Assembly: GCA_009889625.1 (NCBI GenBank)
Contig: WTZU01000004.1
Span: forward strand, 1-64,000
Reading direction: 5' to 3'
DNA from: Candidatus Hikarchaeia archaeon HikBin5
Lineage (GTDB): Archaea; Halobacteriota; Halobacteria; Halobacteriales; Hikarchaeaceae
Length of the DNA stretch: 64,000 bases
Made by a program: the position numbers and the translations under genes. The notes beneath the pieces are model-generated. The model saw nothing but the letters and a program-made list of their open reading frames with translations. It ran no database searches and was not told the DNA's origin. Positions 1-64,000 of the stretch are shown here, in pieces; the first letter of the stretch is position 1; the number at the start of each line of letters is the position of its first letter.

Positions 1-995
1 CAATACTTTAAGAAAATTTTCTGTATCTCTTCTGGATCTGATGTTTTTGTAAGACTCAGAGCTAGTAGTATCGCCGCTTTTTGAGGCGATAGTGTATCAC
101 CCCAAATAAACGGTCCTCCTTCCAATACCGTACGTCTACGGTATGGCCATCCATCGGATCCTCTGTGGCTCATTACCACTGGGACAATTTCTGCCGCACA
201 CCGCAACTGTTCTGCCTGACCTCCTCCATTTGGTTCTGCAGGGGCACCTGTTGGGAACCCTGCATAAACAATCCCTTGTGCTCCCATTTCAATTTCATGA
301 GGGATTCCACTCCCATCTGCATTGGCTATTGAGTATTCCACCACGACTTTTGGAAAAGTTTCTGCACTTGATGTAGAGAGATCAAAAATCACATCTGGTG
401 CATGCCCCCTCTGAGTTTCTCGGTAATATTGGACATACCCATATTTGTCACACAAACCTAGCACTCCTATGTCTCCTGAAGACCACGCATCAGGACGGCT
501 AGTAACCACTTTAGTCACTTCTCTTGCAGAATGAATTTGATCATTCAATACAACTAACGCCCCTCTATTTTTTGATTCCTTTCTGCTCGCAACCCTGATC
601 GCATCAACGAGATTTCTATCGCCATCATTCCCAACCATTCCGTGATTTCTCTGAGATGCAGTCAACACAACAGGCCTCTCTGTTTTCACCACCAAATTCA
701 AAAAATAAGCCGTTTCTTCTAATGTATTTGACCCACTCGTAACGACAAAACCATCTGGGCAATCTTCCTCTTCTGTGAATGAATTAATCCTCTTAGCCAA
801 TTCATACCAAATTTCAGAAGTCATTGATTGGCTCCCCACACTAGCTACATCTTCGACCGTTACCTCTGCAACATCTCCTATCTCTGGAATCCTGTCTAAT
901 AACTCTCTCCCAGGGAGATATCCTTCTACATTTAGGTCGTTTTGGATAGTTCCGCCCGTGGTCAGAACATGTACTCTAGGCATAGAATTTACCAT
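1..995 (-). CDS. L-asparaginase family protein (partial, C-terminus beyond window start)
   Basis: Reverse-strand translation begins MVNSMPRVHVLTTGGTIQND and continues GFVVTSGSNTLEETAYFLNL and RPVVLTASQR, the asparaginase TGGTI and TxGTDT-like motifs. GGAGG lies just upstream of the ATG. It is absent from the ORF track, probably because it has no stop inside the window. Confidence 0.88.
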   Translation of the reverse strand, partial: MVNSMPRVHVLTTGGTIQNDLNVEGYLPGRELLDRIPEIGDVAEVTVEDVASVGSQSMTSEIWYELAKRINSFTEEEDCPDGFVVTSGSNTLEETAYFLNLVVKTERPVVLTASQRNHGMVGNDGDRNLVDAIRVASRKESKNRGALVVLNDQIHSAREVTKVVTSRPDAWSSGDIGVLGLCDKYGYVQYYRETQRGHAPDVIFDLSTSSAETFPKVVVEYSIANADGSGIPHEIEMGAQGIVYAGFPTGAPAEPNGGGQAEQLRCAAEIVPVVMSHRGSDGWPYRRRTVLEGGPFIWGDTLSPQKAAILLALSLTKTSDPEEIQKIFLKY

Positions 996-1140
996 ATTAA
1001 TAACCTCCACTCCCTCGTACTAAAACTTAGCTTGTTCACTTCAATACCTCTTCTACTACTCAACAATTGACGTTCTCCAAATAGACCATTGTAGTAAAGA
1101 AGACCAGTGAATTTAACCCTCGGATACATCTTTTCTATTC

Positions 1141-2442
1141 ATGGACGAAAATCTTCAACGCGTCTTCGAACAAATTAATGAAGCAGACACATTATCACTA
1201 GCAAAACAATTAATATCCATCCCAAGTCCACCTGGGGATGAAGGTCCAGTAGGGGTATTTATGGCAGATTGGATGAAAGAACACGGTCTTTCTGGAAGAT
1301 TGCAGGAAATTGGCCCGGAACGTTACAATGCAATCGGAAGAATTCATGGAATAAATCCCGACGAAGGAAAGTCTCTCATGTATAATGGCCATCTTGACAC
1401 GAGCCAAGGGGGACTCGATCCCCATGATGAATATTTGGTTTATGGCGAATTATCAAATCATAAATCCTGGCAACCTGTGCCTTACATGGAAGACGGACGG
1501 CTCTATGGTGCTGGAAGTTCCAACTGCAAAGGAAATGTAGCAACTTTCATGATTGCAGCAAAAGCGATTAAAGATTCTGGCATTGAGCTCAACAACGATT
1601 TAATTCTGGCAGGAGTTGCAGCCGAAACTGGAAAAGCGGAGATTGATCAATATCAAGGTCCTCGCTACCGCGGTCATGGCATTGGAACTCAACAATTACT
1701 CAATGCGGGGGTGACTTCAGATTACGCGGTTGTAGTCGAAAGTTCACGTATGTTGGTAAATTGGGCTTTGCCTGGGGTTCTCTATCTTAAACTAACTGTA
1801 AAGGGCCACCCTGCATACATACCTTATATTGACAATTCCCGCCATCCTATCTATAAGGCACTGCCTATCATCGATGCGATACGAGAATGGGGTGAGCAAT
1901 ACACCAAAGATAACATTTACACATATTCTGGCGCGGATGGAAAACCACGGGGCGAGATCCGACCAAATGTAAATGTTGGTTCTATCAGGGCTGGTGCTCC
2001 TCCTAAACCAAATTACCAACCCGCAGTATTGAATATGTATGTCGATATTCGAACCTCTCCTGCCCGATTACCTCAAGATGTGGATAGGGAATTCCGTGCC
2101 TTTGTTCGGAGCCTCGACCCCGAAATTGAAATTGTAACATATCGATCTCAGACTGGATCTGCCCCCGAAGCAACATTTGTCGAAGATCTAACCAATCACA
2201 TAGAAAATTCATATCGAACTGTGTATCAAACAGATCCGATACCCCTCCATTGGGAGCAGCATAGCAGATGGCACGATGTTATCATCTATCACGAACATGG
2301 AATCCCTTGCGTCAAGTGTGGACCTGGACCTGGACCTGAGGGATCTGACTACACTCGAAGATCTTTAAGCCCCGAAGAACTAGTACAGGCGGCAAAAATG
2401 TATGCATCAGCCGCTTTATCCATTTGCAAAGTCGCCGAATAG
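1141..2442 (+). CDS. M20 family metallopeptidase (ArgE/DapE/acetylornithine deacetylase-like)
   Basis: 433 aa; YNGHLDT, GAGSSNCKGNVATFM and a C-terminal GPGPEGSDYTRRSLSPEEL pattern typical of M20 peptidases. Confidence 0.85.
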   Translation: MDENLQRVFEQINEADTLSLAKQLISIPSPPGDEGPVGVFMADWMKEHGLSGRLQEIGPERYNAIGRIHGINPDEGKSLMYNGHLDTSQGGLDPHDEYLVYGELSNHKSWQPVPYMEDGRLYGAGSSNCKGNVATFMIAAKAIKDSGIELNNDLILAGVAAETGKAEIDQYQGPRYRGHGIGTQQLLNAGVTSDYAVVVESSRMLVNWALPGVLYLKLTVKGHPAYIPYIDNSRHPIYKALPIIDAIREWGEQYTKDNIYTYSGADGKPRGEIRPNVNVGSIRAGAPPKPNYQPAVLNMYVDIRTSPARLPQDVDREFRAFVRSLDPEIEIVTYRSQTGSAPEATFVEDLTNHIENSYRTVYQTDPIPLHWEQHSRWHDVIIYHEHGIPCVKCGPGPGPEGSDYTRRSLSPEELVQAAKMYASAALSICKVAE

Positions 2443-2516
2443 AGCATTAATTCATTTGAAAATTAATAGGAATTTGAACTCCAAAAAGTTACCAGGAGCC
2501 GAACCCCTCGTAAGAT

Positions 2517-2589
2517 CGCCTCGGCCGGGATTTGAACCCGAGTCACGACCGTGACAGGGTCGTATGATAGGCCACTACACCACCGAGGC
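2517..2589 (-). tRNA. tRNA-Asp (GTC)
   Basis: Reverse complement GCCTCGGTGGTGTAGTGGCCTATCATACGACCCTGTCACGGTCGTGACTCGGGTTCAAATCCCGGCCGAGGC; acceptor stem pairs, GTTCAAATC T-loop, anticodon GTC. Confidence 0.95.
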
Positions 2590-2717
2590 TTGTGTATCGC
2601 TATCCGATTTTAATCGACAGCGCTGCAAGCTACCCCACATTTAAACTTAAAACTTTGCAAAAAAATTTTCAGATATGGAGAAACTATTTGTATGTCGAGT
2701 CCCCACACTTAGACATC

Positions 2718-2738
2718 GATGGGCGCAGTTAGCCCATC
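2718..2738. promoter_or_regulatory. Perfect 7-bp inverted repeat (GATGGGC-gcagtta-GCCCATC) in the region upstream of rpoH
   Basis: Directly visible inverted repeat between the divergent tRNA-Asp and rpoH; followed by a C/T-rich tract. Confidence 0.55.
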
Positions 2739-2855
2739 TCCCTCCCCCCCCATTAGCTGTGCGTTTGTTTTAACAAGTTTTAAATGGGTGCTCTCCTTAT
2801 ATTAGTGCAGTCTTTCGTGAGCAACGTCTCTCAACCCCCAACTTTAAAAGCAACT

Positions 2856-3083
2856 ATGTCAGATAGATCTAATCATAAACTTGTACCTTTACATGAACGC
2901 TTAGAAGATGAAGAAGCACATTCTCTACTCGAGGAATATCGTATCTCTCTAACCGATCTCCCAAAAATACGAATCTCCGATGCTGCATTACCTCCTGGTG
3001 TCTCAATAGGCGATGTAATCAGAATCACTAGGGATTCTCGGACAATTGAAAAAGCAATAGCATACAGGGTGGTGGTCGAATGA
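2856..3083 (+). CDS. rpoH: DNA-directed RNA polymerase subunit H
   Basis: 75 aa from MSDRSNHKLVPLHERL; HKLVPxHE and LPKIxxxDxxxxxxxxxxGDVIRITR are RpoH/Rpb5 hallmarks. Start placed at the internal ATG (the ORF track begins at 2784). Confidence 0.93.
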   Translation: MSDRSNHKLVPLHERLEDEEAHSLLEEYRISLTDLPKIRISDAALPPGVSIGDVIRITRDSRTIEKAIAYRVVVE

Positions 3084-4654
3084 AACTCACCAATGAGGAC
3101 AGAAGGGCTCTATCTGAGTCATATTTCTCAAAAACCCGCCTCGCAGAACACCATTTCCGCTCTTTCAACGCATTCATTGAACACGGAATGCAAGATGTGG
3201 TTTCTGAAAAACGTGTAATTGAGACTGACATTGGAGACAAAGGAGATGTCCCTCCCATTTATGTCGAACTAGGGAATATAAGAGTGACAACTCCTCGTGT
3301 AAGAGAAGCAGATGGATCAGAAGAATTGCTATATCCTCAGGAAGCCCGACTAAGGAATCTTACCTATTCTGCTCCTTTATTCATGGAAATGAGCATCTTA
3401 CAGGGACGTGGAGACCATGCCAAAGTCTTAGATGAAGCAGAAATCAAAATCGGCAGAATGCCTATTATGCTCAGGTCTAGTGTCTGTAATATCTCTAATT
3501 TTTCTCACGAAGAGCTAATAGAAATTGGAGAAGATCCTGAAGATCCTGGTGGCTATTTCATAGTAAATGGATCTGAACGTGTTCTAATGACCTCCGAAGA
3601 CCTATCTCCTAACAAAATCATAGCCGAATACGATTCTCGATATGGCGACCAAATCCAAGTGGCAAAGACGTTCAGCCAACGAAGAGGATATCGCGCATTA
3701 GTACTCGTTGAACGCTCCCGAGATGGTATTCTCGAAGTCAATTTCCCTAGCATCTCTGGTTTTGTGAACTTTGTCACATTAGTGCGGGCACTCGGACTAG
3801 AGAGCGACGAAGAAATTGTCAAGAGGGTCTCAGATGACCCTGAAATTATCAAATTCATGTTAGAAAATCTAGAGGAGGCCACTGTACAAACCCACGAAGA
3901 AGCAATTCAAAAATTAGGCAGCAGAGTAGCAAGTGGACAGGGAAGAAATTATCAATTAAAACGTGCAACATATATTATCGATCGTTATCTATTACCTCAT
4001 TTACATCAATCTGGATTTTCAGACGAGGATACTCGTATTGCTAAAGCGTATTATCTCTGTCGAATGGCAGAAGCCTGCTTTGAACTTGCATTAGGAAGAC
4101 GTGCCCCTGATGATAAAGACCATTACTCGAATAAACGTTTGAAAGTATCTGGGGATTTAATGCAAGATTTATTTAGAACGGCATTAAACAAACTCGCCCG
4201 GGATGTCAAATATCAGCTAGAGCGAGCACACATGCGAAATCGAAATCTAACCGTCAGTACTGTCGTAAGATCGGACGTCCTCACCGAGAGACTAGAACAC
4301 CCACTAGCCACCGGAAATTGGGTAGGGGGCAGGTCTGGAGTTTCACAACTAGTTGACCGGACTGATTTCATGGGTGTCCTCTCACATCTGCGAAGACTAA
4401 GAAGTCCACTTTCACGCAGCCAACCACATTTCGAAGCCCGAGATCTCCATGCTACTCAATGGGGTCGAATCTGTCCTTCTGAGACTCCCGAGGGACCAAA
4501 TTGTGGTCTAGTAAAGAATTTCGCACAGGCAATGGAACTCTCCCAGTCTGTACCTGATGGAGATAAACTTGTACAAGAACTCTTTTCACTCGGGGTAAAC
4601 CGACTCCCTGGATTCGCCGAATTAAATCCAAACTTAGAGGAGGAGGCATCTTAA
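3080..4654 (+). CDS. rpoB2: DNA-directed RNA polymerase subunit B''
   Basis: 524 aa; [22 protein letters not shown] and [19 protein letters not shown] motifs; overlaps the rpoH stop. Confidence 0.97.
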
Positions 4655-4656
4655 TA

Positions 4657-6480
4657 ATGGCAAGAGAAGCAAAAGTTTACTTAAGTGGTAGTCTCATTGG
4701 GACTCACCCAAAACCAAAGGTTCTCGTATCTCGACTAAGAGAACTTCGGAGAAATAATTCCATGAGTGGCATGGTAAATGTTTCTTATAATGCTGGGACG
4801 AATGAAGTCATAGTCAATGCAGATGCTGGCCGGGCTAGGAGGCCCCTTTTAGTTGTCAAAGATGGAGAACTAGTCATCACTCGAGAAGAAATGGATTTAT
4901 TCCACTCAGGAGAAATCACCTTCCTCGAGTTAAGCACTAATGGGAGGATCGAGTTCATAGATGCAGAAGAAGAAGAGGACTTGTTGGTGGCGCTCAACGA
5001 AAAAGAAATCACTCCCGAAACTACACATATGGAAATTGATCCGCAGCTCATTTTTGGAATAGGGGCTGGAATGGTTCCTTACCCTGAACATAATGCATCT
5101 CCTCGAATTACGATGGGATCTGGTATGATGAAACAATCTCTAGGCATGTGTGCGGCAAATTATCGAATTAGACCTGACACTAGACAACATTTACTTCAAT
5201 ATCCGCAGCTTGCTCTAGTAACTACTCAAACCTCCCAGCAAATTGGATATGACGATCGTCCAGCGGCACAAAACTTTGTTGTTGCAGTCATGTCATATGA
5301 AGGTTTCAATATAGAAGATGCTCTAGTTATGAACCGAGGATCAATCGAACGGGCACTAGGTAGGTCTCACTTTTTCAGGACATATGAAGGTGCAGAACGG
5401 AGATATCCTGGTGGCCAAGAAGACCGATTCGAAATACCCGATCAAGAAATTAGAGGGGCAAGAGGGGAGGAGTCTTATACTCATTTGGCAGAAGATGGTA
5501 TCATTGAACCAGAAACTATTGTAAATGAAAATGATGTTCTGCTGGGAAAAACTTCACCTCCTCGATTTTTAGAAGAACCCAATGATATGGGTGGCCTCTC
5601 CCCTCAAAAAAGGAGAGAGACTAGTGTAACTATGAGATCTGGAGAAAAGGGTATTGTCGACACAGTAACTCTGATGGAAGGTGATGATGGATCTAAATTG
5701 GCCAAGGTCAGTGTCCGCGACGAGCGGATACCCGAACTAGGTGATAAATTTGCATCTCGTCATGGTCAGAAAGGGGTGTTGGGCCATCTAGCTCCTCAGG
5801 AAGATATGCCTTTCACTAGCGAAGGCGTAGTGCCCGACTTAGTCATAAATCCACATGCACTCCCCTCTCGAATGACTGTCGGACATGTCCTCGAGATGCT
5901 AGGTGGAAAAGTAGGCTCTCTTGAAGGCCGAAGAGTCAATGGAACTGCCTTCACAGGAGAAGACGGAGATAGCCTTAGAAACTCACTCGAAGAACATGGT
6001 TTCATGTCTTCCGGAAAAGAAACAATGCATTCTGGTGTTACTGGGGAAAAAATTCAAGCTGATATCTTCGTTGGGGTTATATTGTACCATAAACTGTACC
6101 ATATGGTCAGCAATAAATTACATTCAAGGTCTCGTGGACCCGTCCAAGTTTTAACCCGTCAACCAACCGAAGGTAGGGCCAGGGAAGGTGGACTCCGTGT
6201 GGGTGAAATGGAACGGGATGTACTCATCGGACATGGGGCTGCACTTACTTTGAAAGAACGTTTATTGGACGAATCAGACCGCGAGTCAATTCCAATTTGT
6301 GGTTCCTGTGGTATGGTTGCAATAGAACATAGGGCACATCGCCGAGTATATTGCCCCAATTGCGGCGAAGAAACAGACGTACATGATGTGGAGCTGAGTT
6401 ACGCGTTTAAATTACTCCTAGATGAAATGAAAGCACTTGGAATTTCCCCACGATTACAACTAGATTATTCGGTTTACTGA
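4657..6480 (+). CDS. rpoB1: DNA-directed RNA polymerase subunit B'
   Basis: 607 aa; [62 protein letters not shown] and a C-terminal zinc ribbon. Confidence 0.97.
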
Positions 6481-6486
6481 TAACTT

Positions 6487-9408
6487 ATGAGAACACTACA
6501 AACACCAAAAGAAATTAAATCAATCAGCTTCGGACTGATGGACCCCGATGAATATCGAGAAATGTCTGCAACTAAGGTTATTACTGCAGATACCTACGAC
6601 GACGATGGGTTCCCCATTGATATGGGTTTGATGGACCCTCGATTGGGTGTAATTGACCCTGGTTTGGAATGTCGAACATGTGGCCAGAGAGCAGGATCTT
6701 GTAATGGTCATTTTGGCCATATCGAGCTAGCAGCACCCGTCATACATGTCAGCTTTTCAAAACTCATCCGAAGGCTTCTCAGAGCAACTTGTAGAAAATG
6801 CTCCCGAATCTGCTTGACAGAAGAAGAAAAATCCAGCGTTATAGAACAATACAAACGTGCCCGGGAATTAATGCATTCGGCAGAAACTGTAGCAAAAGAT
6901 GTCGTTAGAATGACAAAAAAACATGACTGTTGTCCCCACCCCGATTGCGGCGCACAACAATACGATATCCAGCACGAAAAACCCACTACTTTTTACGAAG
7001 TACAAGATGTTCTTTCAACTGATTATTCCAATCTAATCCTCAATGCCATGCAACCTGATCCAGAAGATGAGGATTCAGTTGGACTTTCCCCTTCTGAACT
7101 AGCAGAATCAACAAAAATTCCTCTAGATCGCATCAACCAAATAATATCTGGGGAATTCCGCCCACTAGAAGAAGATAGAATTGCAATTCAAAAGGTACTC
7201 AAAATAGATCTAACCGTAAAAGACGCGAATAAATTAATGCCCTCTGAAATCCGTGATTGGTTTGAAGACATACCTAACGAGGATTTAGAAGTACTAGGTA
7301 TTGATTATTCCAATTCTAGGCCCGAATGGATGATTTTAACTGTTCTTCCGGTACCTCCTGTCACTACCCGGCCATCAATAACTTTGGACAATGGACAAAG
7401 ATCTGAAGATGATCTGACGCATAAACTTGTGGACATAATCCGAATCAATCAACGTTTCATGGAAAATAGAGAAGCTGGGGCGCCGCAATTAATCATTGAA
7501 GATCTTTGGGAGTTGCTACAATACCACGTAACTACTTTCATGGATAATGAGATTTCTGGAACTCCTCCTGCCCGCCATAGATCCGGTCGGCCACTAAAAA
7601 CCCTTTCCCAGAGATTAAAAGGGAAAGAAGGTAGATTCCGTGGCAGCCTCTCTGGAAAACGTGTCAATTTCTCTGCACGTACTGTGATTAGTCCCGATCC
7701 AACTCTCTCTTTAAATGAGGTCGGCGTCCCCGAACCCGTCGCAATTGAAATGACGCAAACTATGATCATAAACGATTCTAATATCGAACGTGCACGTCTC
7801 TATGTGCACAATGGGCCTTTTGTTCATCCTGGCGCAAATTATGTCACACGTGAGGATGGAAGGAGACTTAAAGTAACTGAGAAAAATTGTGCGGAACTCT
7901 CTGAAAGAATTGAGGCCGGCTGGACCGTCAACCGCCATTTAATCGATGGAGATATCGTTCTATTCAATCGGCAACCTTCCTTACATCGAATGTCTATCAT
8001 GGCACATGAAGTTGTAGTCATGCCGTATAAAACCTTCAGACTTAACACAGTCGTCTGTCCTCCTTATAATGCTGATTTCGACGGGGATGAAATGAATTTG
8101 CATGCTCTACAGAATGAAGAAGCACGGGCAGAAGCACGTGTGCTTATGAGGGTACAAGAACAAATACTCTCTCCCCGCTTTGGAGAAAATATTATCGGAG
8201 CAATTCAAGATCACATCACTGGAACTTATCTCTTAACTCACGAAAATCCTAGTTTCAATGAAACCCAATCATTGGATTTACTCCGAACTACAAGTATTGA
8301 TGAGCTCCCACCTGCAGATTTCGTAGGAGAAGATGGACTAGACCGGTGGTATGGAAGGACAATTTTTTCTGAACTTTTACCTCCTCAACTAGATCTAGAA
8401 TTCTCTTCTTCTGTCGGAGATACCGTTGTTATCCAAAGTGGTCAGTTAATAGGTGGTACGATAGATGAGAAAGCAATCGGTGCATTTGGAGGTGTCATCG
8501 TCGACAAAATTTTCAAAGAATTCGGTTCTAATCGTGCAAGAATATTCATCAACGAAGTATCTGGATTAGCAATGCGATCTATAATGCATTTTGGATTCTC
8601 TATTGGAATCGACGACGAATCTATCCCAAAAACAGCACAAGGAGAAATCGACAAAGCAATTTTGGAAGCTCACCAAGAAGTAGCAAATTTAATTCAATCT
8701 TATGAAGATGGAGAACTAGAGACACTTCCTGGTAGAGATGAGCTAGAAACACTTGAACTAAAGATAATGGGTGTTTTGGGAGAAACAAGAAATACCGCAG
8801 GAACTATTGCAGAGCAAAATTTCCCTGATATAAATCCTGCAGTTATCATGGCTCAATCTGGGGCAAGAGGGTCTCTGCTTAATCTAACTCAAATGTCGGC
8901 AGCAGTTGGTCAGCAAGCTGTTCGGGGAGAGCGCATAAACCGTGGTTTTGAAGACAGAACTCTTAGCCATTACCCTCGAAATGATCTCACAGCACCTGCA
9001 CGCGGATTTGTTGAAAATTCCTATACAACCGGACTAACTCCAACAGAATTTTTCTTCCATGCAATGGGGGGCCGAGAAGGACTAGTGGATACTGCCGTTC
9101 GAACTTCCAAATCTGGTTACCTCCAACGTAGGTTAATCAATGCGCTTTCTGAACTTGAAGTCCAATACGATGGGACAATTAGGGACAGCAACGATAGAAT
9201 TGTTCAATTCGAATTTGGTGAAGATGGACTTTCTCCAACTCTAGTTTCTCACAATAGTGAATTTTCTATCAACGTCCCTGAAATTGCCCAAAGAATTCTT
9301 AATCCAGAACACCAGTCCGCGCAAACCGAAGGTGTTGGATTCAGTGTTCGATCAGATGGGCCCACTCAACTTTCTGAACATGAAGATTCCCAAAAAGGAG
9401 GCAATTAA
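6487..9408 (+). CDS. rpoA1: DNA-directed RNA polymerase subunit A'
   Basis: 973 aa; [15 protein letters not shown] catalytic motif, [16 protein letters not shown], and a haloarchaeal-type insertion before [14 protein letters not shown]. Confidence 0.97.
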
Positions 9409-9410
9409 TA

Positions 9411-10844
9411 ATGGCAAACGTAACACCAGCAATACAAGAAATAATAAACTCCAAAGATCTCCCCGTCCGACTTAAAGAAGAGTTATTCTCTACATTTCAA
9501 GATTTGGAAAAAGTCACCAAAACACAAGCAAAATCTATAGCGGATGAAGTCGAATTGGTTTATCTCCGATCCAGAGTGGAACCACTCGAACCTGTCGGAA
9601 CCGTTTCCGCACAAAGTATTGGGGAGCCTGGAACTCAAATGACAATGAACACCTTCCACTATGCAGGCGTTGCCGAGATCGATGTAACTCAAGGTCTCCC
9701 ACGTTTAATCGAGCTAGTGGACGCTCGCCGAAATCCAAAAACCCCTACTATGACAATATATTTGGAGGATGAGTATGCACAAGACCAAGAAAAAGCATAC
9801 TCGGTAGTTTGGGAAATTGAATCATCCCCCTTGATAGCTCTTGGGACCATATCTACCGATCTAGTCGAGATGCACCTCAAACTTAGTCTAAATAAACAAA
9901 CCTTGATCTCTCGAGGAATGAAACCAGAACATATTGCAGCAACAATAGGGGAAAAATTAGATGTGACAATAACTAGAAAAGGACACAAAATCATCGTCGC
10001 ACCCAATACTGCCACATTCAGAGAATTGCTCCAATTAGTCTCTACACTTAGAACTTTGGTGTTTAAAGGAATTGAATCTATAGACCGAGTAGTACTTAGG
10101 AAAGAAACACTCGAAAAAGAAGAAGGAGAATATGTTCTTTATACTGAAGGTTCTGCCCTTGAAAAAGTTCTCAAAATAGAAGGTGTAGATGCTACTAGGA
10201 CCACTACCAATAATGTCCATGAAATAAACCAAACTCTGGGCATTGAGGCCGCTAGAGAAGCAATCATAAATGAGACAAAAGACACCTTAGATGGACAAGG
10301 TCTGGATGATGTTAATGTTAGACATTTAATGCTAGTTGCTGATATGATGACCCATTCTGGATCTATTAAATCTATAGGGCGGCATGGTGTATCTGGAACC
10401 AAAGGATCCGTTCTTGCCCGGGCCGCATTCGAAGTAACCGTGAACCATCTAATCGAGGCCGCGGTATATGGGGAAAGAGATGATCTCCATGGGGTAACTG
10501 AAAATGTCATTGTAGGAAAACCAATCCGATTGGGAACTGGGGATGTTCAACTTCGAATGAATCACGGATCTCATGTACCTCCTGGTTTGAAAAAGAAAAC
10601 CAAACCAAAATCAATTCCAAAAACCAAACCTGCTACTGAAAGTCCATCTACTGAGGAACCAATATTCAATTTAACAGATCTTCCTGGCGTTGGTCCAAAG
10701 AAAGCAGAAATATTGTCAGAAGCAGGATTCAATACTATAGAATCTCTTTCTGAAGCAACAGAAGATGATCTATGCGCCTTATCTGGGATAAGTGCTTCTT
10801 ATGCACAACAGCTTAAATCTACAATCGAAACGCTTCTAAAATGA
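9411..10844 (+). CDS. rpoA2: DNA-directed RNA polymerase subunit A'' with C-terminal helix-hairpin-helix extension
   Basis: 477 aa; [31 protein letters not shown]-terminal K/P linker then [58 protein letters not shown] (HhH repeats). Confidence 0.95.
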
Positions 10845-10860
10845 AAATAAAAAATAATAC

Positions 10861-10896
10861 TATATATAAAAATATAAAAGAAAGGTCTTTAAATAT
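10861..10896 (+). promoter_or_regulatory. Probable archaeal promoter (TATA-like boxes) for rps12-rps7
   Basis: TATATATAAAAATATAAAAG and CTTTAAATA in the 79-nt gap between rpoA2 and rps12. Confidence 0.5.
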
Positions 10897-10923
10897 GTAC
10901 ACTCGAGGAACAATTCAATAATA

Positions 10924-11352
10924 ATGTCTAACGGTAAATACGCAGCAAGAAAACTAAAGCAAGATCGCCAAAAACAAAGGTGGTCCAAGCCAACATACGC
11001 AAGACGGAAGAAGGGCCTAGGGAAAAAATCAGACCCTTTGGAAGGCGCTCCCCAGGGACGGGGAATTGTCTTAGAAAAAGTAGGCATTGAAGCAAAACAG
11101 CCAAACTCCGCAATACGAAAGTGTGTCCGGGTCCAATTAATTAAAAACGGAAAGCAAGTAACTGCATTTTGCCCTGGGAATGCTGCCATATCGTTCATTG
11201 ATGAACATGATGAAGTTCTTATTTCTGGAATTGGAGGTGCAACCGGGAGGACCATGGGGGATCTTTCTGGTGTGAATTATAAAGTAGAACAAGTCAATGG
11301 TGTTAGCCTTCTTGAAATGGTTAGGGGCAACCGGGAGAAACCAGTACGCTGA
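10924..11352 (+). CDS. rps12: 30S ribosomal protein S12
   Basis: 142 aa; [40 protein letters not shown]. Confidence 0.97.
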
Positions 11353-11354
11353 TC

Positions 11355-11969
11355 ATGGAAGAAGAAGCACAAAACAACGATTCTTTTGCGGAAGAACCAA
11401 ACGTTCTATTGCCTCTGTCCGATCTATTTGGAAAATGGAGTCTTCAAGAGATAGAACACGCCGATATAGGTCTCCAACGTTATATCGTCCTCGACTCCTT
11501 TTCCGATTCTCGTGGAAAACACTCTGCAAAACAATTCCAAAAATCCGAGGTTAGTTCATTAGAACGGCTATCCAATCGAATAATGTCTCCCGGAAAGAAT
11601 TCTGGAAAAAAACAAAAAGCATCTCAGATACTCAAAGATTCATTCGATCTAATTCACACAAAAACCGAAGAAAATCCTGTTCAGATTTTCGTCCGTGCCA
11701 TTGAGAATGCTGCCCCTCGTGAAGAGACTGTCCGATTAAAGTACGGGGGTGTATCAGTTCCAAAAGCTGTAGACGTTTCCCCTCAACGGAGGGTAGATTT
11801 GGCTATAAAGTTCCTTGCAGAAGGAACTAGGAGTGCTTCTTTCAAAAAGAAAACTTCTGCACATCAGGCACTCGCGGCACAATTAATTGGAGCTGCAGAA
11901 TATGATGCATCTACTTATGCAATCCGTCACAAAGAAGAGAAAGAGAGAGTTGCAGCCGCAGCTCGATAA
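11355..11969 (+). CDS. rps7: 30S ribosomal protein S7
   Basis: 204 aa; NPVQIFVRAIENAAPREETVRLKYGGVSVPKAVDVSPQRRVDLA. Confidence 0.96.
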   Translation: MEEEAQNNDSFAEEPNVLLPLSDLFGKWSLQEIEHADIGLQRYIVLDSFSDSRGKHSAKQFQKSEVSSLERLSNRIMSPGKNSGKKQKASQILKDSFDLIHTKTEENPVQIFVRAIENAAPREETVRLKYGGVSVPKAVDVSPQRRVDLAIKFLAEGTRSASFKKKTSAHQALAAQLIGAAEYDASTYAIRHKEEKERVAAAAR

Positions 11970-12038
11970 TTCTCAAAATTAAGTTATATTTCAAATCCGT
12001 TATTTGATAACAGCCCAATTCTAATCTTATGTTGAATA

Positions 12039-12983
12039 ATGACCACTTTAATTATTGGGGCATCTGGCTTCATTGGAATTGATTTAGCTAATCACTTAGC
12101 AGATATGGACAATGACGTAGTGTGTATGGACGTCTCCCCAAATGAAATTTTAAATCACCCCTCCATTGAACTAGTTCAAGGAGATGTCACCGATTATGAA
12201 TACCTCTCTAATCTGATCGATACAAAAAACATTGAAAAGATTGTTAACTTATCAGCAATTGTAGGTGGGGCTTCTCATAAATTTCCAACAAAAGCGGTAG
12301 CAGTAAATTGTATGGGATTTGACAATGTCCTTCGTGCAGCCGTTGAACACAATGTCTCTCGGGTAGTTTGGACAAGTACATATGGTATTTATGGAAAATC
12401 ATATGATTATCCTGATGGACATACCATCACAGAAGAATCAAAACCACTTCCCTCTTATTATCGATATCCAAATGAAACTCTTTACGCTGCGACCAAACAA
12501 TTAAATGAGCACCAGTCTCTTGTTTATGCAACCAATCACGGATTAAGTGTTCACGGAGTTAGACCTAGCTTAGTATTTGGCCCTGGAAGAATTCGTGGAT
12601 ATATAACCTCTCCCGGAAGGAAATTCATGTGGGCAGCAGAATTTGTGCAAAAAGCCGTAGCAGGAGAGGTGTGTACAATAGATCTTTCACCCGACGATCA
12701 ACTCAACATGGTGTATGTAAATGACGCAGTCCGTTTAATAAGTTTAATTTTAGACGCCAAATCTCCTTCCTATCCTGTTTATAATACTGGGGGGCATACA
12801 ATTTCTGTCCGGGATCTGGCAATACTTATCGAAGAACTCACTGGTACTTCTGCTACTTGGAATGAGGGTGCAAAACCATGGGGGCGGCCACCAATTGTAA
12901 GTCATTCTCGGGCGGCCGAAGACTTTGGTTACGAATTGACTCCATTGTCTGATTCCATATCCGATTATATCTCTCGAGTATAA
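12039..12983 (+). CDS. NAD-dependent epimerase/dehydratase (extended SDR)
   Basis: 314 aa; GASGFIG Rossmann motif, YAATKQLNEH (YxxxK), NGL..RPSLVFGPG. Confidence 0.85.
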   Translation: MTTLIIGASGFIGIDLANHLADMDNDVVCMDVSPNEILNHPSIELVQGDVTDYEYLSNLIDTKNIEKIVNLSAIVGGASHKFPTKAVAVNCMGFDNVLRAAVEHNVSRVVWTSTYGIYGKSYDYPDGHTITEESKPLPSYYRYPNETLYAATKQLNEHQSLVYATNHGLSVHGVRPSLVFGPGRIRGYITSPGRKFMWAAEFVQKAVAGEVCTIDLSPDDQLNMVYVNDAVRLISLILDAKSPSYPVYNTGGHTISVRDLAILIEELTGTSATWNEGAKPWGRPPIVSHSRAAEDFGYELTPLSDSISDYISRV

Positions 12984-13001
12984 CTATTATTTTTTTATTT
13001 C

Positions 13002-14126
13002 TTAGTGCGCTGGTCCCTCTCCTAATTCTTCAATATGGGGGCCTTCCTCTCTTCGAAGGAATGAAGTTGCACATTTGATCCCCCCGCCATAACTTTTAGC
13101 ATAATCAAAATCAACTGGGATTGTTTCTATCCCTCTAGATTCCAAATTTTTAATTGTCTCCTTCGCAGCACCATTTATCATTACTTTTCCTGGCTCTAGT
13201 ATTATTAAATTACAAGGGAAACTTTCTCTTTGTTCTTTCTCTGACACTTCTATGATCTCTACATTTTGACCCTTTAACCATCGTTGTGTTTCATAATCAC
13301 AGAACCCCGGATAGAGCAATACTAGTCCAATATCTACTGGCGCGAACCACATATCTAGATGCATACAGTGGGCATCTCTCCACGAAAAAGATTCATGAGG
13401 CCCTGGCGGCCGAGTAACTTGAATGTGTTCTACTCCCGAAGCGCGCATTACAGGAGTAATTTGATCTATTGCTTCTTGATTCCCATCTGTGGATAAATAT
13501 GTCATCCAAATATTCTCTGCTAACCACTGGGTCGCCCCAATCTCGTGAATTCCATGTCCATGTATGGTCAAAAGTATGGGGATTCCCATTTCTACATAAC
13601 ATTGCATTGCATGCCGTGTTCTCCCTCGTATCCATGGGGCAGCAGCCCTGGGCATGATTGCACCACCATTTATTACCAATCCAATATTGGACATGGTCCT
13701 TTTTAATAGGCCATGGGGCCCCTCAGGCGGAAAATCAAATTCCCACCAATGGAGATTGACCCCTTCGTCTTTCAGTATGTCTGTCATCATGTCATGATTC
13801 TTCCTGATTTCTTCAATGGAGGGAAATTCTTTGGGTGCCATAAAATAAGCCGAATCATCGGACCACATGGGGTGGACCTCATGGGGCATGGGGTACCGAA
13901 CAGCCACATCCGTTAAACGGCCAATTCCCTGTGATCCCCAATCCTTTCCCCAGTACTTTTCCATCTCATCAAGCCAACCCACTTCTTCTTGATATTTTAC
14001 AAAATTAGGTACTTTGTTTTTCTCATAATACGGGTAATCCTCTGCAGAATATTTTTCTAATATCTTTGCATGGTCCTCATAATTTCCTTTATCGACAATA
14101 TCCGCTTTATTTTTTCTGTATGGCAT
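13002..14126 (-). CDS. Amidinotransferase/arginine deiminase/DDAH-superfamily hydrolase
   Basis: 374 aa; HCMHLDMWFAPVD central motif and a C-terminal GGGIKCATSFLRRE carrying the candidate catalytic Cys. Confidence 0.75.
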   Translation of the reverse strand: MPYRKNKADIVDKGNYEDHAKILEKYSAEDYPYYEKNKVPNFVKYQEEVGWLDEMEKYWGKDWGSQGIGRLTDVAVRYPMPHEVHPMWSDDSAYFMAPKEFPSIEEIRKNHDMMTDILKDEGVNLHWWEFDFPPEGPHGLLKRTMSNIGLVINGGAIMPRAAAPWIRGRTRHAMQCYVEMGIPILLTIHGHGIHEIGATQWLAENIWMTYLSTDGNQEAIDQITPVMRASGVEHIQVTRPPGPHESFSWRDAHCMHLDMWFAPVDIGLVLLYPGFCDYETQRWLKGQNVEIIEVSEKEQRESFPCNLIILEPGKVMINGAAKETIKNLESRGIETIPVDFDYAKSYGGGIKCATSFLRREEGPHIEELGEGPAH

Positions 14127-14213
14127 TCTGATTGTACTTTATACTCTCACACGTATAATCTGAATGCCGATTATTCCAAAGATGTTATCTATTCCTATTT
14201 CTATATCCTATTC

Positions 14214-15023
14214 ATGCTCCTAGAATCAATAAAATATGTTACAAATAACCTCAAAGCGGTATTATTTTTGACCTTACTTATAATCACAATGATAATTCCA
14301 AATATAGGTATGGTGTTTGGTGGATATTCTTTTATAGTAAATGGTTTGAACCCATTTTCAGTGGTATTGTTGATATCTTCTCTAATCCTGATTATCCTAT
14401 TGACATTATTTTTCCAAGGATACATGGTCCAATTTCTCCGCTCCCGTTCCTCAGGAGGGGAGATGGCACCCGATGTTATCCCCGGATCCATCTCCGATCT
14501 TAATGTCATGCTCAAAGAAGGTTTTTCGTTTACCCTAATTGTCATTATTTATACAATTATACCCCTTGTTCTATTTTCTTTGATCTTTCTATCTATATAC
14601 CCAATTTCTATGTTCATTGAATACGGTATGGCTTTGACATACGCGGGAGATTCTGAGATCGCATCACTAACTGAAGGAATGCTACCTGCAATTTTTTCGT
14701 TGATTGGAATTTCTATTTTACTCGCCGCATATTCCTATTATGTCATCCCTGCTCCAATTTTAGTATATGCAAATAACAGAAATTTTGCTATGGCATTTTC
14801 CTTGAATAAAATAACCAATTTGCTGTTCAACCGTGCATATATCATTGGATTTTTATACGTTTTATTGGCAATTTTGCTGATAACAATCATTTCAATAGTT
14901 GTAGCATTAATTCCTCTAATTGGGTGGCTAATTTCAATCCCAATAAGCATTATGGGTGGTTTGACCGTATGGTCTATCTGGGGCCAGGTCTATCGTGAAA
15001 TATTCTCGCCATTGGGCAGTTGA
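14214..15023 (+). CDS. DUF4013-like multi-pass membrane protein
   Basis: Several hydrophobic helices; start MLLESIKYVTNNLKAVL chosen to avoid overlap with the divergent gene. Confidence 0.6.
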   Translation: MLLESIKYVTNNLKAVLFLTLLIITMIIPNIGMVFGGYSFIVNGLNPFSVVLLISSLILIILLTLFFQGYMVQFLRSRSSGGEMAPDVIPGSISDLNVMLKEGFSFTLIVIIYTIIPLVLFSLIFLSIYPISMFIEYGMALTYAGDSEIASLTEGMLPAIFSLIGISILLAAYSYYVIPAPILVYANNRNFAMAFSLNKITNLLFNRAYIIGFLYVLLAILLITIISIVVALIPLIGWLISIPISIMGGLTVWSIWGQVYREIFSPLGS

Positions 15024-15034
15024 TCTTTCCAAAA

Positions 15035-16279
15035 TTAGTATTGGTATTTTTTCCACCAGGTAGTCCATTGAGTTTCACTATACGGGCCACGAAATGGAGG
15101 CGGGAGGTCCCGATTTGCATTTGAATCAACTCTAAATGTTTGCGCAATTCCATATCCTACCAACCAGGAAAAATATTCTACAGTTCTACTTGGTATGTTA
15201 AGAGTTAGCTGGTAATATTGATCATATATTCCATCTCCTTCGTAATCATTCCCTGTGAATTCACCACAAAAATATTCTTCGTCGTTTGGGCAATCTGAAG
15301 CATCTGCGAATTTAATCACAATCTCTGAATTGGAATTATCTGACAACACAAATGAAACCTGCCTTGATAAATAGTTATGTGGATCAACTTCCCAGTACCT
15401 CAGTGCATATTCTACTTGGCGTTTTATTCGATTATGGGTGTCTTTGTAAAATTCACCATAATCAACGTATACATTAAAATCAGTAATATTCCAATTGTAA
15501 TCTTCTCCCCATACTCCCTTTCTTAAACTCCCCATCTCCGATGGAATCATACTCCTCATTAATTTTTTTAACCCAGAAGTGGCATTATCAAATTGATTTC
15601 CAAACTCAGGATCATCAGAATGTTTTAACCCTATCGAATGTCCTATCTCATGTTTCGTAACCTCAATAGTGTAGTCCTTCTCAAATCTATCTGATATTAC
15701 CGGGTCCACTGGAAAAATAGGCGGCGGTGAACATGCATGTATAACTGGTGCACACCCTACTATCTCAGGACCTATCTTTTTACCGCACCCATCGGGTACT
15801 CTAAATGAAATCAACATCTGTGCATCTGATCTTTTCTCAGTATATTTTAACAAAAATGGATATGGGAGTGGACTTTCAATATTATTCCAATAGTAAATTG
15901 ATTCTTTGATCACCTCTTCATATGTAAAATTATCCGGTTCCGAAGACCCAGGACTTTCATATGCCACTAGAATTTCATAAGTCCCATACGGACTACATGA
16001 CAAATCATTTTGGAATTTTCTCCCATCTTTGTATACATAACTTTTAGGAGTGGCCGTAACAGGGGCTTCAGGAGTGGCCGTAACAGGGGCTTCAGGAGTG
16101 GCCGTAACAGGGGCTTCAGGAGTGGCCGTAGCAGTAACTGTTGGATTCCAAACCTTGGCAAAACTGGGCTCTGATGTCTCTGGTGTTGTGGTAGAATTTC
16201 TTTTTTTTGCAACACACCCTGCCATTCCGCCAACTAAACTTAATATCACTTCTCTACGTGATATGTTTAAACGTGACAT
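15035..16279 (-). CDS. Putative Tat-exported lipoprotein, metzincin-like zinc protease with a second degenerate domain
   Basis: N-terminus SRREVILSLVGGMAGC (twin Arg plus lipobox), TATPEAPV repeat stalk, then VTKHEIGHSIGLKHSDD (HEXXHxxGxxH). Confidence 0.75.
   Translation of the reverse strand: MSRLNISRREVILSLVGGMAGCVAKKRNSTTTPETSEPSFAKVWNPTVTATATPEAPVTATPEAPVTATPEAPVTATPKSYVYKDGRKFQNDLSCSPYGTYEILVAYESPGSSEPDNFTYEEVIKESIYYWNNIESPLPYPFLLKYTEKRSDAQMLISFRVPDGCGKKIGPEIVGCAPVIHACSPPPIFPVDPVISDRFEKDYTIEVTKHEIGHSIGLKHSDDPEFGNQFDNATSGLKKLMRSMIPSEMGSLRKGVWGEDYNWNITDFNVYVDYGEFYKDTHNRIKRQVEYALRYWEVDPHNYLSRQVSFVLSDNSNSEIVIKFADASDCPNDEEYFCGEFTGNDYEGDGIYDQYYQLTLNIPSRTVEYFSWLVGYGIAQTFRVDSNANRDLPPPFRGPYSETQWTTWWKKYQY
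16047..16130. repeat. 24-bp tandem repeat (3 exact copies plus a half copy) encoding TATPEAPV
   Basis: GGAGTGGCCGTAACAGGGGCTTCA at 16047, 16071 and 16095, followed by GGAGTGGCCGTA at 16119. Confidence 0.95.
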
Positions 16280-16390
16280 ATACCTTGTACATCATTTGCC
16301 ATCCAGTTTTATAGCCTTTCGTAGGTTGTTATTTGGACATTTAAATTTCCCCCGTCGATTATATAATCTCTCCCTTCCAATTGCACTCAT

Positions 16391-17035
16391 ATGTCAATTG
16401 GAAAAGAGACTTCGCGTAAGTTAGGTATATATGCGGGATTAATTGGCCCGGCAATTGGACTCTTATCAGTCATCATAGCAATTTATTTCGCCCCATGGTT
16501 TAATTGGACCGAATTTGCCCTCAGTGATCTTGGAGTGGGCGAATTACCCGATCGAATTGCCCGATCTGCCCCTTCTAATAATTTGCATATTTTTATATTT
16601 AATGCTGGAATGATGATAGCAGGAATTGGACTGTCAATTTTCGTCGTTCTAACTAGGAGTCTCCACATTGATTCACTTATCTCAAAAGTAGGCTACTCTC
16701 TCATATTTATTGGAGGTATTAATCTAGCATTAGTCGGGGTGTTCCCTATCCCCTCTGCACTACACTTCCCTGTAGCAGCAATCTACTTTATTGCAACCCC
16801 TATCGGACTAGCTCTAGTTGGTGGGTCTTACTTATCTGAAAACAGAAACTTTGGAATTTTACTAATCTTATTGGGGATCGTGGCCTTTTTATCAATTGTT
16901 GAAATAGTTGCTCCTTATTTGTTGAATCTCTATAGTGAAGGAATCGCAATACCTGAGATGGTTGAAGCGACCATTCTATCACTTGGTGCATGGCTTATTT
17001 CTTATCGATTCTGGTCTCAAGAGTCTAAAAAATAG
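16391..17035 (+). CDS. DUF998-like membrane protein
   Basis: 214 aa, about six hydrophobic helices, FNWTEFALSDLGV and HFPVAAIYF pattern. Confidence 0.65.
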   Translation: MSIGKETSRKLGIYAGLIGPAIGLLSVIIAIYFAPWFNWTEFALSDLGVGELPDRIARSAPSNNLHIFIFNAGMMIAGIGLSIFVVLTRSLHIDSLISKVGYSLIFIGGINLALVGVFPIPSALHFPVAAIYFIATPIGLALVGGSYLSENRNFGILLILLGIVAFLSIVEIVAPYLLNLYSEGIAIPEMVEATILSLGAWLISYRFWSQESKK

Positions 17036-17111
17036 ACTTTATTGTTCAATTATCTCCTCAATTTTTCGATAGCAAACTTGATATCTACGTATTATTATTT
17101 ATTTTGTATAT

Positions 17112-17486
17112 ATGGTAACAACAGCAGATCAACTAGTCAAACCATCTGACTTGAGAGATATACCTGTAGGTGCAGTTCAAGTTTGGTGGACCTGGTTACT
17201 TGGAGCAATTGGACTTGGACTTTTTTACATGACAATAATAAACGAATGGAACTTCCCATGGCTTCCCCTGGGCGGGGCACTATTTTTGTTTGGATATGGG
17301 GCCCTCAAAACTTTCGATTATCGGAACGCAACAATTCAACATTATGACTATATGATCAAGTATGGATTAAAACGCGAAGCAACAATGTTCAAATGCAATC
17401 TCTGTGGGGCCATTTTCAACCAACCAGAAGGGGCAGACTTATGCCCTGAGTGTTATGAATCTGGCATTGTAGAAGTGGAAGCATAA
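17112..17486 (+). CDS. Membrane protein with C-terminal zinc ribbon, function unknown
   Basis: 124 aa; two hydrophobic helices then CNLCGAIFNQPEGADLCPEC. Confidence 0.6.
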   Translation: MVTTADQLVKPSDLRDIPVGAVQVWWTWLLGAIGLGLFYMTIINEWNFPWLPLGGALFLFGYGALKTFDYRNATIQHYDYMIKYGLKREATMFKCNLCGAIFNQPEGADLCPECYESGIVEVEA

Positions 17487-17493
17487 CCTATAA

Positions 17494-18375
17494 TTATAAT
17501 CCATTTTCAATTTCTCTAATAATCATTTCACTATCAATTTTTTCTGCTTCTAATGGATATTTTCGTTTGAAATATCTAATTATATTTTTAACATCTCGTC
17601 TAAGCAATTCCATCGCGTTTGGATGCGAAACTTCTACAGCCTGTGGCCAATCAAAAATAACTATATTTTCACCTTCTACAAATATATTGTATTCGCTTAA
17701 ATCCGCATGTATGTATCCCTCTCCGATACTCTTCATCACTTCTTCTAAAATTAAATCAAATGTTGATTTTATGCGATCTCCTTTTAGTCTGACATCTGAT
17801 AAATTATTCCCATCTACCATTTCCATTAATATGGCATGGCGATTTTGATCTATGGGGCATGGAACTGAAACTTCTGGGTATAACTGCGTTAAAATTTCGA
17901 ATTCTTTCTCAGCAGCCTTCCTAGCAGTATACATCCACGAAGTGTGTTTTTTTTCTGATGTGTAATCTCGATTTTGTTTTACTCTTCTAAAGTTAGTATG
18001 TCCTTCACGGTGGTATTTTAATGCAAATGATTTGTATGATCGAACTTCATAAACCTCTGATTCTTTCCCAACTCCTATGATGGGCCCAAACCCCTCTATT
18101 ACTCCCCGTTTTACAAAACTTTTCAGTGCAAGGGCATCGTAACCCTCAAACCGAAGACGATAGCCTATATATTGCATTGTTTTTTGTTCAATTAGGTTGT
18201 ATCTCCTACATCTTTCCAAACGATATGATATTTCTTTAGATGGAAGTCCCGTGAAACTTGGAAGTTTTTCCCCATCCACCCATTGAGAAAAACGCATCCC
18301 TTGTTCTATGCCTGATAGTAAATAGAAATCTTCATCTTCCATTTCACGAAAAAAAGATGAGACATTTCGAACCAT
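17494..18375 (-). CDS. rio2: RIO2-type serine/threonine protein kinase
   Basis: 293 aa; N-terminal winged helix, GVGKESEVYEV, IHADLSEYNIFV, IFDWPQAV. Confidence 0.93.
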   Translation of the reverse strand: MVRNVSSFFREMEDEDFYLLSGIEQGMRFSQWVDGEKLPSFTGLPSKEISYRLERCRRYNLIEQKTMQYIGYRLRFEGYDALALKSFVKRGVIEGFGPIIGVGKESEVYEVRSYKSFALKYHREGHTNFRRVKQNRDYTSEKKHTSWMYTARKAAEKEFEILTQLYPEVSVPCPIDQNRHAILMEMVDGNNLSDVRLKGDRIKSTFDLILEEVMKSIGEGYIHADLSEYNIFVEGENIVIFDWPQAVEVSHPNAMELLRRDVKNIIRYFKRKYPLEAEKIDSEMIIREIENGL

Positions 18376-18384
18376 ATTTGTAAA

Positions 18385-19188
18385 TTATTTGAGTTCTATA
18401 ACTTCGTAATTAATTTTATATTCTCTAAGCTGATCAATGTGATTTAAAACTGCAGTTTCTGTTACTATCAACAATACATTCAAACCCCTGATTGCTGCCT
18501 CTGAAACTGCCATGGGAGTTCCAAATTTAATATCTACTGTATATCCCATTCCCCTAGCCGCAACTAGTGCTTCAACTCCCGAAACTGCAATCAAATCATA
18601 ATCGATCTCTTTGTTTATATTGTGATAACTTGGAGGTTGTTTTTCTATGGATACTGAAGGAATGGACATTATGCACACAGAACCAATTTCGTAGTCTATA
18701 ATCCCTTCAAAGTCAATTAAACCAACCATTTCCCCTTCTCCGGCATTCCCAACTGCTTTTGCCGAGATGGATTTCCCTCCTTTTTGCATGGTACTTGCGT
18801 GAAGGAATCCCTCTATCATGGATAGTGTCACTCTTTCTCCCGATTTGATTTCATTTTTTGCAATCGCAGCTTCTATGTCCACTCTAGTCAAAACATCTTC
18901 TGCAACATGATTGGCCAATTCTCTCAATTTCTCATTCTGAATTATCAACCAATTTACTCCTTTTGTAGTGATTTCATACCTCCCTCTTCCCAACTTCGAT
19001 ACATGTCCGCTATCTGATAGCTCTTTGATATATTCACTGACCGCTTGGGCTGTAATTCCAATTGCATCTGAAATCTCCCCTTGGTTAATTGCAGGTTGGT
19101 GCTTTGCGATTTCTATAAGTATTAGGTATCGCCTCGATTCGCGCTTTCGATTTAGTATGGGTATGTCCACCCTGCGATCCCCGTGCAT
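18385..19188 (-). CDS. Winged-HTH transcriptional regulator (archaeal, MarR-like N-terminus)
   Basis: 267 aa; GEISDAIGITAQAVSEYIKELSDSGHVSKLGRGRYEITTKG. Confidence 0.7.
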   Translation of the reverse strand: MHGDRRVDIPILNRKRESRRYLILIEIAKHQPAINQGEISDAIGITAQAVSEYIKELSDSGHVSKLGRGRYEITTKGVNWLIIQNEKLRELANHVAEDVLTRVDIEAAIAKNEIKSGERVTLSMIEGFLHASTMQKGGKSISAKAVGNAGEGEMVGLIDFEGIIDYEIGSVCIMSIPSVSIEKQPPSYHNINKEIDYDLIAVSGVEALVAARGMGYTVDIKFGTPMAVSEAAIRGLNVLLIVTETAVLNHIDQLREYKINYEVIELK

Positions 19189-19272
19189 ACCTGCTTTATG
19201 TCGGAAACGAAAGTAAATGTATCTCTAAATTCAACAAAAATTGATTTATTCCTGGCAATATACAGTTCCTGT

Positions 19273-20058
19273 ATGGCCAATCGTTGGAGGTTCATTCCAG
19301 AAGAATCTTGGGATGGGCCGATGAATATGGCTCTAGATGTAATCGCGGCAGAGACTGCACGAATAGAGGGTATCTCAACAATCAGAATTTATCGATGGAA
19401 GCCTAGTTCCCTTTCTATTGGATATTCTCAACAGAGCTCATCCGTTAACTGGGAATACTGCATAAAACAAAATATTCCTGTAATCCGGAGAAAAACAGGA
19501 GGTGGTGGAATTTTCCATGATTATGATGGTGATATCTCCTATTCAATAATTGCACCCGTATCTTCATTTTCTACAGATATCTCCGAATCATATCGTCAGA
19601 TGCTGAATCCGATTTTATCTACCTTTGAACAATTAGGCATTTCTGTAAAATTTGCAGACTCCAATAATCCTGGATTGTATTCTCCTTCTTGCTATCTTCG
19701 AAAAACAAATCCTGCTCACGATATAATGGCATCTGGAAAAAAAATAAGTGGAAATGCACAGAGAAGATCTAATGGCGTAGTCATTCAACATGGGTCTTTG
19801 ATCTACAATTATGATATTGATCATTTCCCCTTTCTATTTTCTAATTTTAATATCCCTCCTGAAACGATACAAAAACATATGACTTCTCTCTGTGAACAAT
19901 CAAAAGCAACTAGAAAGGATGTTATTTTGACCTTGGAAAATTCATTATTGGCTTGGTCTTCAGCAGAAAAAGGAACTTGGGGGTCCTCTGAACTCAACCA
20001 AGCAAAAAAAATAGCAAAAGAAGTATTCTGTTCCACTGATTGGACGCGGAGACTATAG
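19273..20058 (+). CDS. Lipoate-protein ligase A family protein
   Basis: MANRWRFIPEESWDGPMNMALD ... RIYRWKPSSLSIGYSQ ... VIRRKTGGGGIFHDYDGDISYS ... SGNAQRRSNGVVIQHGSL. Confidence 0.88.
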   Translation: MANRWRFIPEESWDGPMNMALDVIAAETARIEGISTIRIYRWKPSSLSIGYSQQSSSVNWEYCIKQNIPVIRRKTGGGGIFHDYDGDISYSIIAPVSSFSTDISESYRQMLNPILSTFEQLGISVKFADSNNPGLYSPSCYLRKTNPAHDIMASGKKISGNAQRRSNGVVIQHGSLIYNYDIDHFPFLFSNFNIPPETIQKHMTSLCEQSKATRKDVILTLENSLLAWSSAEKGTWGSSELNQAKKIAKEVFCSTDWTRRL

Positions 20059-20095
20059 GATAAAAGCATAAATCTATTGCATTCATTGATTCTTT

Positions 20096-21055
20096 ATGAA
20101 GTGCACCAAGTGTGATCAGAATGCAATTATTTTTACACCATATTCTGGATCTCATCTTTGCTCTGACCATTTCATCAATTCTGTAGAACGAAGGGTTCGT
20201 CATAGGATTCGAACCGATGGATTAATCAAAGGATCCACTGAAGATTCTCCTTCTAGATGGGTGATAGGGGTTTCTGGAGGAAAGGATTCTGCAGTATTGA
20301 CTCATATTTTGCATAATATGCTAGATAAGGACCCCCGTGTACAACTCATCGCACTAACGATAAACGAAGGAATTTCTGGTTATAGGGATGAAAGTATTGA
20401 AGTTTCCAAACAACTCACCAATTCGTTGGGAATTGCCCACAAAATTTTCAGCTATTCCGATGAGTTTGGAATAGATATGGACGAAGTAGTCCAAAAAAAC
20501 CCCTTGAAGCTTAATGCTTGCTCCTATTGTGGTGTTTTCCGAAGAAACCTTCTAGACCTCGGTGCAAATGAACTTAATGCAAATAAATTATTTACTGGAC
20601 ATAATCTCGACGATGAATCTCAAACTGCATTCATGAATTTCCTCTCTGGGGATGTGTCTAGGATAACAAAACATTTCGATGCTTCTTTGGCCCCTTTCCC
20701 ACAAAGAACAGAAACCGCATTCATCCCCCGGTCAAAACCACTTAGGGATATCCCCGAAAAAGAAGTGGCATTGTATGCCTATGTTAAAAATATTCCCTTC
20801 TATGATGGGGATTGTCCATATGCTGTGGATTCTTTTCGTGGAGAAGTGAGAAAATTAATTTTAGAGTTAGAAGATAACCACCCTGGAACTAGGCATTCTA
20901 TTATGGCGGGTTATGAGGAATTCGCCACTATTGCATCTTCTCATTACCAATCTAATAAAGAATCATCTCTGCAGCAATGTACAAAATGCGGGTCTCTTAC
21001 CACTCAAAAAATCTGTCAGAAATGCGTTTTCGTCGAAGCTGTTAAAGCTGTCTAA
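20096..21055 (+). CDS. tRNA 2-thiolation protein, NcsA/TtuA/CTU1 family (TIGR00269-like)
   Basis: 319 aa; CxxC zinc motifs at both ends, [17 protein letters not shown]-loop, [22 protein letters not shown]. Confidence 0.88.
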
Positions 21056-22182
21056 CGAATAACGTCTAGTCCATTCACTTGTTCTATCTCGCGTCTACCT
21101 CCATCGGACCAGCGGGAATCTCCATCCGCGAGACTTCTAATAGGTGCGCTTTGCATCCTCGACGATGGCCCTAATACTTGGGCACTCTGCACACCTGTCA
21201 TTATTGCCAATACACGAACCTTTCCTTTGTATTCTTCTTCCACTCTAGCCCCCCAAATGACATTTGCAGTTGGATCAAGACGTTCTGTAATATTGTCTGC
21301 AATGCCTTCTGCCTCTTTTAATGTCAAATCTGGCCCACCAGTTATGTGGACCAATGCTCCCGAAGCCCCTCGGTAATCTACATCTAGCAATGGGTGGTTC
21401 ATGGCGTCCCGAACAACTTCTTCTGTCTTGTTCTTATCTTGGGTCTCTCCAACTAACATTACCGCAACACCACCCGAAGACATGACCGCCGCCATATCTG
21501 CATAATCGAGATTGATTAGAGATGGTTGGGTTATTGTTTCAGATATGCCTTTCACAGTTTCTGCGATAATCTGATCCATTACTGAAAATGCCTTTCCAAT
21601 TGGTAAATTAGGCACATAGTCCAAAAGTCTATTATTGTCTAACACAATTATGGAATCTGCACTTTCTCGTAGTGCTTCTAGGCCCTCTTCTGCTTTAACG
21701 GTTCTAGCACGTTCTATATTGAATGGAGTGGATACCATCCCGATGACTATTGCACCTTGTTCTTTTGCAATTTTACAAACCACTGGTGCAGAACCGGTTC
21801 CAGTTCCGCCTCCCATACCTGCAGTTACAAAGACCAAGTCTGCTCCTCCTAGTACCTCCTTCACAGTTCCAGCAGCCATTTCTGTTGCACGTTCTCCCAT
21901 GGCTGGATCGCCACCCGCCCCTAGGCCACTCGTCAACGATTTACCTACAAGAATTTTAGTGTCGGCTTCTATCATTTTTAGGTGCTGTTTATCTGTATTT
22001 ATTGCAACAGTTTCTGCACCATGGATCCCTATATTATATAGTCGGTTGATGGTGTTGTTACCTGCACCTCCACACCCCACAACAACAATGCGTGGCTCTC
22101 CAAATTCGTCATCCCTGAGGGATGTTTTTTTCGCTCTTTCCTTTTCCTCATTTTGTAATGCTTCCTGAACAATATCTAACAT
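21052..22182 (-). CDS. ftsZ2: Cell division protein FtsZ (FtsZ2-type)
   Basis: [27 protein letters not shown] tubulin signature, and the [11 protein letters not shown] start typical of haloarchaeal FtsZ2; start taken at 22182, 2 nt after the upstream RHH gene. Confidence 0.93.
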
Positions 22183-22184
22183 AA

Positions 22185-22361
22185 TTATACCCTCACCCAC
22201 GGCCTTGAATCGTTAAACTCATATGGCACTTCGTTCTCTCTCAACATTTCTCTAATGGCAGATCGAATTGCCTCACTTCTATTAGGAAATTCTCCTCTTT
22301 CGACCATCTGTTCAACTTCTGCTATCTGTTGCTTCGGAATTCTAAGTGTTATTCGTTCCAT
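22185..22361 (-). CDS. cdrS: Small ribbon-helix-helix regulator, CdrS-like
   Basis: 58 aa [58 protein letters not shown]; below the ORF-track length cutoff; directly upstream of ftsZ2, as for CdrS in haloarchaea. Confidence 0.9.
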
Positions 22362-22396
22362 TTTAGTTATTCTCCCCGTGTTTTGTAAGACGCTAA

Positions 22397-22482
22397 GTCA
22401 TCAGGTGTATGACGGTCCTCGGAAACACTGTAGGCGTTTTGTCCTACATTGTCTGCTATGAGGCACGTATTTGTCTTACGTG
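22397..22482 (-). promoter_or_regulatory. Leader of cdrS-ftsZ2 with three successive inverted repeats
   Basis: GTCAT-caggtgt-ATGAC (22397-22413), TGTAGG-cgttttgt-CCTACA (22429-22448), CACGTA-tttgtct-TACGTG (22464-22482). Confidence 0.7.
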
Positions 22483-22501
22483 GGTGTACCTACTGGGACC
22501 A

Positions 22502-22513
22502 AGTATATAAATT
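22502..22513 (-). promoter_or_regulatory. TATA-like box for the cdrS-ftsZ2 transcript
   Basis: Reverse strand AATTTATATACTT about 140 nt upstream of the cdrS ATG. Confidence 0.5.
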
Positions 22514-22710
22514 TATCGCAAAATTGTAGTACAAATGCAAACTATTCTTGCAATTTTATCCTCATTTTTTATCTAAAATATAATCCATTTTCGGCATTAT
22601 AGTGTCAATTTTTTCATATTAATTCTTGAAAAAATACTTTATGTAATGTCTTACGCAAATTTATAATTTTCAACCAACTTCTATCTATTTGTATTACAAT
22701 ATGGAGAAAA

Positions 22711-22784
22711 TCCGGCTTCCCCGATTTGAACGGGGGACAAAGCGGTCTACAGCCGCCCACTCTACCAGGCTGAGTTAAAGCCGG
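22711..22784 (-). tRNA. tRNA-Tyr (GTA)
   Basis: Reverse complement CCGGCTTTAACTCAGCCTGGTAGAGTGGGCGGCTGTAGACCGCTTTGTCCCCCGTTCAAATCGGGGAAGCCGG; acceptor stem pairs; anticodon GTA. Confidence 0.94.
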
Positions 22785-22907
22785 ATATGCTCCACTATAG
22801 TGGTTTTTGCGATTTAACTATTGTCATAATGAAGTAAAGATCAGGAGGGCGGACCACAATTCTCAACCGCAAATGATAAACGCAAAACAGCAGTAACCGT
22901 GATTGGT

Positions 22908-22992
22908 GCCAAGTTAGCCTAGCCCGGCCAAGGCGGTCGCCTCGAAAGCGACTGTCCAATAGGACACGGGAGTTCAAATCTCTCACTTGGCG
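22908..22992 (+). tRNA. tRNA-Ser (CGA)
   Basis: GCCAAGTTAGCCTAGCCCGGCCAAGGCGGTCGCCTCGAAAGCGACTGTCC...GTTCAAATCTCTCACTTGGC; 85-nt class II tRNA with long variable arm; anticodon CGA. Confidence 0.94.
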
Positions 22993-23100
22993 TTTTTAAA
23001 TTTACAACATTTTGTGCCAATCCATTTCCCATCCCGAAGTATTATGTAATCCACCTCCTTATATTTATACAACAAATTATCTCTTCAATTTTATTTAACT

Positions 23101-24318
23101 ATGTCTCCTTTTTTCACTTTAAAAAATTTAAGTTCGGAGATCCAAACCCTCCGAAGTGATAAAAGAAGCAGAGTTCTACTATCTGTGGCTCTTGGCTGGT
23201 TTCTAGTTTTGGGAATGCGATTGGTCATCCCTGTGATCTTGCCTGGAGTTATCGAAGAATATGATTTATCTTTAACTGCGGCCGGGGGTGCACTCACTCT
23301 ACTGTGGATTGCCTATTCCATCGTACAGTTCCCTGCTGGCATTTTCACAGACAATTTTGGCGAACGGAAAATTCTAACTATGAGCATTTTCATCGGAACA
23401 ATTGGGGTTTTTCTCTTTTCACTTTCCATTAATTTTAATTTTTTCTTATTTGCTTGTATAATATTTGGCCTCGGATCTGGACTTTTTGGAACTCCTCGTG
23501 TAACTGCCCTCTCTAAATTATATCCTGAAAATGATGGGACCGTTCTAGGCTTTACTTTTTCTGCAGGCAATTTTGGATCTGCAGTATTGCCCTTTATTGC
23601 CGGAATTTTTGCCACATACCTTGGATGGAGATTTGGATTCATTTTCTGCATCCCCATTTTTATAATAACTATTTTGCTACTCTGGAAATCTCCGTTTAAA
23701 CCACCTTCTTCATCAACTTGGGGGCGTTCTGATTTCTATAAAAATATTCGGCTATTCATACGTGGACTTTCCAAAAAAGATGTTTTATTAGTGAGCAATG
23801 CTACTCTTTTATCCGTTTTTACATTTCAAGGATTCACATCATTCTTCCCCTTATTTCTAATCACTATGAAAAGTACTAGTGTTACAATGGCAACAACTCT
23901 TTTCTCTGTATTTTTCATTGTTGGGTCCATATCCCAACCCATTTCTGGAATTCTGTCCGATAAATATGGTGAAAGGCGCATATTACTCTATCTCGCAGCG
24001 TTACATACAATTTGCCTCTTTGCTTTGCCATTTGTACATGGTCTTATCCCTCTAATTTTCCTCTCCATCCTCCTTGGAACTCGAGCAGGACTAGCGCCCG
24101 TAAATAATGCCTATCTTGCTTCTTCAATACCCCCAAAAGTACAAGGATCCGGTTTGGGTTTCCTTCGATCTATCTTCATTGGAATAGGTGCATTTGCCTC
24201 CTTTATTGTGGGATTTCTAGCAGATAATTATTCATTCGATATAGCATTTATATTCTTGGGTTTTCTGTTCTTTATAGCCACCATTTGTTATCTTTTCCTC
24301 CCACCATCCCGGGAATAA
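23101..24318 (+). CDS. MFS transporter
   Basis: 405 aa, 12 TM-like segments; FTDNFGERKILTMS and GILSDKYGERRILL loop 2-3 and 8-9 motifs. Confidence 0.87.
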   Translation: MSPFFTLKNLSSEIQTLRSDKRSRVLLSVALGWFLVLGMRLVIPVILPGVIEEYDLSLTAAGGALTLLWIAYSIVQFPAGIFTDNFGERKILTMSIFIGTIGVFLFSLSINFNFFLFACIIFGLGSGLFGTPRVTALSKLYPENDGTVLGFTFSAGNFGSAVLPFIAGIFATYLGWRFGFIFCIPIFIITILLLWKSPFKPPSSSTWGRSDFYKNIRLFIRGLSKKDVLLVSNATLLSVFTFQGFTSFFPLFLITMKSTSVTMATTLFSVFFIVGSISQPISGILSDKYGERRILLYLAALHTICLFALPFVHGLIPLIFLSILLGTRAGLAPVNNAYLASSIPPKVQGSGLGFLRSIFIGIGAFASFIVGFLADNYSFDIAFIFLGFLFFIATICYLFLPPSRE

Positions 24319-24325
24319 CTTTTCC

Positions 24326-25594
24326 TTATATCTCTAAGACTTCTACACCTCTGCTTCTAACTTCTACTGGATCCAATCTCGCCTCTCGTAAAATTTGATC
24401 ATATTCTCTTTCGCACCTCTCTGATACCTTCTGTCGTTCTTGCGCCCGTTTACACAAACCATCTAAATTATTGGGTATCTCTTTAGTATGGACTATCCAA
24501 TGATTTACCAAATCGCTCATCCTCCGAATAGGGGATGTAAAGTGGCCGTATACATCAAAATTTAGTGCGTGGTGCCCTCCGAATGGATCTGGCATATACA
24601 TAGCTCGGGGCATTACTCTTAATACTGCCCTTCTTATCTTTTCAATTTGACGCCCATCTGCCGATTCTATGGCACTATTCACGGCCATTCTAGGATCTTC
24701 CAAAGTAGAAGATGGTATCTGCACTCCCTCTAATTTTTGTATCTCTTGCAATGCAGAATCCCATTCTCTCGGGGTGGGTTGAGGATGAACTCTATACATA
24801 GCTTCTACTCCTCGGTTCCACATCAATTCATGAGTTACTGCTTTGTTTGCTTTAAGCATGCATTCTTCAACTATCATGTGGGATCTATCGCGATTTTGGT
24901 TAAGAACTAGCGATCCATCCTCTTTCCTCTGTCTCTGCAACCTTTCTGTCACTTCACAAATCTTCATACATTCTTCATGTAGTGGCAGGTCTGGATCTTC
25001 TAATCTTTTTTCACATTCTCTATATGTCAACCTTTCATCAGACCTAATCACTGCCTTATAGATATCTATTGATTCATAACTTAGACTATCCTTGTTAATG
25101 TACATCTCTACTGCATGTGCTAACCTATCTTCACCAGGGACTAGAGAACAAACATCTTCTGCTAGATATCTAGGTAACATGTGTATTGTATGCCCTGACA
25201 AATATGTTGAATTTCCACGTTCCATCGCAAATTCCCATGTTTTTGTACCTGGGGCAACATAGTGGGTTACGTCGGCTATGTAGACCCAAATTCTATATCC
25301 GTTCTCATCTATCTCCACACTAAGAGCATCGTCAAAATCTTGCGCACTATATGGATCTGTTGTCCAAGTGATGAGCTCTCTGAGGTCTTTTCTATTTTCA
25401 AGCTCAAGTTCTATTTCTCGCTTATTATTCCCTGCCCATCCTTTTGATTCTTCAATAACATCTTCTGGAAATTCATCCCTTATGCCGAATTTCTCCAATA
25501 GTGATTCTCTTTTCTCAGTTACTTCCTTATAAACCTCTTCTGAGATGCAAATCGGCTTTTCATCTATGGGATTTTCCTTTTCATTCTCCTTCAT
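24326..25594 (-). CDS. RNB-domain exoribonuclease (RNase R/II family)
   Basis: 422 aa; TTDPYSAQDFDDALSVE, WVYIADVTHYV, YLSGHTIHMLP, HFTSPIRRMSDLVNH. Confidence 0.92.
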   Translation of the reverse strand: MKENEKENPIDEKPICISEEVYKEVTEKRESLLEKFGIRDEFPEDVIEESKGWAGNNKREIELELENRKDLRELITWTTDPYSAQDFDDALSVEIDENGYRIWVYIADVTHYVAPGTKTWEFAMERGNSTYLSGHTIHMLPRYLAEDVCSLVPGEDRLAHAVEMYINKDSLSYESIDIYKAVIRSDERLTYRECEKRLEDPDLPLHEECMKICEVTERLQRQRKEDGSLVLNQNRDRSHMIVEECMLKANKAVTHELMWNRGVEAMYRVHPQPTPREWDSALQEIQKLEGVQIPSSTLEDPRMAVNSAIESADGRQIEKIRRAVLRVMPRAMYMPDPFGGHHALNFDVYGHFTSPIRRMSDLVNHWIVHTKEIPNNLDGLCKRAQERQKVSERCEREYDQILREARLDPVEVRSRGVEVLEI

Positions 25595-25641
25595 ATTTTA
25601 TATCATAAATTTTAAAGCTCCCCTCCGATTTATTTTTTTCC

Positions 25642-26118
25642 ATGCAGGTTATTTCCCGCCACAACCTCCGAAACGATTCGATACGCGAATTCAAGTCTTC
25701 AATATCTTCTTATTTTGATGTCGAATTGCCAGGATCAAAATATGAACTCGTTGAATTGTCTCACCCCCTCATTGATATTGTACTTATTGACAAAAACCCT
25801 CTTGCATGCTATATTGACGGCTTCCCTTCCCTTACTATAAAAGGTGCAAATATTTCCCCCCCTTCTAACAAAATAGTTTGCGTAGATAAAGGGGCAATCA
25901 AATTCGTATCCAATGGTGCAGATATTATGAAACCCGGGATCACGCGGGCCGATTCCTCTATAGAGTCCGGGGACCTCGTAATCGTAACAGAAGAAGTCCA
26001 TGGAAAAGCTCTTTGTGTGGGTAGGTCACTCAAGCCTTACGAATCCCTCCTTGGGAATTCAGGAAAAGCAGTAGAATCGATACACTATGTCGGCGACGAA
26101 TTATATCATTTCTTCTAA
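25642..26118 (+). CDS. PUA-domain RNA-binding protein
   Basis: 158 aa; CVDKGAIKFVSNGADIMKPGITRADSSIESGDLVIV PUA signature. Confidence 0.88.
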   Translation: MQVISRHNLRNDSIREFKSSISSYFDVELPGSKYELVELSHPLIDIVLIDKNPLACYIDGFPSLTIKGANISPPSNKIVCVDKGAIKFVSNGADIMKPGITRADSSIESGDLVIVTEEVHGKALCVGRSLKPYESLLGNSGKAVESIHYVGDELYHFF

Positions 26119-26124
26119 TTATGT

Positions 26125-26367
26125 CTATGCTCCTCCTTCTTCCCCTTCGATATCATATCGCATATCTCCCTCATATATGTAAGTCACATCTTCCAGTTCA
26201 TCTAGTGTTTTCACATGAGAATCATCACAATGTGGCTTTCCCTTTGATAATCCACACATGCAAATCAAGACTGAGTCCTCACTAGCCGGTAATTTAACTG
26301 GTCCTTTCTCTTCATGTATAACAAATCTTGCCATACTTCTATTTCTATTTTTAAAATTTAAAAACAT
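26125..26367 (-). CDS. CDGSH-type iron-sulfur protein
   Basis: 80 aa; CMCGLSKGKPHCDDSH matches the CxC...CDxxH pattern of CDGSH domains. Confidence 0.85.
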   Translation of the reverse strand: MFLNFKNRNRSMARFVIHEEKGPVKLPASEDSVLICMCGLSKGKPHCDDSHVKTLDELEDVTYIYEGDMRYDIEGEEGGA

Positions 26368-26494
26368 TACAATTCAACTCTCCTTCATCCTCTCTATTTT
26401 CCGTTCTGGCCATTAAAATTCTATATCTGGGTGCCCATTTTCGAAGGAAAATCCGGCCGTAAGAACTATGCCCTCTCCTGCGCTCTATCCACAT

Positions 26495-26848
26495 ATGGGA
26501 ATTGTGGATAAATTTCTGAGTGGTGGAAAACGAACCATCCAAGATTATATATCTCTAGATAGTGATGATATTGAGAAAACAACAGCAGAAGCATTTCAAG
26601 TCCATATTGCTGAAATTTATGATATAGAAGATGTCATCGCAGTCAAAGACAAAATCTACGATGGGGATCTAGTTATTGCCGATATAACTCGTCTAAGAAC
26701 TAAGGATTCTGTCATGAATCGAATCACAACCGAACTAAACCAAGTGGCACAAGAAGTTGGTGGGGATATAGTTCTAAGCGGGGATGATCAAATAATAGCT
26801 GCACCTGCTGGAGTCGCAATCAACCGTGAGAAAATCGGACGGAAATAA
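26495..26848 (+). CDS. sepF: Archaeal SepF, FtsZ membrane anchor
   Basis: From MGIVDKFLSGG; YISLD...QVHIAEI.DIEDVIAVKDKIYDGDLVIADITRLRTKDS...GGDIVLSGDDQIIAAPAGVAINREK resembles haloarchaeal SepF. Confidence 0.9.
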   Translation: MGIVDKFLSGGKRTIQDYISLDSDDIEKTTAEAFQVHIAEIYDIEDVIAVKDKIYDGDLVIADITRLRTKDSVMNRITTELNQVAQEVGGDIVLSGDDQIIAAPAGVAINREKIGRK

Positions 26849-26875
26849 TTTCTAAACCAGACTACTTTTCTTATC

Positions 26876-27241
26876 TTATTCAACTTCTCGTTTCATTGCT
26901 GCTCGACGCGCTTTCGAATCCTTTCCAGTTGCTTTTAATAAAAATTCATTTTTCACAGAAACGGCATCTCCTGCTAGTTCTATGTGCCCACTTGCAATGA
27001 TTTCTGCTATTGGGAGCTCTTCAAAATCCACAATAAGCGTATCTTTCTTACCTGGATATTTCCCCGCACCAATACTCACCTTCTTGAATATTGGGTTAGT
27101 TGGAGATTCCACTACGTATAATTCTTGACCATCTCTATTTTCTGTACTTGTTATTGGGCCAAAATATCCTTCAATCGATTCTTTAAGATCTGCTATTCTT
27201 TCCTCTAACGTGGTTCCTCTTTTAATTTCATATTCTTTCAT
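26876..27241 (-). CDS. DUF5611-like protein
   Basis: 121 aa; MKEYEIKRGTTLEERI...YFG resembles the haloarchaeal family near sepF. Confidence 0.7.
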   Translation of the reverse strand: MKEYEIKRGTTLEERIADLKESIEGYFGPITSTENRDGQELYVVESPTNPIFKKVSIGAGKYPGKKDTLIVDFEELPIAEIIASGHIELAGDAVSVKNEFLLKATGKDSKARRAAMKREVE

Positions 27242-27253
27242 TTTATAATTCTC

Positions 27254-27964
27254 CTATCTTTTTCTAGATCTTCTATCAATCAATTCTTCATCAATATATC
27301 CTTTCCTGCATGCTGGACAAATATCTCCTTTCCTCAACGCAGATTCATATACGGGAGTCTGGTATTCACATTCTTTGCACACATAGGCAGTCTGGGTATC
27401 TTTCTTCCTCCTGCCTCGGGCACTCTCTGACTCCTCAGCTTCATCTTCATCCCCTTCCGATCCGATATCATTTTCCAATCCAATGTCTTCTCGCTCTGGA
27501 AACTCAACAACATTTTCATTATTCTCTTCTTCTTCCTTCAAAGATTTAGGAATTAAACCCCCTCCAAATTCCATATTTTCAACAAATGATTCTGGTATGT
27601 TGGCACTGAAACCTTCGTCTTCACCTGTTGCTTCGGGCCATTCCACTACCTCTTCATCGACCCATTCTATTGTATTCTCTTTATCAGTATCTTCTGAATT
27701 TTCTTCAGATTCTTCTATGGGTTGGTTTTCCATATTTTCCATTATTGGTTCAACAATTGGTTCGGCATTTTCCATCTCTGGCTCGGCAGCAATTTCTGAC
27801 CCAACACTAATTTCTTTATATTCACTTAGTATCCGAACTTCATCACATCTATAACATTTCTTGTATTCGATAATTGTTGTAACCATTTCTCCCCCTTGCT
27901 CATTTTTTTCCTCAGATCTTTGAATGCCGCTATACGAATGACCAAAGATACATAAAATGCCCAT
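27254..27964 (-). CDS. Haloarchaeal-type protein with N-terminal CxxC segment, acidic linker and C-terminal zinc ribbon (DUF7093-like)
   Basis: 236 aa; MGILCIFGHSY...KKCYRCDE; long E/D-rich linker; YVCKECEYQTPVYESALRKGDICPACRKGYI. Confidence 0.6.
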   Translation of the reverse strand: MGILCIFGHSYSGIQRSEEKNEQGGEMVTTIIEYKKCYRCDEVRILSEYKEISVGSEIAAEPEMENAEPIVEPIMENMENQPIEESEENSEDTDKENTIEWVDEEVVEWPEATGEDEGFSANIPESFVENMEFGGGLIPKSLKEEEENNENVVEFPEREDIGLENDIGSEGDEDEAEESESARGRRKKDTQTAYVCKECEYQTPVYESALRKGDICPACRKGYIDEELIDRRSRKR

Positions 27965-28012
27965 TAAATTACTAGACGCTTCCCTCTACTAAAAACCCTA
28001 TCTTTTATCATT

Positions 28013-29101
28013 TCATTTTTTATTCCCTTTCATGGCATTAAATTGCCCTCTCGAAAATAAAGACGTGGGCCTGTCCATATGGACTCCTATCTCGCCCGAG
28101 AAAAATTTTAAACCCATTTCTTGTACCACTCGTGGGAGCGAATAACCTTTTCTTATCCATTTCCCCATCTCTATTTCCCGACCTATCTCTTTTCTCCATC
28201 TCGATTCATACATTTTAATAGTGTTTATCTCATTTGAATTTACCACCTTTGCCGCACAATTTGAAGCCATCAATCCGTAAATTATTCCACCTCCTGTAAA
28301 TGGCTTTGTCTGGCTAGCAGCATCTCCTATTAGGAAGCCTCTGTTAGTACTAACACTTGCAGGGGGTCCTATTGGTATCATCCCAGAACACCTTTTCTGG
28401 ATATGGGTTCCCATTGAATCAGTTAATTTTTCAAATCTTCCTATTATGTCTGTATCTGGGGACCCCGCAATCCCGTATTCTACTCCTGCGGCACCTCTAG
28501 GTATTCTCCATGAAAAAAACCCTGGAACATTCAAATAAACGTCAACAAAATTCCCAAAATCTTCTGTGAAATCAAACCCCAAAATCCCATGTAATAATTC
28601 TTTTGGTTCTTCCAAACCCAATGAACGTCTAACTCTAGAATTAGGGCCATCACATCCCACAACGACCTTGGTATCTATCTCTTGTTTCCCCTCTGGACTT
28701 CTAACTTTGACAATTACCTTTTCTTCCAATTCTTCTACACCAATTACTGTATGTCTCTCTTTTATTTCTGCACCAGATTCGATTGCCATTTTGGACAAAC
28801 AACGATCCAATTCAACCCTATCAATCACATTTGATATTGGCTCCTTTTTATAAAAAGTATGAGTTTTTCTACCCTCTCCTCTCACATGAAATCTTGCCCC
28901 ATAAATTTCATTTTGAATCAATCTAGATTTATTTTTATGGGGTATGTATCTCCACAAATCCAAACTAACATGTCCTGAACAGGATAATGGAGTTCCTATT
29001 TCTCCTCCTTCTAGTATGATAATTTTGTTTCCCAATTCTGCACTTTTATGCGCAAAATGGGATCCTGCCGGGCCTCCCCCTGCGATCACAAAATCATACA
29101 T
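28013..29101 (-). CDS. Geranylgeranyl reductase family FAD-dependent oxidoreductase
   Basis: 362 aa; IAGGGPAGSHFAHKSAELG, GCDGPNSRVRRSLG, GDAASQTKPFTGGGIIYG. Confidence 0.9.
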   Translation of the reverse strand: MYDFVIAGGGPAGSHFAHKSAELGNKIIILEGGEIGTPLSCSGHVSLDLWRYIPHKNKSRLIQNEIYGARFHVRGEGRKTHTFYKKEPISNVIDRVELDRCLSKMAIESGAEIKERHTVIGVEELEEKVIVKVRSPEGKQEIDTKVVVGCDGPNSRVRRSLGLEEPKELLHGILGFDFTEDFGNFVDVYLNVPGFFSWRIPRGAAGVEYGIAGSPDTDIIGRFEKLTDSMGTHIQKRCSGMIPIGPPASVSTNRGFLIGDAASQTKPFTGGGIIYGLMASNCAAKVVNSNEINTIKMYESRWRKEIGREIEMGKWIRKGYSLPRVVQEMGLKFFSGEIGVHMDRPTSLFSRGQFNAMKGNKK

Positions 29102-29125
29102 AATATGACTTATATTCGCATCCCA

Positions 29126-32017
29126 TTACTTGAGTTTCTCTTTTAGATATTTTCCCGTATATGACCTCTCATTCTCAATTATTTGTTCAGGAGTTCCTTC
29201 TGCTATCACTTCTCCTCCTTTCTCACCACCTCCTGGTCCTAAGTCAATAATATAATCTGCATTTTTTATCAAATCAAGTTCATGTTCGATAACTACCACT
29301 GTATTCCCTCTATCTACTAATCTATGCAATACTTCAATCAGTCTGGCTTCATCTTCCGAATGGAGCCCTGTAGTAGGTTCATCTAGTAAATACAAGGTGT
29401 TTCCTTTTTCTCGCTTCCCCAATTCTTGCGATAGTTTGACCCTCTGCGCTTCTCCGCCCGATAGTGTTGTAGAAGATTGTCCAAGTTTCATATACCCCAG
29501 GCCAACATCGCATAGTAACTCTAGATTTCGAAGAATTTTCTTATTATTTTCAAAAAAGCCCCTTGCTTCTTCTATTGACATATCTAGAACTTCTGCAATA
29601 CTCTTGCCCTTGTATCGAACCTCTAAAGTCTCATCATTATATCTGGTCCCTTTACATTCGTCACACATAATATATACATCGGATAAAAAGTTCATCTCTA
29701 TTTTTACATCCCCTTGACCATTACAACTCTCACATCTGCCCCCTTTAACATTGAATGAGAATCTACCTGGTTTATATCCTCTTTGGAGAGACACTTTTGT
29801 TTTAGAGAATAACTCTCGAATATGTGTAAACACGCCTGTATATGTCGCGGGATTCGATCTAGGGGTTCTTCCTATTGGATTCTGATCAATCAATCTAACA
29901 TTCTGAATTTGATTGTGTCCCTTTACATCTTTGTGTTCCCCTGGAACCATTGATTTATTTTTGTGAATCTCGCGAGCTAAGTTTTTATACAAGATTTCAT
30001 GAATCAACGTAGACTTGCCCGATCCAGATACGCCCGTAATCACTGTTAAAACACCAATTGGTATGGCTACATCAATATTCTTTAAATTATGTTGGGATGC
30101 TCCTTTTATCTCTATATTTTCACTACCCTTCCTCCTAATTTCTGGAACAGGTATTTGTTTCTCTCCTGAGAGGTATTTTCCAGTTAGGGACTCATTGGAT
30201 TTCATAATCTCACCCACCGTACCTTGTGCTACCAATTCTCCCCCATTTCTCCCTGCACCAGGACCTATGTCGGCAATATAATCTGCCCGGAACATAGTTT
30301 CTTCATCATGTTCTACCACTATGAGTGTATTTCCCATATCTCTCAGCCCCTCGAGAGTCTTTAACAACCGATCATTGTCTTTTTGATGAAGTCCAATGGA
30401 TGGTTCGTCCAATACATACAAAACTCCCACCAAGCCCGATCCAATTTGTGTTGCAAGTCTTATTCTTTGGCTTTCCCCTCCGGAAAGCGTTCTTGCTTCC
30501 CGATCCAATGTCAGGTATTCTAGCCCAACTTCGCACATAAAATTCAGTCTGAAATGAATTTCCTTTATAACTTGTTCTGCAATCCGCTTTTCTCTATCAT
30601 TTAAACTTCCATCCAACTCTGAAAAATAAGACAAAGCATCTCCTATTCCCATCTGATTAATTTCAGTTATGCCCCTTCCTGCAACTTTAACCGCTCTACT
30701 TTCTGGTTTTAATCTCGTACCTGAACATGAATTACAGACACTAACTGCCATGTATCTTTCTATATGCTCTCTTGTCGATTGAGAATCTGTCTGAATATAT
30801 CTCCTCTCCAAACTAGGGATCACTCCCTCAAACGGACCCTCTCTCCACCGCATCCCTCTTCGGGTCCATCTTCTTAACTTGACCCTTTCTTTCGTACCCC
30901 ATACAAATGCATCTTGTATTTCAGGATCTAGTTCTCCAAATGGTGTGTCAACTGATACATCAAAATGCTCTGCTAGAGAATCTATCCAACCTCTATATAC
31001 TGGGGCTTTATAATTCCATGGTTCAATTGCTTCTTTTAAAGGTAAATTTTCATCTTTTATTATCAGCCCCTCGACCACTTCCTTTAGATGACCAAGACCT
31101 TCACATTTCGGACATGCACCATGAGGACTATTAAATGAAAAAGATCTAGTCTCTATTTCTGGCAAATCTATTTTACAATTACTACATGCAAACTCTTCGG
31201 AAAATTCTACAATCGATCTAGAGTCCGTTTCGCCCGATAAATCACCCGTCCTTCGAACTTGAGCACCCAATTTTATATCTGCCGTGTCTCCTGAAACAAT
31301 TACTTTCACTATGCCCTTCGCCTCTCTTAATGCCGTTTCAACTGAATCATTAATTCTTGAACGCACACTTTCGGATATCTCGATCCTATCTACTATTACA
31401 TCAATTGAATGATCATATGTCTCTTCCAATTCTGGAATTTCCACTGCTAAATCATATTCTGTGCCATCCACTTCTATCCTTGTATAGCCCCTCGCAATTA
31501 AGTCCTTAAATAATTCTTTGAATGATCCTTTTTGATCCCTAATTATTGGGGCAGCTATTTTTATCCTTGATAATTCTGGCAATTCTAGAATTCGATTTAC
31601 CATTTGTTGAGCAGATTGTTTGCCAACCACTTCTCCACAATTTGGACAGTGAGGTATTCCTATTCTCGCATACAGTAATCTCAAATAATCATACAACTCT
31701 GTCACCGTTCCTACAGTTGATCTAGGATTATTGGCCGCATTTTTCTGGTCTATAGATATCGCAGGAGAAAGCCCTTCTACTGATTCAACATCCGGTTTAT
31801 CCATCTGACCCAAAAAATTCCTAGCATATGCACTCAAAGATTCTATATACCTCCTTTGTCCTTCTGCATAGATAGTGTTAAACGCCAAAGAGGATTTACC
31901 AGAACCCGATACTCCTGTTATCACTACCAATTTATCCCTCGGAATTTTAATGTTTAAATTTTTAAGATTATTTTCCGATGCGCCTCTTACTTCAATATAC
32001 TCTTTTGCCATTATCAA
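29126..32017 (-). CDS. uvrA: Excinuclease ABC subunit A
   Basis: 963 aa; two ABC ATPase modules, LSGGESQRIRLATQIGSGLVGVLYVLDEPSIGLHQ, zinc fingers CPKCEG and CESCNGQG. Confidence 0.97.
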   Translation of the reverse strand: MIMAKEYIEVRGASENNLKNLNIKIPRDKLVVITGVSGSGKSSLAFNTIYAEGQRRYIESLSAYARNFLGQMDKPDVESVEGLSPAISIDQKNAANNPRSTVGTVTELYDYLRLLYARIGIPHCPNCGEVVGKQSAQQMVNRILELPELSRIKIAAPIIRDQKGSFKELFKDLIARGYTRIEVDGTEYDLAVEIPELEETYDHSIDVIVDRIEISESVRSRINDSVETALREAKGIVKVIVSGDTADIKLGAQVRRTGDLSGETDSRSIVEFSEEFACSNCKIDLPEIETRSFSFNSPHGACPKCEGLGHLKEVVEGLIIKDENLPLKEAIEPWNYKAPVYRGWIDSLAEHFDVSVDTPFGELDPEIQDAFVWGTKERVKLRRWTRRGMRWREGPFEGVIPSLERRYIQTDSQSTREHIERYMAVSVCNSCSGTRLKPESRAVKVAGRGITEINQMGIGDALSYFSELDGSLNDREKRIAEQVIKEIHFRLNFMCEVGLEYLTLDREARTLSGGESQRIRLATQIGSGLVGVLYVLDEPSIGLHQKDNDRLLKTLEGLRDMGNTLIVVEHDEETMFRADYIADIGPGAGRNGGELVAQGTVGEIMKSNESLTGKYLSGEKQIPVPEIRRKGSENIEIKGASQHNLKNIDVAIPIGVLTVITGVSGSGKSTLIHEILYKNLAREIHKNKSMVPGEHKDVKGHNQIQNVRLIDQNPIGRTPRSNPATYTGVFTHIRELFSKTKVSLQRGYKPGRFSFNVKGGRCESCNGQGDVKIEMNFLSDVYIMCDECKGTRYNDETLEVRYKGKSIAEVLDMSIEEARGFFENNKKILRNLELLCDVGLGYMKLGQSSTTLSGGEAQRVKLSQELGKREKGNTLYLLDEPTTGLHSEDEARLIEVLHRLVDRGNTVVVIEHELDLIKNADYIIDLGPGGGEKGGEVIAEGTPEQIIENERSYTGKYLKEKLK

Positions 32018-32062
32018 TCAATTAAAATCTAACTAAGTACTCTATTAATCCTCACTTTACCA

Positions 32063-32803
32063 CTACACCTTTTCTGGTAACCATCCCCCATGAATTTCCA
32101 AATTGGAGCCACTGATATATTCTGCATCTTGGCCGATGAAAAATAACATTGCATTTGTCATCTCTTCCAACCTAGCTGGTCTCCCCATGGGTATTTGATC
32201 CGGGAAAGTATCTGAATTTTCAACCACATATGGCGATAGTAAATTAACTGTAATTCCACTCCCCGAAGTATCCGAAGCAAGCATTCTTGTAAACATTTGG
32301 ACTCCCACTTTAGAAACAAAATATGGGAAATTCTTTGCACTAACCAGGCCCTTCCCACTTGACGCATAACCTATGTTTATTATCCGCCCCCATGATTTTT
32401 CTCTCATTTTTGCAAGTGCTCTTTTTGAACATAAATATGTGCCAGTAAAGTTAGTTGCCATCACCCTTTCCCACGTCTCAAAATCAATATCTTCCCAGTG
32501 CTTAGGGGAATGATCTCCTACATTATTAACTAATATATCTACTGGGCCTAGTACTTCTTCTATCTCTCCAAATAGGCATTCCACTTCCTCTGGCTTTCTG
32601 ATATCCGATCTGACTTTGATGACCTCTGCCCCTTTACTTTTGATTTCTTTTACTGTATCTTGTGCCACATTTTCACTTTCTAGATAATGTACAACCACCT
32701 TCGCACCACAATCTGCCAATCCTGATAAAAGGCCTTTCCCAATCCCCTGGGAGCTACCCGTCACTAGTGCAATCCTACCCGAAAGATCTAGCAAATTGTT
32801 CAT
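32063..32803 (-). CDS. SDR family oxidoreductase (FabG-like)
   Basis: 246 aa; VTGSSQGIGKG, NNVGDHSP, YFVSKVGVQMF, C-terminal SGSNLEIHGGW. Confidence 0.87.
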   Translation of the reverse strand: MNNLLDLSGRIALVTGSSQGIGKGLLSGLADCGAKVVVHYLESENVAQDTVKEIKSKGAEVIKVRSDIRKPEEVECLFGEIEEVLGPVDILVNNVGDHSPKHWEDIDFETWERVMATNFTGTYLCSKRALAKMREKSWGRIINIGYASSGKGLVSAKNFPYFVSKVGVQMFTRMLASDTSGSGITVNLLSPYVVENSDTFPDQIPMGRPARLEEMTNAMLFFIGQDAEYISGSNLEIHGGWLPEKV

Positions 32804-32836
32804 CTACATCTCCTACGTCCCTCTACCTACTATACA

Positions 32837-33415
32837 CTATCCATCCCCGTGTTCATCAACAATTACCACTTTTCCTTTAACAACATCAATGTTTATCAAG
32901 CTTTTAACTTCATAATTCTTGCCAGTGGTTTTATTTTCCCCTCCTACTTTATTTATCACTGCAATAACATCTACAACTTCTGCACCTATTTTCTCTAATG
33001 CTTCCATTATTGCAATTATGGTGCCTCCTGTAGAGATAACATCATCTAATAACAGAACCCGATCTCCCTCCCTGATGTCATTTATATACATTTCACTCTT
33101 TGAATACCCAGTCTCTTGCATCAAAGCAACCTCTCCTTCAAGCCCATATTGTCTTTTCCGGACAACCACTAATGGTATGTCTGTAACTAGTGATAGTGCA
33201 GTCGAAATATGTATTCCCATGGCCGCAGGAGTAACTATCTTATCAATATTTTCTAAGTTCTCTCTCTTAACTTTATTAATTATTTTAATAACAATTTCCC
33301 TTAGTAATCCAGGCTCTAACATTGGGACTCCATCTGAGATAGGGTGCACAAAGTAGTGGTATCCGTCCTTTTCTATTATCGGGGCCTCTAAAAGTGACCT
33401 CTTCAACCAATCCAT
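32837..33415 (-). CDS. hpt: HGPRTase-like purine phosphoribosyltransferase
   Basis: 192 aa; [25 protein letters not shown]-binding motif, [13 protein letters not shown]. Confidence 0.87.
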
Positions 33416-33610
33416 GTTCTATCTGTCCTCTGGGGTACAAAAAGATCTTCGGAATATATTTTGTTTAAATTGGAATTTTAGTTTCTCCTCCTCTGACGCA
33501 GAACGAACCTATTGTTCATTCATTTTCAATCTATATTCTATCTCCATTTGCATGAAATATAGGTTGGTTCAATATTCAAAACGTTTAATTAAGTTTAGAG
33601 TCAGAAACGT

Positions 33611-35992
33611 TTGATTGTGGAGCTCAATTTCATTTCTTTGGCTATAATTGTCTTCTTACCTTTCTTAGCAGCAGCCATCACTTTCTTAATCTACCCTCTC
33701 TTGAAGGAAAAAACAGCTTACTTTTCGGCATTAATCGCTCTCACCTGTGCCTCTCTAATCCTGACTCTATTTGGGACCACTGGGTCTACTTCTGTCCCTC
33801 TACTATCCTCTTTGGATGTCCACCTTCGATTTTACGTCGATGGGCTATCACTCCTTGTTGGTCTATTGGCATCAGGCATGGGTGTATTGACTTTCATTTA
33901 TTCTCTTGGGTATATGAAAAACCAGCGTCATAGTCCTACTTATTATGCAGCTCTGTTAGTATTCATGGGGTCCATGCTCGGAATAATTTTTTCTGCAGAT
34001 TTGATTTTTATTTTTATTTTTTGGGAATTGACATCTTTGTCATCTTATTTCTTAATTGGATATTTCAACAATGAGAATTCTTCCAAATCTGCGGCAAAAA
34101 AAGCATTAATTATTACTTCCATTGGGGGTCTGCTTATGCTCCTTGGATTTTTACTCATCCATTCTATTACTGGAACTTTTGATCTATCTCTCCTCCTATC
34201 CGAACCCACTTCTGTTCAATCCTCTCTTCGAGCCCATGGATTATTTTTACCCACCCTAGTTGTTATTATTCTCGCGGGAGCATCCAAATCTGCACAGATT
34301 CCTTTCCACATTTGGCTACCTAGTGCAATGGTTGCCCCGACCCCTGTATCTGCTTTTTTACATTCTGCAGCAATGGTGAAAGCTGGTGTTTATCTTCTCG
34401 GGAGATTCCATCCAATTTTATCCGGCGATGAATGGTCCTTGATCCTCCTTACCATTGGGATCATCACCATGACTCTAACTGCCCTTTTCGCCGTTATCTC
34501 TACCAGTATAAAGGAACTTCTTGCATACTCTACCGCATCCCATATAGGGCTAATGTTGATGGGATTTGGAATACCCATTACCTTGACTGGAGTTTCCCCA
34601 TCACTTGGTTTTGTATCTGGATCTTTCCATTTACTAACTCATGCTTTGTTCAAAGCAGCATTATTTTTGATAGCTGGAGTCCTAGCTTGTCAATTGGGGA
34701 TCAAAACATTTTCCGATGCCAAAGGGCTATGGGTAAAAATACCTTTAATCGCAATATTTGCGGTATTTGCCTCTCTTTGTATGGCGGGCATCCCTCTCAC
34801 CAGTGGTTTCTATTCGAAAGAATTACTCTTCCAAGGGGTCTATACTCTTGCTAATAATTATGGTGGAATCTGGTGGATTTTACCCTTACTTTCAATAATG
34901 GCTAGTTCTCTAGCAGTTGTCTATTCACTTAGATTTATAATGATGTTTTTTGGATCGCAGCCATCTCATAAAAAAGACGTCCAACCTCTCCCTCCCTCTA
35001 TGGTTTTTCCAATTTCAATTTTGATTTTATTATCACTTATAGTGGCTATATCTCCCTCCATAGCAATTGATTTCATTTCCCATTCTTCCTCTTCCTATCC
35101 TCCCGGGCATCTCCCTATTCATATTGGAATTCCAGATCATGTGACGCCTCCACTTTTAATGAGTTTATCCTCATTAGTTCTTGGAGTGGCATTGTATACT
35201 AAACACAAACAAATTTCAAAAGCTACTACCTCAGTATTATCTTCTAAACATCTTAGTATTGATTCGATTTACTCCTCAATTATCTTGTCACTTGAAAATT
35301 ACGGACTTGCCCTCATTTCTAAAACAGAAAAAACTTCGATGAGGACTCATATTATCTGGTTAATCGGAACCCTGGGAATGCTACCTGCAATCACTCTGTT
35401 ATATCTACATCAAAATATATCCATCTCCTCCTCACTTCCCCATCAACCTGCGTTTTTGATAGTCCTTCTTATAATTATACTGGGAACAATTTCTGTAGCA
35501 CGATCAAATTCTCATATAATGGGCGTTTTATTTCTCTCAATTGTCGGGTTCATGATTGCAGTATTTTATCTATTATCCAATGCACCGGACGTTGCATTGA
35601 CCCAACTCGCAGTCGAAACTCTCATTCTAGTTATATTCTTAGTAATAATTGGAAAATTACCTGCTTATTATGGGGAAGCATCGCCCATCCGAGTCAGACT
35701 CGATACCATCTTGTCAATCTTCATTGGCACCGTGGTTTTCTTTGCAGTTATTATCTCTACTTCATCTTTTGCTCCAAAAGATATTGTGGCATTTTTCTCC
35801 AATCGAGCTAGCTATCCTATTGGGTCCACTGAAAACATAATATTTGATTACGGTGGTGGGACTAATATAGTCAATGTGATTCTAGTGGATTTCCGAGCAT
35901 TAGATACTTTGGGAGAAATATCTGTTGTCGCACTCGCCGCACTTTCAATCTTGACCCTTTTGCATTCAAGAAACCAAGGGGGTGTCAAATGA
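33611..35992 (+). CDS. mrpA: Na+/H+ antiporter subunit A (MrpA/MnhA, NuoL-like)
   Basis: 793 aa; FFWELTSLSSYFLIGYF, HSAAMVKAGVYLLGR; C-terminal MrpB/DUF4040-type region (DVALTQLAVETLILVIFLV). Confidence 0.92.
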   Translation: MIVELNFISLAIIVFLPFLAAAITFLIYPLLKEKTAYFSALIALTCASLILTLFGTTGSTSVPLLSSLDVHLRFYVDGLSLLVGLLASGMGVLTFIYSLGYMKNQRHSPTYYAALLVFMGSMLGIIFSADLIFIFIFWELTSLSSYFLIGYFNNENSSKSAAKKALIITSIGGLLMLLGFLLIHSITGTFDLSLLLSEPTSVQSSLRAHGLFLPTLVVIILAGASKSAQIPFHIWLPSAMVAPTPVSAFLHSAAMVKAGVYLLGRFHPILSGDEWSLILLTIGIITMTLTALFAVISTSIKELLAYSTASHIGLMLMGFGIPITLTGVSPSLGFVSGSFHLLTHALFKAALFLIAGVLACQLGIKTFSDAKGLWVKIPLIAIFAVFASLCMAGIPLTSGFYSKELLFQGVYTLANNYGGIWWILPLLSIMASSLAVVYSLRFIMMFFGSQPSHKKDVQPLPPSMVFPISILILLSLIVAISPSIAIDFISHSSSSYPPGHLPIHIGIPDHVTPPLLMSLSSLVLGVALYTKHKQISKATTSVLSSKHLSIDSIYSSIILSLENYGLALISKTEKTSMRTHIIWLIGTLGMLPAITLLYLHQNISISSSLPHQPAFLIVLLIIILGTISVARSNSHIMGVLFLSIVGFMIAVFYLLSNAPDVALTQLAVETLILVIFLVIIGKLPAYYGEASPIRVRLDTILSIFIGTVVFFAVIISTSSFAPKDIVAFFSNRASYPIGSTENIIFDYGGGTNIVNVILVDFRALDTLGEISVVALAALSILTLLHSRNQGGVK

Positions 35993-36414
35993 CAACGCTG
36001 ATTACCAAAACCGCAGCAAAAATAGTCGCACCTTTGATCTTTGTCACTTCGATGGTCCTTTTCGTCCAAGGGCATAACACAATAGGTGGTGGGTTTGTTG
36101 CTGCAGTATTGATAGTCTCTGCAATATCCTTGCTTTATATAGCGTATGGAACTGAGAATCTCACCAGATTATTAAATATTTATCCCTCTGAATTAAACAG
36201 AAAAATGCTCGTATCTGGCTTGATGCTAATACTCTTAACAGGAAGTATCCCCGTTCTATTCAACATGCCCTTCCTGACACAAGCATATTGGGTACTACCT
36301 ACCATTTCATTTTTAGGAGAATTAAAAATTTCAACTGCTATATTTTTTGATTTGGGTGTCCTTCTGACGGTTACAGGATCTTTACTTTCTATACTGTCGG
36401 GGGTGAGTAGATAG
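35989..36414 (+). CDS. mrpB: Na+/H+ antiporter subunit B
   Basis: 141 aa; FVQGHNTIGGGFVAAVL and FFDLGVLLTVTGSLL. Confidence 0.9.
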   Translation: MTTLITKTAAKIVAPLIFVTSMVLFVQGHNTIGGGFVAAVLIVSAISLLYIAYGTENLTRLLNIYPSELNRKMLVSGLMLILLTGSIPVLFNMPFLTQAYWVLPTISFLGELKISTAIFFDLGVLLTVTGSLLSILSGVSR

Positions 36415-36415
36415 A

Positions 36416-36754
36416 ATGTCTCAATTATTCTTGGCACTAACCATTGGATCTCTCTTTTCTCTTGGCACTTTCTTACTTTTAAGAAGGGATTTATTAAAAT
36501 CAATCCTAGGTGTCATAATCTTTGGACAGGCAGCAAATGTGTATTTGATTACTATGGGGGGTTTCTCTGGAACTGTGCCTGTTTTATATGGCGGCGAAAA
36601 TTTGGTTTCTACAACTGACCCTCTTGTTCAGGCATTGGTCTTAACTGCCATAGTCATCAGCTTGGGAACCACTTCATTTATTCTTGTACTTTTACTTCGA
36701 GTTTATGATGAGCATGGAACTTTGGACATAGATAGATTATGGGGGCAATCATGA
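36416..36754 (+). CDS. mrpC: Na+/H+ antiporter subunit C (NuoK-like)
   Basis: 112 aa; LLRRDLLKSILGVIIFGQAANVYLI and DPLVQALVLTAIVIS. Confidence 0.9.
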   Translation: MSQLFLALTIGSLFSLGTFLLLRRDLLKSILGVIIFGQAANVYLITMGGFSGTVPVLYGGENLVSTTDPLVQALVLTAIVISLGTTSFILVLLLRVYDEHGTLDIDRLWGQS

Positions 36755-38325
36755 TCGAATATTCCCACCTTGTAGCCCATTCGCCAATGCTGCCAATATT
36801 AATTTCTCTTCTATCTGCATGTATAATTCTACTATCGAGGAGATCTCTTAAATTGACCATTATATTCAGTTCATTTGGCATGATACTTTATTCGGTATCT
36901 ATTCTATTCCTTCTACTTCTTGTCCAAGATTTTCCTATATCTTATCAATTTTCTGCTTGGCCTGCTCCTTATGGAATCTCATTTGTTGCAGATCCATTCT
37001 CCCTTCTTCTACTATCAATAACTGCTATAATTTCAATCGCAGTTTTATTTTATTCAATATTAACTATAGATGCGCAAAAACAAAAATTTTCTTACCATGC
37101 ATTTTTACATTTCTTACTCTTCGGAGTCACTGGCGCACTCCTGACTGGGGATTTATTCAATCTATTTGTTTGGTTCGAAGTAACTCTTTTAACTAGTTAT
37201 GTTCTCGTTACTTTCGATTCTAATTCTCAACAAACTAGAGCTGGAATGACATATGTTATTCTTAATTTAATCGGGGGTGCATTCATGCTGATCGCTATTG
37301 GCGGGATCTATGCCACCACTGGTACACTAAATCTAGCAGACCTCTCTCACCGACTATCTCAACCAGATGTGTACGGCATTTCCATCCCCTCTGTGATGGT
37401 ATTTTTTATGATCCTCTTTGTTGTTTTTGCCCTTAAATCAGGTTTGGTCCCTCTGCATTTTTGGGTACCGCTGGTTTATCAAGCCGCACCTTCTCCTATT
37501 TCTGCACTTCTCTCTGGAGTGGTAAAAAAAGTTGGACTCTATGCTATGATAAGAATATTCTTTACAGTAATCCCTCCCACTTCGATTTCAATAGGGGAAA
37601 TTTCAATTTTAACAATTTTTGGATTTTCTCTTCTTATTCTCTCTTTCTCCAGCATAGTTATTGGTGGGATATCTGCACTTGGCCAAAACAATATGGATGG
37701 CTTACTAGCTTACTCTAGTATAAGCCAAATGGGTTTCATAATGCTGCCGCTTTCTATAGCTGCTTTGTTCCCCGCTGTAAAGGGGATGGCTCTGATAGCA
37801 GCGATAGTCCTTTCCTTGAATCACTCACTTGCAAAAGCATCCCTTTTCCTTGTTAGTGGGCATATAAAAAATTCTGTTGGATCTGTAACTCTCTCCGATT
37901 TAGGGGGCATGTCTACTCACTCACCCATTCTATCTATTTCAGTATTTATTTCTTTATTCTCCATAGTGGGTGTGCCTCCTATTTTTGGATTTTTAGGAAA
38001 AGTATATCTCCTAATTCTATCCTCAAATACTCAATCGATTCTGCCAAATTTTTCTATCTTATTCATCTCTGTCATTTTAGTTGGTTCTCTTCTTTCCCTA
38101 CTCTATGCAATCCGCCTGTGGAATACTTGCTTCTGGGGGGAAGTTTCTTCAAAAGTATCTACTTCTTCTCCCATTTATTTGACCCAATATTCATTTATCG
38201 CCCTTTCCCTCCTCCTAGTCTTAATCACTCTTGGATTTGAGTTCATTTCCCCCTTAATCGAAGCGGCATCAATTTCCGCAGTAGATAGTTCTGGCTATAT
38301 AGACGCCGTTCTGTATCATAAGTAG
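36751..38325 (+). CDS. mrpD: Na+/H+ antiporter subunit D (NuoM/N-like)
   Basis: About 524 aa; GDLFNLFVWFEVTLLTSYVLV, HFWVPLVYQAAPSPISALLSGVVKKVGLYA; ATGA overlap with mrpC. Confidence 0.9.
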   Translation: MIEYSHLVAHSPMLPILISLLSACIILLSRRSLKLTIIFSSFGMILYSVSILFLLLLVQDFPISYQFSAWPAPYGISFVADPFSLLLLSITAIISIAVLFYSILTIDAQKQKFSYHAFLHFLLFGVTGALLTGDLFNLFVWFEVTLLTSYVLVTFDSNSQQTRAGMTYVILNLIGGAFMLIAIGGIYATTGTLNLADLSHRLSQPDVYGISIPSVMVFFMILFVVFALKSGLVPLHFWVPLVYQAAPSPISALLSGVVKKVGLYAMIRIFFTVIPPTSISIGEISILTIFGFSLLILSFSSIVIGGISALGQNNMDGLLAYSSISQMGFIMLPLSIAALFPAVKGMALIAAIVLSLNHSLAKASLFLVSGHIKNSVGSVTLSDLGGMSTHSPILSISVFISLFSIVGVPPIFGFLGKVYLLILSSNTQSILPNFSILFISVILVGSLLSLLYAIRLWNTCFWGEVSSKVSTSSPIYLTQYSFIALSLLLVLITLGFEFISPLIEAASISAVDSSGYIDAVLYHK

Positions 38326-38335
38326 ATCAATCACT

Positions 38336-38920
38336 ATGGCTCTCATACAAAAAATAAAAACTTGGATTGCATTGGGTGCTTTTTTATCTTTAACTTGGGT
38401 TTTCATTCGTGGTGCACAACCACCTCTCTCTAATTTCCTCTTGGAGTTTATCTTTGGACTTGCAATTTGCTTACCGCTTGCATACCTTTTTCGAAATTTC
38501 TTTTCCCAATCCATTCTTATAAAATCAATTATCACTTCTTCTCCCTATATGCTATTATTTATACTAATCTTTCTCCGAGATATGGTCACTGCAAATATAG
38601 ATGTAGCCCGGAGGATTCTCAATCCAAATTTGCCCATCAAACCCGCCGTCATCACAGTCCCATTACGGGTCAAAAAACCATTTTCTATCACAACTATAGC
38701 AAACAGTGTTACTTTGACTCCTGGAACTCTTACCTTGGATTATGTAGAAGAATCGAATAGTCTATTGATTCATACAATCGATGAAAATAATGCTAAATCT
38801 ACTCTCAAAACAATCAGAATCTGGGAAGAATATGCACTCAACATATTCCATGAATTGCCTACTAAAACCCCGATAGTGGAAATCTTTTTATCTTCCGTCA
38901 GAGGTGGGAATAATGACTAA
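38336..38920 (+). CDS. mrpE: Na+/H+ antiporter subunit E
   Basis: 194 aa; MVTANIDVARRILNPNLPIKPAVI and NSVTLTPGTLTLD. Confidence 0.9.
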   Translation: MALIQKIKTWIALGAFLSLTWVFIRGAQPPLSNFLLEFIFGLAICLPLAYLFRNFFSQSILIKSIITSSPYMLLFILIFLRDMVTANIDVARRILNPNLPIKPAVITVPLRVKKPFSITTIANSVTLTPGTLTLDYVEESNSLLIHTIDENNAKSTLKTIRIWEEYALNIFHELPTKTPIVEIFLSSVRGGNND

Positions 38921-39203
38921 TCTTGTCCCCTTTAGTTTTATATTGACCTTTGCATTGGCATTGGTCTGTACCCTCACCTTACTTTGTGGCTATCGAGCAT
39001 TCACTGGACCCACTCTCCCCGACCGAGTAATTGGAATTGATGCAATTGGAACTAATATAACTGCAATAGCCGTCTTGCTCGCTCTTCTAACACATTTCGA
39101 CCGATTCATTCTTGTAGGTCTCGTTCTAGCAATCATAGGTTTCATAAGTACAATTGCAGCAGCAAATTACATTTCTGAAAGTGAGGTCATATCTAATGAT
39201 TAA
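38904..39203 (+). CDS. mrpF: Na+/H+ antiporter subunit F
   Basis: 99 aa; YRAFTGPTLPDRVIGIDAIGTNITAIAVLLAL. Confidence 0.88.
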   Translation: MGIMTNLVPFSFILTFALALVCTLTLLCGYRAFTGPTLPDRVIGIDAIGTNITAIAVLLALLTHFDRFILVGLVLAIIGFISTIAAANYISESEVISND

Positions 39204-39582
39204 TTTTAATTTTTTCTCCACCATTTTAAATTATCCACTCTCTCTACAGGATTTGCTGACCATCACTTTTGTACTCTTGGGATGTTTTTTCCTCTCCGTT
39301 GGCACTATAGGGTTATTGCGACTACCTGATGTCTACAATCGACTCCACGCAACTAGCAAATCCACTACGTTAGGTGCCGCTTCTATTTTCTTTTCAGGAT
39401 TTTTATATTATGGATTCGAAGGAATGGGATTGACTTCACTTGTTGGGGTTTTTTTTCTATTTCTAACCGCACCAACTGGGAGCCATATGATTGCTAGAGC
39501 AGCCCAGAAAATGGGAGTTGATTTTTTCGGCGACATATCCTGGCCAATTTCTTCTTCAACCAAAAATAAGAAAACAAAATAA
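39196..39582 (+). CDS. mrpG: Na+/H+ antiporter subunit G
   Basis: About 128 aa; GTIGLLRLPDVYNRLHATSKSTTLGAASI; start overlaps the mrpF stop. Confidence 0.88.
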   Translation: MINFNFFSTILNYPLSLQDLLTITFVLLGCFFLSVGTIGLLRLPDVYNRLHATSKSTTLGAASIFFSGFLYYGFEGMGLTSLVGVFFLFLTAPTGSHMIARAAQKMGVDFFGDISWPISSSTKNKKTK

Positions 39583-39617
39583 TGAATCTGTTTGGATTTC
39601 TCCTCTCCGACCCACTG

Positions 39618-40781
39618 TCACTGAGATTTAATTTCTTTAGATAGTTCTTCTGCTATCTCCAAACCTATCTCTCGCTTTGAACCCTCTCGTTCTAGAATGC
39701 TATCCCTGCGAACAATTTCAACTCTTGTTTTTTCCAATCCTATCACGTTTGCATTATTTGCAACAACAAATGAGAGTCTAGCACGATTTAATAGCTCTCT
39801 AGATCTCTCAATAACTAGATTTCGATCTTCTTCCACTTCTGCCTTAAAACCAATGATTACCAAATCTGGAAATTTCTTTCGGATAATGTCCAATAATTTT
39901 GGTTTTCGATGCAATTTCAATTGAATTTCTTCCGCCCCCGATTTCAATTTTTCTTTCGATGGCTCCGTACCATAGTCTGCGATTGCGGCTGCAGAAATCA
40001 ACCCATCTGCTTCTTTTGAGAGATTTATTACATTTTCAATCATTTCTTCCACATTTTCCACCTGATATGTGTTGATATATGGTATGTCACCCCCGTTGTG
40101 CACAAGACTCACTTTTGCACCCTTTATATAACAACCTATGGCAACCCCTTCTCCCGTTTTTCCAGACGAACAATTTGTGATCATGCGCACCGGATCAATT
40201 TTTTCATGAGTAGCCCCTGAAGTAACTATTATATGTTTTCCTTGGAGTGGTTTCAAATCAATAGCCCTCTCAACTTCTACAACTATAGTATCTATATCTG
40301 CTATCTTTGCCTTTCCTTCTTCCATAACTGGTTCTGCAAAATTAACCCCCCATAATTTAAGTTTTTCTTGCGCCTCTATGATTCCTGGATGTTTGGCCAT
40401 AGGTTCATGCATTGCAGGGGCAACCACTATTGGGATTTTTGATCCTATCGCGGTAGTTACACAGGTAGTCACACAAGTATCATCAATCGAAGCTGCCATT
40501 TTCCCAATAGTGTTTGCGGTAGCTGGGGCAATAACCAGTACATCTGCCCAACCGTTTTCACCACACAATTCTATATGTTCTACTCTGCCCGTTATTCCTT
40601 TTATTATTTCATTTTCAGTTGCATATTCCACCGCCCAAGGATGAATAATATTTGTCGCATTAGGTGTAATTATTCCTTTGACATTGGCCCCCTTCCTTCT
40701 GAATTCATGAACAAGTTCTACCACTTTGACTGCAGCAATACTACCTGTAATTCCCAGCGCTATATTCACTCCTTTGAGCAT
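39618..40781 (-). CDS. coaBC: Bifunctional phosphopantothenoylcysteine decarboxylase/phosphopantothenate-cysteine ligase
   Basis: 387 aa; GITGSIAAVKVVELV, APAMHEPMAKHP, HIIVTSGATHEKIDPVRMITNCSSGKTGEGVA. Confidence 0.92.
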   Translation of the reverse strand: MLKGVNIALGITGSIAAVKVVELVHEFRRKGANVKGIITPNATNIIHPWAVEYATENEIIKGITGRVEHIELCGENGWADVLVIAPATANTIGKMAASIDDTCVTTCVTTAIGSKIPIVVAPAMHEPMAKHPGIIEAQEKLKLWGVNFAEPVMEEGKAKIADIDTIVVEVERAIDLKPLQGKHIIVTSGATHEKIDPVRMITNCSSGKTGEGVAIGCYIKGAKVSLVHNGGDIPYINTYQVENVEEMIENVINLSKEADGLISAAAIADYGTEPSKEKLKSGAEEIQLKLHRKPKLLDIIRKKFPDLVIIGFKAEVEEDRNLVIERSRELLNRARLSFVVANNANVIGLEKTRVEIVRRDSILEREGSKREIGLEIAEELSKEIKSQ

Positions 40782-41003
40782 CTATTAGATACCTCTGAAT
40801 TCCTATTTTATAACAGTGGCGATGTGAGAGGGGCGTTTTAGTGAATATCTTTCTTCTCGTGGTGTGTTTCTTTCTACTGTTTAAGTTCTAAAATCGATAA
40901 ACTAAGGCTCACTTTTTCTAATTATATTTAATTTCTTCCATATCCCCCTCAGACGAAACACACTTATACTTCCCTTGGCAATCGGGCGGATAGGTACACG
41001 CAA

Positions 41004-42329
41004 GTGCGCATTCTTATAATTGGCGCAGGACAGGTTGGATACAGCATCGCAGAAAGCCTGTCTGAAGCCCATCAAATTGTTGTCATGGATATCAATCCAG
41101 ATCGCGTTTCTGAATTGACATATTCTCTTGATGTTTTGGCTATATGTGGAGATGGCAATGATCTCAACAATCTAGAAGAAGTGGGTCTTGTCGACATGAT
41201 TATCGCTTGTACGAACGACGACGAAAAAAATCTCATCGCATGCGAATCTTCCAAATTAATCGGCGAAACATTCACCGTAGCTAGAGTGAAAAATTCTACT
41301 TTATTTGAATCATGGTCCCGATCAATTGGTGCATTTGGAGTGGATTTCATGGCCTGTTCTGATAGATTAACTGCAGAAACCATTGTCAATATAGCTGGCA
41401 TTCCTGCAGCCCTTGATGCCGACTCATTTGCAGGAGGAAAGGTGCAAATGGCTGAGTTTGAGGTAACTGAAGATAGTGCATTAGTCAATCAAACAGTTAG
41501 TGAGGCAGATCAATTCGCCTCATTAACATTTGCCGCGATAATAATGGAAGATCAGATTGTCATACCAAGTGGATCTACTAAGATCCCTATTGGTTCTCGA
41601 TTAGTGGTTATTGGGACTCCCGAAAGTGTCCAAAAGTTCTCTTCTGTCATTAAACCAACTACTAATAAAACTGAGAATATCGCAATTTTAGGAGGGAGTA
41701 ATATTTCTGCAGAAATAGCATCTATCTTTTCAACCCGTGGCATGAAACCGACTCTAATGACTGCCGATCGAGATTTATCGATCAAACTAGCAGAAAAATT
41801 ACCAAATACAGTGGTCATGTGCCATGACGTAACTGACATTGAATTTCTCAAATCTGAAAATATAATTCAAGCCGATCTTGTAGTCATACATTTGGATTCT
41901 GATGAAGAAACACTCTTAGTCTCTCTATTGGTCAAACAATTAGGCGCATCTAGAGTGGCATCCATCATAAACTCTGGAGACTACGTTTCTCTATTCGAAA
42001 ATGTAGGGATAGATGTAGCTGTAAATCCCCGGGAAGTAACTGCAGAAGCACTCATCCACTTCACACACAATGTAAATACAAAACGTGTGGCAATTCTAGA
42101 TTCTAATAGGGTAGAAATTCTTGAAATTGAAATTGATTCAAATAGCAAATTATCTGGAAGAAATGTTAAAGCAATAACTGCTGATATGCCTGCCTCTGTA
42201 GTTATAGGGGCAATCGTACGAGACGGCCAAGTACTTGCCCCTCGGGGTGATACAATGATACAATACCAAGACAACATAGTCATCCTTGTCGATGTATCTG
42301 TATTGGACAATATTTTGAAACAACTATGA
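41004..42329 (+). CDS. trkA: Trk K+ uptake system NAD-binding protein TrkA (GTG start)
   Basis: 441 aa; two RCK_N Rossmann domains (IIGAGQVGYSIAESL; ILGGSNISAEIAS) with RCK_C domains. Confidence 0.92.
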   Translation: MRILIIGAGQVGYSIAESLSEAHQIVVMDINPDRVSELTYSLDVLAICGDGNDLNNLEEVGLVDMIIACTNDDEKNLIACESSKLIGETFTVARVKNSTLFESWSRSIGAFGVDFMACSDRLTAETIVNIAGIPAALDADSFAGGKVQMAEFEVTEDSALVNQTVSEADQFASLTFAAIIMEDQIVIPSGSTKIPIGSRLVVIGTPESVQKFSSVIKPTTNKTENIAILGGSNISAEIASIFSTRGMKPTLMTADRDLSIKLAEKLPNTVVMCHDVTDIEFLKSENIIQADLVVIHLDSDEETLLVSLLVKQLGASRVASIINSGDYVSLFENVGIDVAVNPREVTAEALIHFTHNVNTKRVAILDSNRVEILEIEIDSNSKLSGRNVKAITADMPASVVIGAIVRDGQVLAPRGDTMIQYQDNIVILVDVSVLDNILKQL

Positions 42330-43852
42330 TCCTTAGAGCCAATTGGAAAGCTGCACTTAGTCTCACTGGAACCATCACAAAATGGCTGGCAATCGCACTT
42401 TCTTTACCTTTGATAGTGGCAATTTACTACGGAGATTCTATCTTCCCCTTTGTAATAGCAATGGGTGTGTCTTTATTCGTTGGATCTATTCTTGAAAGAT
42501 TGGATGGGGATCCCCAAATGAGCTTGAGAGACGGTTTTTTAATGCTAGTTGCAGCTTGGATCATAGTCGCTTGTATTGGTGCAATACCTTATCTAATTGC
42601 AACAGCTGGAACATCTTCTACATTATCTAGTCCAATAAATGCGTTATTCGAAAGTGTAAGTGGATTTACAACCACCGGGGCCACCGTCATAGGCGATTTG
42701 TCATCCGATCATTATTCTCCATCTATACTACTCTGGCGCCAGTTCACCCAATGGCTAGGGGGAATGGGTATCATTGTCCTTGCTCTAGCAATCGTACCAG
42801 AACTATCCTCCGGAGGGGCCCGATTATTAGATGCAGAGGCACCTGGGCCTAGTATCAAAAAACTCACTCCAAAAATAGCCGAAACAGCACGATTCCTTTG
42901 GTTAGTGTATCTCGGAATAACCTTTCTCGAAGTATTCATTTTATATGGACTTCATTTAATTGGATTTGCTCCAAATATGGACTTCTACAATGCTCTTTGC
43001 CATGGTTTTACAACACTAGCTTCTGGAGGATTTTCACCAGCAGTTAGGAGCATTGAGACATTCTCAACGGCAGTCCAATGGGTAATCATTCCTTTTATGG
43101 TTGCATCAGGGACTAACTTCGCTCTATTCTACCATTACTTAAAAGGTGATAAAAAAATCTTCTTAAAAGATTCAGAATTTAAATATTATCTCTTATTTAT
43201 GGGGATTTTATCACTCTTATTCACTATCCTCTTTTTAAATAACAATTGGTCAAATTCAACCTTCGAACAAACGCCTCTATTGACTACCCTTAGGCACGCC
43301 ATCTTCCAAACTGTTTCTGTAGTGACTACCACTGGTTACGTTAGCTTTGATTTCACAACATTAAGCATGCCTGCCCAATACTTACTGTTATTTTCCATGT
43401 TTATTGGAGGTAGTATCGGATCAACTAGTTGTTCAATCAAAATCCTTCGTTGGATAGTAATTCTGAAATCCCTTCGAAAAAGTCTATTCTCTCTTATCCA
43501 CCCCGATGCAATCCTGCCACTCCGATTCAACAACAATGTTTACGACGAATCTGAAATCAAAAAAATCCACACATTCACTCTATTGTTCATATTAATCTTC
43601 GCATTATCTACTATCTTCATAGTTCTTGATGCTTCACGTGTGGGCCTCAACCTCTCTTTGCTCGAAGCTATGGGTGCAGTCGCAGCAACTCTTGGCAACT
43701 TTGGTCCATCTTTTGGTGCATCTGGTCCTATGGGCAATTATCTTCTGTTCCCCTGGACTTCAAAACTATATATGTCCCTATTAATGATAGCAGGACGACT
43801 AGAAATATTCCCTCTCGTAGTTTTACTAACCCGAGCATTTTGGAGATCTTGA
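42326..43852 (+). CDS. trkH: TrkH family K+ transporter
   Basis: 508 aa; ESVSGFTTTGATVI, GFTTLASGGFSPAV, FQTVSVVTTTGYVSFD, ATLGNFGPSFG pore loops. Confidence 0.94.
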   Translation: MILRANWKAALSLTGTITKWLAIALSLPLIVAIYYGDSIFPFVIAMGVSLFVGSILERLDGDPQMSLRDGFLMLVAAWIIVACIGAIPYLIATAGTSSTLSSPINALFESVSGFTTTGATVIGDLSSDHYSPSILLWRQFTQWLGGMGIIVLALAIVPELSSGGARLLDAEAPGPSIKKLTPKIAETARFLWLVYLGITFLEVFILYGLHLIGFAPNMDFYNALCHGFTTLASGGFSPAVRSIETFSTAVQWVIIPFMVASGTNFALFYHYLKGDKKIFLKDSEFKYYLLFMGILSLLFTILFLNNNWSNSTFEQTPLLTTLRHAIFQTVSVVTTTGYVSFDFTTLSMPAQYLLLFSMFIGGSIGSTSCSIKILRWIVILKSLRKSLFSLIHPDAILPLRFNNNVYDESEIKKIHTFTLLFILIFALSTIFIVLDASRVGLNLSLLEAMGAVAATLGNFGPSFGASGPMGNYLLFPWTSKLYMSLLMIAGRLEIFPLVVLLTRAFWRS

Positions 43853-43873
43853 GTTTTCTCCCTAAATGTCACT

Positions 43874-44296
43874 CTATATAGGGACTGATTTCAAAGATAG
43901 TTCTATCAGTCTAAGGGCATTCGGCCCATCTCTCCATTCCACAACCACCTCTATCCTTCTTTTTACCATTCTAATTTCTTCAATCAAAACCTCATTAATG
44001 TGGCAGATTAAAATTAAATGGCTCAGCACCTTTGCATTTATATCTCCCTCAACCAATATCTTTGATTGTTTTCCACTTTCATCAGAACTAATGGTTATGT
44101 TGGCTTCAACATTTATTACTTTCAATGGGGGTAGTTCATTTCTCAACCTTTGTAATGATACTGAAATGGCAGTATCTTCTCCTTCTAATCCCAACGAACG
44201 AGCGGTTGCAGAATAATTAATAATTCCTGCCCTGAGTGCCTCACATAAGTAAGGAATATTTTTTACTTCTCTTCGGGTATCGGATGCAAGTGACAT
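43874..44296 (-). CDS. Conserved haloarchaeal-type protein (DUF7523-like)
   Basis: 140 aa; MSLASDTRREVKNIPYLCEALRAGIINYSATARSLGLEGE. Confidence 0.6.
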   Translation of the reverse strand: MSLASDTRREVKNIPYLCEALRAGIINYSATARSLGLEGEDTAISVSLQRLRNELPPLKVINVEANITISSDESGKQSKILVEGDINAKVLSHLILICHINEVLIEEIRMVKRRIEVVVEWRDGPNALRLIELSLKSVPI

Positions 44297-44339
44297 ACTA
44301 CTTTACATGATGTGTCATAAAAACAAAACTATGTTGTGT

Positions 44340-44915
44340 TCACCGTTTGATCATTTGGTATGCAATATATACTCCTAATGCAATCACTATTGTTCCTATT
44401 ATAATTACCCAATTTTGTATAATTGCAAGGGAAGCCGCAGCCATCGTAACTGCAACCATCATTAATGCAATTAATGGAATTTTGCCTGTTGGAACTACTG
44501 GGTCCGAATCCACTATCTTTGGTTTTGGAATGGATAATCTTTCATCAATTTTAATTTGACCCCTAGTGTCTCTCGCATCTCTAACTACGACGTTAGAGTA
44601 TGCAGTTTCAGAACCATGGCCTGTTACTATTTTGATCACTCCTTCTGTTTCTGGGGCACCCTCGCCAACTTTGACATCTAGTCTCACATTTTCCCGATCT
44701 TTTAGAAACCGGTTCGAAACACCCATGTGTGCAAAATCTGCAAGTTCATCACTAAGATGTAAATAAACATGACATGGGCCACCGTGGTTGTATAATATAA
44801 TTCCAAATGATCCACTTACTTCTATCGGCGTTTCTTCAAATTCTATCGAATTGGGAAACATTCTATTGATGTGGACTTCTAGATCTGCAGTCACAGCCTG
44901 TATATGTCTGAGCAA
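44340..44915 (-). CDS. Conserved haloarchaeal-type protein with two C-terminal TM helices (DUF7524-like)
   Basis: 191 aa; soluble N-terminal domain, C-terminal hydrophobic hairpin. Confidence 0.6.
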   Translation of the reverse strand: MLRHIQAVTADLEVHINRMFPNSIEFEETPIEVSGSFGIILYNHGGPCHVYLHLSDELADFAHMGVSNRFLKDRENVRLDVKVGEGAPETEGVIKIVTGHGSETAYSNVVVRDARDTRGQIKIDERLSIPKPKIVDSDPVVPTGKIPLIALMMVAVTMAAASLAIIQNWVIIIGTIVIALGVYIAYQMIKR

Positions 44916-44951
44916 GGTAAAAAGATATCTGGCTAATCAGATTGGAATTCC

Positions 44952-45131
44952 CTAACGTAAATTTGGAGGTAGCATATTGGGTATCTCATCTTCAATTTGA
45001 TATTCTTCTCCGCACTTTGTACATGTAAGGGTGCCTGTAATGACCACATCTTCCTCCTCCTTTGTTATTTTCAATTCCAATTCTTCTTTACAAATGGGAC
45101 AACAAAGAATATCCACAAGATCTTTCCTCAT
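44952..45131 (-). CDS. Trm112-like small zinc protein (methyltransferase partner)
   Basis: 59 aa MRKDLVDILCCPICKEELELKITKEEEDVVITGTLTCTKCGEEYQIEDEIPNMLPPNLR; CPxC...CxxC and the IPNMLPP Trm112 ending; below the ORF-track cutoff. Confidence 0.9.
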   Translation of the reverse strand: MRKDLVDILCCPICKEELELKITKEEEDVVITGTLTCTKCGEEYQIEDEIPNMLPPNLR

Positions 45132-45174
45132 AATTTCTAAGAAAACATATGATATTAAAAATGTGACGGGATCT

Positions 45175-46491
45175 TTACCAATTAAATGGCCTTCTCCTCA
45201 ATACAGTTTCTGATCGACTAGGTCCCACTCCGACTGCTATTATGTCCGCATCAACTTCCTTAGCTACATAATCCATGTAATCTTGGGCTGTTTTAGGCAA
45301 TGCTTCATATCCATTTTCTGCTATATCTCTCCAATCACATTCTGGCCAACCAGGGAAAGTTATATATTCCGCTTGGCATTCTCCCCATAGTTCTGTAGTG
45401 GGTGGTAAAGTCCGTATACTCTCTCCTCTAAATTCATATGATTCGGCCACTTTTATGTCTCCCATTCCTGCAAGAACATCTATATGGTTTATCACTATGC
45501 CTGTGAATCCATTCACTCTCGCAGCATGGCGCAGCATGGGCATGTCTAACCACCCTACCCTTCGAGGACGGCCGGTAACGGTTCCATATTCGCCCCCCCG
45601 TTCCCGTAGATCATCTGCAAACTCCCCCTCCAATTCTGTAGGTAAAGGCCCCGTTCCTACACGTGATAAATATGCTTTTACTATCCCTATTATCTCTCCA
45701 TTTCCTATTATCCTAGGTGATACGCCACTCCCTGTAGCTGCATACCCCGAGGAAGAATTAGACGAAGTAACGTGGGGATAGATACCATGATCTATATCTA
45801 GAGATGTCCCCTGTGCACCCTCGAATATGACTTTTGCTCCCGATTTTATCTCTTTGGTTATGAACTCCCCTGCAACAATGGCCATATCCTCATTTTTAAT
45901 TCTCTTTCCATATGCACAATATTCTCTATATATTGCTTCCACATCAAATGCCTCATCTACAACCGAACCAAATACATCAGAAGCTATTTTTGACCGCTTC
46001 TGAACTAAATATTCTAATTTCTCTAAAAAAAGTTCTTCATCGAGGAGATCTCCGACCCTAATTCCCCTTCGACCCGCTTTATCTTCATATGTGGGGCCAA
46101 TACCCCTGCCAGTCGTACCTGCATCCAGTTTCATTTCCTTTTTAGCAACTTCTTCTAGATTATCCACTATTTTGTGAAATGGAAATATTATATGTGCCCT
46201 TTGGGAAACATAGACTTTTGGATCAATCCCCCTCTTGCGCAAACCATCAATTTCATCAAATAATGTTTTTGGATTTACAACACACCCATTTCCCAAAATT
46301 CCTATCTTCCCGCTAATCGCACCACTTGGAACTAGTGATAATTGATATTTTTCATCACCTATAACCACCGTGTGCCCTGCGTTATCTCCGCCTTGATATC
46401 TGACAACTATGTCTGCTTCGTCACAAAATATATCTACTATTCGGCCCTTTCCTTCGTCCCCTAGTTGAGAACCAACAATTGTTATGCTCAT
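45175..46491 (-). CDS. purA: Adenylosuccinate synthetase
   Basis: 438 aa; GSQLGDEGKGRIVD, GGDNAGHTVV, TTGRGIGPTYEDKAGRRGIRV, EGAQGTSLDIDHGIYPHVTSSN. Confidence 0.96.
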   Translation of the reverse strand: MSITIVGSQLGDEGKGRIVDIFCDEADIVVRYQGGDNAGHTVVIGDEKYQLSLVPSGAISGKIGILGNGCVVNPKTLFDEIDGLRKRGIDPKVYVSQRAHIIFPFHKIVDNLEEVAKKEMKLDAGTTGRGIGPTYEDKAGRRGIRVGDLLDEELFLEKLEYLVQKRSKIASDVFGSVVDEAFDVEAIYREYCAYGKRIKNEDMAIVAGEFITKEIKSGAKVIFEGAQGTSLDIDHGIYPHVTSSNSSSGYAATGSGVSPRIIGNGEIIGIVKAYLSRVGTGPLPTELEGEFADDLRERGGEYGTVTGRPRRVGWLDMPMLRHAARVNGFTGIVINHIDVLAGMGDIKVAESYEFRGESIRTLPPTTELWGECQAEYITFPGWPECDWRDIAENGYEALPKTAQDYMDYVAKEVDADIIAVGVGPSRSETVLRRRPFNW

Positions 46492-46681
46492 CCCTTATAT
46501 GTCTCAATCTGCACACTCTGCGTATACATATTTCGATCCCTCTCTCCACTGACGATTAATTTTTTCCATTTGGATAACAAATTCTCAATTACTACTATTT
46601 CCACCTCCCATTTCCAAAAACTAAATCCATTTTCGCCAAAATCGCAAAAAGACTTTTATCAGCTATCCTCCTACTCAGCCT

Positions 46682-46975
46682 ATGATCGATCGTCTTGAGA
46701 AAGAAGTCGAGATGTTACACCGACATCTTGAAATTCTCCAGCTAGTCATTTCTAGTGAACCAATTGGGATAGTTAAAATGTCCAACGAAACTGGACTCCA
46801 ACACCACAAAATAAGATACTCTCTTCGAGTCCTAGAGGAGGGTGGTCTAATCGCCCCATCTAGTCAAGGTGCCATCTGCACAGACCAAACTTCCGCATTT
46901 GTTGAAGGCCTGGGCGGCAAGCTAGATGCCATTCGATCTAGTCTAAATTCACTTGGTATCTCTCCCTCTGATTAA
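46682..46975 (+). CDS. Small winged-helix putative transcriptional regulator
   Basis: 97 aa; IVKMSNETGLQHHKIRYSLRVLEEGGLIAPSSQGAICTD. Confidence 0.65.
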   Translation: MIDRLEKEVEMLHRHLEILQLVISSEPIGIVKMSNETGLQHHKIRYSLRVLEEGGLIAPSSQGAICTDQTSAFVEGLGGKLDAIRSSLNSLGISPSD

Positions 46976-46985
46976 ACCTGATTTT

Positions 46986-48662
46986 CTACAATTCTGGGAA
47001 CAATAAATGTACTTCTTCCCCTTCTCTACATTCAACTAAACCTAAGTAAAAACTTTTCTTCCTTGAAACCTTGATTCTGGGGTCTCCTTTCCAAGAACGC
47101 TTTTTACCTTTCATCTTTTGAACAGCCACTTCCCGGGCTTCTTTAGAATGGTAGCTTGAACTAACCAAAAACGCTGCCACCAATGTATCTTTACCTTCTG
47201 CAAGCCTAGACGCAGATTCCACTAATTCTGTTACCATCTCCCCACCAGTCGGATCAAGATCATCATTCACATTAGCAACAATAAGTGGATCTCCTTCCTC
47301 ATTAAGTACAATAATATCAAATCTATGTCTTCTAGATTCGCCCTCTTTTGATATGGTTTCTACCGACTCTCTCAATTGAATCCTGTCCATATCTGGAATT
47401 GCCCTATACAATGATTTGAACAACTTGATATTTTTAGTCCCTTTAATCTCATAAGGCAATTTTAAATATGCCCATTTCGAAAATCTGTATTCTGGTGTTT
47501 TAAGTATATATTCTTTGACACTTTCAGTACCACCTTTACACTTCACCAATGTTGTGTCTGTATCAAATCTACTATGAATTTCATATCTCAAATTCCTTTC
47601 AACCGCCACCGATCCAACTGCCTTTCTACCTCGCAGTGACATCGAGAGAGTTGGGCCATCATCATTCTTATATCTGATAAATATATTTGACCTCTCCTTC
47701 GCAAATTCTGGATCTACTATATTTTGAATAATTTCATTTTCATCAGACTGGGATTCTTTGCCCACTTGGACTTGTGTTTTTTCTTCCCTCTTGGGAATAA
47801 CTCGCTCTTCCACAATTTCATTTATTTTCTCTACAATTGGTTTTTGCACTTCCGGATCTTCCAACTCTGTCTCATTTTTGAGTATCTCAATCGCCAAACT
47901 ATCTTTGGTAGGGTCAATTGAAGGCACTATTCTTGATGTTCTCCATTCCATCTCCTGGTTAAATTTAATTTCATTTCCAACTACTTCTCCCTCGACTTCT
48001 TCAGTAATATTTTCCAACACTACCTCTTCCTCCATTGCGCCCCTATCTTCTGCCAATTGTTCTTCTTCACTTTGGACTTCAACATTTTCTGCACTATCTG
48101 GAAAAGAGACATCAGTATTTTTTATCCCTGGGATTTGAATGGAATCTATACTTGCCGGGTTCACTTGGTATATCCCAATCTCACTTTCCATCTCTTTTCT
48201 AGCTTCTTCATCTACAAGCAATCGATTTGTATTTCCAATAAATGCCACTTCCATCACTCTGCCTTTGTGATAAACGAGATAATAATCTCCACTTAAAACA
48301 TTCTCTGAAAGCTCTACATATCCTGTGAATTTCGCTTCTTTCAATGTAGTGTCCATCTCTCCAATTGGTTTATTCTCCGTATAATATTGCATTCCTTCTT
48401 CTTTAGTTTTGGATTGCATAGAAAAAAGTAAAGGAAGAGCTGGGTGGGGGGATACATAAACAGTTCCTTCACCTCTCTCAAAATCATCTATTCCCCTTCC
48501 TTCCATTCCTATGATGTTCCCCTTAACCATGAACAACCATGACTCTCCCATTTCTATAGAGCCCGAGAACCCATTTTCATTCATTTCCTGCAACTCAGAA
48601 TAACCCCGTGTGAAAGAATTCTTTTCCCAAGATTCCATTTTTGAGATTATGCTGTGGTCCAT
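46986..48662 (-). CDS. Conserved haloarchaeal-type protein (DUF7527-like): N-terminal beta-rich domain, acidic linker, C-terminal nuclease-fold-like domain
   Basis: 558 aa; C-terminal RHRFDIIVLNEEGDPLIVANVND resembles a PD-(D/E)XK core with altered catalytic residues. Confidence 0.55.
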   Translation of the reverse strand: MDHSIISKMESWEKNSFTRGYSELQEMNENGFSGSIEMGESWLFMVKGNIIGMEGRGIDDFERGEGTVYVSPHPALPLLFSMQSKTKEEGMQYYTENKPIGEMDTTLKEAKFTGYVELSENVLSGDYYLVYHKGRVMEVAFIGNTNRLLVDEEARKEMESEIGIYQVNPASIDSIQIPGIKNTDVSFPDSAENVEVQSEEEQLAEDRGAMEEEVVLENITEEVEGEVVGNEIKFNQEMEWRTSRIVPSIDPTKDSLAIEILKNETELEDPEVQKPIVEKINEIVEERVIPKREEKTQVQVGKESQSDENEIIQNIVDPEFAKERSNIFIRYKNDDGPTLSMSLRGRKAVGSVAVERNLRYEIHSRFDTDTTLVKCKGGTESVKEYILKTPEYRFSKWAYLKLPYEIKGTKNIKLFKSLYRAIPDMDRIQLRESVETISKEGESRRHRFDIIVLNEEGDPLIVANVNDDLDPTGGEMVTELVESASRLAEGKDTLVAAFLVSSSYHSKEAREVAVQKMKGKKRSWKGDPRIKVSRKKSFYLGLVECREGEEVHLLFPEL

Positions 48663-48689
48663 ACCTTATATTAAGGTCGTACGTTGTAA

Positions 48690-48998
48690 TTAGTTTCGGT
48701 TCCTGCCGAGAATCTTTTTTAAAATCATAAAAGATGAAACTGCAAATGGAAACCTAATAATTTCTAGACATTCATTCACTGCTATCGCTATTGCCGCATT
48801 CCCTATAGTTGGGTCAATTGATTCGAGGGGGATGATCGAATCAAGTCGAATCCATTCAAGAAATAAAATTGCATCTGCGCCTCCTATCATTCCATATTCC
48901 AACAACAAAAATATGATAATGCCCGAAACTGCCCATAAAGCAGTCCAATACACGAAGAAAAATATTCCATATTCTTTGATAATTTTTTTCCAACCCAT
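48690..48998 (-). CDS. Small membrane protein, possible DUF1279/FAM210-like
   Basis: 102 aa; KEYGIFFFVYWTALWAVSGIIIFLLLEYG ... AIAVNECLEIIRFPFAVSSFMILKKILGR. Confidence 0.5.
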   Translation of the reverse strand: MGWKKIIKEYGIFFFVYWTALWAVSGIIIFLLLEYGMIGGADAILFLEWIRLDSIIPLESIDPTIGNAAIAIAVNECLEIIRFPFAVSSFMILKKILGRNRN

Positions 48999-49061
48999 GA
49001 AAAATCACTTAATAGCTATTGAATCATTCTTGACGATTAATCGTTTTCTTTTTAATAATAG

Positions 49062-49337
49062 TTATAGTCTCTTCTCCGCATCGGTTGCCAATTCTCCCAT
49101 CCTTTTAGAAAGCCTACCTGCATTTGAAAATTCATAATCACTCATGGCATCTGCTAATGATTGACCTAAGACAAACACTGCATGCTTATGTTCACTTTTA
49201 GATTTATGAACATGAGATGGATTCACATCAAGCACTTCGTACGGAGAAAAAACCTCTACATCTATCTCATCTTGTTGTATAAAATAATCCATTATTGTTG
49301 CCAAGTGTCCATGCAATTGAATTAATTCGTCTTTATG
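49062..49337 (-). CDS. UPF0058 family protein
   Basis: MHKDELIQLHGHLATIMDYFIQQ ... HVHKSKSEHKHAVFVLGQSLADAM. Confidence 0.82.
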   Translation of the reverse strand, partial: HKDELIQLHGHLATIMDYFIQQDEIDVEVFSPYEVLDVNPSHVHKSKSEHKHAVFVLGQSLADAMSDYEFSNAGRLSKRMGELATDAEKRL

Positions 49338-49520
49338 CATAATTCCACTTTGTACCTGCAATCTCTTAAATACCGCTTGAGATAAGTTAAACTATGACTC
49401 AATTTCTCAATTTGGACCATTTCTCTCGATTTTGGCTCCTTTTACGGGCTAACTACCAATTATCCCCATTCGTTTACTTTGACAAGGTCCAAATACGTAC
49501 CTGAGATATCCTCACTATAG

Positions 49521-50885
49521 ATGCCTGCATCTGCACAATTTGAAAATATAGATTCGACACTCTCTCCCTCGGAGAGTGGGATTTTAGTAAGTAGGAGTAT
49601 TGATATTTCCTCTATTGATGTCCGATCCATTTTTCATAAACTAAATTCTCCTCGAATTCTTTGGTCTTCTCCCAATCAAGCATTTACCCTCTCATTTGGG
49701 TCTGCAATAACACTATCTGCTACTGGGGACCTTCGATTCGAGAAAATAAAAGAAGCAGCCGATCTCTCATTCGCCGATGCGGATATTGATTCTTTTAATA
49801 ACCATTTACACACACCGAAATTCTTCGGTGGTTTTTCGTTCGACCCAAGCCACAAGGAATCTCCTCCTTGGTCGGGATTTCATTCTTCACTTTTCATTTT
49901 ACCAAAGATCAATATCGTGCAATCTGATAATGGCTTTGAACTGACTCTAAATATGTATGGCGAAGACATCGATCCATTCCAAGTAGAATCCGATCTCATT
50001 TCGTTAAAATCAGATTTAGAATCCATGCCACTCATCCACTCCTCTACCAATTCACACCAATTCGTTAAATTGACCCCTTCAATTTCCAATAGTCTCTGGA
50101 ATTCTCAAGTAAACGAAATTCTAGGTTCAATTAAAGACGGATCTGTACATAAGGTTGTACTTGCACAATCTCTCCGTGCAACCCTTGAATGTCCCCCTTC
50201 TCTTCTTGATGTTTTCTACAACCTATGTGATCAAAATCCAGGTTGCTACCATTTCTTATTTGAACCACTGGAAGGTAATACTATGTTCGGAGCCACGCCC
50301 GAACTTTTAGTTTCCAGAAATGGAAATCTAATCCAAACAGAGGTCTTAGCAGGATCCATAGCTCGAGGCAGTTCCCAGCCAATTGATGAGGATTTATCAA
50401 AAAAACTTTTGATGAGTTCTAAAAACCAACATGAACATTCTATAGTTCTCGATAACTTGAATTCTAAGATCAAATCATTCTCAAATGATGTAGAAATCAA
50501 TCCTCAGAAAATAAAGAAACTAGAAACAGTTCAACATATTTGGACAACAATGAAAGCACATATGCATACTAACGATCATATTTTGTCCATCACCAATACA
50601 TTTCATCCCACTCCTGCCATTAGTGGCATTCCTTCTGATGTTGCCCAAAACTTCATTCGTTCCACGGAACCCTTCGAACGTGGCTGGTATGGTGGCCCAT
50701 TTGGTTGGTTTGATCCCACTGGCAACGGAGAATTTGTTGTTTGCATCCGATCTGCCATAGCACATGAAAATGAGGTAGTTTTGTATGCAGGAGCCGGAAT
50801 TGTTCAAAATTCCGATCCTCAAGAAGAATGGGAAGAAATTCAACTAAAATTCCAACCCATTCTCAATTCATTCAATTCACCATGA
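49521..50885 (+). CDS. menF: Isochorismate synthase
   Basis: 454 aa; FGATPELLVSRNGN, TEVLAGSIARG, HPTPAISGIP, FERGWYGGPFGWFDPTGNGEFVVCIRSA. Confidence 0.93.
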   Translation: MPASAQFENIDSTLSPSESGILVSRSIDISSIDVRSIFHKLNSPRILWSSPNQAFTLSFGSAITLSATGDLRFEKIKEAADLSFADADIDSFNNHLHTPKFFGGFSFDPSHKESPPWSGFHSSLFILPKINIVQSDNGFELTLNMYGEDIDPFQVESDLISLKSDLESMPLIHSSTNSHQFVKLTPSISNSLWNSQVNEILGSIKDGSVHKVVLAQSLRATLECPPSLLDVFYNLCDQNPGCYHFLFEPLEGNTMFGATPELLVSRNGNLIQTEVLAGSIARGSSQPIDEDLSKKLLMSSKNQHEHSIVLDNLNSKIKSFSNDVEINPQKIKKLETVQHIWTTMKAHMHTNDHILSITNTFHPTPAISGIPSDVAQNFIRSTEPFERGWYGGPFGWFDPTGNGEFVVCIRSAIAHENEVVLYAGAGIVQNSDPQEEWEEIQLKFQPILNSFNSP

Positions 50886-52633
50886 CTTCACATAGCATAA
50901 ATACACTCTGGAGTCAGGCGATCATTGAAGAACTACTCAAAGCTGGAATCAATAAAGCTTGTATAACCCCCGGGGGCCGATCTGCACCGCTATCTTTCTC
51001 TCTGCTAAACCATTCTGAATTCGATACATACGTCCATTTAGACGAACGATCTGCTGGATTTTTTGCACTTGGAATGGCAAAACGAACCGGGATCCCCACT
51101 CCTGTCGTTTGCACATCCGGAACTGCAGTCGCAAATCTTCACCCTTCTGTCATAGAAGCAGACCATTCTCGTACACCTCTGTTACTACTAACTGCCGACC
51201 GACCCTCTGATCTCCACCACAGTGGTTCAAACCAAACTATATCTCAAGATAATATTTTTTCAAACTCCATTCGATGGAGTCAAACATTACCCGAACCCGA
51301 ATTAGACGACCGAAAATTCCGCTCTCTGCGTTCTTCCATCTCTCGATCTTTATCCAAATGTAATGGGACACTACCCGGCCCTGTACATATTAATATTCCT
51401 TTTAGAAAGCCACTTGAACCCAATGACCATCCTGATGAAAATATTGAGAATTTCATACAAAATAATCCTCTCGCTTCTCAAGGCAGGATCGGACCTTATA
51501 CTCGAAATACTCCTGGGATTAGTACTCTCTCCATCTCCAATCTAGAACGAATATCCAATCTCATTTCCAATTCTGACAATGGGTTGATCATAGTTGGTCC
51601 CTCAAACCCTGGTTCCATCTCTCCAAAATCTATCTCTGCTCTCTCAAATTCCCTTAATTTCCCCATATTGGCAGATCCTCTATCTGGACTTAGGTACGGT
51701 AAACATATTAAATCGACACACATATGTGGAGGGTATGATTCATACCTGCGTCCTCCTATAACAAAAGATTGGCCAAAACCCGATGTAATCTTGCGATTTG
51801 GGGCTGCACCCATTTCCATACCTCTTCAAAAGTATGTTCTTCAAACCGGGGCTTATGAACTACTAATTGACCCTGCATCCCAAGCAAGAGATCCTTCATT
51901 CACCTCTTCTGAACTTGTTTCATGCGATCCAAATTGGTTCGCAGATACTCTATCGAGTCAACTTTCTCTCCCTTCTGGAACTTTACTTGACCATTTATCT
52001 CATGCCGAATCTACTTATTGGAATTTAATTAAATCTCAGGATTCTTTCTTCGAGGGTTCAATCACATCTTCCATTTTGGACATGTCTCCTGAAGATTCAA
52101 CAATTATCATATCAAACAGCATGCCTATCCGGGATTTAGATCGGTTTGGAAAACCCAATCTTAAAAAATTCACTTTGATTGGAAATAGAGGTGCGAGTGG
52201 AATCGATGGGATGATAAGTACCGCACTCGGGGCAGCTAGTTGCACCGAAGACCAGGCAATTTTATTAATTGGAGATGTCGCATATTATCATGATTTATCC
52301 GGTCTATTAGCACTCAACAAATTTGATTTAAAACTGATAATAATTGAAATTAATAACAATGGAGGGGGTATCTTCTATAGGCTGCCAATTTCTAAATATG
52401 ATCCACCTTTCACAACGGGATTCCGAACACCACACAATTTAGATCTGTCCCACTCTTCAAATCTATATGGATTTGATTTCACTCGCGTATCTTCTTTAGA
52501 GGAATTTAACCTCGCATATGAGGCCGCTCTTAACAAAAACAACTCCTGTGTCATCGAAGTTCTCAGCGACCCCTTAATTAACCAATCCGTCCATGAACAA
52601 TTACAAGACCTTGTTATCAAAAAAATAAACTAA
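50882..52633 (+). CDS. menD: 2-succinyl-5-enolpyruvyl-6-hydroxy-3-cyclohexene-1-carboxylate synthase
   Basis: CITPGGRSAPLSFSL, LDERSAGFFALGMAKRTGIPTPVVCTSGTAVANLHPSVIEA, NRGASGIDGMISTALG; ATGA overlap with menF. Confidence 0.94.
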   Translation: MTSHSINTLWSQAIIEELLKAGINKACITPGGRSAPLSFSLLNHSEFDTYVHLDERSAGFFALGMAKRTGIPTPVVCTSGTAVANLHPSVIEADHSRTPLLLLTADRPSDLHHSGSNQTISQDNIFSNSIRWSQTLPEPELDDRKFRSLRSSISRSLSKCNGTLPGPVHINIPFRKPLEPNDHPDENIENFIQNNPLASQGRIGPYTRNTPGISTLSISNLERISNLISNSDNGLIIVGPSNPGSISPKSISALSNSLNFPILADPLSGLRYGKHIKSTHICGGYDSYLRPPITKDWPKPDVILRFGAAPISIPLQKYVLQTGAYELLIDPASQARDPSFTSSELVSCDPNWFADTLSSQLSLPSGTLLDHLSHAESTYWNLIKSQDSFFEGSITSSILDMSPEDSTIIISNSMPIRDLDRFGKPNLKKFTLIGNRGASGIDGMISTALGAASCTEDQAILLIGDVAYYHDLSGLLALNKFDLKLIIIEINNNGGGIFYRLPISKYDPPFTTGFRTPHNLDLSHSSNLYGFDFTRVSSLEEFNLAYEAALNKNNSCVIEVLSDPLINQSVHEQLQDLVIKKIN

Positions 52634-52691
52634 ACCTTTCCTAAAAAAGAAACCTTTATCTTTTTCATTCCTTCCACCCAATCATCTTCAT

Positions 52692-53567
52692 ATGACATCT
52701 TCAATTATGGACGAAAATAGGTGGGTTTCCATAGATATACAAAAATTCGAAGATATAACTTACCACAAAGAAAAAGAGGGGAATGCAGTTAGAATCGCAT
52801 TTAATCGACCCGAAGTTAGAAATGCATTCCGCCCACAAACCATCGACGAACTATACGTTGCACTTGACCATGCACGAATGCAAGCAGATGTTGCATGTAT
52901 ACTTCTCACTGGAAATGGACCTTCTCCCAAAGATGGGGGGTGGGCTTTCTGCTCTGGCGGGGATCAAAACTACAGGGGAAAAGCTGGCTATGAATACGAA
53001 ACTCGATCTTCAATCGGCAGATTGCACATACTAGAGGTCCAGCGATTAATTCGTTTTATGCCAAAACCTGTTATTGCCGTTGTACCTGGGTGGGCAGTTG
53101 GAGGCGGACATAGTCTCCATGTTGTTTGTGATTTGACTATAGCAAGCAGTGAACACGCAAAATTCCTTCAGACCGATGCAGATGTGGCCAGTTTTGATGG
53201 TGGATTTGGATCTGCATACTTGGCAAAACAAATTGGTCAGAAACGGGCAAGAGAAGTATTTTTCATAGGGAAAACTTACACCGCACAAGAAGCGAAAGAT
53301 ATGGGCATGGTGAATGAAGTAGCTCCTCACCCCGACCTAGAATCTATAGCTTTGGATTGGGCCCACGACATCGGTGCCAAATCTCCAACAGCAATTAGGA
53401 TGCTAAAATACGCATTTAATCTATCTGATGACGGATTGGTAGGTCAACAATTATTTGCGGGTGAAGCGACTAGACTTGCATACGGAACCGAGGAAGCAAC
53501 GGAAGGTAGGGATTCTTTCCTTTCTAAACGAAAACCAGACTTTTCGAAGATACCTTGGCATTTTTGA
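52692..53567 (+). CDS. menB: 1,4-dihydroxy-2-naphthoyl-CoA synthase
   Basis: 291 aa; NRPEVRNAFRPQTIDEL, FCSGGDQNYRGKAGY, TDADVASFDGGFGSAYLA. Confidence 0.95.
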   Translation: MTSSIMDENRWVSIDIQKFEDITYHKEKEGNAVRIAFNRPEVRNAFRPQTIDELYVALDHARMQADVACILLTGNGPSPKDGGWAFCSGGDQNYRGKAGYEYETRSSIGRLHILEVQRLIRFMPKPVIAVVPGWAVGGGHSLHVVCDLTIASSEHAKFLQTDADVASFDGGFGSAYLAKQIGQKRAREVFFIGKTYTAQEAKDMGMVNEVAPHPDLESIALDWAHDIGAKSPTAIRMLKYAFNLSDDGLVGQQLFAGEATRLAYGTEEATEGRDSFLSKRKPDFSKIPWHF

Positions 53568-53635
53568 CCCTTTCTCATTTTCCCATTTCTACTTCGTAAC
53601 TATTTTTCTCCTCCCTGCATTTAATTAAAATTGAT

Positions 53636-54574
53636 ATGGAATTTGTGAAGAATCTTTCTACAAATCCCTGGGTGATGGCAATTCGTTTACATACACTACC
53701 TGCCATTGTCGCTCCTATCTTTTTAGGAACAAGCATAGCAATTCATGATGGTGTATTTCAACCATCCATTGTATTTGTCGTTCTACTCTGCTCTCTTCTG
53801 ATCCAAATAGGAACCAATCTGGCAAATGATTACTATGACGCATTAAATTCCGTCGACACTTCCGATAGAATCGGATTCAAACGGGCAACAGCGTCAGGAC
53901 TCATCTCCCCTCCTCAGATGAAAAAAGCTTGGATTATGACATTTTGTTTTGCAATGTTATTGGGATTTTATTTACTTTATATCGGAGGTATCCCCATACT
54001 TCTAATAGGACTGCTCAGCATCACCGCGGGGATACTTTATACTGGTGGGCCATACCCCTTCGGATACTATGGACTCGGAGATGCATTTGTATTTATTTTC
54101 TTTGGAATCATAGCAGTAACAGGAACTTATTATGTCCAATCTGTAAGTGCATTTTCCCAATTTCCACTATGGTTTCCTCCTGGGACTATCACAACATTAC
54201 CTATCATAGCTAGTATCTCCATGGCCTCTCTTACTACTTCTATATTGGTAGTAAATAATATCAGAGACATGGACACTGATAAAAAAGCAGGTAAGCTTAC
54301 ACTTTCTATCTACCTTGGAGAATTCTGGGGCAAAATGGAGTATCTACTTCTCATATTACTAGGTTTTTATATCCCTGTCTATTTCTATACCTCTCTTAAT
54401 TTTCCATTAACTGTACTTCTCCCCCTTCTCTTATGTCCTTATGGCATTCTGTTAATTTACAAGATATTTTCCAACCCCGCTCCTATTGATTTCAATCAGA
54501 TCTTAAAACACACAACATTCTTAACATTATTTTTCTCCATTTTATTTGGAATTGGAATCTTCAATCATTTTTAG
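53636..54574 (+). CDS. menA: 1,4-dihydroxy-2-naphthoate prenyltransferase (UbiA family)
   Basis: 312 aa; QIGTNLANDYYDALNSVDTSDR and NNIRDMDTDKKAGKLTLSI. Confidence 0.93.
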   Translation: MEFVKNLSTNPWVMAIRLHTLPAIVAPIFLGTSIAIHDGVFQPSIVFVVLLCSLLIQIGTNLANDYYDALNSVDTSDRIGFKRATASGLISPPQMKKAWIMTFCFAMLLGFYLLYIGGIPILLIGLLSITAGILYTGGPYPFGYYGLGDAFVFIFFGIIAVTGTYYVQSVSAFSQFPLWFPPGTITTLPIIASISMASLTTSILVVNNIRDMDTDKKAGKLTLSIYLGEFWGKMEYLLLILLGFYIPVYFYTSLNFPLTVLLPLLLCPYGILLIYKIFSNPAPIDFNQILKHTTFLTLFFSILFGIGIFNHF

Positions 54575-54627
54575 TTTCTACCATCCATCTCGAAAAATTA
54601 ATCTGATAGAAGGTACTTATCAATACA

Positions 54628-55662
54628 ATGATCTCTCTTCGTGAATTTTCTTTAACTCTAAATAAGCCATTTTCCACATCTTTTGGAACTATTAAATCAC
54701 GGACTGGATTTCTTGTTAAATTCTCACAATCAAAAGCTGGCTTCGGCGAATCTACTCCTCTCCACGGATGGACCGAATCTCTGGCATCTTGTAGGGGTGC
54801 GCTACTATCTGCTAAAAAGGAAGCATTACTTGGAACTCCTCCTGAAATTATTCTAAAATCTCTTGATAATGTCCCCTCTGCACGCCATGGAGTTTCCCTT
54901 TCTATACTTGATGATCTTTCATATTCTCAAGGAATCCCTTTGTATAAATATCTAGGTGCAAAACATGTGGATTATGTCCCCGTTAATGTGGCGATAGGCG
55001 ATTCTTCAATAACTTCCACTGTAAACCAATGCTTGACAGCAATCAATTCCGGAGTAAATTCGCTTAAAATTAAAATTGGAAAACGGCCTATAAAAGAAGA
55101 CCTCCGCCGACTCACTGCAGTCCGAGAATCAGTTGGACCGGATGTAGAATTGCGAGCAGATGTAAATGGATCATGGTCCCTCCAACAAGCACAAAAAGCT
55201 ATCAAAACATTAGAAAAAATAAATCTAGCTTACTTGGAACAACCCCTTCCTATGAATGATTTAGAAGGGCATGCAATTCTCAGAAATAATTCTATCAAAA
55301 TAGCCTTGGACGAATCCTTAATCTCAAATTCCATAACTAAAATACATGAAATGGGGGCTGCAGACTATATCGTGTTAAAACCAATGGTATTGGGTGGAAT
55401 CGATAACTCATATACCCTTGCACAAGAAGCTAGAAGTGTAAATATAGAACCTGTGATAACTACTACAATTGACACCGTCGTAGCCCGAACCGCAGCTGTC
55501 CATCTAGCGGCTAGTCTGTCTCCTATAGAAGCTTGCGGCGTCGCTACTGCAGGTATGCTAAAAACTGATGTATCTGACGATCCTACTACTTTAAAAAGTG
55601 GCAATTTAATGGTCCCTCAAACTCCTGGAAATGGGGTCTTAGTAGATTGGGAGTCCGTATGA
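54628..55662 (+). CDS. menC: o-Succinylbenzoate synthase (enolase superfamily)
   Basis: 344 aa; LKIKIGK, ELRADVNGSWS, LEQPLP, ALDESL, VLKPMVLGG. Confidence 0.9.
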   Translation: MISLREFSLTLNKPFSTSFGTIKSRTGFLVKFSQSKAGFGESTPLHGWTESLASCRGALLSAKKEALLGTPPEIILKSLDNVPSARHGVSLSILDDLSYSQGIPLYKYLGAKHVDYVPVNVAIGDSSITSTVNQCLTAINSGVNSLKIKIGKRPIKEDLRRLTAVRESVGPDVELRADVNGSWSLQQAQKAIKTLEKINLAYLEQPLPMNDLEGHAILRNNSIKIALDESLISNSITKIHEMGAADYIVLKPMVLGGIDNSYTLAQEARSVNIEPVITTTIDTVVARTAAVHLAASLSPIEACGVATAGMLKTDVSDDPTTLKSGNLMVPQTPGNGVLVDWESV

Positions 55663-57119
55663 AAGATTTTCTTTTTTATCGTGCTATGGCCTCTCCTGAC
55701 CAAATTTCAATTTTAGACACTGCAACCAATGAAAGTTGGTCCTACTCCTATCTCAATGAAAAAGTAACTCAACTTTCTATATTTCTATCCCAAAAAGGGA
55801 TCGAACCCCTGGATAAAGTTGGGCTTTTTTTAGACACTTCTATAAAATCCGTTATCGCACTTCATGCCACCCTGAGAATTGGGGCATGTTGCGTTCCCCT
55901 ATCTATTAAATCCCCTCCCGAGGAGTTGTCGAATCATATCCAAGTGTCATGCCCGGATTGGATATTATCTCAAAAAGAAATTTGTATAGATCTTGATAGT
56001 TTTGAAATTCCAATTATTTCCTTAGATGATTTTCATTCTCCTTGCCCCTCCATTTCATTCAATTCTCCAATTTTTCACTACCCCGAATCAAACCTCGATG
56101 ACACATGCCTTTTGCTCTTTACCTCTGGCACCACCGGGGGATTCCCTAAAGCCGTTCCTATAACTTATCAAAATTTATTATCTAGTTCTATATCTTCTTC
56201 ACTTAGACTCAAGACAAAGAAAAATGATATTTGGCTATTATACCTCCCATTAAATCACATGGGTGGGATTTCTCCCGTATTGAGATCAGTTTTGGCTGGC
56301 ACCACTCTCGCAACAATGGATTCCCCCACCATTGAAAATTTAAAATTTTGCATGGAAAACTATGATATAACGTGCCTTTCCATAGTCCCCACTCTTCTAG
56401 AAAAATTCATACAAGAACAAGTTGATTTATCCACCCTCCGATTCTTATTACTTGGAGGGGGGCCTATCTCTATAGATCTGTTGTCCCGTTGCAATTCACT
56501 TTCTATTCCTGTACACCCCACTTATGGGACGACAGAAACTTCATCCCAGATTGCCACGGCACTTCCTTCTGATTTAGATAGGCACTCTGGAACTGTGGGC
56601 AGACCTTTGGATTTGCTAAATATAGTCATTAAAAATGAACAAAACCAATCTGTAAATGAGGGCGAAATAGGGGAAATAATTGTATCTGGGCCAATGGTCT
56701 CAAATGGATATCTATCTCCTGAATATTCTGACTCCTCCCGGCTGTCTAATCACACTTTTAGAACTGGAGACTTGGGCTATCTAAAGAACGGCTTCTTATG
56801 GATCTGCGGTCGTATGGACGATTTAATAATCATCGGCGGCGAAAATGTGTATCCTATTGAAATTGAAACTATTATTTCGACCCACAAAAATGTTAACGAT
56901 GTAGCAGTTTTTAGAGAAAAAGATGAAAAATGGGGATCTAAAATAGTGGCAGTTGTAGTCCGAAATAATTCTATTCTCTCTGAACAAGAACTCATTTCAT
57001 TCTGTGAAAAAAAACTATCAAAATATAAAATTCCAAAAACAATCCATTTTGTTGATTCTATACCAAGAACTGTCACTGGGACTTTCAATTCCCACACATT
57101 CACATCTAACAACAAATAA
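55659..57119 (+). CDS. menE: o-Succinylbenzoate-CoA ligase
   Basis: LLFTSGTTGGFPKAVPITYQN, PTYGTTETSSQ, RTGDLGYL; ATGA overlap with menC. Confidence 0.9.
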   Translation: MKDFLFYRAMASPDQISILDTATNESWSYSYLNEKVTQLSIFLSQKGIEPLDKVGLFLDTSIKSVIALHATLRIGACCVPLSIKSPPEELSNHIQVSCPDWILSQKEICIDLDSFEIPIISLDDFHSPCPSISFNSPIFHYPESNLDDTCLLLFTSGTTGGFPKAVPITYQNLLSSSISSSLRLKTKKNDIWLLYLPLNHMGGISPVLRSVLAGTTLATMDSPTIENLKFCMENYDITCLSIVPTLLEKFIQEQVDLSTLRFLLLGGGPISIDLLSRCNSLSIPVHPTYGTTETSSQIATALPSDLDRHSGTVGRPLDLLNIVIKNEQNQSVNEGEIGEIIVSGPMVSNGYLSPEYSDSSRLSNHTFRTGDLGYLKNGFLWICGRMDDLIIIGGENVYPIEIETIISTHKNVNDVAVFREKDEKWGSKIVAVVVRNNSILSEQELISFCEKKLSKYKIPKTIHFVDSIPRTVTGTFNSHTFTSNNK

Positions 57120-57145
57120 GTCTGCTCCCTCCCTTACTACTCCTT

Positions 57146-57502
57146 ATGGTTACTTATCGAGATGTCCAAAATTTAACTGAGGATGAAAAAAATGGGCTTG
57201 CTCTTATTTATAAATCCGGGGGAATCCACCAAAGTACTTTTTGGAAAGAGCTTGACCTGACCTCTGCAAAAGGGGGAAAAATTATCTCCACTTTAATTGA
57301 AATGGGACTTGTTACTAAAACATCAGTTACATTTGAAGGTAGCAAAACTTATTTAATCGCCCCCTCTCCTCTCGAAATTGACTATTCCCTTCTAATGTCA
57401 GAAGGGGGGAATTTGTCCCCTTTCATCTCCCATAATGATATAGACGAATTTTCACCCGAATTCACCGAGTGGTTACTGAGCTTGCCAAACCCCGAAGATT
57501 AA
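57146..57502 (+). CDS. Winged-helix DNA-binding protein
   Basis: 118 aa; IYKSGGIHQSTFWKELDLTSAKGGKIISTLIEMGLVTKTSVTFEGSKTYLIAP. Confidence 0.65.
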   Translation: MVTYRDVQNLTEDEKNGLALIYKSGGIHQSTFWKELDLTSAKGGKIISTLIEMGLVTKTSVTFEGSKTYLIAPSPLEIDYSLLMSEGGNLSPFISHNDIDEFSPEFTEWLLSLPNPED

Positions 57503-57517
57503 CTATCAAGTTTTTGT

Positions 57518-58798
57518 CTATTCAATCTCAACCGAACTACCTAATTGTATTAGTTTTTGTTCTTGAAATCTTGGGCCTACAAATTGAATCCCAATGGGGC
57601 CGTCTTTCTTACTAGATTCTGAAGGAATTGAAATAGCCGGCAAACCTGCCAAATTGACCGGAACTGTATTTGCATCTGCGAGATACAATTTAAGCGGATC
57701 TTTGTGCCCTTCTCCCAATTTGAAAGGTAAAACTGGCATTGTAGGTGATGCAATGGCATCCACCTGGCTGAATGCATTCTCAAATTCTTTACGGATCCAA
57801 GCCTTTGCTCTCTGAGCTTTCGTATAATATCTATCTTGATATCCTGCAGATAGGGCATATGTCCCTAAGAGTATCCGTCGCTTGACCTCGCTCCCAAAAC
57901 CATTCTCCCTCGAGACCGAAAACATCCGATTCCAATCTCCTTCAAAACCACTAGATATGCCATATCTAACACCATCATACCTTGCTAAATTAGAAGAAGC
58001 CTCTGACATAGCAATTATATAGTAAGCAGCAACTGCCTTTTCAAGAGAAGGAAGTGTAATTTCTCTCACCATACAACCCTTTTGCTCCATCCGATCCATC
58101 GCAGTTTTAAACGATTCTAATACGATTTCATCTGCTCCTTCTATCAATTCGACAGGGACTCCTATCGCCATTCCATCTACCTTTTCACCAACGAAATCTG
58201 TGTACTTATCGCAACTCTTTCTTTCAACACTAGTTGAATCTTTCACATCATGTCCTACTATTACATCTAATAGTGTGGCTGCATCTTCTACAGTTTTTGC
58301 TATGGGTCCAATTTGTTCCAATGAGTTTGCATATGCTATTAATCCATATCTCGAAACTAACCCATAAGTGGGCTTTATCCCCACCACTCCACAAAATGCA
58401 GCGGGACACCTAATCGATCCCCCCGTGTCTGTACCCAAACCCAACATGGCTTCCCCCGAAGCAACAGAAGCGGCAGATCCTCCTGAAGACCCTCCTGCAA
58501 CCCGACTATTGTCATGCGGATTCAACGTAGGCCCAAAATAAGACGTTTCTGTAGTGGTTCCCATTCCAAACTCATCCATATTGGCTTTCCCTATTATAGT
58601 TGCACCTGCTGCTTTTATTTTCTCTACCACTGTTGCATCATAAGGGGGAATATAATCTTTCAGCATAGCAGAACCACATGTAGTGTGTATTCCTTTTGTA
58701 GAAATATTATCTTTCACAGCAATAGTGAACCCGGCCAAAGGGCCCTCTACACCTTCTTCTAATTCGACCTTGGTTATGAATGAATTAATATCTGTCAT
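57518..58798 (-). CDS. gatA: Asp/Glu-tRNA amidotransferase subunit A
   Basis: 426 aa; GKANMDEFGMGTTTE, GGSSGGSAASVASGEAMLGLGTDTGGSIRCPAAFCGVVGIKPTYGLVSRYGL. Confidence 0.95.
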   Translation of the reverse strand: MTDINSFITKVELEEGVEGPLAGFTIAVKDNISTKGIHTTCGSAMLKDYIPPYDATVVEKIKAAGATIIGKANMDEFGMGTTTETSYFGPTLNPHDNSRVAGGSSGGSAASVASGEAMLGLGTDTGGSIRCPAAFCGVVGIKPTYGLVSRYGLIAYANSLEQIGPIAKTVEDAATLLDVIVGHDVKDSTSVERKSCDKYTDFVGEKVDGMAIGVPVELIEGADEIVLESFKTAMDRMEQKGCMVREITLPSLEKAVAAYYIIAMSEASSNLARYDGVRYGISSGFEGDWNRMFSVSRENGFGSEVKRRILLGTYALSAGYQDRYYTKAQRAKAWIRKEFENAFSQVDAIASPTMPVLPFKLGEGHKDPLKLYLADANTVPVNLAGLPAISIPSESSKKDGPIGIQFVGPRFQEQKLIQLGSSVEIE

Positions 58799-59079
58799 CG
58801 AACTTTAGGGCCTTTGAAATAATCATTTTTTCCAGTTCCTTCCGAATTCTGAAAAATTTCATTTTGACGTAACGATTCTGTCTCTTCATCTTTGCGCAAT
58901 ATATTTCTAATATCTGATTGTATTTCTACCTCTGGCACTTCCTCTAAAATTTCAAAATAGCTGATAATGTCTTCAAATTGCTTAGTAAATATTTCCACTT
59001 CCTTTTCATCAAGATCAATCTTCGATAGCTCTGAAACATGCCGAACTGCTTCCCTTTCCACTATGATCTTCTCACCCAT
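58795..59079 (-). CDS. gatC: Asp/Glu-tRNA amidotransferase subunit C
   Basis: 94 aa; AVRHVSELSKIDLDEKEVEIFTKQFEDIISYFEIL; overlaps the gatA start. Confidence 0.92.
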   Translation of the reverse strand: MGEKIIVEREAVRHVSELSKIDLDEKEVEIFTKQFEDIISYFEILEEVPEVEIQSDIRNILRKDEETESLRQNEIFQNSEGTGKNDYFKGPKVR

Positions 59080-59126
59080 GCCCCCGTTAATATCGACCAG
59101 GCGGTAAGCCTTTCGAACTACTAACT

Positions 59127-59882
59127 CTACTTTTTCATCCCCATTTTCATCTTACTTTTTACTACTCTATTTACTCCAGACGCACCTTGCGAAATAGTAA
59201 TTCCCATAGGAGTTCTACTTCCCCAAACTTCTGTTTCCCCTCCTCTGATGGCTTTTACAATTCCATCTACTGTATTCTCTTCCACTTGAACTGTGACTCC
59301 TGCACTTCCTACCATCTCTGCTATATGTGCATCCGAACCACCTGTCATTGCAATTCCATTTATTTCTGCAAAACGTCTCGCTCTTCTATTTCCCCAACCA
59401 GTCAATAATCTCGAATTATATACTTCAATACCGTCCACTTTGGATAACCTCTCTTTTGATATCTTTGCCCCCACACCATGCCTAGTTTTTTGGAATGGAT
59501 GTGGTATTATTGCAATTCCCCCCAATTCACGAATTTTGTCTACTGTTTTTTCAAAAGAAAGTCCTTTCTCGATATATTCGCGCACCCCAATAGCTAGTAT
59601 ATGCCCCACGTCGCTAGTCACTTCCATTCCTGGAATTGCAATGATGTTATATCTGGATGATTTTTTTTCTGCCTCTAAGCTAGCATCTATTTCGTCATGA
59701 TCTGTTATTGCTATCGCATCTAGTCCCACAAAACTAGCCTTTTCTAATAAATCATCTACTGTATCCTTACCATCAAATGATAACTCCGAATGTGTGTGTA
59801 AGTCAGTTTTAATGAACATATTATTCAAATCAAATCCCACTTTATCAGAGTGAATCCTCCCTTTAAAAGTCACTCGAATCAT
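59127..59882 (-). CDS. PHP-domain metal-dependent phosphoesterase
   Basis: 251 aa; DLHTHSELSFDGKDTVDDLLEKASFVGLDAIAITDHDEIDASLEA, IIPHPFQ, GGSDAHI. Confidence 0.9.
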   Translation of the reverse strand: MIRVTFKGRIHSDKVGFDLNNMFIKTDLHTHSELSFDGKDTVDDLLEKASFVGLDAIAITDHDEIDASLEAEKKSSRYNIIAIPGMEVTSDVGHILAIGVREYIEKGLSFEKTVDKIRELGGIAIIPHPFQKTRHGVGAKISKERLSKVDGIEVYNSRLLTGWGNRRARRFAEINGIAMTGGSDAHIAEMVGSAGVTVQVEENTVDGIVKAIRGGETEVWGSRTPMGITISQGASGVNRVVKSKMKMGMKK

Positions 59883-59972
59883 TTTCTGTCCTCATTTCGC
59901 CCAATCTACATCCCGCTAAAGTCATGTATATAGTGAACATAGAATCTTTGTAGATTATAATTTTATTTCACC

Positions 59973-60791
59973 ATGACACTCACCAATCGCATCATTCCTT
60001 GCATCGACGTAGATCTGGACTCTGAAGGAAATGCGGTTGTATACACTGGCATTAATTTTGAGAATTTGCGCTACACTGGAGATCCCGTGGAAATGGCAAA
60101 AAAATACAATAATGCCGGGGCAGATGAATTTGTTTTTCTAGACATAACTGCATCTTCTGATTCTAGATCCACTATGCTCAACGCCGTTTCTAGCGTTGCA
60201 GATGAATTATCTATCCCTTTGACAGTTGGAGGGGGGATCCGAACCCGGGAAGATGTCAAGAAGACCCTCCGCGCAGGTGCAGACAAAGTTTCAATCAACA
60301 CGGCTGCCCTCTCTAGGCCAACTTTGATCACCGAGTCTTCCGAAGCATTTGGAAATCAGTGCATAGTCATTTCTGTCGACGCACGTAGGAGATTTGATGA
60401 AAAAGGTGAGCATTATACTAAAATCAATGGAGAATCTTGCTGGTTTGAATGCACAATAAAGGGAGGCAGGGAAGGAACTGATATTGATGTTCTATCTTGG
60501 ATTCAAACTGCACAAAAATTGGGGGCGGGAGAAATATTTGTTAACTCAATCGACGCCGATGGAACTAAAGATGGATATGATTTGGCCTTGACAAAGTCCG
60601 TTTGTGATTCTGTTTCCACCCCTGTCATAGCTTCATCTGGGTGTGGCTCTCCTCAACATATGTATGATGTATTTGTAGATGCTGGAGCAAACGCAGCTCT
60701 AGCAGCCTCAATTTTTCATTTCGACGAATATACTATTCAAGAAACCAAAGAATATCTCCAATCACGTGGGATACCTATTCGATTGCAATAG
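59973..60791 (+). CDS. hisF: Imidazole glycerol phosphate synthase subunit HisF
   Basis: 272 aa; RIIPCIDVDLD, LTVGGGIRTREDVKKTLRAGADKVSINTAAL, ASSGCGSPQHM. Confidence 0.95.
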   Translation: MTLTNRIIPCIDVDLDSEGNAVVYTGINFENLRYTGDPVEMAKKYNNAGADEFVFLDITASSDSRSTMLNAVSSVADELSIPLTVGGGIRTREDVKKTLRAGADKVSINTAALSRPTLITESSEAFGNQCIVISVDARRRFDEKGEHYTKINGESCWFECTIKGGREGTDIDVLSWIQTAQKLGAGEIFVNSIDADGTKDGYDLALTKSVCDSVSTPVIASSGCGSPQHMYDVFVDAGANAALAASIFHFDEYTIQETKEYLQSRGIPIRLQ

Positions 60792-60804
60792 TGTACTGTC
60801 CGAC

Positions 60805-61089
60805 CTATTTAACTGCCGATTGATACGCTTTTAAAAACTCACCATATGATTTTTCTATACTTTTTGTTGCATCTCCTAGTGCATCCAATGGGTCTCTTCC
60901 ATCCGTCTTTAAAGATAAAATTGGATCTATTTGGCCCCCCGATTGGATGGGATTCAAATCATAGGTTGCTGCAGTCACTCCTTCTGTTTCCAGGAGGGCA
61001 CCTTTCAAAACGTTCATGAACGTGTGATTCTCCCCTTTGATTTCTATCATCAACTCACTACTTTCTTTACTTAAGACCCGCAATTCCAT
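60805..61089 (-). CDS. rpoL: DNA-directed RNA polymerase subunit L
   Basis: 94 aa; MELRVLSKESSELMIEIKGENHTFMNVLKGALLETEGVTAATYDLNPI. Confidence 0.9.
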   Translation of the reverse strand: MELRVLSKESSELMIEIKGENHTFMNVLKGALLETEGVTAATYDLNPIQSGGQIDPILSLKTDGRDPLDALGDATKSIEKSYGEFLKAYQSAVK

Positions 61090-61217
61090 ATTGTGCCTAA
61101 TAATGTTAGATGTTTGAACGTTTCGTTCAAGTTGTGGACTTAAGTTACTACGTTATATTGCATTTCGTTCTCCTAATACCAAGCTATTTTTATAGTCCAA
61201 TCCTCGATTTCTTAACT

Positions 61218-62267
61218 ATGACCTCAAACAAAATGCGGGCCCTGGTATTCAATCAACATGGGGGGCCAGAAGTTCTAGAATATTCTGAGGTGGATATTCC
61301 AAATTTATCTCCCACCGATATGTTAGTCAAAGTACATGCATGCGCCCTCAATCATTTAGACATATTTGTCAGAGAGGGGATACCTGGATCTCATCTATCA
61401 TTTCCCCACATTTCTGGAGGTGACATATCTGGAGTTGTTGCCGAAGTCGGTTCACATGTAAAAGAGGTAAAAAAAGGTGACCGTGTACTGATCGACCCCC
61501 GAATAACTTGTGGGAAATGCAGCTATTGCCTCACTGGAGAGTCAAATCGATGTAAGGGGAAAGAACACGGAAATCTCGGAGAGGAATATTGGGGTGGATT
61601 GGCAGAGTATGTTGTGGCACCTGCAAAAAATGCCATAAAAATGCCCGAAGAAGCTAGCTTCGAAGAAGCTGCAGCTCTACCAATTGCATATGCCACCGCA
61701 TGGAGAATGCTCGTAACACGCGCACAACTCCAACCCGGTGAATCTGTCCTGATCCTCGGCGCATCTGGTGGTCTTGGAACTGCAGGAGTCCAAATTGCAA
61801 ATCTCATGGGGGCAGAAGTATATGCTGCAACTAGCACTGAAGAAAAAATGCAACTCGCTCTCGAACGCGGGGCACACCACGTAATTAATTATGCAGAAGA
61901 GGATTTTTCACGATCTATATGGAAATTGACAGGTAAACACGGTGTGGATGTTGTATTTGAACACGTGGGAAAAGAAACATGGAATGGGAGCATTCGATCT
62001 TTAGCAAATGGGGGGAGAATGGTTACTTGCGGTGCAACTACTGGCTATGATGCTATGACTGACATTCGCTACCTATTCAGCAGGGAAATATCTATTCTTG
62101 GAAGTCGGGGTTGGCAACGTAAGGATTTACAACAATTGGCTTCTGTAGTTTGGCGTGGAGAATTGACCCCCATAATTGATAGGAAACTCCCTCTCGATAA
62201 TGCTATTGATGGCCTCTTAGCAATGAAAAACAGGAATTTAACAGGAAAAGTGATAATAACTCCCTAA
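61218..62267 (+). CDS. Zinc-type alcohol dehydrogenase (MDR superfamily)
   Basis: MRALVFNQHGGPEVLEYSEV, GDISGVVAEVG, CGKCSYCLTGESNRC, ILGASGGLGTAGVQIA. Confidence 0.9.
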   Translation: MTSNKMRALVFNQHGGPEVLEYSEVDIPNLSPTDMLVKVHACALNHLDIFVREGIPGSHLSFPHISGGDISGVVAEVGSHVKEVKKGDRVLIDPRITCGKCSYCLTGESNRCKGKEHGNLGEEYWGGLAEYVVAPAKNAIKMPEEASFEEAAALPIAYATAWRMLVTRAQLQPGESVLILGASGGLGTAGVQIANLMGAEVYAATSTEEKMQLALERGAHHVINYAEEDFSRSIWKLTGKHGVDVVFEHVGKETWNGSIRSLANGGRMVTCGATTGYDAMTDIRYLFSREISILGSRGWQRKDLQQLASVVWRGELTPIIDRKLPLDNAIDGLLAMKNRNLTGKVIITP

Positions 62268-63853
62268 TGCCAAATAGAACTAAAAATCTAGGGGAAATTT
62301 TTCACCCCTCTCTTTTAAAACATCCCAACAAAACAGCCCTCATTGATGGGGAGAGTGGGGTGGAGTTATCCTTCCAGGACCTTGAAGAAAACATAGCAAG
62401 AGTAAGTTCTGTTCTCACTTCCTTAAACATCGAAAAAGGCGACCGAATTGCATTATTTTTCCCCAATCAACTGGAATTTCTATATGCTCTATTTGGGGCG
62501 ATGAGGATAGGGGCAGTACCCGTTCTAATCAATATAGAATTACCATTAGAAACTTGCTCCTATATAGTGCAAGACTCTGGTTCTTCTCTTACTCTCTCCA
62601 GCTCTAGAGTTGATGTTTTACAACGGGCCATCCATGCCACAAAATCTTCGGGAATAAGTGATATGATTGTAACAGGGGATATAGAAAATGGCACCCTGTC
62701 CGAATCGCCTGACATAACTTTCCATGACTTTTCCGATTTGATGAAAGCCACACAAAAAATAAGCGATCCTATCTCAGTCTCGCCAAATGATGCTGCATTC
62801 CAGCCCTATACAAGTGGATCCACGGGAAATCCAAAAGGAGTCATCTTGACGCACGGCGGGTCTTTTTGGAATGCTAGTACTATTTGCAAATTTCATAGAT
62901 TTAGTGATTCAGATCGTGCTATAGTTGCCGCTCCCATGTATCATAGCAATGCATTAAATGGGGCAATACAACCTATGCTAGTTGCTGGAGGTTCAACTGT
63001 CATTTTAAGTAACTTCAATTCACAAAAAATGATCAAATCCATAGACCAATTTAAAGTAACTTATCTTCGTGGAGTTCCTGCTATGTTCAAACTTCTAGTT
63101 GAAGACAAAAAATCGTTATCTAATCATGACGTTTCTAGTATCGAATGGGCCGTATCTGGGAGTTCTAGCTTACCAGAATCTCTAATAACTTCTTTTGAAA
63201 AGGCATTCAATGCCCCCATGGGGATGGCATATGGGCTCACCGAAGGTGGTCCAATTGTTACTCTGTCTCCTCGAGATGGAGTTAGGAAGATCGGAAGTTC
63301 TGGCATACCCATCCCAGGGGTAGTCACTCATATAATTGACCCCTCTACCAATGAACAATTGCCTCCTAATTCTATCGGAGAATTAATCATATCTAGTCCT
63401 GGACTGGGAACTTATCACAATTTACCTTTCGTAGAAAAATCAACTTTCAAGATGATCGGATCCTCTACGTTCTTACATACAGGCGATCTAGCATATGTCG
63501 ATGATCAAGGGTATCATTACATAGTAGGTAGGATTGATGATATGATGAATGTAGGGGGTGAAAATGTCTATCCTGCAGAAGTTGAGTCTTTGCTATCTTC
63601 TCACCCCTCTGTACGAGACGTATGTGTCGTTTCACTTCCACATTCTACCAAAGGAGAAGCCCCGATTGCCCTTGTTGTATCTGACAAGATAACTGCAGAA
63701 GAACTTAAACAATTTACTTTGGATAATGGCCCTGCATATGCCCACCCCCGACGAATTCTATTTGTTTCAAAATTACCTCTTTCTGGAACTGGAAAGATTG
63801 ATCGAACCGCGGTAAAAAGAATAGCAATAGAAGAAATTCCCACTCCACTTTGA
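62267..63853 (+). CDS. AMP-dependent acyl-CoA synthetase/ligase
   Basis: 528 aa; YTSGSTGNPKGVILTHGG, GMAYGLTEGGPIV, HTGDLAYVDDQGYHYIVGRIDDMMNVGGENVYPAEVE. Confidence 0.92.
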   Translation: MPNRTKNLGEIFHPSLLKHPNKTALIDGESGVELSFQDLEENIARVSSVLTSLNIEKGDRIALFFPNQLEFLYALFGAMRIGAVPVLINIELPLETCSYIVQDSGSSLTLSSSRVDVLQRAIHATKSSGISDMIVTGDIENGTLSESPDITFHDFSDLMKATQKISDPISVSPNDAAFQPYTSGSTGNPKGVILTHGGSFWNASTICKFHRFSDSDRAIVAAPMYHSNALNGAIQPMLVAGGSTVILSNFNSQKMIKSIDQFKVTYLRGVPAMFKLLVEDKKSLSNHDVSSIEWAVSGSSSLPESLITSFEKAFNAPMGMAYGLTEGGPIVTLSPRDGVRKIGSSGIPIPGVVTHIIDPSTNEQLPPNSIGELIISSPGLGTYHNLPFVEKSTFKMIGSSTFLHTGDLAYVDDQGYHYIVGRIDDMMNVGGENVYPAEVESLLSSHPSVRDVCVVSLPHSTKGEAPIALVVSDKITAEELKQFTLDNGPAYAHPRRILFVSKLPLSGTGKIDRTAVKRIAIEEIPTPL

Positions 63854-63937
63854 TATCTCTTACTTACCTCGATCTGTAACTGTTATCCATTTAATTATAC
63901 CGATGGAGTTTTGCTTGGAACTATATTCCTTTTTACT

Positions 63938-64000
63938 ATGGACCGATCTACCGCAGAAAATTTACTCCAAAATTCTCCATTTCACCAATTCCTTGGAATC
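63938..64000 (+). CDS. Partial CDS start, possibly PaaI/hotdog-fold thioesterase
   Basis: MDRSTAENLLQNSPFHQFLGI runs off the window end; the NPFHxxLGI-like motif suggests a thioesterase. Confidence 0.4.
   Translation, partial: MDRSTAENLLQNSPFHQFLGI

Follow-up and report, generated by a model that had tools for sequence, protein, structure and literature searches.

A candidate tandem operator array for a CdrS-family regulator in the cdrS-ftsZ2 leader of a Halobacteriales archaeon

The leader of the cdrS-ftsZ2 operon described here is probably a worn and recoded tandem array of operators for a ribbon-helix-helix (RHH) regulator of the CdrS family, making it a candidate for auto- or cross-regulation. 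The proposed mechanism starts from an ancestral unit, TTGTCWGACAA, which would have been recoded in this lineage to the mixed forms GTAAGAC, GTCTTAC, GTCNTAC and GTANTAC. These units would recur with every helical turn between the transcription start and the ribosome-binding region, with more copies upstream of the TATA box, and each would be bound by one CdrS-family RHH dimer, all on the same face of the DNA. Here, occupancy of the array would control both initiation and early elongation of the cdrS-ftsZ2 operon, in a feedback loop tying the supply of FtsZ2 to the amount of regulator. The sign of this regulation is more likely to be repression, given that unit 1 covers the predicted start site.

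The cdrS-ftsZ2 locus and its operator-like units

The window, which is the whole 64-kb stretch of DNA that was analysed, has a GC content of 40.2% and belongs to an incomplete genome of 1.07 Mb; its closest relatives are metagenome-assembled genomes that carry the label Halobacteriales. The Hikarchaeia (Marine Group IV) have genomes of about 1.2 Mb with 41% GC and are the closest relatives of haloarchaea (PMC7599335); the size and GC content found here would fit that group. The initial annotation placed a small RHH gene followed by ftsZ2 on the minus strand, and both identities are borne out by domain models. The first gene, cdrS (22185..22361, minus strand), encodes a 58-aa protein that matches RHH_1 (E 5.5e-9) and the NCBIfam CdrS model, and is 67-69% identical to haloarchaeal CdrS. 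Directly 3' of it is ftsZ2 (21052..22179, minus strand), which carries Tubulin and FtsZ_C domains and scores 405 bits with TIGR00065. The locus is conserved in relatives, and two sister species carry it. Separately, the score of CdrS with the NCBIfam model TransRegCdrSHalo is 99.6 bits, just under the model cut-off of 100, and automatic annotation may consequently miss cdrS in this lineage.

The TATA-like box that had been proposed upstream of the leader was confirmed as AATTTATATAC at 22513-22503 on the minus strand, where it is kept in both sister species. Its position predicts a transcription start near 22480. The leader downstream of it was scored with a matrix trained on methanogen-side leaders only, which finds units whose 5' ends on the minus strand are 22481, 22459, 22449, 22415 and 22393, all but one in phase modulo 11. 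Unit 1 (ACGTAAGACAA, 22471..22481; score 9.5, phase 1) is at the predicted transcription start, in the same place as haloarchaeal element A, with 10/11 bases kept in three species. Unit 2 (ATAGCAGACAA, 22449..22459; score 10.7, phase 1) follows 22 nt after unit 1, and unit 3 (ATGTAGGACAA, 22439..22449; score 8.2) is one base out of phase; each has 8/11 bases kept. Unit 4 (CCGTCATACAC, 22405..22415; score 5.7, phase 1) is 66 nt downstream of unit 1, shares bases with the left arm of the third inverted repeat discussed below, and reads GTCATAC or GTCGTAC in 3/3 species. The last, unit 5 (GCGTCTTACAA, 22383..22393; score 8.0, phase 1, 10/11 kept), is found 88 nt after unit 1, where it adjoins the ribosome-binding region and occupies the same place as haloarchaeal element B'. 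All five are given on the minus strand. The unit does not account for the conserved block ACCTGATGACTT that lies between units 4 and 5.

The same matrix finds further units upstream of the TATA box, with 5' ends at 22534, 22656 and 22699 on the minus strand. The first of these is the palindrome TTGTACTACAA (22524..22534), which lies outside the predicted transcript; its unit core begins 53 nt before element A, as compared with 52 in most haloarchaea. The second, GCGTAAGACAT (22646..22656; score 7.7), is a GTAAGAC unit in the window; the two sisters have GTCGTAC and GTCATAC there. These forms represent the same kind of mixed unit in opposite orientation, which suits a dimer that recognises a palindromic unit. 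The third is the distal palindrome TTGTAATACAA (22689..22699; score 8.3), in which 10/11 bases are kept in three species. In both TTGTANTACAA palindromes upstream of the TATA box, i.e. the one at 22524..22534 and the distal one, the three species differ at the central base only. The distal palindrome of the window species has a tRNA-Tyr gene (22710-22785) immediately upstream of it; no such gene can be seen within 400 nt upstream of cdrS in either sister species.

Several measures set the leader apart from its surroundings. Its fixed-phase score is 33.9, a value reached in 0/1000 shuffles (these average 4.0, sd 2.9), and it is the top-scoring 120-nt stretch of the 64-kb window (the next scores 17.0). 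Across the three species of the genus, conservation of the leader units is 80% (44/55 positions), as opposed to 50% (23/46) in the rest of the same leader stretch. The short blocks that are kept in the genus are GTAAGAC at the predicted start, GTC[AG]TAC between, and GTCTTAC before the ribosome-binding region. Two features of RHH tandem operator arrays are found here: the array adjoins a small RHH gene (CdrS, 58 aa, RHH_1), and its palindromic units are in helical phase, one window unit being off by 1 nt. Motif-free autocorrelation at 11 nt gave no clear peak in the three sister leaders, nor in haloarchaea, which is expected if the units are inverted or degenerate.

Genome-wide scans of the window's own genome were made by patterns only. 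The exact TTGTANTACAA occurs there in three copies, two at this locus and one inside an endonuclease III-like gene (identified by eye), and on this count a genome-wide regulon was rejected.

Inverted repeats, chance and RNA folding

Attention was first drawn to the leader by three perfect inverted repeats and a recurring heptamer, and all of these were found again. The repeats are on the minus strand: stem 1 at 22482-22464 (6 bp, 7-nt loop), stem 2 at 22448-22429 (6 bp, 8-nt loop) and stem 3 (GTCAT ... ATGAC) at 22413-22397 (5 bp, 7-nt loop). GTCTTAC/GTAAGAC is present three times (22385-22391, 22473-22479 and 22648-22654), with the near match GTCCTAC at 22441-22447. Dinucleotide shuffles contain a mean of 0.49 such inverted repeats, and at least three in 0.8% of cases. 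GTCTTAC itself has 5 copies in the whole window, where 4.25 are expected, and the probability of three copies within 270 nt is about 4e-4 over the window for that word.

Could the repeats have arisen by chance in an AT-rich spacer? Some heptamer occurs three times in 32% of shuffles of this AT-rich stretch, so that the repeats alone are weak evidence, and 1.9% of the window's 121-nt tiles hold as many hairpins as the leader. The same elements, however, are conserved at matching positions in the sister species, and about 100 haloarchaea share the architecture. Because of this conservation, chance is refuted as an explanation and is considered exceedingly improbable. Instead, since the leader units are found by the methanogen-side matrix, the heptamers are degenerate versions of a single 11-bp palindrome, most of them in phase at 11 nt, with the three upstream units (22524-22534, 22646-22656 and 22689-22699) as further copies outside the span that was first noted. 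The near-even spacing of the three stems is about 3 x 11 nt, or roughly three units.

The proposal that the three stems form a structured 5' UTR was not supported. When the leader was aligned with those of the two sister species, 72% of the pairs of stem 1 and 44% of those of stem 2 were kept, and the three stems as a conserved structure were rejected for these two. Stem 3 is the sole conserved one, with 100% of its pairs kept and one A-U to G-U change across species. Covariation was seen in none of the three.

A broader reading is that the leader acts as a folded RNA, either through a junction closed by GTAAGAC:GTCTTAC or through the three hairpins, and that this fold controls translation or stability of the cdrS-ftsZ2 mRNA. 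Consistent with it, the leaders of the three species fold better than shuffles, modestly so (z -2.3, -1.9 and -1.6), and the GTAAGAC:GTCTTAC helix appears in the two sisters as part of the minimum-energy fold, and in the window as part of the centroid fold. Of the cells of the junction, 98% are kept in the three sequences, one change being two-sided; this level of conservation does not exceed that of shuffles. The spacer separating elements B and A' in haloarchaea gives better folds than its shuffles do, despite its differing sequence (mean z -1.96, n=77; control -0.47), and ribosome profiling of Halobacterium suggests post-transcriptional control of the operon (PMC8303175).

Nevertheless, folding as the main function of the leader is quite unlikely. 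Stems 1 and 2 lack conservation, the heptamers vary so little that they give no covariation, and an alignment of 98 haloarchaeal leaders finds little beyond the heptamers; two-sided changes exist among those leaders, mixed with violations. There is no Rfam match to the leader, tRNAs being the only known RNA families matched above threshold in the window. Further, an RNA fold leaves unexplained both the 11-nt phase and the copies that are conserved upstream of the TATA box and in front of other promoters. An RNA layer in addition to the operators is possible, more so in haloarchaea. A separate observation concerns the cdrS leaders of two families of the same order (L131, L132, L133 and L134). 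In these, the A-B palindrome is followed by a hairpin loop GGGTCA with a possible pairing partner, TGACCC, downstream; in L134, GGATCC replaces both, and by eye this looks like an RNA pseudoknot with two-sided changes.

Relatives, reported CdrS sites and the identity of the binder

The form from which the window units would have been recoded is found in methanogen-side Halobacteriota, whose cdrS leaders carry the 11-bp palindrome TTGTCWGACAA in tandem with an 11-nt period. Autocorrelation in these leaders gives z values of 15.9, 17.5, 11.7, 8.0 and 6.1 at lags of 11, 22, 33, 44 and 55, respectively. The 28 distinct leaders contain 146 units, and 97/111 of the gaps between them are multiples of 11 (11 nt in 69, 22 in 24, 33 in three and 44 in one). 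The unit extends to more distant loci: among 20 further RHH hits, at least one unit is present in 10/10 with ftsZ next (one of these loci, L253, was already in the matrix set) and in 0/10 without ftsZ. The strict pattern GTCWGAC-N4-GTCWGAC has a hit in 4 genomes only among 40 methanogen-side genomes, two of them at cdrS, because the units vary too much for exact patterns.

Haloarchaea share the recoded type. The leaders of about 100 haloarchaea have GTAAGAC-N4-GTCTTAC at the start, followed by another GTAAGAC and then GTCTTAC before the ribosome-binding region; all four heptamers are present in 86/99 distinct leaders. GTAAGAC and GTCTTAC are 4 nt apart, which places the centres 11 bp apart, in 80/98 cases, and a unit-like heptamer is found upstream of the TATA box in 94/99 leaders, mostly 52 or 65 nt before element A. 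In both haloarchaea and the window lineage, recoding to GTAAGAC/GTCTTAC has left most units half GTC/GAC and half GTA/TAC. The palindrome GTAAGAC-N1-8-GTCTTAC is present in 84/98 haloarchaeal genomes, once in nearly all. Among the listed places that were compared with cdrS positions, it is just upstream of cdrS, bar one extra copy.

A link from the ancestral unit to CdrS comes from Haloferax. GTCNGAC-N4-GTCNGAC was counted 44 times across 12 haloarchaeal genomes, as against once for a control pattern, and in Haloferax this unit pair precedes the ftsZ1 start codon by 57 nt and hisB by 78-79 nt. CdrS ChIP sites include ftsZ1 and hisB, at -50 and -76 from the transcription start (PMC8406309). The ancestral unit therefore matches the CdrS ChIP sites of Haloferax, the match being one of gene identity and distance and not of a motif logo. 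The dacZ promoters, another reported CdrS target (PMC8406309), carry one unit in Haloferax; some other genera have two, and one has none. As the pairs before ftsZ1 and hisB stand at the ChIP distances, the methanogen-side cdrS leader arrays are probably CdrS sites as well, i.e. sites of autoregulation.

The Haloferax volcanii sites and the window array are alike in the regulator family and in the symmetry of the sites, and the ancestral unit pair lies before ftsZ1 and hisB in Haloferax at fitting distances. They differ in that the former are upstream of other promoters, with the cdrS promoter absent from the H. volcanii ChIP list (PMC8406309), whereas the window has an array through the cdrS leader composed of recoded units. 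The window leader has no exact GTCNGAC-N4-GTCNGAC, and its units are recoded and degenerate; for these reasons, it was not filed as a Haloferax-type CdrS site. There are no units at the ftsZ1 promoters of the window's genus, so that the Haloferax link to ftsZ1 is not common to it. Other haloarchaeal two-unit sites (L256, L262, L267, L269, L270 and L271) are candidate CdrS targets in their own right, and the genes behind them include a GTPase, a DUF7093/DUF6432 divergent pair, a ParA-like ATPase and a PdxS-like (SOR/SNZ) gene.

The suggestion that the heptamers are CdrS operators thus stands in part. They are variants of the 11-bp unit that matches the Haloferax CdrS ChIP sites in gene and distance, they are in 11-nt phase, and they are present upstream of the TATA box. 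CdrS, or in haloarchaea possibly CdrL, may occupy the array. In haloarchaea, the protein reported at the cdrS promoter is CdrL, and CdrL ChIP-seq in Halobacterium gave one reproducible site in the genome, upstream of cdrS (PMC7439475). That lone site fits the single palindrome per genome.

These data bear on the reading in which the recoded units are operators of another protein that replaces CdrS, which would be CdrL in haloarchaea and another RHH protein in this genus, such as the 130-140 aa one of the sister genomes. It differs from the preferred explanation in the identity of the binder alone, and so the confidence placed in the two overlaps. The single CdrL site, the likewise essentially single-copy GTAAGAC-N-GTCTTAC palindrome at cdrS, the lack of a reported cdrS promoter in CdrS ChIP and the presence of a second RHH gene in the genus all speak for a different binder. 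On the other side, recoded-type units persist in three lineages where no CdrL was found (the window genus, G015 and G031), and the second RHH protein has no link to the leader site. Replacement of CdrS is accordingly possible, though doubtful.

CdrL was looked for in two ways. There is no full-length CdrL match in the window genus (G000-G003, whose genomes are 58-78% complete), and none is encoded adjoining cdrS in the window or in the two further lineages. The GTAAGAC-N1-8-GTCTTAC palindrome, the putative haloarchaeal type of CdrL operator, is also absent from G000-G003, where only the outer elements are kept. CdrS is the common factor across the lineages with units. As for the second RHH protein, it is 130-140 aa long with a charged C-terminal part and is conserved in the genus (L230 and L232 in the sister genomes); the matching loci L231 and L233 have a different long ORF, which by eye resembles a replication protein A partner.

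A more speculative history, which is rather unlikely as a whole, would combine both regulators. In the ancestor of haloarchaea and their marine sister lineage, an older CdrS autoregulatory array would have changed from GTC to GTA one half-site at a time, so that every unit came to combine an old half with a new one. A mixed dimer of CdrS and CdrL could recognise sites of this kind; alternatively, they could mark a hand-over from CdrS self-regulation to its paralogue CdrL, with the present lineage keeping a stage without CdrL.

Comparison with known regulators and meaning for the operon

Arc, MetJ and CopG are RHH autoregulators with tandem operators, in which short palindromic units are placed near one helical turn apart. 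The array described here resembles these operators in its short palindromic units, their spacing of about a helical turn and their position beside or before a small RHH gene. The sequences differ, however, and here the units extend along the 5' UTR as far as the ribosome-binding region of an operon that also encodes a division protein. Small RHH regulators of archaeal cell-division genes are known from Sulfolobales in the form of aCcr1. It is alike in being a small RHH regulator of archaeal cell division, but it controls ESCRT-type division genes and matches the NCBIfam CdrS model weakly (E 0.0024).

The closest parallel in place is CdrL of Halobacterium salinarum, which is also an RHH protein, is encoded adjoining cdrS and has a genome-unique site upstream of cdrS-ftsZ2 (PMC7439475). 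In contrast to the window array, no motif was found for that site in the text of the paper, and CdrL was not found in the window's genus. In the papers found by a literature search, the cdrS leader array is not described, and a search for the heptamer gave incidental hits only.

The pair cdrS-ftsZ2 is widespread in archaea, and the papers searched hold no account of how the level of CdrS is set. A conserved operator array at cdrS-ftsZ2 is a concrete, testable claim of auto- or cross-regulation. In addition, the array supplies a sequence for candidate CdrS sites outside haloarchaea and offers an explanation for the single CdrL site in the genome. It is also a possible case of operator recoding between two related regulators.
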